A DNA stretch of 41,405 bases from Halothermothrix sp. DTU029 (GCA_001512435.1 LFRS01000113.1:1-41405), one strand, 5' to 3'. Counted from the first letter of the stretch, positions 1 to 41,405 are shown. Notes: a model not told the origin generated them from the letters alone. Numbers and translations: made by a program.

Positions 1-987
1 TCTATCAGGACAATTGTCGAAAAATGGGTGGAGAACGGCCTGGTAGAAAAGGGTTTCCTGGATTATATCAACAATGAAGAAAAGGTAAGTTTCCCATGGA
101 CCATGATTGACAAGATTACACCGAGGCCTTCTGAGAAGGTCAGGGATGCCCTGGCAGAAATAGGTTTCAAAAATACAGAGATTGTACAGACTGCAAAGAA
201 TACCTATATTGCTCCCTTTATTAATGCTGAAGCTCCAGAATATCTGGTGGTTGAAGATAAATTCCCCAACGGGCGTCCCCTTCTGGAAGAGGCCGGTGTA
301 ATCTTCACTGACAGGGAGACAGTAAATAAGGTGGAGAAAATGAAGGTCTGTACCTGTCTGAATCCATTGCATACAGCCCTGGCGGTATATGGCTGTTTGT
401 TGGGCTATGAGCTAATTGCTGATGAGATGCAGGATGAGAGTTTGAAAGTACTTGTAGAAAAAATCGGTTATGAGGAGGGTTTACCTGTAGTTGTAGATCC
501 AGGTGTATTGGATCCGGGGGCTTTCATAGATGAGGTTATCGGAGAAAGGCTTCCCAATCCTAATATACCTGATACACCACAAAGGATTGCTACTGATACT
601 TCCCAGAAGGTGGGGATCAGGTTTGGAGAGACTATCAAGGCTTATGCTGCAAGTGAGGATTTGAGTCCGGCTGACCTGACCTTTATCCCACTGGCCATAG
701 CCGGCTGGTTAAGGTATCTATTGGCTATTGATGATAATGGCCAGGAAATGAGCTTAAGTCCAGATCCCATGTTGGAGGAATTGGGCTCATATCTCAATGA
801 GGTGAAATATGGCCAGCCTGATTCAGTAGGAGATAGCCTAAAACCTATTTTATCTAATGAGAAACTCTTTGGTTCAAATTTATATGAAGTGGGTTTAGGA
901 GAAAAGATAGAGGGTTATTTTAAAGAAATGATTGCTGGCCAGGGTGCAGTAAGGAAGACCCTGGAGAAATACTGCCAGGGTGAATAG
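1..987 (+). CDS. Mannitol dehydrogenase / fructuronate reductase family protein, 5' truncated by window
   Basis: The frame is open from base 1, so the N-terminal Rossmann (NAD-binding) half lies outside the window and only the C-terminal dehydrogenase domain is seen. The early stretch FPWTMIDKITPRPSEKV is typical of the polyol-specific long-chain dehydrogenase family (mannitol 2-dehydrogenase, UxuB fructuronate reductase). Further on, KVCTCLNPLHTALAVYG carries the Lys, Asn and His that form the family's catalytic centre; the Lys-to-Asn spacing is one residue longer than I remember for Pseudomonas mannitol dehydrogenase. Family members interconvert a ketose or keto-acid and its polyol with NAD(P)H, in the cytoplasm. 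The substrate cannot be decided here; fructuronate (uronic-acid catabolism) and fructose/mannitol are both possible. A strong terminator follows 14 bases after the stop, so this is probably the last gene of its transcript. Confidence 0.85.
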   Translation, partial: SIRTIVEKWVENGLVEKGFLDYINNEEKVSFPWTMIDKITPRPSEKVRDALAEIGFKNTEIVQTAKNTYIAPFINAEAPEYLVVEDKFPNGRPLLEEAGVIFTDRETVNKVEKMKVCTCLNPLHTALAVYGCLLGYELIADEMQDESLKVLVEKIGYEEGLPVVVDPGVLDPGAFIDEVIGERLPNPNIPDTPQRIATDTSQKVGIRFGETIKAYAASEDLSPADLTFIPLAIAGWLRYLLAIDDNGQEMSLSPDPMLEELGSYLNEVKYGQPDSVGDSLKPILSNEKLFGSNLYEVGLGEKIEGYFKEMIAGQGAVRKTLEKYCQGE

Positions 988-1000
988 AAGCTATTGGGGA

Positions 1001-1034
1001 GGGAGATTTAGTTATTACTAAATCTCCCCTTTTT
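1001..1034 (+). terminator. Rho-independent terminator
   Basis: GGGAGATTTAG (1001-1011) pairs perfectly with CTAAATCTCCC (1018-1028) across a 6-base loop and is followed by a T run at 1030-1034. It ends the dehydrogenase transcript. Confidence 0.9.
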
Positions 1035-1087
1035 GACTAATAGAGCTTCATTTAAAAAGAGACATTGCTTAGTTAACCTGTTGTTTT

Positions 1088-1576
1088 CTAAAGAAATATC
1101 TTTTTACAAAATCCGGATAGGATTTGCCATCCCAGGCTTCTATCTCTGCCAGCTTTTTCCTGGCTTATTTTATTTTCTTCTACTTTTTTCTCCAGCCGGG
1201 ATTCCAGGGAAGAGATGAGCAGCTTTTTCTTTTCTTCTAAGGGTAGTTTCTCAAATTCCTTAATTTCTTTAATTCTCTCTTCAATCCTGGTTTTTATGCG
1301 CCCGGCTTCTTCTTCAGTGATTTCTCCAGCTTTTAGTCTTTTTTCTGTCTTTTCCTTTAGGCCTTCCAACACTTTTACAGGACTGTCCTTATCCTCCTTG
1401 CTTCTTTTTCTAAGGAGGACCTCTTCAGTATTAGCTTTGTTTTTAGAAATAAGAGAAGAATAAACAGTATTCCAATTGTTAGCAGGTAGATCTGGAGATT
1501 CAGGTGCAGCCAGGACCAGGCCTGCTGATAAAGAAGCAAGGAGAAGAGCAGTAAGAAGTGTTTTGCCTAAATTCAG
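1088..1576 (-). CDS. Secreted Lys/Glu-rich helical protein, apparently starting at CTG
   Basis: An ATG/GTG/TTG-only search gives a 94-codon frame (1372 to 1088) that begins mid-protein. The same frame stays open upstream to 1576, where a CTG follows GGGGTGA at normal Shine-Dalgarno spacing, with an in-frame TAA directly upstream. Read from CTG the product is 162 residues and opens with a textbook signal peptide, (M)NLGKTLLTALLLASLSAGLV then LA|AP, with no lipobox cysteine. No ATG, GTG or TTG lies in frame between 1576 and 1372. The mature part has a polar linker, then charged helices with two related segments (KAGEITEEEAGRIKTRIEER and EENKISQEKAG) that resemble DUF2680/YckD-type small exported proteins. 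Function is unknown. It runs opposite to both neighbours. A frameshifted upstream start is the alternative to a real CTG start. Confidence 0.6.
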   Translation of the reverse strand: MNLGKTLLTALLLASLSAGLVLAAPESPDLPANNWNTVYSSLISKNKANTEEVLLRKRSKEDKDSPVKVLEGLKEKTEKRLKAGEITEEEAGRIKTRIEERIKEIKEFEKLPLEEKKKLLISSLESRLEKKVEENKISQEKAGRDRSLGWQILSGFCKKIFL

Positions 1577-1721
1577 TTATATCACCCCTTTCATCCTTTA
1601 TTATCTGTAGATTTTTTTACAGATATGTTGTAACATAATTCTAATCTTTTTCCTTGCAATAATAAGCTGTATAAAATAAGTTTTTTTGATAAAGAATAAC
1701 TTGTGTAAAAAGGAAGGGTGG

Positions 1722-2414
1722 ATGAAGATGAAACCGAAAAGAAAAAATCTTTGCCGGCTGCTTTTCATTTTAATTGCACTTGTTATGCTTATAAGCGGCT
1801 GTGAAGAAAATAAGCAATACGAGGTACAGGGAGAGGAACCCCGGAACCAGGTAGAGAAAGAGGACAAGCAGGAAGCTATTGCTGATTTGATGCCAATCTC
1901 AGCATTATTTCCCTTTCATCAGGGGATGGAATATCAATTTGCCGGAGAAGGGAATGAGTATGCCTCTTTTGTCAGAAAAATAATCCATGTAGAGGATAGG
2001 TATTTACAATTAACTGATAATAATGGGGGTACTATAGTTACCTCAATTTATGAGTTAAGTGATACAGAGATTAAAAGGATTTATAGCCAGGAGGAATTCT
2101 ATAGTGAGGAGAATTTAATCCCGGAAAAAAAGAATAACCAGGAATCAAGTCTTATAATTCTTAAAGTCCCTTTGACTACAGGGAATAACTGGGAAAATGA
2201 TGGAGAAAGAAGAGAGATTGTAGCTGTAAACCAGACACTAGACCTGCCAGCCGGTACTTTTTATGGTGTTTTGCAGCTGAAAATTCATTATAAAGAAAGT
2301 GGGGCCCTGGCCTATGAGTATTATGCTCCTAATCTGGGTTTGATAAAGAGAGAATACGAAAGTGATGGTTTTAAAGTAAGTTCTGACCTGCTTTCCTTTA
2401 GTTTAAGGGATTGA
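1722..2414 (+). CDS. Lipoprotein of unknown function
   Basis: The product is 230 residues from ATG 1722. A longer reading from TTG 1686 is possible, but AGGAAGGGTGG (1711-1721) serves ATG 1722 or ATG 1728. The N-terminus is basic (MKMKPKRKN), followed by a hydrophobic stretch and the lipobox LISGC, so it should be processed by signal peptidase II and lipid-anchored. A short acidic/polar linker follows. The rest looks like a compact beta-rich domain with phrases such as FPFHQGMEYQFAGEGNEYASF and LPAGTFYGVLQLKI near the end. I recognise the general style of small Firmicute lipoproteins with a PxxxGxxWxYxGxG-like opening but cannot name a function. It stands alone between a minus-strand gene and recQ, about 100 bases from each. 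Confidence 0.75.
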   Translation: MKMKPKRKNLCRLLFILIALVMLISGCEENKQYEVQGEEPRNQVEKEDKQEAIADLMPISALFPFHQGMEYQFAGEGNEYASFVRKIIHVEDRYLQLTDNNGGTIVTSIYELSDTEIKRIYSQEEFYSEENLIPEKKNNQESSLIILKVPLTTGNNWENDGERREIVAVNQTLDLPAGTFYGVLQLKIHYKESGALAYEYYAPNLGLIKREYESDGFKVSSDLLSFSLRD

Positions 2415-2511
2415 AGAACTTGTTATTTAGCCATGGATAACATGCTATAAAAAGGAATTTATTTATAAACAGAGAATATAAATATGGGAATAAAAGGAAA
2501 AGGTGATTTTT

Positions 2512-3789
2512 GTGCTGGAAGAAGCCAGATTTTATCTGAAAAAGTATTATGGTTATAGTACTTTTCGCCCTGGCCAGGAATTAATTATTAAAAATATCCT
2601 GGAGAAAAGGGATCTACTGGCCATAATGCCAACGGGTTCAGGCAAGTCAATCTGTTACCAGATTCCAGCTCTACTCTTTCCGGGCCTCAGTATTGTCATT
2701 TCTCCCCTGATTTCCCTGATGAAGGATCAGGTAGATATATTAGAGGAGAAGGGTTTACCGGCAACTTATCTCAATAGTTCCCTCAAGGCCAGTGAAACTA
2801 AAAGAAGGATAGAGAAAGTCAGGAGAGGGGATTATAAGCTTCTCTATATAGCTCCAGAGAGATTAAAAATACCTGGCTTTATTGATCTTTTAAATAAGCT
2901 GGAATTATCCATGGTCTGTGTTGATGAAGCCCATTGTATTTCCCAATGGGGCCATGATTTTCGGCCAGCCTATCTCTATATTGGTGACTTAGTTCAGCAA
3001 TTAAAGAAAAGGCCGGTTCTTGCTGCTTTTACAGCCACTGCAACTCCGGAAGTAAGGGAAGATATTATCAAAGGGTTGAAATTAAGAAATCCCCGGCTTT
3101 ACCTGGGAGGATTTGACCGGGAAAATCTGACCTTTATAGTAAAAAGAGGGGTAAATAAAGATAGGTTTATCCTGGATTATCTAAAAAAGAATACCGGTTC
3201 TGCCGGCATAATCTATACTGCTACTCGCAGGAAGACAGACCGGCTTTATCAATTATTATCTGCCAGGGGATATGCGGTGGGCAGATATCATGCAGGTTTA
3301 TCGACCAGGGAAAGGTATGATACCCAGCAGGCATTCCTGGATAATAGAATAAAAATAGTTGTTGCTACAAATGCTTTTGGCATGGGCATAGATAAGGCTG
3401 ATGTCAGGTATGTCCTTCATTATAATATGCCAGGGAGTATAGAGGCCTATTATCAGGAAGCTGGCCGGGCTGGACGGGATGGTAAAGAGGCTGAATGTAT
3501 CCTTCTTTATTCACCGGAGGATAAAAGGATACAGGAATTCTTAATTGAGGAAAGCTGTGAGGAGAGGGAGAGGATCCAGCAGCGGAAGAAAGAATTACAG
3601 GCTATTATAAATTATTGTTTTACTAGCAGGTGTTTAAGGGCTTTTATACTTGCCTATTTTGGTGAGAAAAGCAATAAGCTTAATTGTATAAACTGTAGTA
3701 ATTGTCTGCCTTCCTATGATATAGGTGATTTGTTAGGAAGCTTTCGCCTCTTATTTTCATCTTTAAACAGGATAGGGAAAAAAAGCTAA
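2512..3789 (+). CDS. RecQ-family ATP-dependent DNA helicase, short form
   Basis: A 3'-5' superfamily 2 DNA helicase. From GTG 2512 (AGGTGA five bases upstream; GTG 2503 is too close to that site) it has 425 residues. Motifs in order: FRPGQ near residue 20, Walker A MPTGSGKS around 40-47, SPLISLMKDQ, the DEAH-type box VDEAHCISQWGHDFRP, TATATPEV, then in the second RecA lobe YHAGL, VVATNAFGMGIDKADVRYVLH and QEAGRAGRDG. The RecQ zinc-binding region follows, with YFGE and a C-x17-C-x2-C-x2-C pattern. About 25 residues later the protein stops, so the winged-helix and HRDC domains of full-length RecQ are missing and it resembles Bacillus RecS. The missing parts normally bind DNA structure, so substrate choice may differ. 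Expected role: recombination and fork repair. Confidence 0.93.
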   Translation: MLEEARFYLKKYYGYSTFRPGQELIIKNILEKRDLLAIMPTGSGKSICYQIPALLFPGLSIVISPLISLMKDQVDILEEKGLPATYLNSSLKASETKRRIEKVRRGDYKLLYIAPERLKIPGFIDLLNKLELSMVCVDEAHCISQWGHDFRPAYLYIGDLVQQLKKRPVLAAFTATATPEVREDIIKGLKLRNPRLYLGGFDRENLTFIVKRGVNKDRFILDYLKKNTGSAGIIYTATRRKTDRLYQLLSARGYAVGRYHAGLSTRERYDTQQAFLDNRIKIVVATNAFGMGIDKADVRYVLHYNMPGSIEAYYQEAGRAGRDGKEAECILLYSPEDKRIQEFLIEESCEERERIQQRKKELQAIINYCFTSRCLRAFILAYFGEKSNKLNCINCSNCLPSYDIGDLLGSFRLLFSSLNRIGKKS

Positions 3790-3865
3790 AATGTTATAAA
3801 AAAACAGGACTTTTATATAAAAGGAAGAAATATATATAAAACAAATTAGATAGTAGGTGAGTAGG

Positions 3866-4690
3866 ATGAAAAAAACTAAATTTTTCTTGACAATGCTTTT
3901 ATTGCTTTTATGTACTAATCTGCTGGCAGGAGCAACTACTATTGCTATTGTGGATTTTACCAATAATACCGGCTATCATATTCTCGGGAATATTGAAGAA
4001 GTGGCTGCTGATTATTTGACTACATATATTAATGCCAGAGATGATTTCCAGGTTGTGGAGAGAACCAAATTAAAGAGTATCATTACTGAACATGGTTTTA
4101 CTACCTCCGGACTGGTCGATCAGACCGATTCTGCTGTAGAGCTGGGTAAATTACTGGGGGCAGAGTATATTCTTACCGGTTCATTGATAAATCTGGACAT
4201 AGAGGAGAAGAGTTTTAGCGGCTATGGAATTACCAGTAAAAGTGTCACCTTGACCCTTGAGTGTAATATAAAATTGATTTCCATAAATACTGGAGCAATA
4301 ATGATCAGTGATATTTATAGTAGTTCCAATACTTATCAAAATCATAGTGCCTCTTCCATAAGAATCGATCTCCGGGGCAAGGCCAGAGAACTGATGAGGA
4401 ATATTGCCCATGATTTTGCTAAAGATCTGGAGTCCATAAATAAAGTAGAAAAGGAAAAGGACCAGGTCTTTGTAGAATTTATTTCTACTCCAGCCGGGGC
4501 AAGTATAGAGATCGATGGGGTTTATTATGGAAATACACCGACCAGACTGGCTGTAAGTAAAGGCTTACATAGAGTAGTAATTAGTCTGGGTGGTTATGAG
4601 ACCTGGGATAAAATGGTGAATTTCTCTGAAGGATTTGTAGTTGATGCGAATTTAGGTTTAAAGGAGGAGAAGGTAAAAAATGAAAACTAA
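3866..4690 (+). CDS. Exported CsgG-like protein with C-terminal PEGA domain
   Basis: The product is 274 residues from ATG 3866, placed by AGGTGA (3855-3860). The N-terminus is a signal peptide (MKKTKFFLTMLLLLLCTNLLAG then ATTIAIVDF). Its single Cys lies inside the hydrophobic core and does not make a lipobox, unlike E. coli CsgG. The body fits CsgG/HfaB: a first strand TIAIVDFTNNTG, a VVERTKLKSIITEHGF segment, and a SAVELGKLLGAEYILTGSL segment. Near residue 210 a PEGA domain follows (VEFISTPAGASIEIDGVYYG, then a GLHRVVISLGGYE-type end), often found in surface and periplasmic proteins. CsgG proteins act at the outer membrane in curli secretion or envelope assembly, so its presence suits a diderm cell. 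It overlaps the next gene, a paralogue, by 11 bases, so the two are surely co-translated. Confidence 0.8.
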   Translation: MKKTKFFLTMLLLLLCTNLLAGATTIAIVDFTNNTGYHILGNIEEVAADYLTTYINARDDFQVVERTKLKSIITEHGFTTSGLVDQTDSAVELGKLLGAEYILTGSLINLDIEEKSFSGYGITSKSVTLTLECNIKLISINTGAIMISDIYSSSNTYQNHSASSIRIDLRGKARELMRNIAHDFAKDLESINKVEKEKDQVFVEFISTPAGASIEIDGVYYGNTPTRLAVSKGLHRVVISLGGYETWDKMVNFSEGFVVDANLGLKEEKVKNEN

Positions 4691-5576
4691 TAATTCCAGG
4701 ATTTATTTACTGTTAGTTTTGATTTTTATAGTATTTTTCTCAAACCTGGTTCTGGCTGATGATCCCCTGATAGCAGTCCTTCCTTTTGATGAAGGGGATT
4801 TAGTCTGGAAAGGCATGTGGGGAAATCAAATTATAAATGGTATAACCCAGCAGGTTACTGATAAAATAGTCCAGAAGGAAAATATCAGAGTGATTGAAAG
4901 AAACAGGATTGCAGAAGTAATGCAGGAACAGGATTTTGGCCAGACTGGTAGAGTTGACCCGGCTACTGCGGCAGAGATTGGCAGAATACTTGGTGTGGAT
5001 TATTTGATTTTAGGTACATTAACCCATATGGATGTGAAGGATCAGGGTGGAATAAGGATTGGGCCTTTAAGTATTTCTGGCTTGAAAGCAACTATTGTAT
5101 TAAGTGGTAGGATTGTAGACAGTACTACTGGAGAGATAGTTGATTCCATAAGGGCAGAGGCTGAAGTCAGTGATGCTTCCATCAGTTTATCCCAGCTACA
5201 GGATATATCCTTTGGCACAAAGGCTTTTGCTGATTCAGCCCTGGGCAAATGTATTGACCAGGCTACTACGAATTTTGTAGATAATATAAAGCCGGAGAGA
5301 CTGAAACCTGTTGAGAAGGAACGCAAAGAGGGTCTTGTCCTGAAAATAGTTGGGGATAAACTGATAATCAACATTGGTGCCAATAAGAGTTTGCAGAAAA
5401 ATCAGATCGGTGAATTAATCCGCCTGATCCAGATTGAAGGCTTGAGTGAACCAGTCAGGATGCCCATAGGAAGAGTGAAAGTCTTCAGTGTTGATAAAGA
5501 GGCAGCCATACTGGATATTGTGGAACTTTATGACCGTAATGAAACTCCCCAGGAAAGGGATTGGGTTTTATTTTAG
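4680..5576 (+). CDS. Second exported CsgG-like protein with FlgT-like C-terminal domain
   Basis: The product is 298 residues. ATG 4680 lies inside the end of the upstream gene and follows AAGGAGGAGAAGG. The signal peptide is about 26 residues, ending VLADD, with no lipobox. The CsgG-like part has LIAVLPFDEG, IRVIERNRIAEVMQEQDFGQ and a TAAEIGRILGVDYLILGTLT segment, parallel to its neighbour and best explained by tandem duplication and divergence. The C-terminal 80 residues lack PEGA. They read as a small beta domain (LVLKIVGDKLIINIGANKSL, then IGRVKVFSVDKEAAILDI) that resembles the C-terminal domain of the flagellar outer-membrane-associated protein FlgT. The two genes probably make partner subunits of one envelope assembly. 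The FlgT likeness is my reading by pattern and less sure than the CsgG call. Confidence 0.75.
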   Translation: MKTNNSRIYLLLVLIFIVFFSNLVLADDPLIAVLPFDEGDLVWKGMWGNQIINGITQQVTDKIVQKENIRVIERNRIAEVMQEQDFGQTGRVDPATAAEIGRILGVDYLILGTLTHMDVKDQGGIRIGPLSISGLKATIVLSGRIVDSTTGEIVDSIRAEAEVSDASISLSQLQDISFGTKAFADSALGKCIDQATTNFVDNIKPERLKPVEKERKEGLVLKIVGDKLIINIGANKSLQKNQIGELIRLIQIEGLSEPVRMPIGRVKVFSVDKEAAILDIVELYDRNETPQERDWVLF

Positions 5577-5638
5577 ATAAAAAGGCTTTGGGGTCACAAT
5601 ATATTCCAGAATTCCAGAGAAATATTTTCTTTCTTATC

Positions 5639-5667
5639 TTGACAGTGGGAATTGATAATGCTATAAT
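5639..5667 (+). promoter_or_regulatory. Sigma-A promoter of the tRNA pair
   Basis: TTGACA (5639-5644), a 17-base spacer and TATAAT (5662-5667) match the housekeeping consensus in all twelve positions, about 30 bases before tRNA-Leu. Confidence 0.9.
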
Positions 5668-5697
5668 ACTAGATGTCACAATGCTTTATTGTGACCT

Positions 5698-5786
5698 GCC
5701 GGGGTGGCGGAATAGGCAGACGCATCGGACTTAAAATCCGGTGGGTATTTATACCCGTGCCGGTTCGAGCCCGGCTCCCGGCACCA
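5698..5786 (+). tRNA. tRNA-Leu (anticodon TAA)
   Basis: The acceptor stem GCCGGGG pairs with TCCCGGC (last pair G-U). The anticodon loop CTTAAAA gives anticodon TAA, reading UUA/UUG. A long variable arm (GGGTA/TACCC) marks it as class II, as expected for leucine. The T arm contains GGTTCGAGCC, and the discriminator A and CCA end are encoded. It is co-transcribed with the following tRNA-Val. Confidence 0.97.
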
Positions 5787-5806
5787 TTTAAATAGTTTAA
5801 CAATGT

Positions 5807-5883
<77 letters not shown>

Positions 5884-5892
5884 TTTTTTTAT

Positions 5893-5915
5893 AAAGACCA
5901 TTAAGGTCTTTTTTT
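5893..5915 (+). terminator. Rho-independent terminator of the tRNA operon
   Basis: AAAGACC (5893-5899), loop ATTAA, GGTCTTT (5905-5911), continuing into a T run to 5915. Confidence 0.85.
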
Positions 5916-5942
5916 CTTGCCAAATATCGTTAGCTCCTAACT

Positions 5943-5971
5943 GTATACAAAAATGAGATGCTTCATATAAT
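5943..5971 (+). promoter_or_regulatory. Candidate sigma-E (mother-cell) promoter of ytxC
   Basis: CATATAAT (5964-5971) differs at one base from the sigma-E -10 consensus CATACAAT. GTATACA lies 14 bases upstream and partly fits the -35 consensus. A sporulation gene starts 24 bases downstream. The match is suggestive only. Confidence 0.35.
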
Positions 5972-5994
5972 AATTATTACAGGGAGTGATGAAT

Positions 5995-6834
5995 ATGGGG
6001 ATAATAATCTCTACTCTGGATTTTCCAGAAGAGATTAAGAATAGATTGCAGGATCAGCATCAGGCTGGTCTTATTTTTGACGAATTAGCAGGTAAAGATT
6101 ATACAGCCTTTAAAATAGATTTTAAACAGAAGAAACAGGAATCCCTCGAATATCTGGCCAACATAATTGCTGATATAGTTATAGAATATATCAAGAAAAA
6201 ATTTTTAAACAATATAATCAGGAATAGGTATCAGGAGTTTTCCCTGGCAGAACAGAATATGATAGAGGAGATGACTGTTGATAATTTAGACAAATTACTG
6301 CAGAGGAGTAATAAGCCGGGTAATATCTTGAGTAAAGAAGAAATAGTAAAAAAGATTTTAACCTATTTTCACCAGAATGAAAATATGAATCTGGAAGGCT
6401 TTGTCCGTTTTCGTTTAAAGGATATAATTGACGAAATTGAAATGGCTATTGAGATGTCTGTTGATGATTTTATTATTCAAAAGGAATATAATGAATTTAT
6501 TGACCTTTTAAGATACTTTGTGGAATTACAGGAACCCAGGATTGACCTGGTTAATGTTATCAAAAAAAAGAACGGTTCCTTTCAGATCCTGGATCAGGAG
6601 AGAAAGGAAATAAGCAGTGAATACCTGGAAGGGTATCTGGCAGATATGTTTAAGGATGAGGTAGAATATGAAGATCTCCTGGTCAGTGCCTTGATCAATC
6701 TGGCTCCTCAGAAGATTAGACTGCATTTTCAAAGGGATGAGGTAGAAGAAACAGTACGGAGGATCTTTGGCCAGAAAGTAGAAATCTGTAGGGGCTGTTC
6801 CCTCTGTCAATATGGAGAAGGGATAGAAAATTAA
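5995..6834 (+). CDS. ytxC: YtxC-like putative sporulation protein
   Basis: The product is 279 residues. AGGGAG (5981-5986) is best spaced for ATG 5995; ATG 5989 is too close. The protein is soluble, without signal peptide or membrane segment. It is rich in helices, with an EGFVRFRLKDIIDEIEMAIE-type central segment and a C-terminal ICRGCSLCQYG motif, all as in the YtxC family. Bacillus subtilis ytxC also sits beside thrS, and that synteny supports the call as much as the sequence does. The role of the family is unknown; it is found in spore formers and annotated as sporulation-related. The C-x2-C pair near the end could bind metal (inference). It ends 12 bases before the thrS promoter, so it is expressed separately from thrS. 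Confidence 0.75.
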   Translation: MGIIISTLDFPEEIKNRLQDQHQAGLIFDELAGKDYTAFKIDFKQKKQESLEYLANIIADIVIEYIKKKFLNNIIRNRYQEFSLAEQNMIEEMTVDNLDKLLQRSNKPGNILSKEEIVKKILTYFHQNENMNLEGFVRFRLKDIIDEIEMAIEMSVDDFIIQKEYNEFIDLLRYFVELQEPRIDLVNVIKKKNGSFQILDQERKEISSEYLEGYLADMFKDEVEYEDLLVSALINLAPQKIRLHFQRDEVEETVRRIFGQKVEICRGCSLCQYGEGIEN

Positions 6835-6846
6835 GCCACTTAATAC

Positions 6847-6875
6847 TTGACAATTAATAACAGTAATATTATAAT
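6847..6875 (+). promoter_or_regulatory. Sigma-A promoter of the thrS T-box transcript
   Basis: TTGACA (6847-6852), 17 bases, TATAAT (6870-6875): a perfect consensus promoter. Its predicted start near 6882 lies just ahead of T-box stem I. Confidence 0.9.
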
Positions 6876-6898
6876 AAAGTAAATTTAAATTAAAGATG

Positions 6899-7170
6899 TA
6901 GAAAAGCGAGGACGGGGAGAGTAGGATATGCTTTTTTACTCCAGAGAGGGATGTCATAGGCTGAAAGCATCCTGTAAAAAATATATTTGAAGACCACCCC
7001 CGAGCTGATAGGAGGAAAGTCCCCCAGGGGGCAAGTAATTCTATCCGGAATAAACCGTTAATTACCAGGAGTGGGCAAGTTAAGTTTTCCTGCCAGGAAA
7101 TTTTAATTTGCTTATTAGAGTGGAACCGCGGAACCTTATTCGCCTCTAGGATGGTGAATAAGGTTTTTTT
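6899..7170 (+). promoter_or_regulatory. T-box leader, Thr specifier ACC, upstream of thrS
   Basis: The T-box sequence AGAGTGGAACCGCGG (7117-7131) is canonical. Stem I begins with a GAGGACGGGGAGAGTAGG-like start and contains a distal GGGATG...GCATCC arm. The specifier is ACC at 6993-6995, in GAAG-ACC-A before CGAGC, matching tRNA-Thr(GGU). The terminator helix AACCTTATTCGCC (7132-7144) pairs with GGTGAATAAGGTT (7153-7165) and is followed by T7. Uncharged tRNA-Thr should stabilise the antiterminator and let thrS be transcribed. Between the terminator and thrS (7171-7329) is AT-rich sequence holding only a modest hairpin, GATCCTT (7218-7224) with AAGGATC (7238-7244). Confidence 0.95.
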
Positions 7171-7329
7171 ATTGGTTTTAGTTTATACTTAATCAGTATT
7201 TAAAAATTGAGATAATTGATCCTTGATTGCTATTAAAAAGGATCTTGATTATTTTAAAAGGAATTTGGTTGATTTAAGGGATACTGGATTTTAATAAAAT
7301 TTTTAATTAAAAAGAGGAGGTTGGTCATA

Positions 7330-9240
7330 ATGGGAAAAGTAAAAATTACCTTACCGGATAGAACAGTTCTGGAGTATGATGCCGGTATTACAGTAGCAGA
7401 AGTTGCCTATAGTATTGGTGCCGGGCTGGGACGTGCAGCTATAGCCGGAAAAATTGATGGAAATCTGGTGGATTTAAATACAGGTATAAAGCAGGATGCA
7501 GAATTATCTATAATTACTCTTGATTCCAAAGAGGGGCTGGATATTTACCGCCATACTGCAGCCCATATAATGGCTCAGGCAGTAAAGAGGATCTATGGTG
7601 ATGTAAAACTGGCTATCGGGCCAGCTATTGAGGATGGCTTTTATTATGATTTTGACCTGGAAGAAAGAATATCCCAGGAGGATTTTGCCAGGATAGAGGA
7701 AGAGATGAAAAAAATCATCAAGGAAGATCTTCCTATCTCCAGGAAGGTTATGAATAAGGAAGAAGCTATCAATTTAATGCAGGAAAAAGGTGAAATCTAT
7801 AAGGTAGAATTGATTGAGGAAATGGAAGATGAAGAGGTTTCTTTTTACCAGCAGGGTGAATTTATGGATCTTTGCCGGGGACCTCATCTCCCTTCAACTG
7901 GAAGGGTTAAGGCCTTTAAACTCCTGAACACTGCCGGGGCTTACTGGCGGGGTGATGAAAAAAACAAGATGTTACAGAGGATTTATGCTACTGCTTTTGC
8001 TAAACAGGCAGAGCTGGACCTCTATCTGGAGAGACTGGAAGAGGCCAAAAAGAGGGATCACCGTAGATTGGGTAAAGAACTGGAACTTTTCAGTTTCCAT
8101 GATGAAGGCAGGGGCTTCCCTTTTATCCATCCCAAGGGTATGGTCCTGCGTAATGAATTGATAGATTTCTGGAAGAAAGAACACCGCAAAGCAGGTTATG
8201 AGGAGGTAATGACCCCAATTGTTCTAAATCAGTCCCTCTGGCAGCAGTCTGGCCACTGGGATCATTACCAGGAAAACATGTATTTCACAGAGATAGATGA
8301 TGAACTTCATTCCATTAAACCGATGAATTGTCCTGGTGGTATTTTGATCTATAAAAGCAAGATGCGTAGTTACAGGGATTTGCCCATCAGGATGGGTGAA
8401 CTGGGTGTAGTCCATCGTCATGAGAAATCCGGTACCCTGCATGGCCTGATGAGGGTAAGGAATTTTACCCAGGATGATGCTCATATCTTCTGCCTGCCTT
8501 CCCAGATTGTTGATGAGCTGACAGGGGTAATCAAACTGGTAGATACTATCTATAGTGCTTTTAACTTTAATTACAAGGTAGAATTAAGCACCAGGCCGGA
8601 GAATGCCATGGGTTCAGAGGAAATGTGGGATATGGCTACTGCAGCCCTGAAAGAAGCCATTGAGAAAAATGAATTAGCTTATGAAATCAATGAAGGTGAT
8701 GGTGCCTTTTACGGTCCCAAGATAGATTTCCATCTGGAAGATTCCCTGGGCAGGACCTGGCAGTGTGGTACTATACAGCTGGATTTCCAGATGCCGGAAA
8801 GATTTGACCTAAGTTATATTGGTGAGGATGGTAAGGAACACCGTCCTGTAATGATTCACCGGGCTATCTATGGTAGTCTGGAGAGGTTCATGGGTATTCT
8901 CATCGAACATTATGCAGGAGCCTTCCCTGCCTGGCTGGCCCCAGTCCAGGTAAAGGTTTTACCGGTTTCTGCTGAGCAGATTCCTTATGCAGAATTGATC
9001 AGAGAGGAATTGGCAAAAGAAGATATCCGGGTGGAAGTAGATGCTGCCAATGAAAAACTGGGTTACAAAATCCGACAGGCTCAGCTGGAAAAGGTCCCCT
9101 ACATGTTGGTAGTGGGTAAAAATGAAGAAGAGGATAAAAGTGTTGCAGTCAGGGATAGGAGAGAAGGAGACCTGGGTTCCATGAGTCTTGCTGATTTCAG
9201 GGAGAAGGTATTGAAAGAAATCATGGAAAAACTTAATTAA
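7330..9240 (+). CDS. thrS: Threonyl-tRNA synthetase
   Basis: A class II aminoacyl-tRNA synthetase that charges tRNA-Thr; 636 residues, full length for bacteria. ATG 7330 is set by GAGGAGG nine bases upstream; TTG 7321 abuts that site and is rejected. Domains in order: N-terminal TGS domain (1-60); editing domain with HTAAHIMAQAVKRIYG and DLCRGPHLP, which removes mis-charged serine; catalytic core from about residue 240 with PMNCPGG (zinc-binding Cys), VHRHEKSGTLHGLMRVRNF and the AIYGSLERFMGILIEHYAG motif 3 region; C-terminal anticodon-binding domain from about 540. The zinc ligands Cys, His and His seem to be present. Expression is controlled by the T-box just upstream. No clear terminator lies between it and the infC promoter. 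Confidence 0.98.
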   Translation: MGKVKITLPDRTVLEYDAGITVAEVAYSIGAGLGRAAIAGKIDGNLVDLNTGIKQDAELSIITLDSKEGLDIYRHTAAHIMAQAVKRIYGDVKLAIGPAIEDGFYYDFDLEERISQEDFARIEEEMKKIIKEDLPISRKVMNKEEAINLMQEKGEIYKVELIEEMEDEEVSFYQQGEFMDLCRGPHLPSTGRVKAFKLLNTAGAYWRGDEKNKMLQRIYATAFAKQAELDLYLERLEEAKKRDHRRLGKELELFSFHDEGRGFPFIHPKGMVLRNELIDFWKKEHRKAGYEEVMTPIVLNQSLWQQSGHWDHYQENMYFTEIDDELHSIKPMNCPGGILIYKSKMRSYRDLPIRMGELGVVHRHEKSGTLHGLMRVRNFTQDDAHIFCLPSQIVDELTGVIKLVDTIYSAFNFNYKVELSTRPENAMGSEEMWDMATAALKEAIEKNELAYEINEGDGAFYGPKIDFHLEDSLGRTWQCGTIQLDFQMPERFDLSYIGEDGKEHRPVMIHRAIYGSLERFMGILIEHYAGAFPAWLAPVQVKVLPVSAEQIPYAELIREELAKEDIRVEVDAANEKLGYKIRQAQLEKVPYMLVVGKNEEEDKSVAVRDRREGDLGSMSLADFREKVLKEIMEKLN

Positions 9241-9255
9241 TGTTGATTATTTTTG

Positions 9256-9285
9256 TTGACAGTCCAGTAACTAATGTGTTATACT
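9256..9285 (+). promoter_or_regulatory. Sigma-A promoter of infC-rpmI-rplT
   Basis: TTGACA (9256-9261), an 18-base spacer and TATACT (9280-9285), just ahead of the structured leader. Confidence 0.75.
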
Positions 9286-9299
9286 ATAACCGTTATAAA

Positions 9300-9438
9300 A
9301 TAAAGTAGAAACAACCCGTTTCTCACCAATAGCTTTTCTGGCTATCTGGTTAATAGATATTTTATTCGACCTGTACTATATTGGTGGTAACAGGCTGATA
9401 GAATATTATGGCGGGTGGTTTCTCTCACCCGCTTTTTT
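9300..9438 (+). promoter_or_regulatory. L20-type ribosomal protein leader with terminator
   Basis: A structured untranslated leader before infC-rpmI-rplT. It opens with AACAACCCGTTTCTCACC, contains several complementary segments, and ends in an intrinsic terminator: GCGGGTG (9411-9417) pairs with CACCCGC (9426-9432), then T6. Placement and final terminator match the Firmicute infC/L20 leader, in which excess L20 binds the RNA and favours termination. The early CCCG and GGTG/CACC segments could form an alternative pairing with the terminator arms. I identify the class from context and general layout; I did not fold it. Confidence 0.8.
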
Positions 9439-9515
9439 AATTCTTCTACTGTGGGTGACCTGAAATTCTATTAAATCCTGTATTTTTCTTAAATATTTTA
9501 GGAGGTGTATATACA

Positions 9516-10034
9516 ATCAGTAACGATTTAAGGATTAATGATCAAATTAGAGCAAAAGAGGTGCGCCTGATCTCTGATGATGGAGAACAGATGGGCATTG
9601 TTTCTCTTGCAGAAGCTCTAAGAATTTCAGAAGAAAAGGAGCTGGATCTAGTTGAAGTAGCTCCCCAGGCCAAACCACCAGTATGTAAAATCATGGATTA
9701 TGGGAAATATAAGTATGAAAAGGCAAAAAAAGCAAAAGAGGCCAAAAAGAAACAAAATATAATGAATGTCAAAGAAGTTCAAATGGGAGTTAAGATCGAT
9801 GAACATGATTTTAATGTTAAATTAAAGATGGCCAGGAAATTTTTAAGCAATAAGGATAAAGTCAAGATTAGGGTTAAGTTTAGAGGCCGTGAAATGATGT
9901 ACCAGCAGCTGGGGTTTGAATTGATGGATAGGCTGATTGAAGGTACCAGCGATGTGGGTAAAGTAGAAAACAAAGCCCATATGGAAGGTCGTAATATGTT
10001 CATGGTTCTGGCTCCGAAAACAGAAGACAAATAA
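9516..10034 (+). CDS. infC: Translation initiation factor IF-3, starting at AUC
   Basis: IF-3 binds the 30S subunit, prevents premature 50S joining and rejects poor start codons. A standard start would be GTG 9561, but that would cut off the conserved opening. Upstream in frame is ATC at 9516, eight bases after GGAGGTG, giving (M)SNDLRINDQIRAKEVRLI, the usual IF-3 N-terminus; total 172 residues, normal length. infC genes characteristically start with AUU, AUC or AUA, which IF-3 itself discriminates against, giving autoregulation. The N-terminal domain, the lysine-rich linker helix (AKKAKEAKKKQNIMNVKEVQ) and the C-terminal 30S-binding domain are all present. It is the first gene of the infC-rpmI-rplT operon, below the L20 leader. 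Confidence 0.96.
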   Translation: MSNDLRINDQIRAKEVRLISDDGEQMGIVSLAEALRISEEKELDLVEVAPQAKPPVCKIMDYGKYKYEKAKKAKEAKKKQNIMNVKEVQMGVKIDEHDFNVKLKMARKFLSNKDKVKIRVKFRGREMMYQQLGFELMDRLIEGTSDVGKVENKAHMEGRNMFMVLAPKTEDK

Positions 10035-10058
10035 TCATTGATAAGGAGGTTTAGCAAT

Positions 10059-10256
10059 ATGTCTAAGCTTAAGACACATAAAGGTATATCTAAAAGGATG
10101 AAAAAAACCAGTAACGGTAAACTGAAGAGAAGCAAGGCCTTTCGTAATCATATTTTAACAAAGAAATCCGCCAAGAGAAAAAGAGGTTTACGTCAGCCAG
10201 GTCTTGTACATGAAAGCATGGAGAAAAAGTATAGCAAATTACTTCCTTATAATTAA
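10059..10256 (+). CDS. rpmI: 50S ribosomal protein L35
   Basis: A 65-residue, very basic protein of the large ribosomal subunit. ATG 10059 follows AAGGAGG at ideal spacing, so a longer reading from further upstream is not needed. It begins [20 protein letters not shown] and contains [15 protein letters not shown], both family hallmarks. It lies between infC and rplT in the universally conserved order. Confidence 0.98.
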
Positions 10257-10304
10257 ACCTATTGAATCCAATAATATGAATATATTTCGGAAAGGAGAAT
10301 TATT

Positions 10305-10664
10305 ATGCCACGTGTAAAGAGAGGATACACAGCACGTAGAAGAAGAAAAAAGATTTTAAAGATGGCCAAAGGTTATTATGGCGCCAAGAGCAAATTGTTT
10401 AGACCAGCAAATCAAGCAGTTATGAAATCACTGCATTATGCCTATAGAGATCGCCGTACAAGGAAACGGGATTTCAGGAAATTATGGATTACCAGGATCA
10501 ATGCTGCAGCCAGGAAGGATGGCTTATCCTATAGCCGTTTTATCAATGGCCTGAAATTGGCCAATATTGAGATTGACCGTAAAATGCTGGCCGATATGGC
10601 TGTAAGAGATGAAAATAGCTTTAGTGAACTGGTTAATATTGCAAAAGAGGCTTTAAACAGCTAA
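10305..10664 (+). CDS. rplT: 50S ribosomal protein L20
   Basis: 119 residues, standard length. It opens with [20 protein letters not shown], whose basic extension threads into 23S rRNA, and has [13 protein letters not shown] and the globular C-terminal domain ([20 protein letters not shown]). L20 is needed early in 50S assembly and, in Firmicutes, represses its own operon by binding the leader RNA upstream of infC. GGAAAGGAG lies just ahead of ATG. A GC-rich hairpin after the stop probably ends the operon. Confidence 0.98.
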
Positions 10665-10690
10665 GTTGAGCTTTAAAGCCGGGCGATAAA

Positions 10691-10716
10691 CCCCGGGATT
10701 TATTCCCGGGGATTTT
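10691..10716 (+). terminator. Likely terminator after rplT
   Basis: CCCCGGGA (10691-10698) pairs with TCCCGGGG (10704-10711) across a short AT loop. The following T run is short and broken (ATTTTAATT), so termination may be partial. Confidence 0.65.
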
Positions 10717-10744
10717 AATTATAGAAAAAAAAGGACTGATCCTT

Positions 10745-11551
10745 TTGCGGGAAATCATCAGCAGTGAAGAAAATCAAAAGGTGAAATTTCTGAAAAAACT
10801 ATATAAAAGGAAAACCAGGCGGCAAAGGGGTATCTTTCTCCTGGAAGGTTACCGGATTATTGAGGAAGCCCTAAAGAGCGAGGCTCTTATTGATAGCCTT
10901 TATATGAGCCCTGAATTTTATCAAAGCCAGGCAGGACAGGAACTTGTTTCTGAATATGAAAAGAGGGCTGATGGGAGAAAGATAGTCTTGATTAAAGAAA
11001 GTATCTTAAATAGACTGGCTGATACCCAGACACCCCAGGGAGTTATTGGCCTGGTTCAGGAAAGGGAATATCAGCTGGCTGATCTTGCCAATAAGGACTT
11101 TCTCCTTTTACTGGATCGGATCCAGGACCCGGGTAATATGGGAACTATCATCAGGACTGCTCTTGCTGCCGGTGTAGATGGTATAATCATTCTTAAAGGC
11201 AGTGTTGATATTTATAATCTCAAGGTCTTAAGATCCACCATGGGGGCTATCTTTAAAATCCCCCTGATTCAGGACCTGGACCTGGAGGATTTTTTAAGCT
11301 TTTTTCAGGCCAGTGAATACAAACTAATCAGTGCTGACCTTTCAGCAGAAGATTATTATTACCAGTTGGATTATTCAGAACCCCTTATTATTGCTATTGG
11401 CAATGAAGCCAATGGCCTCCAGGAAGACCTGCTGATTAATTCAGATTACCGGATTAAAATACCTCTCTTTGGTGATATAGAGTCCTTAAATGCAGCTATA
11501 GCAGCAGGGATAATCCTTTACAGGGTAGCAGAGAAAAAATTTCATAAATGA
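10745..11551 (+). CDS. SpoU/TrmH-family RNA 2'-O-methyltransferase (YsgA-like)
   Basis: A SAM-dependent RNA ribose methyltransferase of the SPOUT superfamily, 268 residues from TTG 10745 with AAGGA about ten bases upstream. The N-terminal substrate-binding domain (residues 1-105) has the EGYRIIEEAL region of the SpoU_sub_bind family. The catalytic domain has motif 1 LDRIQDPGNMGTIIRTA, motif 2 LIIAIGNEANGL and motif 3 IPLFGDIESLNAAIAAGIIL, which forms the deep-trefoil SAM site. Bacillus ysgA stands in the same place between rplT and pheS. The target nucleotide (23S rRNA or tRNA) cannot be told from sequence. Confidence 0.92.
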   Translation: MREIISSEENQKVKFLKKLYKRKTRRQRGIFLLEGYRIIEEALKSEALIDSLYMSPEFYQSQAGQELVSEYEKRADGRKIVLIKESILNRLADTQTPQGVIGLVQEREYQLADLANKDFLLLLDRIQDPGNMGTIIRTALAAGVDGIIILKGSVDIYNLKVLRSTMGAIFKIPLIQDLDLEDFLSFFQASEYKLISADLSAEDYYYQLDYSEPLIIAIGNEANGLQEDLLINSDYRIKIPLFGDIESLNAAIAAGIILYRVAEKKFHK

Positions 11552-11592
11552 GCACAATATTCAGAAATTTTCATTTCATTTACTGAAAAACC

Positions 11593-11621
11593 TTGTCAAG
11601 TCTGGTATGCTGTGTTATAAT
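11593..11621 (+). promoter_or_regulatory. Sigma-A promoter ahead of the yqzL-like gene and pheS leader
   Basis: TTGTCA (11593-11598), 17 bases, TATAAT (11616-11621). One mismatch from consensus. The transcript would start near 11628, some 60 bases before the small gene. Confidence 0.75.
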
Positions 11622-11687
11622 ATCGGTATAAGGTGTCCTTCATAAGCATATAAGAGAAATTCTACCCTGGGAAGGATGTGATCCTGA

Positions 11688-11810
11688 ATGGGTTTGACTG
11701 CAGCATTTTTCTGGAGGATCTTTGAAGAGACAGGTTCAATTAGTGCTTATTTGGCCTATAAACAATTATTTTGCATAATGACAATGAAGAAGAAAAAAGA
11801 ATATATATAA
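11688..11810 (+). CDS. YqzL-like small protein, 40 residues
   Basis: A short frame not found by length-limited gene calling: ATG 11688 to TAA 11808-11810. The product starts MGLTAAFFWRIFEETGSISA and continues YLAYKQL, which closely follows the YqzL pattern of an aromatic opening (W-x-x-F), T-G-x-I-x-A-Y-L and Y-K-x-L. A basic tail follows (MKKKKEYI). A GGAAGGATGTGA tract lies a little upstream as ribosome-binding site. A consensus promoter precedes it by some 65 bases, and its end touches the start of the pheS T-box. The function of YqzL is unknown. It is a predicted soluble peptide or a weakly amphipathic helix; no membrane segment is evident. Confidence 0.7.
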   Translation: MGLTAAFFWRIFEETGSISAYLAYKQLFCIMTMKKKKEYI

Positions 11811-11811
11811 A

Positions 11812-12050
11812 GGCAAGGAAGGAGAGAGTAGTCAGCAGTAAGGCTTCACCAGGGAAAGGTTGTCACCGACTGGAAGCAACCTGAAGGCTTTGTTGATGAA
11901 GTTCGCTCTGGAGCTGTGAACTGAAATTAGAGTAAGTTTGACCGGTGGAGAAGACCGTTATGATTGAAGAGTGACCTATTCTGAGGAAGATAGGTAATAA
12001 GGGTGGTACCGCGTGGATCTCTCGTCCCTTTGGGATGGAGAGATTTTTTA
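11812..12050 (+). promoter_or_regulatory. T-box leader, Phe specifier TTC, upstream of pheST
   Basis: The T-box motif AAGGGTGGTACCGCG is at 11999-12013. The specifier is TTC (11902-11904) in GAAG-TTC-G before TGGAGC, the same GAAG-codon setting as in the thrS leader. Stem I starts with a GGAGAGAGTAGTC-like segment and the distal arm follows GGTTGTC...GCAACC. The terminator helix ATCTCTCGTCCC pairs with GGGATGGAGAGAT and is followed by T6. Uncharged tRNA-Phe(GAA) should turn on pheST. A weak internal promoter (ATGACA at 11778, TATATA at 11802, 18-base spacer) overlaps the end of the upstream small gene and could start this leader on its own. Confidence 0.95.
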
Positions 12051-12104
12051 TTTTATGATAGATAATTTGAAGTGATGAATCAATAATTACTGGAGGTGTA
12101 AGAA

Positions 12105-13130
12105 TTGGATTTACGGGAAAACTTAAAGAAAATTGAAGAGGAAGCAGAACAGCTTTTCAGTAGAGCAGATTCACTGGAGAAACTAGAAGAACTCAGGATT
12201 GTTTTTCTCGGTAAAAAAGGAAAGATTACAGATGTATTAAAACAAATGGGGAAAATGTCTCCTGAAGAAAGGCCTGTACTGGGCCAGGCAGCCAACCAGC
12301 TTAAAGATAAATTGAATAATCTCCTAAGTGCAAGGAAGAATGAGCTGGAAGAAATCTTACAGGCCAAAAAACTGGAGGAGGAGCGGATTGATATTACTCT
12401 TCCCGGGACAGAGATTATTACTGGCCATTTACATCCTTTAACCAGGATTACTAAGGAGATTGAAGATATATTTATCGGTTTAGGTTTTACCATTGAAGAG
12501 GGGCCGGAGATCGAGACAGAATATAATAATTTTGAGGCCCTTAATGTGCCCAAATATCATCCAGCCCGGGATTTGCAGGATACCTTTTATATTGATGACC
12601 ATTATCTCCTGCGTACCCATACCTCACCGGTTCAGGTCAGGACTATGGCCCGGCAGAAACCACCGATCAGGATTATTGCCCCCGGCCGGGTTTATCGTTC
12701 AGATGATATAGATGCTTCCCATTCACCAGTTTTTTATCAGGCAGAAGGACTGGTAATAGATAAGGATATTTCTTTTGCAGATTTAAAGGGGACCATACAG
12801 CTTTTTGTCCAGTCTGTTTTTGGTGAAAATACCAGAACCAGATTCCGTCCCAGCTATTTCCCCTTTACTGAACCCAGTGCTGAAGTTGATATTTCCTGTG
12901 TGATCTGTGGGGGAGAAGGCTGCCGGCTTTGTTCCTATACAGGCTGGCTGGAAATCCTGGGCTCCGGCATGGTCCATCCCAGGGTATTGGAAATGGCTGG
13001 CTTTGATCCGGAAGAATATAGCGGTTATGCCTTTGGCATGGGTTTAGACAGGATAACAATGCTTAAATATGGCATTAATGATATCCGGCTCTTATATGAA
13101 AATGATCAGCGCTTTTTACATCAATTTTAA
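12105..13130 (+). CDS. pheS: Phenylalanyl-tRNA synthetase alpha subunit
   Basis: Catalytic subunit of the (alpha-beta)2 class II enzyme that charges tRNA-Phe; 341 residues, usual length. It starts at TTG 12105, six bases after GGAGGTG. Residues 1-85 form the coiled-coil tRNA-binding arm. The catalytic core carries HPARDLQDTFY, LLRTHTSPVQVRTM (motif 2 region), a FTEPSAEVDISC segment and motif 3 GMGLDRITMLKYGI near the end. The CVICGGEGCRLC cluster before LEILGSGMVHP is a common Firmicute variant and may hold a metal. Forms an operon with pheT, 26 bases downstream, below the Phe T-box. Confidence 0.98.
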   Translation: MDLRENLKKIEEEAEQLFSRADSLEKLEELRIVFLGKKGKITDVLKQMGKMSPEERPVLGQAANQLKDKLNNLLSARKNELEEILQAKKLEEERIDITLPGTEIITGHLHPLTRITKEIEDIFIGLGFTIEEGPEIETEYNNFEALNVPKYHPARDLQDTFYIDDHYLLRTHTSPVQVRTMARQKPPIRIIAPGRVYRSDDIDASHSPVFYQAEGLVIDKDISFADLKGTIQLFVQSVFGENTRTRFRPSYFPFTEPSAEVDISCVICGGEGCRLCSYTGWLEILGSGMVHPRVLEMAGFDPEEYSGYAFGMGLDRITMLKYGINDIRLLYENDQRFLHQF

Positions 13131-13156
13131 TAAGTTTATAGGGAAGGTGGTTAGAA

Positions 13157-15559
13157 ATGCAGGTATCTTATAAGTGGTTAAAAGAATATATCGATTTTCC
13201 ATATAGCCCGGAAGAACTGGAACATGTACTGACTATGGCAGGTATGGAAGTTGATGAAGTAGAATATAGAGGCAAGGGTATTGAAGAAATTGTTATTGGA
13301 GAAATCCTGGAGTTAGAAAAACACCCTGATGCAGACAAATTGCTAATCTGTAAAGTGGATACCGGTGATGAGGTCCTGGATATTGTTACTGGTGCTGCCA
13401 ATGTCTTTACAGAGGCCCTGGTACCGGTGGCAAAAATCGGGGTTACCTTACCGGATGGTTTGAAGATAAAAAAGGCTAAATTACGGGGAGTAGAATCCTA
13501 TGGCATGCTCTGTTCTACCGATGAGTTGGGACTCAGTGAGGAGCGGGCCAGCGGAATAATGATTCTCGGTGAAGATGCTGTAAAAGGCATGAAATTGATT
13601 GAGTATCTGGGTCTTGATGATTATATCTATAAGCTTGATCTGACCCCCAATTATGGCCGTTGCCTTGGCATGATTGGTATTGCCAGGGAATTGAAGGCTA
13701 TCCTGGGGGACAGGGAATTAAACTTACCCGAATATACAATTAAGGAAAGTAATGAAGAGGTCTCCAGTTTGGTAGAGATCCAGGTCCTGGACCCTGAACT
13801 CTGTCCCCGTTATACAGGACAGGTCATAAAAAATGTAAAAATCGGCCCATCACCGCGTTGGATGCAGCAAAGGCTGACTGCGGCAGGGATCAGGCCAATT
13901 AATAATGTTGTTGATATTACCAACTATGTAATGCTGGAATATAACCAACCCTTACATGCCTTTGATTATGATAAAATCAGCGGGCAGAAGATTATTGTCA
14001 GAAGGGCTGAAGAGGGGGAAAAGCTCCTGACCCTGGATGATAAAGAAAGGGACCTTAATCCTGATATGCTGGTAATTGCTGATAGTGAGAAGGCCCTGGG
14101 CCTGGCCGGTGTAATGGGTGGTGCTGACAGTGAGATTACTGAAGAGACCAGGACTGTTTTCCTGGAAGCTGCCTATTTTGATCCAGTCTCCATCAGGAAG
14201 ACTGCCAGGGGTTTGGGCTTAATTAGTGAATCTTCCTACCGTTTTGAAAGGGGTATAGACATAGAGAAGGTCCTGGAGGCTGGCAGATGGGCTGCCTATT
14301 TGATCCAGGAATATGCGGGAGGAGAGGTAGTTAAGGGGGTACTGGATGTTTATCCCGAACCATATCAGCCGGCAAAGATCAGGTTGGAGACCAGGCAGGT
14401 TAACCGCCTCCTGGGTATAAATCTCTCCACCAGGGAGATTAAGGAGATCCTCCTTGGACTGGAATTTCCTGTCAAAGAGGAAAAGGAGGATGTCTTAATG
14501 GTTGCTGTGCCTTCCTTCCGGCCAGATGTGGAAAGAAAGGCAGACCTCATTGAAGAAGTAGCCAGGATGTATGGTTATGATAATATTCCCGGCAGCAGGC
14601 CGGCCAGCAAACAGCAGGGCAAAAAGAGCCTGAAGCAAAAATTTGTGGACCTTAGCCGGGAAGTCATGCTGGCAGCAGGTTTAGATGAGATTATTAGCTT
14701 CAGCCTCTGTGGAGAAGAGGATTATAAAATATTGAATCTGCCAGCAGAGAGTGAGTTGCTGAACTGGGTCAGGATTAAGAATCCTCTCAATGAGGCTTAT
14801 GCTGTTTTACGTACTAGTCTGGTTCCCAATCTCCTGGAGGTATTATCCAATAATGCCAGGAAACAAATTGAGGCCATCAGGATCTTTGAACTGGGTAATG
14901 TGTTTTTTAATAGTGAAGGACCAGAGCCTTATGCAGAATATCCCTGCCTGGCAGGGGCCAGCATGGGCTATGCAGGAGATCCCTGGCAATTGGGTGCCCC
15001 TGATTTCTTTTACCTGAAGGGTGTCCTTGAACATTATTTTGCCCGCCTGGGTATAGAGGATTATAGTTTTGTAAGAAAGAGCCTGCCTTACCTCCATCCT
15101 GGAAGGACTGCAGCCATACTTGTAGGAGAAAAAAAGGTTGGCTTTCTTGGAGAGCTTTTGCCTGGTCTAATTGATACTCTTGATTTGAAGGAAAGGACAG
15201 CGATATTCCAGCTGGACCTGGATCAGCTTTTCCAACTCTATAAAGAGGAACGGAGGTTTGAAGACCTACCCCGTTACCCGGCTTCAGAGAGAGACCTGGC
15301 CTTACTGGTTGATAAAGAAGTAGCTGCAGCAGATTTACAGAAGAGTATCAGGGAAAAAGGTAGTACTTTGCTGAAAAAGGTAGAAGTCTTTGACCTATAT
15401 CAGGGTGACCGGATACCTGAGAACAAAAAAAGCCTGGCTTTCAGGTTAGTCTTCCAGGCTGGAGATAGAACCTTGACAGATGAAGAAATAAATGAAAAGA
15501 TTGCTGTTGTCGTAAAAGAGCTGGAAAAGAAATTTTCTGCAAAAATTCGTGGAAATTAA
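13157..15559 (+). CDS. pheT: Phenylalanyl-tRNA synthetase beta subunit
   Basis: Partner of PheS, 800 residues, normal length. Domains in order: tRNA-binding EMAP-like domain (about 40-150; HPDADKLLICKVDTGDEVLDI), the B3/B4 editing domain (about 210-380; RPINNVVDITNYVMLEYNQPLHAFD), which hydrolyses Tyr-tRNA-Phe, B5 DNA-binding-like domain (about 405-475), the degenerate catalytic-like core (about 490-690) and a C-terminal FDX-ACB anticodon domain (about 705-799; RYPASERDLALLVD). ATG 13157 follows GGGAAGGTGG. The zapA gene starts some 80 bases after the stop; no terminator is seen between them. Confidence 0.98.
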   Translation: MQVSYKWLKEYIDFPYSPEELEHVLTMAGMEVDEVEYRGKGIEEIVIGEILELEKHPDADKLLICKVDTGDEVLDIVTGAANVFTEALVPVAKIGVTLPDGLKIKKAKLRGVESYGMLCSTDELGLSEERASGIMILGEDAVKGMKLIEYLGLDDYIYKLDLTPNYGRCLGMIGIARELKAILGDRELNLPEYTIKESNEEVSSLVEIQVLDPELCPRYTGQVIKNVKIGPSPRWMQQRLTAAGIRPINNVVDITNYVMLEYNQPLHAFDYDKISGQKIIVRRAEEGEKLLTLDDKERDLNPDMLVIADSEKALGLAGVMGGADSEITEETRTVFLEAAYFDPVSIRKTARGLGLISESSYRFERGIDIEKVLEAGRWAAYLIQEYAGGEVVKGVLDVYPEPYQPAKIRLETRQVNRLLGINLSTREIKEILLGLEFPVKEEKEDVLMVAVPSFRPDVERKADLIEEVARMYGYDNIPGSRPASKQQGKKSLKQKFVDLSREVMLAAGLDEIISFSLCGEEDYKILNLPAESELLNWVRIKNPLNEAYAVLRTSLVPNLLEVLSNNARKQIEAIRIFELGNVFFNSEGPEPYAEYPCLAGASMGYAGDPWQLGAPDFFYLKGVLEHYFARLGIEDYSFVRKSLPYLHPGRTAAILVGEKKVGFLGELLPGLIDTLDLKERTAIFQLDLDQLFQLYKEERRFEDLPRYPASERDLALLVDKEVAAADLQKSIREKGSTLLKKVEVFDLYQGDRIPENKKSLAFRLVFQAGDRTLTDEEINEKIAVVVKELEKKFSAKIRGN

Positions 15560-15637
15560 AATATCAGGCAGGAATTTTTTAATAAAGAGGGAAATATTAA
15601 AATAGCATGTTTTATCATAATAATGGAGTTGAAAAAC

Positions 15638-15985
15638 ATGGCTATAGAGGATAAGCAGAAAAAAAGATTCAGAATAAAGATCCTGGGCCAGGAAATGGTC
15701 ATTGTGGGGAATCTTTCTGAAGAATACGTTAACCACCTCTCCAATCATATTAATGTGATTGGAGAGGAAATCTGCCGTGCTTATCCTCGTCTTTCCCACC
15801 AGCGAATTATGAACCTGGTAGTAATGAATATAACAGATGAGTATTATAAATTGAAAAATGTTTATAATAATAAAATAAAGGAATTAAAAGAATTGGAAAA
15901 AGAGAATCAATTACTGAAGGAAAAATATGAAGAAATAAAAAATGAATATAATGAACTACTGGAACTCCTGGAGGAGGATGATTAA
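15638..15985 (+). CDS. zapA: Cell division protein ZapA
   Basis: A small cytosolic activator that bundles FtsZ filaments and stabilises the Z-ring; 115 residues. ATG 15638 is chosen because GGAG (15625-15628) is well placed for it; the in-frame ATG at 15623 has no site. The N-terminal half is the ZapA globular domain (RFRIKILGQEMVIVGNLSEE, then a YVNHLSNHINVIGEE helix). The C-terminal 45 residues form a long charged coiled coil used for tetramer formation. Its place after pheT and before cvpA-polX-mutS2 matches Bacillus yshA. Confidence 0.93.
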   Translation: MAIEDKQKKRFRIKILGQEMVIVGNLSEEYVNHLSNHINVIGEEICRAYPRLSHQRIMNLVVMNITDEYYKLKNVYNNKIKELKELEKENQLLKEKYEEIKNEYNELLELLEEDD

Positions 15986-15988
15986 CAT

Positions 15989-16477
15989 TTGACTATAACA
16001 GCAATTGATATAATAATCTTGATAAATTTTCTCTTTTTTGTTATTGCTGGTTTTAACAGGGGTTTTATCAAACAGACCAGCACTATTGTAGGAATTATTT
16101 TTGCACTTATAATTGCTATTAACAATTACCAGGCCTTGATTCCCTACCTGGAAGAAAGAATCCTTGTTTCAGAGGGAATGCTGCAATTTATCTCTTTTAC
16201 TATTTTATTTATTTTGATTAATCTTTTTGTACATCTATTGGGCTTTATCTTAAAAAAAAGCCTGGATGCCCTCTTTTTAAAGCCCATTGACCAGGCTGCT
16301 GGTGCTATTTTGGGAGTGGTTAAAGGAGTGTTTGTCTCCTACTTCCTGGTTCTAATCCTGTCCCATATTCCCTATTTGACCGTGCAGGAGACTTTAGGTA
16401 GTTCCTTCCTGGCCCTCAGGATTCTGGATTTGACTCCACTCATACAGAATACATTACAAAATATATTTAATCCTTAA
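15989..16477 (+). CDS. CvpA family membrane protein
   Basis: 162 residues, TTG start three bases after the zapA stop with GGAGGATGATT as ribosome-binding site. Four hydrophobic segments (about 5-27, 28-47, 63-85, 103-125) and the family signature AGFNRGFIKQTSTIVGII near the start and a PIDQAAGAILGVVKGVFVSY segment later. CvpA proteins were first linked to colicin V production in E. coli and later to envelope integrity; the exact function is unknown. It is translationally coupled to zapA and closed by a terminator, so polX is probably made from another transcript or by read-through. Confidence 0.9.
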   Translation: MTITAIDIIILINFLFFVIAGFNRGFIKQTSTIVGIIFALIIAINNYQALIPYLEERILVSEGMLQFISFTILFILINLFVHLLGFILKKSLDALFLKPIDQAAGAILGVVKGVFVSYFLVLILSHIPYLTVQETLGSSFLALRILDLTPLIQNTLQNIFNP

Positions 16478-16480
16478 AAA

Positions 16481-16511
16481 CCCTGTTGTGAAAACAATAG
16501 GGATATTTTTT
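16481..16511 (+). terminator. Rho-independent terminator after cvpA
   Basis: CCCTGTTGT (16481-16489), GAAA loop, ACAATAGGG (16494-16502, one G-U pair), then ATATTTTTT. Confidence 0.8.
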
Positions 16512-16555
16512 AGTTTTATAAAAAATATACTGGTTTAGGGCAGGGTGATGAATCT

Positions 16556-18280
16556 ATGTCCGGGATTAGCAATAAAGAAGTGGCCGGTATTTTGATGGAA
16601 ATGGCTGCTTTGCTGGAACTCCATGGTGAAAATATATATAAAATCAGGGCATATCAGAATGCTGCCCGGAATTTGACCAGTTTGCAGGAAGAACTGGCTT
16701 TACTTATTAAGGAAGATAGGCTGGAGGAAGTAAAGGGGATCGGGAAAGGGATAGCCACCACTATTAAGGAAATTTATGTTGCAGGTTATAGCCCCTTGCT
16801 GGAAGAATTGCAGAGGAAGACACCGGCAGGCCTGCTGGAATTAATAAAGATACCAGGTTTGGGCCCGGCTACAGTTTATCAGCTCCATAAAGAAGCAGGC
16901 ATAAAAGGACCGGCTGATTTGAAGGAGGCCCTGAAAGAAGGAAGGTTAAGAGGGTTAAAGGGTTTTGGCCCGAAAAGGTTAGAGAGATTACTATCAGGCC
17001 TCAGGGATTATGAGAAATATAGACAGGTAGAACTTCTTTACCATGGCCTGCTTAAGGCAGAGGAGATTAAAAGCTATCTGGAGGAATTCCAGGGCTTGAT
17101 AAAACTGGAGACTGTTGGTGGTTTACGGAGAGGCAGGGAATTAATCCAGGAGATAGACTTACTGGCAGTCACTGCTTCTGCCCCTGAGCTCAGGGATTTT
17201 TTTCTGCAATTGCCTTTTGTGGATCAGGTTATAGAAAAGAAAGAGAGAAAAATCAGGATAGTGACAGAGGATAGTTTTCCGGTTAATCTCATAGTGGTCA
17301 GGGAAGAGGAGTATCCTACAGCAAGCATTTATTATACCGGTTCCCGGGACCATGTCAGCAGGCTGGTAAGGCAAGCTGCTGATTATGGTTATCAGCTTAC
17401 TGCAGCCGGCCTCTTCAAAGAGGGGAAAAGGATAGGAGTTAAGGATGAAAGAGGGCTTTATGAGCTTTTAGGCCTGGATTATATTATCCCTGAACTCCGG
17501 GAAGACCGGGGAGAGCTGGAGGTAGCCAGAACTGGAAAACTACCTGTAAGTATAAACCTTTCTGATATCAAGGGAGATCTCCATCTCCACAGCCATTATA
17601 GTGATGGCAGCCATAGTATAAGAGAAATAGTGGAAGAAGCCAGGAGGAGGGGCTATCAGTATATAGCCATAACAGACCATTCTGCCTCCCTGCAAGTAGC
17701 CGGTGGCTTGTCCATAGATAGCTTGCTCCGGCAGATGGAGGAGATTGAAGCTCTCCAGGAGGAGTATCCTGACATAAAGATTTTCAAAGGCAGTGAAGTG
17801 GATATTGCTCCAGATGGGGGCCTGGACTATCCTGATGAGATACTGGCCAGGCTGGATCTGGTAATAGCCTCTATTCATACAGGTTTTAATCAAAGTGAAA
17901 AAGAGATAACCGGGAGGATTATTAAGGCCATGGAAAATCCCCATGTGAATATAATCGGTCATCCCAGAGGAAGATTACTGAAAAGGCGTGAGGCCTATCC
18001 AGTAAATATGGATGAAGTAATCCGGGCAGCCAGGGCAACAGGAACCTGTCTGGAATTAAATGCTTCACCATACCGGCTGGATATAGATGATTTAATCTGT
18101 AGAAAGGCAAAGGAAGAGGGGGTTATGATAGCCTTCAACACTGATGCCCATAATTTAGCTGAGCTTGATTATATGGTCCTGGGTCTGATGACAGCCCGCA
18201 GGGGCTGGTTGGAGAGAAGAGATGTAATAAATGCCCTGGAACTGGAAGAACTCTCTCCTTTATTAAAGGCCAAACAGTGA
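16556..18280 (+). CDS. polX: PolX-type protein: family X DNA polymerase fold plus PHP domain, polymerase site substituted
   Basis: 574 residues, ATG 16556 after AGGGTGATG. The N-terminus carries the 8-kDa-like and helix-hairpin-helix DNA-binding parts (VKGIGKGIATTI at 59-70, IPGLGPATVYQL at 99-110, LKGFGPKRL at 134-142). The polymerase palm follows, with GGLRRGRE at 188-195 and YYTGS at 259-263. The first pair of metal aspartates (D-x-D) reads E199-I-D201, and the third (V-D-L in relatives) reads V-N244-L. The C-terminal PHP phosphoesterase domain keeps its metal ligands: H343/H345, D350, H375, E414, H441, H469 and D530/H532. I therefore expect the PHP 3'-5' exonuclease/phosphoesterase activity to be intact and polymerisation to be weak or lost. 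The relatives act in base excision repair. Precedes mutS2 as in Bacillus. Confidence 0.95.
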   Translation: MSGISNKEVAGILMEMAALLELHGENIYKIRAYQNAARNLTSLQEELALLIKEDRLEEVKGIGKGIATTIKEIYVAGYSPLLEELQRKTPAGLLELIKIPGLGPATVYQLHKEAGIKGPADLKEALKEGRLRGLKGFGPKRLERLLSGLRDYEKYRQVELLYHGLLKAEEIKSYLEEFQGLIKLETVGGLRRGRELIQEIDLLAVTASAPELRDFFLQLPFVDQVIEKKERKIRIVTEDSFPVNLIVVREEEYPTASIYYTGSRDHVSRLVRQAADYGYQLTAAGLFKEGKRIGVKDERGLYELLGLDYIIPELREDRGELEVARTGKLPVSINLSDIKGDLHLHSHYSDGSHSIREIVEEARRRGYQYIAITDHSASLQVAGGLSIDSLLRQMEEIEALQEEYPDIKIFKGSEVDIAPDGGLDYPDEILARLDLVIASIHTGFNQSEKEITGRIIKAMENPHVNIIGHPRGRLLKRREAYPVNMDEVIRAARATGTCLELNASPYRLDIDDLICRKAKEEGVMIAFNTDAHNLAELDYMVLGLMTARRGWLERRDVINALELEELSPLLKAKQ

Positions 18281-18303
18281 AATAGGTCTGGAGGGACAGG
18301 AAA

Positions 18304-20679
18304 ATGGATAGGAAGAATATAGAGATATTGGAACTTGATAAGATAAAAGAAGAATTAAAAGGATATGCTGCTACAATCCCTGCCCAGGAGCAAATCCTGG
18401 GTCTTACACCAGTGGCAGACCTGGATTATGTAAGGAAGTGTCTCAAGGAAGTAACCGCAGCCAGGGAACTGATGGCAGAGTTTGGCATGCCGGGTTTCGG
18501 GGGAATCAGGGATCTACGTCAGGTCCTGGATAAACTGGAAAAGGGTATTGTTCTTTCCCTACAGGAACTGGTAGATATCAGTGACAGTTTACGGGGTTTC
18601 CGCTCTCTAAAGAGGTATTTTAGGGAGATCATTGATAATACAGAAGAGACCCTGTTGGAAAAATACTATGGTCTTATAATCCAGGAAGGAGAAAAGATAA
18701 TTATCCTGAAAGAACTGGAAAGGGAGTTGGAAGCCTGCCTGGATGAATATGGGGGCCTGAAGGATTCAGCCAGCCCGGCCCTGGCCAGGATTCGCTCTGA
18801 AATTAACCGAACTGCACATAGAATCCGGGAGAAGATGGATAATATTATCAAAAGCCCCCAATACCAGGAGATGTTGCAGGATAATCTGATTACCAAAAGA
18901 AGAGACCGTTATGTGGTTCCTGTTAAAAGTGAATATAGAAATATTTTTCAGGGTATAGTCCATGATCAATCAGCCAGTGGCTTAACTTTATTTATGGAGC
19001 CCCTGGCAGTGGTCCAGATGAATAATAAGTTAAGTGAATTGGAAAATGAAGAGGAAAAGGAAATTTATCGGATCCTGAAAATGCTCAGTGATAAAGCAGG
19101 AGAGTATTTATACGAACTCCGCAATAATCTGGAAGTAGCTACTTTCCTGGATCTCTGTTTTGCCAAAGCAGATTATAGCCGTAAGATTGGTGGTGTGGAA
19201 CCAGAGATCAATGACCAGGGTATTATCTATATTGTCAAGGGGAGACATCCTTTGCTGGGGGAGAAGGCTGTTCCCATCGATATTCATGTCGGGGATAAAT
19301 TTAAAACCCTGGTTATAACCGGCCCTAACACGGGTGGCAAGACAGTGGCCTTGAAGACAGTAGGTTTATTTGTCCTGATGGCCCAATGTGGTATACATGT
19401 TCCGGCTGGACAGGAAACAAGACTGGCTGTTTTTAAAAATGTTTTTGTGGATATTGGTGATGAGCAGAGCATAGAACAAAACTTAAGTACTTTCTCTTCC
19501 CACATGCACCGGATCAGGGATTTTCTCTATAAAGCTGACCAGGAATCCCTGGTTTTAATTGATGAATTGGGGGCCGGGACTGACCCTGGAGAAGGGGCTG
19601 CCCTGGGTATTGCTATCATGAACAGTTTAAGAAAAAAACAGGCTACTACTATAGTTACTACTCACTATAGTCAACTTAAGAATTATGCCTATGATGAGGA
19701 AGGGGTAGAAAATGCCTCTGTAGAATTTGACCTGAATACCCTGGAACCCACTTACCGGATTTTAATGGGGGTACCTGGGGGCAGTAATGCTATTACTATT
19801 GCCCGGAAGCTGGGTATACCGGAAGAGATAGTTGAAGAGGCCAGTAAATATCTTTCCACTGATGAAATTAAGGTAGAGAAAATGATATCTGCCTTAAGCC
19901 TGGAAAGGGACCGCTATAGTAAATTAAAAGAAGAATACCTGGCCAAAGAGGAAAAAATAGACAGCCTGATCAAAAAGTATGAAGAGATGGTCCAGAGACT
20001 GGAGAAAGAAAGGGAAAGGATCCTGGAGGAAGCCCGGAAGGAAGCAGAAGGCATTCTGGAGACAGCCAGGCGGGAGACCAGGAATATATTACAGGATTTG
20101 AAGAAGAGTGAATTTCAATTCCGGTCTGACATAGATAGAAAGGGAAATCAACTAAATCAACATTTTAAAGAGATGGAAGAAAAACTATTCCCTGCAGAGC
20201 TGGAAGAGGAAGGCAAGAGACCCAGACAGGCCCTTGCAGTAGGAGATGAAGTCCGTTTATTGAGTACAGGAAGCAGGGGCCAGGTTCTAAGCATTGATGA
20301 AGACAGGCAGGAAGCAACAGTACAGGCAGGTATTATTACTGTCAAGGTAAGCCTGGGGGACCTGATTAAAGCAGAGATGCCGGAAATAGAAAAAAAGGAG
20401 ATGGTGAAGAGATACAGGGTCAGGAAGACAGAAAGGGTTTCTCCTTCACTGGATCTTAGAGGTAAAAGGTATGAAGATGCCCAGAGGATTCTGGATAAAT
20501 ACCTGGATGATGTATTTCTGGCAGGTTTGAAACAGGTTGAAATAATCCATGGCAAAGGAACAGGGGCTTTGAGAATTGCAGTCCAGGAGATCCTGGAAGC
20601 ACATGCCCATGTCAAGAGTCACCGCTTAGGCCGCCAGGAGGAGGGAGGACTGGGGGTAACTATAGTAGATATTTATTAA
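18304..20679 (+). CDS. mutS2: Endonuclease MutS2
   Basis: 791 residues, full length. A MutS-type clamp without the mismatch-recognition domain I; in Bacillus it acts on collided or stalled ribosomes, elsewhere on recombination intermediates. Core domain with lever helices (about 1-300), then the ABC-type ATPase: Walker A TGPNTGGKT around 339-347, a SHMHRI segment, Walker B LVLIDELGAGTDPGEG, then HYSQLK. A long charged coiled coil follows (about 505-625), then a short beta KOW-like segment (VGDEVRLLSTGSRGQVLSI). The C-terminal Smr nuclease domain starts LDLRGKRYEDAQ and has the VEIIHGKGTGALR motif. Starts at ATG 18304 after GGAGGGACAGG, 23 bases downstream of polX, and ends at a strong hairpin. 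Confidence 0.97.
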   Translation: MDRKNIEILELDKIKEELKGYAATIPAQEQILGLTPVADLDYVRKCLKEVTAARELMAEFGMPGFGGIRDLRQVLDKLEKGIVLSLQELVDISDSLRGFRSLKRYFREIIDNTEETLLEKYYGLIIQEGEKIIILKELERELEACLDEYGGLKDSASPALARIRSEINRTAHRIREKMDNIIKSPQYQEMLQDNLITKRRDRYVVPVKSEYRNIFQGIVHDQSASGLTLFMEPLAVVQMNNKLSELENEEEKEIYRILKMLSDKAGEYLYELRNNLEVATFLDLCFAKADYSRKIGGVEPEINDQGIIYIVKGRHPLLGEKAVPIDIHVGDKFKTLVITGPNTGGKTVALKTVGLFVLMAQCGIHVPAGQETRLAVFKNVFVDIGDEQSIEQNLSTFSSHMHRIRDFLYKADQESLVLIDELGAGTDPGEGAALGIAIMNSLRKKQATTIVTTHYSQLKNYAYDEEGVENASVEFDLNTLEPTYRILMGVPGGSNAITIARKLGIPEEIVEEASKYLSTDEIKVEKMISALSLERDRYSKLKEEYLAKEEKIDSLIKKYEEMVQRLEKERERILEEARKEAEGILETARRETRNILQDLKKSEFQFRSDIDRKGNQLNQHFKEMEEKLFPAELEEEGKRPRQALAVGDEVRLLSTGSRGQVLSIDEDRQEATVQAGIITVKVSLGDLIKAEMPEIEKKEMVKRYRVRKTERVSPSLDLRGKRYEDAQRILDKYLDDVFLAGLKQVEIIHGKGTGALRIAVQEILEAHAHVKSHRLGRQEEGGLGVTIVDIY

Positions 20680-20710
20680 AAATAATTACCTGTAAAGATT
20701 ATTTCAGGAT

Positions 20711-20748
20711 AAAAAAAGCTATCTCCTGTAAAAGAGATAGCTTTTTTT
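20711..20748. terminator. Bidirectional terminator between mutS2 and the PBP gene
   Basis: AAAAAAGCTATCTC pairs with GAGATAGCTTTTTT around an 8-base loop. A runs on one side and T runs on the other let it serve both converging genes. The remaining 146 bases to the PBP stop codon show nothing recognisable. Confidence 0.9.
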
Positions 20749-20894
20749 ATTGCAATGTTATTTTTCTCCTTTAGTTTATTTAATCAAAAGCAATACAATT
20801 CACTTCAATTCAAAACCAGGATACAGGCTAATACATAATTGAAACTTATTATAGGAAAGCAACTAAAAAGCAAAAGCAAAACTAGAAAGCCGGA

Positions 20895-23312
20895 TCAGGG
20901 ATAAAAACGGTAAAAGAAGTCCCAGATACTATCAAAAAAGCTTTCAGTTTTTGGACTACCATGGAGATCACATTCTTCTTCAGGTATTATTTCATAGAGG
21001 ATTTCTCCAAGTTCATTAGTTTCCGGGATACCGGTTACCGGATCAATTTTTTGTATAGGTTCATAGGCATCAACGAAATAGGTGCCGTTAATGTCAATTT
21101 CTTCTTCTCTATCTTCTTCGGCAAACTGCTTACCAAAATCTATTCTGGCACTGCCTATTCTAAGCCGGCTGTTGGCAAAATACCTATACTCAACAATACT
21201 TTCCTCTGGACATTCAGCTGTAGCCAGCAGGCCAGATTCAGTACAGATTTTGGCTGTACGAACTGGTTGATGGAGAGTATTTTTTTCTGTAGGCTCATTG
21301 CCTTTTTGGAAAAGCTCGGTAACAGTGTTTACTGTATAATCATTGGGCAGTAATCCGGTTATGGGATCAACCTCTACAGAAACGATAGTAGCTGGTTTTT
21401 TGAAATGGCTGATAGGCATATCTTTTACAACTTCCCGCATATAGTCTCCCCAGAGGCGGGCAGCCTCGGAACTAGAAATGATCAAACCACCACTACCTTC
21501 TGGATAGAGATAGTTGCCTTTCTCATCTTTCTGGTTATATTCCATGGGAATAGGATTATCTTCACCAATCCAGATACAGGTTACCAGTTTAGGGGTAAAA
21601 CCTACATACCAGGCATCAGTATAATTATTGGCAGTTCCGGTTTTTCCGGCTACTGGTTGGTTGCCCAGCCGGGTACGCCAGCCAGTACCACCGGCATCAC
21701 TGACCACTGATTGCAACATACTGGTCATCAGATAGGCTTCCTCTTCTGAGAGGACCACTTTTTTCTCTGGATGGGCTTCATAGATAACCCGGTTGTGTTT
21801 GTCCAGGACCCTGGTTATGGAAATCGGTTCAACCAGGATACCCTGGTTAGCAAATACCCCGTAGGCAGAGGCCAACTCCAGTGGAGTTACACCTTTATTT
21901 AAACCACCCAGGGCTATGGAGTAACGATCCTGGTGCCGGTCTGCTGCCTGTAAAGTTGTAATTCCCATTGCTTCTGCTGTTTTAATGGTTTCAATTACAC
22001 CAACTTCCCTGATTAGCTGGACAGAAGCACTATTTAGTGATTGTTTTAAAGCATCCCGGAGGCTGACCAGGCCAAAATACTTGTTGTCAAAGTTGTTTGG
22101 CCACAAACGCAGGGGTTCATTTTTGCCACCACTGACACTGATAGGCATATCGTTAATGATGGAAGCCGGTGACCAGCCCTGCCTGATGGCTGTAGTAAAG
22201 ACCAGAGGTTTAAAAGCCGAACCAGGTTGCCTCATGGCCTGGTAGGTTCTGTTAAAATGGTCATTTCCTCTACCACCTATCATGGCCTTTATTTCACCAG
22301 TTGTTGGATCCAGTGTAATAATGGCCAGTTGTGGTTGAAGTTTGTTGTTGGTATTATTCCTTTCAATAGAGGGAAGATACCTTTGTTTTTCAGCGTTTTT
22401 TACAGCTTCTTCAGCCTTTCTCTGGATATCTGGATCCAGTGTAGTATAGACCCGTAATCCTCCGCCATAGACCAGTTGAGCTCCAAATTTATCGATTAAT
22501 TGATCCCTGACATAGCGGATAAAGTAAGGGGCGAATTCTTCCTTATCAGGTTCCTGTTCCCGTAATACTATTTCATATTCCTTGGCTTTCTGGGCTTCTT
22601 CAGCACTTATATAACCTAACTCTGCCATCCTGTCCAGGACCATGTTCCTTCGATTGATGGATGCCTGGTAATTATTAAAAGGGGAATAGAGATTTGGACC
22701 TTTTGGCAAACCGGCAATAAGGGCACATTCACTGAGATTTAATTCCCAGACATTTTTGCCAAAATACTGAAGGGAAGCAGACTGGACTCCATAAGCACTA
22801 TGGCCAAGGAAGATCTCATTTAAGTACATTTCAAGGATTTCTGGCTTGGTATAAAGCCGTTCAAACTGCATAGCCAGATAGGCTTCCTGAATCTTCCTAT
22901 AATAGGAGACATTCTGTCTATCTAAAAGAGTATTTCCAGCCAGTTGCTGGGTAATTGTACTGGCTCCATGGGGTCTTGATCTCTGTTTAATAATATTTGT
23001 CACAAAGGCCCTGGCAATCCCCCAAAAATCAATTCCATGATGGACATAAAAGTTATTATCTTCAATGGCAATAATGGCATTTTGAAGATGGATCGGAATT
23101 CTTTCAAGAGGGACAACAATTCTATTTTGCCGATAAAGTTTAGTCAGGAGTTGTCCATCGGCACTATAAATGAGGGTAGCTTCACTGGCTCCCTTGTAAT
23201 TAGAAATATCAGGTGTATCTTTAATGATATAGGTTAGGGCACCGATAGATAAACCAAAAAATAAAGCTATGATGAGAATAAGAGATGATAGTATTATTTG
23301 TTTTTTCCTCAC
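20895..23312 (-). CDS. Class A penicillin-binding protein (PBP1A-like)
   Basis: A bifunctional peptidoglycan synthase of 805 residues; GTG start after GGGGAG. One N-terminal membrane anchor (about 6-30) with the rest outside the cytoplasmic membrane. Glycosyltransferase GT51 domain: E84 in AIEDNNFYVHHGID, GASTITQQLAGN at 116-127, then EIFLGHSAYG. Transpeptidase domain: SxxK at S365-AFK368, SxN at S425-LN427, and KTG at 557-559. After it comes a linker and a C-terminal region with repeated acidic residues, EEIDINGTYFVDAYEPIQKI among them, of unclear role. The protein polymerises glycan strands and cross-links the stem peptides. It is transcribed alone against its neighbours, and is divergent from yunB. 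I cannot choose between the ponA and pbp paralogue names. Confidence 0.96.
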   Translation of the reverse strand: MRKKQIILSSLILIIALFFGLSIGALTYIIKDTPDISNYKGASEATLIYSADGQLLTKLYRQNRIVVPLERIPIHLQNAIIAIEDNNFYVHHGIDFWGIARAFVTNIIKQRSRPHGASTITQQLAGNTLLDRQNVSYYRKIQEAYLAMQFERLYTKPEILEMYLNEIFLGHSAYGVQSASLQYFGKNVWELNLSECALIAGLPKGPNLYSPFNNYQASINRRNMVLDRMAELGYISAEEAQKAKEYEIVLREQEPDKEEFAPYFIRYVRDQLIDKFGAQLVYGGGLRVYTTLDPDIQRKAEEAVKNAEKQRYLPSIERNNTNNKLQPQLAIITLDPTTGEIKAMIGGRGNDHFNRTYQAMRQPGSAFKPLVFTTAIRQGWSPASIINDMPISVSGGKNEPLRLWPNNFDNKYFGLVSLRDALKQSLNSASVQLIREVGVIETIKTAEAMGITTLQAADRHQDRYSIALGGLNKGVTPLELASAYGVFANQGILVEPISITRVLDKHNRVIYEAHPEKKVVLSEEEAYLMTSMLQSVVSDAGGTGWRTRLGNQPVAGKTGTANNYTDAWYVGFTPKLVTCIWIGEDNPIPMEYNQKDEKGNYLYPEGSGGLIISSSEAARLWGDYMREVVKDMPISHFKKPATIVSVEVDPITGLLPNDYTVNTVTELFQKGNEPTEKNTLHQPVRTAKICTESGLLATAECPEESIVEYRYFANSRLRIGSARIDFGKQFAEEDREEEIDINGTYFVDAYEPIQKIDPVTGIPETNELGEILYEIIPEEECDLHGSPKTESFFDSIWDFFYRFYP

Positions 23313-23391
23313 GATCCAACTCCCCTTTCTTTCTATATTTCCTATTATAACATATAAATAAAAAAAATAGTACTATTGACTGAAGGCCAGG

Positions 23392-23419
23392 AACACTTTC
23401 AGTATATAGGCATATACTA
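23392..23419 (+). promoter_or_regulatory. Candidate sporulation (sigma-K-like) promoter of yunB
   Basis: CATATACTA (23411-23419) fits the sigma-K -10 pattern CATAnnnTA, and AACA (23392-23395) lies 15 bases upstream as a -35 of type mACm. The -10 also resembles sigma-E sites, but no fitting sigma-E -35 is seen. It precedes yunB by about 20 bases. Confidence 0.35.
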
Positions 23420-23437
23420 TATAAGTGGAGGGATTTT

Positions 23438-24115
23438 ATGAAAGCGATTTTCCTGAAACTTAATATATGGCGGATTTTAATAGCATTTGTCCTCCTTCTT
23501 CTCCTCTTATTTTTTATTATCCATAGGACTATTACCCCGGTTTTTTTCAATCTGGCAGAAGTGGAGGTTCAGAATATTGTCAATGAGGTAATTAACCAGG
23601 CTGTAAATAGAGAGGTGGAAAAGCTTTTATACCAGGATATTGTCTCTTATATTTATAATGAACAGGGAGAAATTGTTTTGATTCAACCTAATATAGGATA
23701 CATAAATAAATTTACCACCCAGCTTTCCCTGGCTATCCAGAAGGAATTGCAGGGAATAAGCCGGGAAACAGTATCAGTCCCTATCAGCAGGATACTGGGC
23801 ATAGATCTCCTTGCTGCCTATGGGCCAGAGCTGAAAATGAGGATTATCCCGGCTGGATATACTGTTCCCCCCCGCCTGGTAGACAGCTTTTCTTCAGCAG
23901 GTATTAATCAAACCAGACATAAGATCTACCTGACTTTATCAGCCAGGGTAAAACTCATTGTTCCCTTCAAAAGCAGGAGTATTGATGTCCAGGCAGATGT
24001 CCCGGTGACAGAAGTGGTGATTTTAGGCCGGGTGCCCCAGGTTTATGTAGGAATGAATCAGGAATCTTTAGGAGGTATATTATATAGGGGAGAAAATAAT
24101 TCCCCTGCCAAATAA
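23438..24115 (+). CDS. yunB: Sporulation protein YunB
   Basis: 225 residues, ATG 23438 after GGAGGG. A single N-terminal membrane segment (about 10-28) is followed by an extracytoplasmic domain. The family pattern is clear: P-V-F-x-x-L-A-E-V-E-V near residue 35, N-x-A-V-N-x-E-V, a VSVPISRILGIDLLAAYGPE-like middle (PlG-type segment), IPAGYTV and, near the end, VTEVVILGRVPQVYVG. In Bacillus subtilis, YunB is made in the mother cell and its loss reduces sporulation; the mechanism is unknown. A sporulation-type promoter motif sits just upstream. No terminator separates it from the next small gene. Confidence 0.88.
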   Translation: MKAIFLKLNIWRILIAFVLLLLLLFFIIHRTITPVFFNLAEVEVQNIVNEVINQAVNREVEKLLYQDIVSYIYNEQGEIVLIQPNIGYINKFTTQLSLAIQKELQGISRETVSVPISRILGIDLLAAYGPELKMRIIPAGYTVPPRLVDSFSSAGINQTRHKIYLTLSARVKLIVPFKSRSIDVQADVPVTEVVILGRVPQVYVGMNQESLGGILYRGENNSPAK

Positions 24116-24205
24116 TTTAAAGGCATTGGGGCATAATAAAGGTGATGGAGGTTGGAGAAAACTAAGATAGATGATAGAGGCTGAAGAAGTACTGGAGGTA
24201 TGAAG

Positions 24206-24640
24206 ATGAAAAAAAACGGCCTGAAGACTGGAATAATTATCGGCGGAGTTCTGGGGATTACAGCTTCTTTATTAGGCAGGAGAATGCTTAAGGGAAAAGC
24301 CAGCAAAAATAAGGAAGTGGATACAGAGACAGAGAACATTCAGTTGGAGCCTTTGAGTGAAAAAATGGAAGAGGCAGGAGGGGAGAAGGTTAGTAAGGGG
24401 GAAAAGAGTAAAAGTATAGTTATAGGAAAAGTTAAAAAGAAAATAGGTAGGGAGGAGACAGCTGAAAAAACAGCCAACCTGGAAGTAGAGTCCAGGGATA
24501 CAGAAAGGGAAGAAGAGATGAAAGCCAGGATGGAAGGAAGCTCCATGATGGAGGATCTGGCAGCAAAAATGAATTTTAGTGAGAAAATAAGTCAACTGGA
24601 GGAAGCCTTAAAGAAGCTGCGGGAAGAAAATACCCAATAA
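24206..24640 (+). CDS. Small anchored, highly charged protein of unknown function
   Basis: 144 residues from ATG 24206. ATG 24200 directly touches GGAGGT (24194-24199), so the second ATG at normal spacing is preferred. Residues 7-27 (LKTGIIIGGVLGITASLLGR) make a glycine-rich membrane anchor of the YtxH-like kind. The rest is almost wholly charged (Glu/Lys), low-complexity and probably helical, ending in a short coiled coil (ISQLEEALKKLREEN). It lies between yunB and the AI-2E-type transporter gene, 17 bases before the latter, so a link with that membrane protein is possible. I do not recognise a family beyond the general resemblance to YtxH-type stress proteins. Confidence 0.7.
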   Translation: MKKNGLKTGIIIGGVLGITASLLGRRMLKGKASKNKEVDTETENIQLEPLSEKMEEAGGEKVSKGEKSKSIVIGKVKKKIGREETAEKTANLEVESRDTEREEEMKARMEGSSMMEDLAAKMNFSEKISQLEEALKKLREENTQ

Positions 24641-24657
24641 GATGGTGAAAAGATTAG

Positions 24658-25713
24658 ATGTTTAAATTGAGGGAAAAGGATTTGAAAACAGGAATTATGC
24701 TCCTGGCTCTTGGGAGCATAATTTACTTTTTGCTGAAACTAAGAAAAATCCTCTTAGCCTTTATTGCAGGTGTTTTGCTGGCCTATTTGCTTTATCCTAT
24801 CCTGGACTTTTTGAAGAAAAAAAATGTTCCCGGAACCTGGGCAGTTTATATTCTGGCTATGATTTTTTTAATCTTTTCTATCATTTTTTCTGTACTCCTT
24901 GTACCGGCCTTTTTAAATGAACTGGCAGGTTTATCTACTACCCTGCCTGAATATATCCAGACTATCAATGATTTTATAGGCCGGATTAACCGGGAATACC
25001 GCCGGGTAGAAATGCCTTCTACTATAAAAGAGGCCCTTGACCGGAGTTTAAAAAAGGCTGAAGAACACCTGATAGATTTCCTGGAAGGCTTTACTGATAA
25101 ATTAATTAGTGGTATTTCTTCCTTTTTCAGCTTATTACTGGCCCCGGTTATTACCTATTATATTTTAAAAGATCTGGACAAGTTGAAAAAAGGCCTTATA
25201 AAATGGATCCCTGTCAGAAAGAGGAGATTGTTTTATAATATCGGTTCTGAGATAAATGAGGTTATTCTGGGCTATTTTCGGGGCCAGATCTGGTTAAGCT
25301 TCATTGTAGCTATTCTAAGCACTATTGCCTTATTATTCTTAAAGATCCCCTTCAGTATATTATTGGGACTCTTTGTGGGTTTTAGTAATATGATCCCTTA
25401 TATTGGTCCTATACTGGGCAGTATTCCGGCCATTATCCTGGCTTTACTGAGATCTCCGACCAGGGCTCTCAGTGTGGGAGTCTTATTTTTCCTTGTCCAG
25501 CAGGTGGAAAACAGCCTGATCAGTCCACGAATTATCAGTAAAGAAGTAGGTATCCATCCTCTGATGGTGATCTTTGCCCTCCTGGTAGGGGCAGAAATAA
25601 TGGGTTTTTGGGGTCTTTTGCTGGCTGTTCCCATTGCTGGCTCTTTGCGAGTAATAGCCAGGATAATTTACCGGGAATTTTATGAAGAGAATAATGAAGG
25701 TGGTGTCAATTGA
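24658..25713 (+). CDS. AI-2E family transporter (YrrI-like)
   Basis: 351 residues, ATG 24658 with GGTGA nearby. A polytopic membrane protein of the AI-2E/PerM/YdbI family (Pfam PF01594). N-terminal hairpin of membrane helices (about 10-50), third helix near 62-87, a long amphipathic outside segment (90-150), then the family core: LLAPVITYYILKDLDKLKKG, a VGFSNMIPYIGPILGSIPAI re-entrant segment and the end VEN-x-L-I-S-P-R-I-I. Several relatives export small molecules or sodium/protons; the autoinducer role applies to one E. coli member only. Bacillus yrrI also lies just before alaS, so the position supports the call. Confidence 0.92.
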   Translation: MFKLREKDLKTGIMLLALGSIIYFLLKLRKILLAFIAGVLLAYLLYPILDFLKKKNVPGTWAVYILAMIFLIFSIIFSVLLVPAFLNELAGLSTTLPEYIQTINDFIGRINREYRRVEMPSTIKEALDRSLKKAEEHLIDFLEGFTDKLISGISSFFSLLLAPVITYYILKDLDKLKKGLIKWIPVRKRRLFYNIGSEINEVILGYFRGQIWLSFIVAILSTIALLFLKIPFSILLGLFVGFSNMIPYIGPILGSIPAIILALLRSPTRALSVGVLFFLVQQVENSLISPRIISKEVGIHPLMVIFALLVGAEIMGFWGLLLAVPIAGSLRVIARIIYREFYEENNEGGVN

Positions 25714-25738
25714 CAAAAACCTTTATTTCCTGTATTAT
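25710..25738 (+). promoter_or_regulatory. Sigma-A promoter of alaS, overlapping the previous stop codon
   Basis: TTGACA (25710-25715), 17 bases, TATTAT (25733-25738). The TGA stop of the upstream gene lies inside the -35 hexamer. It gives a leader of about 105 bases before alaS, with no T-box motif. Confidence 0.75.
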
Positions 25739-25850
25739 TTAAATAAGTATTTTCAGGGATTATATATATTTACATACTATATTTTAAGGAAATATTTTAG
25801 AAATGCTAATAAAGGATTTATTGGATAATTTATAGGAGGTTTGGATCAGG

Positions 25851-28472
25851 ATGGTAATGACAGGAGATGAGTTACGCAAAGCATATCTGGATTTTTTTGC
25901 TGAGAAAGGACATTTGATCCTTCTCAGTGCATCTTTAATACCACAAAATGACCCCAGTATATTGTGGATTAATGCAGGGATGGCTCCTTTTAAGGCATAT
26001 TTTAATGGGGTTGAAGAACCACCCAGGAGGAGGATTGCCACCAGCCAGAAATGTATCAGGACAAATGATATAGAGAATGTAGGCCGTACAGATCGGCATC
26101 ATACCTTTTTTGAAATGCTGGGTAATTTTTCTTTTGGCGATTATTTTAAAAAGGAAGCAATATGCTGGAGCTGGGAGTTTGTCACAGAGGTTTTAAAGCT
26201 GGATAAAGACCGGCTCTGGATTACTGTTTACCAAGATGATGATGAGGCTTTCAATATCTGGCGGGATGAGGTAGGTTTGCCGGAAGAAAGAATCATTAGG
26301 ATGGGTAAGAAGGATAATTTCTGGGAGATTGGTACCGGCCCCTGTGGCCCCTGTTCTGAGATTCACTATGACCGGGGAGAAGAGTATGGCACCGGCCCTG
26401 AAGATGTTATTGGTGGTGAAGGGGATCGTTTCCTGGAGATCTGGAATCTGGTCTTTACCCAGTTCAATAAGACAGAAGAGGGTGACTATATACCCTTACC
26501 CCAGAAAAATATTGATACTGGTATGGGCCTGGAGAGGGTAGCCTCTATCTTACAGGGGGTTGACTCCAATTTTGAAACAGATTTACTGAAACCAATGATC
26601 GATTACCTGGTAGAAGATAGTGGAATAAAATATTTGCAGGATGAAGATACTAAGGTAGCTTACCGGGTTATTGCCGACCATGTCCGTGGTATTACCATGG
26701 CTATTTTTGATGGGGCTTTGCCCAGTAATGAGGGCAGGGGATATGTTATCAGGCGTATTTTGCGCCGGGCCCTCCGTTATGGCAGGAAACTGGGTTATGA
26801 GGAGCCGTTCCTATATCAGATGGTACCGGTAGTTATCAAAACAATGCAGGGAGGGTACCCTGAGCTTAAAGAGAAAGAGGAATATATCCAGAGAGTTATC
26901 AAGGCAGAGGAAGAACGTTTCCTCCTTACCCTTGACCAGGGTTTGCATATCCTGGATGGGATGATTGCTGGCCTTAAAAATAGTGGAGAGAAACTTTTGT
27001 CTGGTATTGATGCCTTTAAACTCTATGATACTTATGGCTTCCCCCTGGATTTGACCAGGGATGTCCTGGCTGAAGAAGGCCTGGCTGTTGATGAAGATGG
27101 TTTTAATCAGGAGATGGAAAAACAGAGGGAAAGGGCCCGTCAGGCCAGAGAAGAAACCGGATTCAGCGCTACAGAGGAAGAAAGGCTTTACAGAAGTCTC
27201 CTGGAAAAGTTTGAACTGGAATTTACCGGTTATGAACATATAGATGAGAAAAGCAATATAATTGCTATTGTAAAAGATGGTGAAGAAGTTGAGCTGGCAG
27301 GAGCCGGTGACAAGGTAAAAGTGGTCCTGGAAAAGACTCCTTTTTATGGAGAGAGTGGTGGACAGGTTGGAGATAAAGGGATTCTCCGTTTTGCTGATAA
27401 CCTGGCTACTGTTTATGATAGCCGAAATGAGGCTGGTCTTATTGTCCATTATGTTGAGATAGAAAGGGGCAGCTTCAAAAAAGGGGATGCTGTTGAGGCA
27501 AAGGTTTATGCAGATCTGCGGCAGGCTACAGCCCGTAATCATTCTGCAACCCACTTATTGCATAAGGCCTTAAAGGAGGTTCTGGGAGACCATGTCAGCC
27601 AGGCTGGTTCACTGGTAGAGCCTGACCGCCTCCGTTTTGACTTTAATCATTTTAATGCTTTAAGTAAGGCTGAACTTATGGAGATAGAAAAGAAGGTTAA
27701 TAAAGCCATCCTGGCCAATCTGGAAGTTGATGTTACCTTGACAGATATTGAACAGGCCAAGGCTATGGGGGCAGTTGCCCTTTTTGGCGAGAAGTATGAT
27801 GATGTGGTCCGGGTGGTCTCCATGGGTGATTATTCAAGAGAACTCTGTGGCGGTACCCATGTAGAAGCTACTGGAGCCATTGGTTCTTTCAAGATTTTAA
27901 GTGAATCCAGTATTGCTGCCGGGGTTCGCCGGATTGAAGCCATTACCGGTGAAGAGGTATTACGTTATCTTGCCGGCCAGGAAGATAAGATAGAGAAAGC
28001 CGCTAGCTTACTGAAAACTACAGCTGATAACCTGCTGGACAGGATCGAGGCCTTACATGCCCGGGAAAAGGAGCTGGAGAAGGAAATCAGGCTCCTGAAA
28101 GAACGGCTGGCTGGTTCAGCCATTGATGAGCTGCTGGAAAAAGTGGAAGAAGTTAATGGGATAAAACTATTGCGGACAGAGGTAGCAGGCCTGGATAATG
28201 AGGCCTTATTGAACATGACAGATCAATTGAAAGAGAAAATGAAATCTGGAATTATTGTTCTGGCTTCCAGTAATAATGATAAGGCAATCTTTGTGGCAGC
28301 AGTTTCAAAGGACCTGGTAGCAGAGGGTTACCATGCCGGGAAGATAATTGGCCAGGTAGCCAGGATTGCCGGTGGTGGTGGTGGCGGCAGGCCGGATATG
28401 GCACAGGCGGGAGCCCGTGATCTTACAAAGATTCAGGAAGCTCTGGACCAGGTAGTGGAGATTATAAAATAA
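25851..28472 (+). CDS. alaS: Alanyl-tRNA synthetase
   Basis: 873 residues, full length; ATG 25851 after AGGAGG. Class II catalytic core (about 1-250) with LRKAYLDFFAEKGH, SQKCIRTNDIENVGRTDRHH and NIDTGMGLERVASILQG; the helical tRNA-recognition domain (250-460); the editing domain with HSATHLLHKAL and the zinc site CGGTHV that clears Ser/Gly-tRNA-Ala; and the C-terminal C-Ala part with a coiled coil (730-760) and the closing GGGGGGRPDMAQAG stretch. Unlike thrS and pheST in this window, the leader carries no T-box. Followed 110 bases later by ireB as in many Firmicutes. Confidence 0.98.
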   Translation: MVMTGDELRKAYLDFFAEKGHLILLSASLIPQNDPSILWINAGMAPFKAYFNGVEEPPRRRIATSQKCIRTNDIENVGRTDRHHTFFEMLGNFSFGDYFKKEAICWSWEFVTEVLKLDKDRLWITVYQDDDEAFNIWRDEVGLPEERIIRMGKKDNFWEIGTGPCGPCSEIHYDRGEEYGTGPEDVIGGEGDRFLEIWNLVFTQFNKTEEGDYIPLPQKNIDTGMGLERVASILQGVDSNFETDLLKPMIDYLVEDSGIKYLQDEDTKVAYRVIADHVRGITMAIFDGALPSNEGRGYVIRRILRRALRYGRKLGYEEPFLYQMVPVVIKTMQGGYPELKEKEEYIQRVIKAEEERFLLTLDQGLHILDGMIAGLKNSGEKLLSGIDAFKLYDTYGFPLDLTRDVLAEEGLAVDEDGFNQEMEKQRERARQAREETGFSATEEERLYRSLLEKFELEFTGYEHIDEKSNIIAIVKDGEEVELAGAGDKVKVVLEKTPFYGESGGQVGDKGILRFADNLATVYDSRNEAGLIVHYVEIERGSFKKGDAVEAKVYADLRQATARNHSATHLLHKALKEVLGDHVSQAGSLVEPDRLRFDFNHFNALSKAELMEIEKKVNKAILANLEVDVTLTDIEQAKAMGAVALFGEKYDDVVRVVSMGDYSRELCGGTHVEATGAIGSFKILSESSIAAGVRRIEAITGEEVLRYLAGQEDKIEKAASLLKTTADNLLDRIEALHAREKELEKEIRLLKERLAGSAIDELLEKVEEVNGIKLLRTEVAGLDNEALLNMTDQLKEKMKSGIIVLASSNNDKAIFVAAVSKDLVAEGYHAGKIIGQVARIAGGGGGGRPDMAQAGARDLTKIQEALDQVVEIIK

Positions 28473-28582
28473 TTCCTCCCGGAAAGAGGATTTTCCCTGC
28501 CAAGCAAGAATATATATAGGGAATACTTGGTATTTTTAGGATAAGAGGGAAAAGAAAAAAAGCTGGAAAAGGAAGTGAGCTT

Positions 28583-28846
28583 ATGCCTGCAGATAATATT
28601 AATAATCAGACCATGCAGTTTAAAATTAATAAGGAAGAGTTAAGTCGAACAGGCAGTATCTTAAAAAAGGTCTATCAGGCTTTGGAAGAAAAAGGGTATA
28701 ATCCTATAAACCAGATTGTAGGTTATTTATTATCCGGGGATCCAGCCTATATAACCAGCTTTAAAGATGCCCGTACTATGATGAGAAGTATTGATCGGGA
28801 TGAGATTATTGAAGAATTACTCCGTGCTTATATAAAAAATATCTAA
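28583..28846 (+). CDS. ireB: IreB-family regulatory protein (UPF0297, YrzL)
   Basis: 87 residues, ATG 28583 after GGAAGTGAG. It matches the UPF0297 family end to end: an MQFKINKE opening, a [20 protein letters not shown] block, [20 protein letters not shown] and the closing [13 protein letters not shown]. In Enterococcus faecalis, IreB is a phosphorylated target of the Ser/Thr kinase IreK and tunes intrinsic cephalosporin resistance, a cell-envelope trait. Here the gene sits between alaS and the three-gene insertion described below. It would normally be followed at once by ruvX (yrrK). Confidence 0.93.
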
Positions 28847-28997
28847 TATAACTTTTTTGCAGAAACTTTATTATAATAGGGGTAGAAATAAGAGGAAAAG
28901 ATAATATAGGAAAAAATAAGTATGGAAAGGGTATATTTCAAAAGAAGACCGGGAAGATATATTATGATAGCTAAGTTAGAGAGGAAGTTAGCTGAGA

Positions 28998-31178
28998 TTG
29001 CGGAAATATTTATTTCTTTTCCCGGTATTGCTTCTTTTGCTTAGTCTAGCTGTTCAGGCAGCTAAGCCTGAGCTAGAGGGAGTTTTTAATTCTAAAAAAC
29101 TGAATATGGTCTGGGTGATTATAGATCAGGTTAGCTTGAGTGAGTTAAGGGAAGGGTATACCCCTAATCTGGACTATTTACAGGAAAGAGGTGCTTTTAG
29201 CTTGATTAATGTCCGCCCTGCTGCAGGAGCGGTGGAAGCTGAAAGCACTTATTTAAGCATTAATGCTGGAAAAAGATGCCAGGGGAGTAAAAAATCACTA
29301 AAGGGAGAAGTGTGGGGAAAAGGGGCCCGGAATGACGAAATAGAGGCCTTAATTGCCTTAAATCAGCTTACTGAGTACAGGGGGCAGCCAGGCCGGCTGG
29401 GGGACCTGGCCAGGGAAAATAATATACAGCTGGGAGTCCTGGGTAATAGTGACCTCCAGGATAAGAAAATAAGAACAATTGTAACTATGGCCATGGACAG
29501 TTATGGCCTGGTACCCCTGGCCAGGATTGATGAAAGCATATTGGAGGAAACCAGAGAACCCTGGGGCTATCAGAGTGATTTTCAGGCCTATCTGGAGGCC
29601 TTTGATGATCTAAAGGAAGAGGCCAATGCCATCTTTATAGAGACTGGAGATATCAGTAGGATAGAATACTATTTTAGTTCCGGTATAGATATAGTAGATG
29701 TCGCTAGTGAAGATTATTTTTTACTCGAAAAAAAACGGCGGGAATATAAACTGGCTGCTCTGGAGAAGATAGATGCCTTTATAGGTTCATTATTGGCTAA
29801 GCTGGATCTGGAAGAAACCCAGCTGGCTATCCTTTCTCCCACCCCTCCCCGGGAAGAAAGGGCCTATAGGCTGGGCTGGATCTTACTTGTGGGGAGGGAG
29901 GTGGACCAGGGTTGGCTGACTTCTACTTCGACAAGGAGAAATGGGATTATCACCATAGCTGACCTCCTCTCTATTTTTACTGCTGCCAATGGTATTGAGG
30001 AGGGGGCAGGTTCCCGGGTATATTATCAGGCAGGAGCAAGGCAGCTTAATTGGCCTGCCCTGGACAATCTTTACCAGAGCTTTGTCTTGATTTATAGAAT
30101 GCGTTCTTACTATATTAAAACTTTTATTTTTTTTCAGATTGTAGCCATCCTCCTTTCCCTTCTTTCCCTGGGTCTGAAAAAAAGTAGACTGGCTGGTATA
30201 ATTGCAACTTATTTTACATATCTATTAATAGCAATTCTATTTCAACCGGTAAATTGTTTATTAATATCATTTTTGGAGCTTGATTCAGAAAATAATCTCT
30301 TTTTCTTTCTCCTGCTTTTATTGTTTCTGGAGCTGGTATTGCTTCAGAGGCTTAGAGATAAAAAAATTCTACAACTTTATATTATCACTACTGTCCTGGT
30401 GGTTATAGTCACCGGGGACCTTATTAATAATTACCGGCTCCTGGCTGATTCTCTTTTGGGCTATTCTTCCATACTGGGGGCCAGGTATTATGGCCTGGGC
30501 AATGAGTATATGGGTTTTTATCTGGGGGCCTTTCTGCTTAATCTTGGCCTTCTGCTGGAGTTCTGGAAAGGGAAGGGGAGGGGACAAGCAATATATAGCC
30601 TGCCTTTCTTTCTTTTTATAATCTATACAATTGGCAGTGTAAACCTGGGAGCAAATTTTGGCGGCCTGCTTACGGCAGTACTGGCAGGGGCAGTAAACTT
30701 TTATCAGATAATAAGAATTGAGGATAGATTTACCCTGAAAAAAGGGCCTTTGATATTGACAGGATTAATCCTGGTCCTGGCTTTTCTTCTTGTAGATTAC
30801 TGGGGAGTTTTGGGAAAGAGGAGCCATATAGGGCTGGCAGTAGAAAAAGTCCTTTCTGGAGACTGGCAATGGATCAAGGATATGGTTTTCCGGAAACTGC
30901 GGATGAATATCAAGCTCTTAAGATGGACAATCTGGACCAGGGTATTGCTGGCCATGATCGCCTATCTTATTTTCCTCCTGAAAAAGCCGGTTCCCATTCT
31001 AAAGGAGTTCTTTGCCCGTTATCCCTATATAAAAGCAGCTTTTCAGGCTGCCCTGGTCAGCAGCCTCCTTACCATGTTGGTTAATGATTCAGGGGTAGTG
31101 GCTGCAGCCACCCTCTTATTCTATCCAGTAATGAGTCTATTATATTGTCTAACTACAGAAAAACAGCAGGCTGATTAA
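28998..31178 (+). CDS. Degenerate alkaline-phosphatase-fold ectodomain fused to a polytopic membrane domain
   Basis: 726 residues from TTG 28998 with GAGGAAG ten bases upstream. A signal peptide or first membrane helix (about 1-22) leads into an outside domain of some 350 residues. It looks like the alkaline phosphatase/sulfatase fold: MVWVIIDQVSLSEL (metal-binding Asp), TPNLDYLQERGAFSLIN, a SESTYLSINAG-like nucleophile loop (EAESTYLSINAG), and later IFIETGDISRI. The usual closing SDHG metal motif is replaced by LAILSPTPPREE, so catalysis is doubtful. From about 370 on there are roughly 10-12 membrane helices with a striking GARYYGLGNEYMGFYLG motif and a GANFGGLLTAVLAG motif. I know this architecture only as uncharacterised. 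It lies 45 bases before the FtsA-like gene, in the same transcript. Confidence 0.7.
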   Translation: MRKYLFLFPVLLLLLSLAVQAAKPELEGVFNSKKLNMVWVIIDQVSLSELREGYTPNLDYLQERGAFSLINVRPAAGAVEAESTYLSINAGKRCQGSKKSLKGEVWGKGARNDEIEALIALNQLTEYRGQPGRLGDLARENNIQLGVLGNSDLQDKKIRTIVTMAMDSYGLVPLARIDESILEETREPWGYQSDFQAYLEAFDDLKEEANAIFIETGDISRIEYYFSSGIDIVDVASEDYFLLEKKRREYKLAALEKIDAFIGSLLAKLDLEETQLAILSPTPPREERAYRLGWILLVGREVDQGWLTSTSTRRNGIITIADLLSIFTAANGIEEGAGSRVYYQAGARQLNWPALDNLYQSFVLIYRMRSYYIKTFIFFQIVAILLSLLSLGLKKSRLAGIIATYFTYLLIAILFQPVNCLLISFLELDSENNLFFFLLLLLFLELVLLQRLRDKKILQLYIITTVLVVIVTGDLINNYRLLADSLLGYSSILGARYYGLGNEYMGFYLGAFLLNLGLLLEFWKGKGRGQAIYSLPFFLFIIYTIGSVNLGANFGGLLTAVLAGAVNFYQIIRIEDRFTLKKGPLILTGLILVLAFLLVDYWGVLGKRSHIGLAVEKVLSGDWQWIKDMVFRKLRMNIKLLRWTIWTRVLLAMIAYLIFLLKKPVPILKEFFARYPYIKAAFQAALVSSLLTMLVNDSGVVAAATLLFYPVMSLLYCLTTEKQQAD

Positions 31179-31223
31179 TAAAAAAGTAAAAAAATGCTAA
31201 TAATAAAAATGGAGGGGAGAAGG

Positions 31224-32468
31224 ATGAAATTTCTTGATAAAATCTTCTTAAATAAAGAGGAAGATTGCTTTCGTTACAGGCTGGTCCTGGATATTGGCAC
31301 AGAGTATTTGAAGGCAGCCCTGGTTGAATACAATAGGGAGGAAAGAAACATTATTGCCTTCAGCAGGGTAAAACAGGATTACGGAAACATGGTCGGGGGG
31401 GCCATTACCAATATTGCTGGAGTTCTGGAAAAGGCCAGGGAAGCATTATTAAAGATTAAAGAATTTTCTCCTCACCAGACAAAAGAAATGGTCTGTGGTA
31501 TTGCCGGGGAATTTGTAAAAGGAGTCCTCCTGTCCCTGGATATAAGCAGGGAAAAGGCAGACCGCAGGATTGATGAGCGGGAAGTCTTATATTTGATCAG
31601 GGAGGGAGAGAAAAGGGCTTATGAAAAGGCCTTAAAGATGGCCGAGATGGAGACGGGTATCAAGGATGTGCAAATGGAGTTGATCCAGACTAATATAGTG
31701 GAGATTAAGGTTGATGGCTATAAGGTAATAGACCCCTATCAGTTCCAGGGGAAAAACCTTAATCTTATTGTTTTCTATAGCTTTGTGCCTCTAGTCCAAT
31801 TGGGGGCACTACATACTGTAGCCAGTAAACTGGGTTATGAGCTGGTAGCAGTGGTTCCAGAACCAATGGCAGTAGCAGAGGGTATTTTAAATGCCGAATC
31901 CCGTGAATTTGGAGCAGTTATTATAGATATCGGGGGTGGTACTACAGATATAGCCCTGATCAGGAATGGGGGTATTGAAGGGACACGAATGTTTGCCATG
32001 GGTGGCCGGGCTTTTACCAGGACTATAGCTGGAGAGCTGAATCTGTCCCTAAAGGAGGCAGAAGAATTAAAATTGGCCTATTCCCGGGGGGAAAAGGTTA
32101 AGGATTTTGATAAAATCGATAAATTGATCAAGGCAGACTTACATATTATCTATCAGGGGATAGAGCTATCTTTAATGGAGCTGGCCCAGGGAGAGGTTTT
32201 GCCAAAAAGGATATACTTCTGTGGGGGAGGCAGTGCCTTGAGAGGGTTGATCAGTGGCTTCCGGGAACTTAATCCTGCTAAAAGACTGCCTTTTGGACAA
32301 AATCCCCTGCTCAAGTTATTAAGTGGTAAGGATATTAAAGGAATTCAGGATCAATACTCTCTTTTGACCGGGGTAGAATATACAACCCCCAGGGCTCTGG
32401 CTTATTGTGCCAGCAAATCCCTTTGGGCAGAGAGGAGAATGATGAATCTTGAAAGTCAGAGGTTATAG
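31224..32468 (+). CDS. FtsA/PilM-like actin-family ATPase
   Basis: 414 residues; ATG 31224 after GGAGGGGAGAAGG (ATG 31194 has no such site). Actin-fold motifs are all visible: phosphate 1 LVLDIGTEYLKAALVE (residues about 19-34), phosphate 2 AVIIDIGGGTTDIALI (about 230), adenosine motif IYFCGGGSALRGL (about 335). Between the first two lies an FtsA-type 1C/SHS2-like domain with MVCGIAGEFVKG, DVQMELIQTNIVEIKVDGY and VIDPYQFQGKNL. There is no obvious C-terminal amphipathic membrane helix of FtsA type (it ends RRMMNLESQRL), so I read it as a relative of FtsA or PilM rather than the division FtsA. Its gene overlaps the following membrane-protein gene by 20 bases; PilM-type ATPases often bind the cytoplasmic tail of such a partner. 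Confidence 0.85.
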   Translation: MKFLDKIFLNKEEDCFRYRLVLDIGTEYLKAALVEYNREERNIIAFSRVKQDYGNMVGGAITNIAGVLEKAREALLKIKEFSPHQTKEMVCGIAGEFVKGVLLSLDISREKADRRIDEREVLYLIREGEKRAYEKALKMAEMETGIKDVQMELIQTNIVEIKVDGYKVIDPYQFQGKNLNLIVFYSFVPLVQLGALHTVASKLGYELVAVVPEPMAVAEGILNAESREFGAVIIDIGGGTTDIALIRNGGIEGTRMFAMGGRAFTRTIAGELNLSLKEAEELKLAYSRGEKVKDFDKIDKLIKADLHIIYQGIELSLMELAQGEVLPKRIYFCGGGSALRGLISGFRELNPAKRLPFGQNPLLKLLSGKDIKGIQDQYSLLTGVEYTTPRALAYCASKSLWAERRMMNLESQRL

Positions 32469-33987
32469 GATTTTTTACATTGAAGAAGATGCCAGTATCA
32501 AGGATATTATAGACTTAATTGAATCTACAACCGCTGTAAAAATGGCCCTGGTAATCAAAAATAGTCAACTGCTTTTAAATAGTTCGGTAAATTTAAAGCT
32601 CTTAAAAAAGTACAGCAGGAGGTATAAAAAGGAGCTTGTTTTTATTAATCCAGAGCCTGTCAATGTGGACCAGATCAATAGGGAGGGTTTTCAGATCTAT
32701 GAAAACCTTATAACCCTTGAAAGGGATCTTCCCCTGTATACTGAAAGGCCCAGAGAAGTTTATACTGGTGAAGAGCTTTATGGGGGTGGGAGTCCTTCGC
32801 TAGCAAAAAGTACTGGCAAAAGGTGGCTTCTTTCTTCCCTCTATCTTTTCATATTATTGCTGGTTCTGGGCCTGGTCTATTTATATTTCTTCTACCCGAC
32901 AGCCACAGTAGAGGTAAAACCGGTTATCCATACTGCCAGTCAGGAAATCAGTATTATTGCTTCAAGAGACCAGAACCGGATTGACTGGCAAAACCATATC
33001 CTGCCTTTACATCAAACCCAGCTTGAGATCAGTGGTGAAAAAGAGTTCAGGACTACTGGTGTAAAAGAAGTTGGTGATGAAACAGCCCGGGGCTATGTTA
33101 GATTTATTAATGAAAGCCAGGAGGAGGTAGAAATAGGAGCTGGCACCATTCTTCTGGCTGATAATGGTTTAAAATATCGGACCATTGAAGATATTGTTAT
33201 TCCACCAACAAGGGTTGATTATCTCATGAATGTACCGGTGGGGATGCGGGCAGGCCAGGCTGATGTAAAAGTGGAGTGTTTGACAGCAGGTAGCAAGGGG
33301 AATATAGGAATTGGCCGGATCAGCAGCCTGGAGAAAGACCTGCCTGATATTCATGTTATAAACCCAGAGCCTATCAGTGGAGGGACAGATCAAAGGATTG
33401 GCCAGGTCAGTGAAGATGATCTTGTTAAGGGGGAAGGGCTCCTGGCTGAAGAACTGAAGAGTAAACTCTTTAGCAAAATTTATCAGGAACTCAGTGGAAA
33501 TTATCGGATTATTGAAGAGAGTATTTCCTTTACAGATGAAAGATACGAGTTTAGCCACCGGGCCGGAGAGGAGACAGATCTATTAACAATTAAGGGCAGT
33601 GTCCAGGCAACTGCTTATTTAATGAAAAATAATGAGTTGGACCGCTTACTCACCCGGATTTTTCAGGAAAATATGCCGGAGAATTTACAGCTCTTGAGCT
33701 CCGGGATAAATATCGATACAATTCAGCTTGAAGAAAGAGAAGATAAGTTGTATAATATAAAAATAAGGGTAAATGCCCCAGTTATGACTTTGATTGATAC
33801 AAATCAGCTGGCCAGGAATTTGTTGGGGCTTGATCTGATGGAAGCTGAAGATGTCCTGGAAGGGATCAGTGATATTGAGGATTTTAGAATTGAAAGTCAA
33901 TCCAGCAGGCTGCCAGCCATGGGTTTTGCCATAAAGGTAGTAGTCAATCAACCGGAAGAAAAAATGGTTTTTAATCTCAGGGATTAG
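32449..33987 (+). CDS. Single-pass membrane protein with baseplate-J-like exterior domain
   Basis: 512 residues from TTG 32449, inside the end of the FtsA-like gene; AGAGGAG lies upstream. Residues 1-95 are cytoplasmic with an LLLNSSVNLKLLKKYSRRYK pattern and a VFINPEP...REGFQIYENL end, a block I associate with membrane proteins annotated baseplate J/gp47 in various phyla. After a Gly/Ser linker come a membrane helix (about 126-149) and a beta-rich exterior part. Residues 212-255 carry the baseplate-J-like signature (GYVRFINESQEEVEIGAGTI and a LKYRTIEDIVIPP segment, then VPVGMRAGQADVKVECLTAG). No phage genes lie nearby, so the name reflects fold, not phage origin. The C-terminal 180 residues look like a further alpha/beta domain. 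ruvX follows after 14 bases. Confidence 0.72.
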   Translation: MKVRGYRIFYIEEDASIKDIIDLIESTTAVKMALVIKNSQLLLNSSVNLKLLKKYSRRYKKELVFINPEPVNVDQINREGFQIYENLITLERDLPLYTERPREVYTGEELYGGGSPSLAKSTGKRWLLSSLYLFILLLVLGLVYLYFFYPTATVEVKPVIHTASQEISIIASRDQNRIDWQNHILPLHQTQLEISGEKEFRTTGVKEVGDETARGYVRFINESQEEVEIGAGTILLADNGLKYRTIEDIVIPPTRVDYLMNVPVGMRAGQADVKVECLTAGSKGNIGIGRISSLEKDLPDIHVINPEPISGGTDQRIGQVSEDDLVKGEGLLAEELKSKLFSKIYQELSGNYRIIEESISFTDERYEFSHRAGEETDLLTIKGSVQATAYLMKNNELDRLLTRIFQENMPENLQLLSSGINIDTIQLEEREDKLYNIKIRVNAPVMTLIDTNQLARNLLGLDLMEAEDVLEGISDIEDFRIESQSSRLPAMGFAIKVVVNQPEEKMVFNLRD

Positions 33988-34001
33988 GTGGAGGTAGGAT
34001 T

Positions 34002-34439
34002 TTGCGTTCTATGGGTCTGGATTTTGGAGACAAAACCATTGGTATTGCCATTAGTGATCCCCTGGGCTGGACAGCCCAGGCTAAAGGGGTAATCAGGAGA
34101 AAGAACCTGACTGATGATTTTGCCCAGCTGAAGGAATACCTTGATAAATACAATATTCAGGAGATAATTGTGGGACTACCTGTTAATATGGATGGGACGG
34201 CAGGCAGTCGAGTCAAGAAAACAGAAGAATTTGTTAATTTTCTAAGAAAGAGGGTTGAGATACCGGTTAAGGTCTGGGATGAACGTCTCAGTACACGGCA
34301 GGCAGAAAACATACTCCTGGAGGCAGATTTGAGTAGAAGGAAGAGAAAAGAGTTTATAGACCAAGTGGCAGCCAGTATTATTTTGCAGAACTATCTGGAT
34401 GCCAAAAAAAATAAAGGAGATGAAATGTATGGCAAATGA
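34002..34439 (+). CDS. ruvX: Putative pre-16S rRNA nuclease / Holliday junction resolvase-like YqgF
   Basis: 145 residues, TTG 34002 after GGAGGTAGG. RNase H-like fold with the three acidic residues: MGLDFGDKTIGIAISDPLG at the start, IQEIIVGLPVNMDGT in the middle with ERLST after it (VWDERLSTRQAE), and DQVAASIILQNYL at the end. E. coli YqgF processes the 5' end of 16S rRNA; resolvase activity is claimed for some members. The gene overlaps the following DUF1292 gene by 11 bases, as in Bacillus yrrK-yrzB. Confidence 0.95.
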   Translation: MRSMGLDFGDKTIGIAISDPLGWTAQAKGVIRRKNLTDDFAQLKEYLDKYNIQEIIVGLPVNMDGTAGSRVKKTEEFVNFLRKRVEIPVKVWDERLSTRQAENILLEADLSRRKRKEFIDQVAASIILQNYLDAKKNKGDEMYGK

Positions 34440-34704
34440 GGGAACTTTCTGGATTGACGAAGAAGAGGGCCTGTTGATTATCAGGGATATGGATGGGGTA
34501 GAAGACCAATTTGTGATTGAAGATGAGCTCTTCATAGACGATAATAGATATCTCATCCTGATACCGGAAGAAAGCATCGATGATGCAGAAGCAGAGGCTT
34601 TTGTTTTAAAAATAATCAATGATCAGGATGAAGAAGTACTTACTGTTATTGATGATGAAGAAGAGTTTCAGATGGTTAAGGAAAATTACGAGAGTTTACC
34701 ATAG
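34429..34704 (+). CDS. DUF1292 protein (YrzB family)
   Basis: 91 residues from ATG 34429, placed by AAAGGAG and overlapping the end of ruvX; a longer reading from upstream has no site. Highly acidic throughout, with a GTFWIDEEEGLLIIRDMDGVE start and an EEEFQMVKENYES end typical of DUF1292. The fold is a small beta barrel-like domain of unknown role. It is conserved with ruvX and ireB across Firmicutes, which hints at a shared process linked with rRNA or the envelope (inference). A terminator follows. Confidence 0.9.
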   Translation: MANEGTFWIDEEEGLLIIRDMDGVEDQFVIEDELFIDDNRYLILIPEESIDDAEAEAFVLKIINDQDEEVLTVIDDEEEFQMVKENYESLP

Positions 34705-34748
34705 TAGAAGAAAAGCAGCTGACTTTACGACCGGGGGGTCTTTCACAA

Positions 34749-34773
34749 ATAAGGGAAAGGCCCTTATATTTTT
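34749..34773 (+). terminator. Rho-independent terminator after the ruvX-DUF1292 pair
   Basis: ATAAGGG (34749-34755), loop AAAGG, CCCTTAT (34761-34767), then ATTTTT. A second, overlapping hairpin, GGTCTTTC (34737-34744) with GAAAGGCC (34755-34762), competes with it. Confidence 0.8.
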
Positions 34774-34790
34774 ACCGACAGGTACCTGGT

Positions 34791-34819
34791 TTGCGTGAAA
34801 AGCAGACCTCTGGTATAAT
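34791..34819 (+). promoter_or_regulatory. Sigma-A promoter of mltG operon
   Basis: TTGCGT (34791-34796), exactly 17 bases, then TATAAT (34814-34819), about 30 bases before the mltG start and just after the terminator of the previous operon. Confidence 0.75.
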
Positions 34820-34852
34820 TAAGTGTAATAATCATACCTGGGGAGTGGAAAG

Positions 34853-35887
34853 GTGAAGAGGAAGGGAATAATTTTTTTAATTATTGTACTATTAATTGCC
34901 TTTACTATAAAAGTGATAGACCTGATGGGTCCAAATGAAGACCTGCAGGGTGAAAAGCAGATTATAATCAGAACCGGCTCTTCGGCAAAACAGATTGCAG
35001 AAGACTTATATAGGCAGGATCTTATTAAATCAAGAACCTTATTTAATCTTTTAGTAAATATCAAGGGCCTGGAAAACAGCCTGAAAGCCGGGGTTTATAA
35101 TATAAAGCCAGAATACAGGCTGCTGGATATTATTGATTTGCTGGCCAGAGGAAAGGTGGCTACCTTCCGGGTTACTATACCGGAGGGCTTTACCGTAGAG
35201 GAGATTGCCAGAAGGCTGGCAGTAATGACAGGATATAGTGAAGAGGATTTCTTAAGATATGCCAGGGTCAATCCCGGCAAGGACTACCTGGTGGAGGATA
35301 AGGATATTATCTATCCCCTGGAGGGTTTTCTTTATCCTGATACCTATATTATTCCCACTGAATATAAAGCCGGGGAGATCCTGGAGGTAATGCTTTCAGT
35401 TTTTGAATCCCGTTGGCTGGAGAGGATTAAGGCAGCAGTGGATGGAAAGGGAGAGCAGGAAACAGGGCTGGTGGTAAATAAAAAGGTGGTCAATGGCTAT
35501 AGTCTCCATGAGATTATGACCATTGCCTCCCTGATTGAAAAAGAGGCTAAACTTGATGAAGAGAAACCCCTGGTTGCAGGAGTTATATATAACCGTTTGA
35601 GAATGAATATGAATCTCCAGATTGATGCCTGTATACAATATATACTGGGAGAGAGGAAAGAGCGGATTTTATATAGTGATTTGCAGATTGATTCACCTTA
35701 TAATACCTATCTCTATCCTGGTTTGCCGCCGGGACCAATTGCCAGTCCTGGAGCAGAATCCATTAAAGCGGCCTTAAATCCTGCTGATGTAGATTATTTA
35801 TTTTATTTTGCCCTCCAGGATGGGAGCCATGTTTTTACCAGGACCTATAATGAACATCTCAGGTTACAGAATGAAATGAGGAGATAG
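34853..35887 (+). CDS. mltG: Endolytic transglycosylase MltG
   Basis: 344 residues, GTG 34853 after GGGGAGTGGAAAG. One N-terminal membrane anchor (about 4-22), a LysM-like domain (IIIRTGSSAKQIAEDLYRQD) and the YceG catalytic domain with EGFLYPDTYII, then IMTIASLIEKEA, in which E229 corresponds to the essential E218 of E. coli, and LPPGPIASPGAESIKAALNP. MltG cuts nascent glycan strands at the membrane and so sets their length, acting with class A PBPs. It leads the operon that continues with trmR and trhP, the same order as Bacillus yrrL-yrrM-yrrN/O. Confidence 0.96.
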   Translation: MKRKGIIFLIIVLLIAFTIKVIDLMGPNEDLQGEKQIIIRTGSSAKQIAEDLYRQDLIKSRTLFNLLVNIKGLENSLKAGVYNIKPEYRLLDIIDLLARGKVATFRVTIPEGFTVEEIARRLAVMTGYSEEDFLRYARVNPGKDYLVEDKDIIYPLEGFLYPDTYIIPTEYKAGEILEVMLSVFESRWLERIKAAVDGKGEQETGLVVNKKVVNGYSLHEIMTIASLIEKEAKLDEEKPLVAGVIYNRLRMNMNLQIDACIQYILGERKERILYSDLQIDSPYNTYLYPGLPPGPIASPGAESIKAALNPADVDYLFYFALQDGSHVFTRTYNEHLRLQNEMRR

Positions 35888-35888
35888 C

Positions 35889-36509
35889 ATGAGTGCTGGG
35901 GGTTTTTCTCTTCCGGTAAGGGATGATTTTCTCCTGGCTCTGGAGGAAAGGGCCAGGAAGGACTATATACCGATTATCAAAGCAGAGGTAGGACAATTCC
36001 TGCAGATATTGATTAAGGCCAAGAAACCAAAGAGGATTCTGGAGATAGGGACAGCAATTGGTTATTCAACTATCTGGATGGCCAGGGCGGTAGAGGGAGA
36101 GGCAGAAGTGATAACCATTGAAAAGGATGCAGAGATGTATCTGGCAGCCAGGGAGAACTTTCAGGCTGCTGGCCTGAGTGAAAAAATCAGGCAAAAATAT
36201 GGAGATGCCCTGGAAATATTGCCTTATTTAAAGGGAGACTTTGATTTTGTATTTATTGATGCGGCTAAAGGGCAGTACTTGAATTACCTGGAGTTATTAA
36301 TGGACCTGGTTCCTGTGGGTGGCCTGATCCTTGCTGATAATGTCCTTTACCGGGGATATGTAGAAAAGGAGGGGCAGATTGCCCATAAAAGGAGGACCAT
36401 GGTCAGGACCTTACAGAAGTATCTGGATTTTATACAGGACCACCCCTGTCTGGACAGCCTGGTTCTTAACCTGGGTGATGGTCTTGCCTTAAGTGTCAAG
36501 AAGGATTGA
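35889..36509 (+). CDS. trmR: tRNA 5-hydroxyuridine methyltransferase TrmR (YrrM-like)
   Basis: 206 residues, starting one base after the mltG stop. A class I SAM methyltransferase of the caffeoyl-CoA/catechol O-methyltransferase type: SAM site RILEIGTAIGYSTIWMA (about 50-65), an EVITIEKD strand end, metal-binding DFVFIDAAKGQYL and LILADNVLYRG. In Bacillus, YrrM (TrmR) methylates 5-hydroxyuridine at tRNA position 34 to 5-methoxyuridine, widening wobble decoding. The next gene is the U32 protein that makes the hydroxyuridine, so substrate and enzyme genes are adjacent. Assigned on family and this context. Confidence 0.85.
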   Translation: MSAGGFSLPVRDDFLLALEERARKDYIPIIKAEVGQFLQILIKAKKPKRILEIGTAIGYSTIWMARAVEGEAEVITIEKDAEMYLAARENFQAAGLSEKIRQKYGDALEILPYLKGDFDFVFIDAAKGQYLNYLELLMDLVPVGGLILADNVLYRGYVEKEGQIAHKRRTMVRTLQKYLDFIQDHPCLDSLVLNLGDGLALSVKKD

Positions 36510-36561
36510 TATAATAACAGCCTGTAGAGAAAAATATAAATATGGAAGTGAATAAATAGAT

Positions 36562-37911
36562 ATGGTAGAGAAAAATAAGGAAAAAATCAATTATTATCCG
36601 GCAGGGCAGAAGGTTGAATTGCTAGCCCCGGCTGGAAATCTGGAGAAATTAAAGATAGCCATCCTTTATGGTGCTGATGCTGTTTATTGTGGTGGTTATA
36701 ATTACGGCCTCCGGGAAGGGGCAGATAATTTTACCATGGAAGAGTTAAAAGAGGCTGTAGATTATGCTCACCGCCACCAGGCCAGGATCTATGTGACAGT
36801 AAATATGATACCCCATAATGCAGACCTGGTTGGCCTGCCGGAATACCTGCACCAATTGGAAGGCCTTGGTGTTGATGCCCTGATTGTCTCTGATCCGGGA
36901 ATTATGAGTATTATCAGGGAAGAAGGAATCAAACTTCCCCTCCATCTCAGTACCCAGGCCAATACAGTAAACTGGGCCAGTGTCCGCTTCTGGCAGGAAC
37001 AGGGAATAGAGCGGGTTATCCTGGCCAGGGAATTATCCCGGGAAGAGATTAAGGAAATCAGGGAAAAGACAGATATGGAGCTGGAGATCTTTGTCCATGG
37101 TGCCATGTGTATCTCCTATTCTGGCCGCTGTCTCTTGAGTAATTATATGGCTGCCCGGGATGCCAATAGGGGAAAATGTGCCCATTCCTGCCGCTGGAAA
37201 TATTATCTGGTAGAGGAGCGGAGACCTGGCCAGTATTTTCCCATTACTGAGGATGAAAGAGGCACCTATATCATGAATTCAAAGGATCTCTGCCTTATTG
37301 AACATATACCGGAAATAATCGAGGCTGGTGTCAATAGCCTGAAAATTGAAGGCAGAATGAAGAGCCTCCATTATGTGGCTACCGTTACTTCTGTTTACCG
37401 CCAGGCCCTTGATTCCTATTACAGGGATCCGGAGAATTACAGCTTTAAGGAAGAATGGTTGAAGGAATTATATAAAATAAGCAACCGGGATTATACCACT
37501 GGTTTCTTTTTCAAAAACCCTGGTCCAGAGGAACACAATTATGGCTCCTCTTCCTACCAGAGGGATTGTGATTTTATGGGTGTTGTCAGGGATTTTATCC
37601 CTTATGATAAGGAAAGGAAACTGGGAAATAGGAGTTTAGAGCATAGTGGCAGCCAGGGAGAAGAACTTTCCCTGCCTGGAGATTCTCAAGCTATAGGAGA
37701 AGCCCTGGTAGAGGTCAGGCATAAGTTCTTTAAAGGAGACCGGCTGGAGATATTTGGCCCTGATTGTGAACCCTTTGAAATAGATTTAACTTATATAATC
37801 AATGAAGAAGGGGAAGAAGTAGAAGAGGCGGGCCGGGCCCAGGAACTTATCAGGATTCCCGTTAGCCGGGAAGTCAAACCTTTTTATCTGCTAAGAAGGG
37901 AGAAAAAGTAA
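36562..37911 (+). CDS. trhP: U32 peptidase-family tRNA uridine-hydroxylation protein TrhP
   Basis: 449 residues, ATG 36562 (GGAAGTGA is some distance upstream). N-terminal TIM-barrel-like part with VELLAPAGNLEKLKIAILYGADAVY..., LHLSTQANTVNWASVRFW and the FVHGAMCISYSGRCLLSNY signature of U32 proteins. Four cysteines (C-x6-C, then GKCAHSC) can hold an iron-sulphur cluster. C-terminal small beta domain (EALVEVRHKFFKGDRLEIFG). Earlier called collagenase-like peptidases, the YrrO/YegQ type takes part in prephenate-dependent formation of 5-hydroxyuridine at tRNA wobble position 34. Bacillus has two genes (yrrN, yrrO); only one full-length copy is seen here. Confidence 0.9.
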   Translation: MVEKNKEKINYYPAGQKVELLAPAGNLEKLKIAILYGADAVYCGGYNYGLREGADNFTMEELKEAVDYAHRHQARIYVTVNMIPHNADLVGLPEYLHQLEGLGVDALIVSDPGIMSIIREEGIKLPLHLSTQANTVNWASVRFWQEQGIERVILARELSREEIKEIREKTDMELEIFVHGAMCISYSGRCLLSNYMAARDANRGKCAHSCRWKYYLVEERRPGQYFPITEDERGTYIMNSKDLCLIEHIPEIIEAGVNSLKIEGRMKSLHYVATVTSVYRQALDSYYRDPENYSFKEEWLKELYKISNRDYTTGFFFKNPGPEEHNYGSSSYQRDCDFMGVVRDFIPYDKERKLGNRSLEHSGSQGEELSLPGDSQAIGEALVEVRHKFFKGDRLEIFGPDCEPFEIDLTYIINEEGEEVEEAGRAQELIRIPVSREVKPFYLLRREKK

Positions 37912-37912
37912 C

Positions 37913-38155
37913 TTGCAGGAGGAAGAGATTTTTGAAACCAGTAGAATAACTATCAGGGTGCCCAGAGAAGAGATTGTCTTTGTGGATATGCTTTTTAAAG
38001 CCTATGAAGGCCTGGCCCTGGCTACAATTGACCGGGAAAGGACAGGCTTGATTCATCTAGATGTAACTCCGGGTACCAGGGCAGATGTCCTGGCAATCTT
38101 GAAAGATTTACAGGAGAAAATGCCCTTATTTATAGTAGAAGATGATAGTATATAA
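37913..38155 (+). CDS. DUF4911 domain protein
   Basis: 80 residues, TTG 37913 directly after the trhP stop, ribosome-binding site GGGAGAAAAAG within the end of trhP. A small alpha/beta protein with TSRITIRVPREEIVFVDMLF, a YEGLALATIDRERTGLIHLD middle and a VLAILKDLQEKMPLFIV end: matches the DUF4911 family of Firmicutes. The strand-helix pattern recalls ACT-like or ferredoxin-like folds. No function is known; the tight link with trhP suggests a helper of tRNA modification (inference). Confidence 0.8.
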   Translation: MQEEEIFETSRITIRVPREEIVFVDMLFKAYEGLALATIDRERTGLIHLDVTPGTRADVLAILKDLQEKMPLFIVEDDSI

Positions 38156-38304
38156 ATGGATAAGAGGTTGTTTTTTATATCCAGGTAAGATCTGAATGAT
38201 TATGTGAAAAATAGGTTATGCTAAAATTGACAGGGTAGACTAAATAAGCAAGAACAAATATGGTTCAATTAATAAAAAAATAAATAAGAAAAAGAACACA
38301 AAAT

Positions 38305-38357
38305 AAAGATTCACCTCATATATATAACTTAGAGCCATTTGGGGGAGGTGGGTCTTT
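38305..38357 (+). promoter_or_regulatory. Terminator-like hairpin that covers the sigK Shine-Dalgarno
   Basis: AAAGATTCACCTC (38305-38317) pairs with GAGGTGGGTCTTT (38345-38357), 13 pairs with two G-U, enclosing a 27-base loop. T's continue to 38360, and the TTG start of sigK begins at 38359. The right arm contains the only ribosome-binding site, so the fold could block translation, end transcription, or both. A partial sporulation promoter (CACA at 38297, CATATATAT at 38317) would start downstream of the left arm and escape the hairpin. The rest of 38156-38304 is AT-rich with nothing else recognised. Confidence 0.6.
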
Positions 38358-38358
38358 T

Positions 38359-39042
38359 TTGTTAGCCATATTAGCCAGTTTATTAAAGGGATACCTCTTA
38401 TTGGTTTCCTATATTAGGAATGGGAAGGTTTTTCCTGAACCACTGAGTCCTGAAGAAGAGCAGAAATATCTGGAAAGAATGCAGGCAGGGGATGAGCAAG
38501 CCCGGAATATTTTAATTGAGAGGAATTTAAGGCTGGTTGCCCATATTGTTAAAAAATATGATTCACACCATACTGACAGCGAGGATTTAATCTCCATAGG
38601 GACCATCGGTTTAATCAAAGGAATCAATACTTATGATAATAGCAAAAGCACCAAACTGGCTACCTATGCTGCCCGTTGTATAGAAAACGAAATCTTGATG
38701 TATCTCCGTTCTACCAGGAAATTAAACAATGAAACCATGTTACAACAGTCCATAGGTTCAGATATAGAAGGTAATGAGATTACTCTCCTGGATATACTGG
38801 AAGCAGAGGATGATTCGGTATTAAGCAAGGTGGAAAAGGTCTTAAATGAGGAAAAACTCTATGACAAGATAGAGGAATTGTCAGAGCGGGAGAGAAATGT
38901 AATCAAACTCCGCTATGGCCTGATAGATGGCAAGCAATTAACCCAGAGGGAGGTAGCTGCTATCCTTGGTATTTCCCGCTCCTATGTTTCCAGGATAGAG
39001 AAAAAAGCAGTAGAGGATTTGGCCCGTATGTTTAGAGAATAA
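38359..39042 (+). CDS. sigK: RNA polymerase sporulation sigma factor SigK
   Basis: The late mother-cell sigma factor; 227 residues from TTG 38359 after GGGGGAGGTGG. Residues 1-20 (MLAILASLLKGYLLLVSYIR) are the hydrophobic pro-sequence that in Bacillus is cut by SpoIVFB at the forespore membrane. Then follow FPEPLSPEEEQKYLERM, region 2 (LIERNLRLVAHIVKKY, DLISIGTIGLIKGI, TYAARCIENEILMYLR) and region 4 with LSERERNVIKLRYGL and a helix-turn-helix, REVAAILGISRSYVSRIEKK. The gene is uninterrupted: there is no skin element, which splits it in Bacillus subtilis and in Clostridioides difficile. Ends with a strong hairpin against the pilin operon. Confidence 0.95.
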   Translation: MLAILASLLKGYLLLVSYIRNGKVFPEPLSPEEEQKYLERMQAGDEQARNILIERNLRLVAHIVKKYDSHHTDSEDLISIGTIGLIKGINTYDNSKSTKLATYAARCIENEILMYLRSTRKLNNETMLQQSIGSDIEGNEITLLDILEAEDDSVLSKVEKVLNEEKLYDKIEELSERERNVIKLRYGLIDGKQLTQREVAAILGISRSYVSRIEKKAVEDLARMFRE

Positions 39043-39050
39043 TATAAATA

Positions 39051-39090
39051 ATAAAAACCCGGATTATTTAAAGAAATCCGGGCTTTTATT
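39051..39090. terminator. Bidirectional terminator between sigK and the pilin operon
   Basis: CCCGGATT (39058-39065) pairs with AATCCGGG (39075-39082), with flanking AATAATAAAAA and CTTTTATTATT that also pair, giving A/T tracts on both sides for the converging genes. Confidence 0.85.
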
Positions 39091-39139
39091 ATTATGAAAT
39101 ATGATAATCCAGTTTATTTAAGTTTAGTTGTACCTGGCC

Positions 39140-39649
39140 TTAAGGTTTTTTATAAGCTATAATGGCCTTATTGTTTGCAGCTATTTCATGCTGGATATTA
39201 TTGAGGAGGAGGGAAGATTCTTTGCCGTTAATTGTATATACCAGGATATATTTGTACAAATTATTACCTGCTGGACTGGCTTCTTCCAGGGTAAACATTA
39301 TGCTATCTATCCTGTCTTTTGCAATCGTCAAGGTCCTGGAGCTATCTTTTAAGACAAGAGAGCCATTATCCAGATATATATAGTTGAAATTATTATCCAG
39401 GGGATCTGGTAGTTTATCCAGTAATTGTAGATCTACAGCATTGGCCAGTTCATTATAAAAATGGGTCTGGATTATATTTAAATCATTCTGTTCATCTGCT
39501 ATATTCATGGCCTTATTATGTCCCAGAAGGGAGAAAGAAAATAAAGAATAAAAGGCCAGCCCCAGAAATCCCAGGATGGCAATAACGGTCAATAGCTCTA
39601 CTGTCGTAAACCCCTGGTCTTTTTCCAGCTTATTCTTTCCTCTAGGCAT
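39140..39649 (-). CDS. Type IV pilin-like minor prepilin (PilW/ComGF type)
   Basis: 169 residues. N-terminus MPRGKNKLEKDQG|FTTVELL: a short basic leader, prepilin peptidase site after G13, and the conserved Glu5 (E18 of the precursor), then a long hydrophobic helix (ILGFLGLAFYSLFSFSLLG). The C-terminal domain is beta-rich (IYLDNGSLVLKDSSRTLTIA), as in ComGF/PilW-type minor pilins. Its start codon overlaps the end of the previous pilin by 8 bases; last gene of the operon. Likely sits in the tip or priming complex of a type IV pilus or pseudopilus whose assembly genes lie outside this window. Confidence 0.85.
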   Translation of the reverse strand: MPRGKNKLEKDQGFTTVELLTVIAILGFLGLAFYSLFSFSLLGHNKAMNIADEQNDLNIIQTHFYNELANAVDLQLLDKLPDPLDNNFNYIYLDNGSLVLKDSSRTLTIAKDRIDSIMFTLEEASPAGNNLYKYILVYTINGKESSLLLNNIQHEIAANNKAIIAYKKP

Positions 39650-39974
39650 CAGGCATCACAACCTCAAAATATTCAAGCAAGACCCCATTTATTTCTTCCT
39701 GGATCAGCATTCCATCTACTGTAATACTAACCTGGTCACTTTTCCCTTGATTAAAGACAACAGTTATAGTATCTGTATCTGAATTGTCATAGTTGAGGAT
39801 GGCCTCATTAATCCTGAGCTGGGCTGTATTAAGGTCCTGGCTTCTTCTCTGACTAAGTTGTAAGCCATGGGCTCCATTCATAAAAGCAGAAGTCAAGGTA
39901 ATCCCAATAATGGCAAAGATAGCAAGGGAAAGCAAAACTTCCACTAGGGTAAATCCGTCATTTTTATGTAGCAT
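39642..39974 (-). CDS. Type IV pilin-like minor prepilin (PilV/GspI type)
   Basis: 110 residues. The precursor begins MLHKNDG|FTLVEVLLSLAIFAIIG: prepilin peptidase site after G7, Glu5 present (E12), hydrophobic helix to about residue 30. A short C-terminal domain follows with strands TITVVFNQGKSDQVSITVDG. It closely resembles PilV/GspI-type minor pilins in length and N-terminus. A GGGGGTAGGG site precedes the ATG. Middle gene of the three-pilin operon, 15 bases after the large pilin-like gene and overlapping the next. Confidence 0.85.
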   Translation of the reverse strand: MLHKNDGFTLVEVLLSLAIFAIIGITLTSAFMNGAHGLQLSQRRSQDLNTAQLRINEAILNYDNSDTDTITVVFNQGKSDQVSITVDGMLIQEEINGVLLEYFEVVMPDA

Positions 39975-39989
39975 TCTGCCCTACCCCCT

Positions 39990-41288
39990 TTATTTCCAGA
40001 TTCTTCGGTAGCCTTTTCCAGGCTCAAAGCCCATATCTTCAGGGTTTATATCCTTAATACTCTCATCATAGATAATACTGGAGCCCCCTGACATATGTAC
40101 GTCTTTGCCTATTACAGCCCCCCTGGTTTTACCACTTCCTTCATAGTAAATATCTGCATTAGGGGCATATAGAGCCCTGACTATGGCAGAGGCGTCTCCG
40201 CTGATCCTGATCTTGTTTCCACCACTGATAATATTACCGATAATACCTCCACTACCACCAATCTCTATATCTGCTCTTTCTACATAGACATTACCGAAAA
40301 ATTTAGTTGCTCCAGCTGGATTTAAGGTCTGGGTCCCGCTGTAATATAAGAAAACATCATTTGGGTCCCCATGGTTATTTACAGTACCAGATCCAGCAAT
40401 GTTAAATTTATCACTGACATATAAGATTAGCTTCCCAGAGCCCATTTTGTTTATAGTAACCTTTCCACTGCCGGTAACACTGAAGTCATTTGTCCTGATT
40501 ATTAAATCTTCATCATATATATTTATGATCAGTTCACTCTGTACATCAATTTTATCATACCAGCCGCTATTATTAATATAATAGGGAGGGGAAGGATACC
40601 AGCTAGCAGTAAAAGTCCCATAATAGGGGAGGCTGGTAGGGAATTCTGGATAGGGAGGGAGGGAAAACTCTAATTCCTCGGGTAAATTATGTATTTCACT
40701 ATCCAGTTTATACCAGGAAGGTTTGCTTACTGTAGTTTCGGAATCTCCATCAGGCCCTATATATATGTCTCCCTCAAACCTGGGATTACCACCAGCAAAG
40801 TCTATACTTCCAGCAGAAGATTGATTTGTTCCAAAATCTCCTTTGATATAGGGACTACCATCCATTTTTATTATACCAGTAGCAAAAAGGGCATGATCAA
40901 AGAGAGGGAAAGAACCCCTGATTCTGCTTAATTCCAGTTTCAGGCTCCTGCTAAAATTATCGACGGTCCCCACTGAATTAATAATTATCTTATCTCCATC
41001 TCTGGTGACCTCAACTTCAAAAAAGCCGCCACTGTGAGGTGTAGGGGCAGATTTTTTGTTTTCCAATTCAGCTGGCTCGATGATTGAATTTTCTATAGCA
41101 CCGGCCACAACATTGGCACCAGATTTAGCTATATAATAAGCAAGCAGTTCTTTTTCTTTTTAATGGCATTTCGATATTGATTTAAAGAAATATTTAAAAT
41201 GGATACTCCAAGAGTGGTTAATAAGATAATTAAAAGTAAAACCTGAACCAGGGTTATTCCGTCTTCTTTTTTTCAAAAGATTTTTCAT
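39990..41288 (-). CDS. PilX-like large pilin-related protein, reading frame disrupted by two compensating shifts
   Basis: A single open frame exists only from 41108 (GTG) to 39990 (372 residues), but it lacks a start signal and N-terminus. Upstream, AGGTGGTGAG precedes ATG 41288, and the natural protein would be MKNLLKKEDG|ITLVQVLLLIILL..., a prepilin N-terminus, running into LNQYRNAIKK-EKELLAYYIA and on to KSGANVVAGAIENS. Two shifts block this: an extra base in T7/A7 (41267-41273) and a missing base at 41151-41161 (T5-C-T5). They cancel. The exterior part is rich in GSG and in short strands (FSVTGSGKVTINKMGSGKLI), suggestive of a beta-helix like the DUF7305 domain found with PilX-type pilins. 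Sequencing error, gene decay or slippage-based switching are all possible. First gene of the operon. Confidence 0.7.
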
Positions 41289-41332
41289 AAGTATACTCAC
41301 CACCTTGACGGAAAATGTCATTTTTTTACCCC

Positions 41333-41363
41333 ATTATACCATATTCTTAGATAAATTATATCA
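41333..41363 (-). promoter_or_regulatory. Two tandem extended -10 promoters of the pilin operon
   Basis: On the minus strand TGATATAAT (41363-41355) and TGGTATAAT (41341-41333) are both extended -10 elements (TGnTATAAT). The upstream one also has TTGTAT 17 bases ahead. They lie 45-70 bases before the pilin start codon. The remainder of the window to 41405 is AT-rich. Confidence 0.55.
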
Positions 41364-41405
41364 TAGCTTGTAAATAAATACAATCTTCAAAAAATACTGA
41401 AAAAA

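Follow-up and report, generated by a model that had tools for sequence, protein, structure and literature searches.

A conserved gene pair for an actin-like ATPase and a bitopic baseplate-J-like protein between alaS and ruvX-mltG in Bacillota and Chloroflexota

Does the stretch of chromosome between ireB and ruvX in Halothermothrix sp. DTU029 encode one envelope apparatus, and which of its genes belong together? FtsA, MreB and PilM are well-known bacterial actin-like organisers of envelope machines, which they serve from inside the cell, and the three genes discussed here (A, B and C) include one for a protein of this kind. An earlier note on this DNA (GCA_001512435.1 LFRS01000113.1:1-41405; this whole stretch of 41,405 nucleotides is called the window below) had described them as a three-gene envelope module inserted between ireB and ruvX. 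The genes of the locus are as follows.

alaS, 25851..28472, + strand: upstream limit of the locus, conserved in both phyla (Bacillota and Chloroflexota)
ireB, 28583..28846, + strand: conserved upstream neighbour
gene A, 28998..31178, + strand: TTG start, 726 aa; signal/anchor helix, extracytoplasmic AlkP-superfamily head (about residues 36-350), then a polytopic membrane domain
gene B, 31194..32468, + strand: FtsA/PilM-type actin-like ATPase, 424 aa from the first ATG; likely start 31224
gene C, 32449..33987, + strand: TTG start, 512 aa; bitopic protein with a baseplate-J-type exterior
ruvX, 34002..34439, + strand: conserved downstream neighbour in Bacillota and Chloroflexota
DUF1292-type gene, 34399..34704, + strand: conserved neighbour, named from its sequence and usual place
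mltG-type gene, 34853..35887, + strand: conserved neighbour in both phyla, named from its sequence and synteny

MltG is a murein-strand-terminating transglycosylase. The open frames of A, B and C were all found, at the coordinates and with the spacings that the earlier note had given: on frame inspection, B and C overlap by 20 bases and 14 bases separate C from ruvX, and the second ATG of B, at 31224, yields that note's 45-base gap between A and B. This ATG, and not the one at 31194, is probably the start of B, because the ribosome-site sequence GGGAGGAGG stands before it (the codons there, read as part of B, give EGRR) and because several orthologs begin at the corresponding position, with N-termini such as MKFFEKLF and MKFWNGIF. 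Stem-loops with T-rich tails follow alaS (28474-28490) and the DUF1292-type gene (34749-34767), so that ireB, A, B, C, ruvX and the DUF1292-type gene may form one transcript; scans for terminator-like stem-loops returned more sites than in shuffled sequences, yet they are weak evidence. Elsewhere in the window, two T-box leaders (6900-7150 and 11807-12032) lie upstream of threonyl- and phenylalanyl-tRNA synthetase-like genes, an adjacent pair of CsgG/LpoB-type proteins, of which the first contains a PEGA domain, is encoded at 3857-5576, and pseudopilin-like genes and a DUF7305 protein occupy 39140-41108; beyond the window (L187:8583-12504) come pilB, a PilT-like frame whose N-terminal part is missing, and pilC.

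The arrangement of A, B and C is not due to chance, since 17 further Halanaerobiia genomes show the same order at this locus, and the triple is present in 18 of the 59 genomes of this group. Two others have A and C without an intact B (G003 and G010, the latter with no B at the locus), one has a C alone that lacks the long N-terminal region, or head, of the protein (G017), five have A alone, one further contig ends inside A (G045), and the remaining genomes have none of the three. The B of G003 is reduced to a 64-codon piece with about 52 aligned residues (L029:5457-5612), and that of G039 is split by a frame change (L037:6900-8086).

Outside the Halanaerobiia, the three genes part company. 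Our genome samples were evenly drawn and incomplete, many of them metagenome assemblies, and within them A was found in 207 of 329 Bacillota genomes, C in about 41 (strong matches) and B in 7, every genome with B also bearing C. At the other Bacillota loci examined, C lies at alaS/ireB-ruvX-mltG, after A at some (L113, L117, L118, L120), after B at others (L111, L112, L124), and often alone; B adjoins C in a second Bacillota family (f65), where A is missing, and at L063. The order at L062 is A, C, an aldo/keto-reductase-like gene (L062:7071-8039) and ruvX, and gaps of about 0.95 kb between C and ruvX occur in many Bacillota loci (L106-L125). Among 201 Chloroflexota genomes C is far commoner than B (135 against 52), and C was directly downstream of B at all 20 B loci inspected, and at 19 of these alaS and/or ruvX-mltG stand where expected; the last is a 3.2-kb contig. 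Throughout the inspected loci B is always immediately upstream of C and never apart from it. The order alaS-(ireB)-B-C-ruvX-mltG is common to two phyla, through descent or old transfer, and a module inserted in the Halanaerobiia must be given up for B and C, since the Chloroflexota pair occupies the same locus. What holds of the conserved three-gene unit is thus the B-C pair; A, with its 207 Bacillota genomes against 7 for B, is mostly independent, an outcome that the earlier note had named as refuting a single module, and falls outside it. The best explanation is that B-C is the old unit and A a later or looser neighbour.

The identity of B as an FtsA/PilM-type ATPase outside ordinary FtsA, which the earlier note had put forward along with the domain identities of A and C, was borne out, as were those of the other two proteins. 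B matches Pfam FtsA (2.5e-13) and NCBIfam ftsA (1e-24), the latter with 87.3 bits, below the cut-off of 175.85 bits, and its score against Pfam PilM_2 (25.7 bits) lies just below the cut-off of 27 bits. Its ATP motifs (DIGTE, DIGGGTTD and CGGGS in the window protein; DIGT, DIGGGT.D and CGGGS invariant across B proteins) are accompanied by collinearity with FtsA structures: a profile of 17 B orthologs follows them through the IC-domain region. A tree built from 42 B proteins, FtsA and an FtsA-like family of about 735 aa places B in one clade (support 99/98) apart from both, within which the Chloroflexota proteins make up a subclade (98/99); tight grouping with FtsA was not seen. The same genome encodes its own FtsA, two MreB-type proteins and the long FtsA-like protein. 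The last of these, about 735 aa long and a second protein of the FtsA/PilM-like kind (L144:407-2614, G000:C168), is present in most Halanaerobiia genomes searched. As to membrane attachment, an amphipathic N-terminus of B was considered but not adopted, the amphipathic moment there being in most members not above that of shuffled controls; a short hydrophobic/basic C-terminus occurs in some orthologs and is lacking in others, with no conserved motif.

C is modelled (pLDDT 83) as an alpha/beta cytoplasmic head (residues 1-93), a disordered linker (about 95-124), a membrane helix (125-148) and a beta-rich exterior. The exterior matches Baseplate_J (PF04865; residues 212-314, 1.5e-8, 34.7 bits against a Pfam cut-off of 21.1), and C also matches PHROG_6 (8.9e-17); structure comparison pairs residues 205-316 with baseplate proteins from Mu, diffocin and phi812, among others (Z 13-15). 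The same domain also matches GlxA of Streptomyces, a galactose-oxidase relative (Z 13.4), so the domain by itself does not imply a baseplate. The head resembles the STAS protein RsbS weakly in fold (Z 6.3-6.8 over 92-93 residues, below trust level), and searches with a head-only profile found no relative in PDB or Pfam; a STAS identity was considered for the head and not adopted. Chloroflexota C proteins at four loci (L169, L172, L175, L178) are 839-935 aa long and have a very long linker from the head to the membrane helix, and some Chloroflexota genomes contain up to six C matches.

The ~100 residues of C that share fold and sequence profile with the J and wedge proteins of contractile-phage baseplates are also the whole extent of the likeness. 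C is anchored in the membrane, has a cytoplasmic head, and is encoded on the chromosome among housekeeping genes, with no other baseplate, sheath or tube genes beside it; the earlier note, too, had seen no phage genes nearby. Across the whole genome assembly, C gave the only Baseplate_J match, which argues against a prophage, and viral contigs yielded no B and a single weak match to C (29% across its baseplate domain). A phage or contractile origin was rejected on this basis, and the description of the locus as contractile-like and of the exterior of C as forming rings or a sheath finds no support: GlxA matches the same domain, and there is no second baseplate-J match in the genome. Searches of the open-access literature found nothing joining baseplate J with FtsA, RuvX or Chloroflexi membrane proteins, no title on the B-C pair among works on FtsA-like proteins and Chloroflexi, and for Patescibacteria virus work only.

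Of the two conserved proteins, it is the head of C that would have to meet B. Upstream sequence sufficed for 77 distinct C proteins. Among these, the head is present in all 44 that adjoin B, in keeping with the cytoplasmic head that the earlier note had described, and is missing from 4 of the 33 without an adjacent B, so that every headless C lacks B. The hypergeometric value for this association, about 0.03, was computed by hand and is uncorrected for relatedness, and is only suggestive. Since 29 C proteins without B keep the head, it has another or an additional role, and B is not the whole reason for it.

For gene A, Pfam, NCBIfam and PHROG searches returned no family, and its AlphaFold model (pLDDT 84, pTM 0.82) consists of an AlkP-superfamily head followed by about a dozen helices. 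Residues 28-347 align with the alkaline-phosphatase superfamily at a VIA-align Z of about 21 (rmsd about 3 A over some 245 residues), YejM/PbgA being among the AlkP-fold matches. In an alignment of 25 relatives the first Asp (D43) is kept, PTP or a similar sequence stands where PH0037 has GDHSTP, and the metal-binding DHG motif is absent; judged from this replacement, the usual metal chemistry is unlikely, and the inactive phosphatase-like head that had been proposed for A is upheld. Like LtaS and YejM/PbgA, A joins an extracytoplasmic AlkP-superfamily head to a membrane domain; in contrast to them, A has its head before a long polytopic domain, lacks the DHG motif there, and resembles no named family at the sequence level. 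Best conserved is the membrane half (GARYYGxGNEYMG, LGANFGG, VNDSGVVAAATLL). Where A stands alone, a GT4-type glycosyltransferase adjoins it in 10 of the 12 loci listed, two of the 10 being confirmed by Pfam, and this usual company also speaks against A as part of one unit with B and C. In the Halanaerobiia such a partner seems absent or replaced, and was rejected: the best GT4 scores there are generic (about 206-287 bits), against about 380 in two genomes from outside the class. Genes resembling speD and ubiE are often near A family loci (L126-L142). A belongs to a glycosyltransferase-linked family and probably senses or handles an envelope glycan or lipid.

Taking the observed domains, ATP motifs, IC region, gene order, co-occurrence and phylogeny of the module together, we suggest that B serves as an actin-like scaffold at the membrane and organises C, whose part in envelope assembly would be played outside the membrane; we put the chances of this proposal at about even. 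The closest precedents are FtsA, which binds the cytoplasmic part of FtsN, and PilM, which binds that of PilN, both in the cleft between domains IA and IC; FtsN binding also promotes FtsA filaments (PMC7613929). B has the ATP motifs and the IA-IC-IIA-IIB order of FtsA, and C, like FtsN, crosses the membrane once, its N-terminal part lying in the cytoplasm and a further domain outside, so that binding of the head of C by B may be inferred from the domain order of the one and the topology of the other. By analogy, B would be a cytoplasmic ATPase at the membrane and the folded head its likely ligand, bound in the IA-IC cleft in the manner of FtsN and PilN. Either singly or in short filaments carrying ATP, B might then gather and position C, whose exterior around the baseplate-J-type domain could serve the envelope structurally or as a docking element. 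Gene order suggests that C would probably be active in wall assembly together with the co-located MltG; counted against this is that synteny with mltG and ruvX may mean an old operon and not a shared function. In the Halanaerobiia and some other Bacillota, A would join the B-C module. The differences from the precedents are equally plain. B is a separate clade, far under the ftsA cut-off, in a genome with its own FtsA; the exterior of C is a baseplate-J-type beta domain, and no SPOR domain was seen; and the tails that FtsN and PilN use are short and unstructured, unlike the folded head of C.

The pair might instead belong to a type IV pilus machine as its PilM-PilN-like component, drawing on the pilB, pilC and pseudopilin genes 5-14 kb downstream. 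B is, after all, an actin-like ATPase whose bitopic partner is encoded directly downstream, with the same topological logic as PilM-PilN (PMC7613929); its PilM_2 score falls only just short, and pseudopilin-like genes (39140-39974), the DUF7305 gene behind them and, further on, pilB and pilC are indeed at hand. Yet C has no PilN match, and B-C is not part of a pilus operon, with alaS/ireB and ruvX/mltG as its neighbours in both phyla: it is always at alaS-ruvX-mltG, and pilus genes are never beside it in the 20 Chloroflexota loci. A PilM identity of B was rejected on account of the B-C genome G044: among pilin-like genes, it carries a pilM of its own (PF11104, 3.6e-50) with genes resembling pilN and pilO behind it. 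We consider the pilus explanation very unlikely.

The co-location of all three genes admits two further explanations, which pull in opposite directions. One would make A, B and C a single transenvelope complex of the diderm Halanaerobiia, with A handling LPS or lipid in the manner of PbgA/YejM, C spanning the periplasm, and B as the part that powers or positions the whole. The ordered triple in 18 genomes, the LPS outer membrane of the Halanaerobiales (PMC5007114), the match of the A head to YejM/PbgA, and the adjacency of A and C without B in several other families all agree with it; A is, however, mostly independent of B and C across the Bacillota and stands alone in Acetohalobium-type genomes, and B-C does without A in f65 and at the Chloroflexota locus, so that we regard such a complex as improbable, if not strikingly so. 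The other explanation denies any physical link: A, B and C would merely share an old operon with alaS, ireB, ruvX and mltG, B being a soluble chaperone- or reactivase-like ATPase and C an adhesin-like surface protein. Many genomes do have C without B at the same locus, and the multiple C matches and very long linkers of some Chloroflexota also count in its favour; the constant place of B immediately upstream of C and the presence of the head in every C beside B tell against it, and we think this explanation rather unlikely.

If the scaffold proposal is correct, B-C would be another actin-like envelope system with its own dedicated membrane partner, present in two phyla beside a wall enzyme, and a phage-baseplate-type domain would be serving as a fixed part of the cell envelope. 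In a bolder form of the proposal, which we offer as a long shot, B-C would be an actin-like envelope scaffold of old standing next to FtsA and MreB, common to both phyla, in which ATP-driven B filaments organise a lattice of baseplate-J-like C domains outside the membrane, and this lattice guides the termination of peptidoglycan chains by MltG. The A family, found in 207 of the 329 sampled Bacillota genomes with a window member unmatched in Pfam and NCBIfam, is a large unnamed family of membrane proteins in its own right, and the uncharacterised B-C pair is small enough for direct testing.
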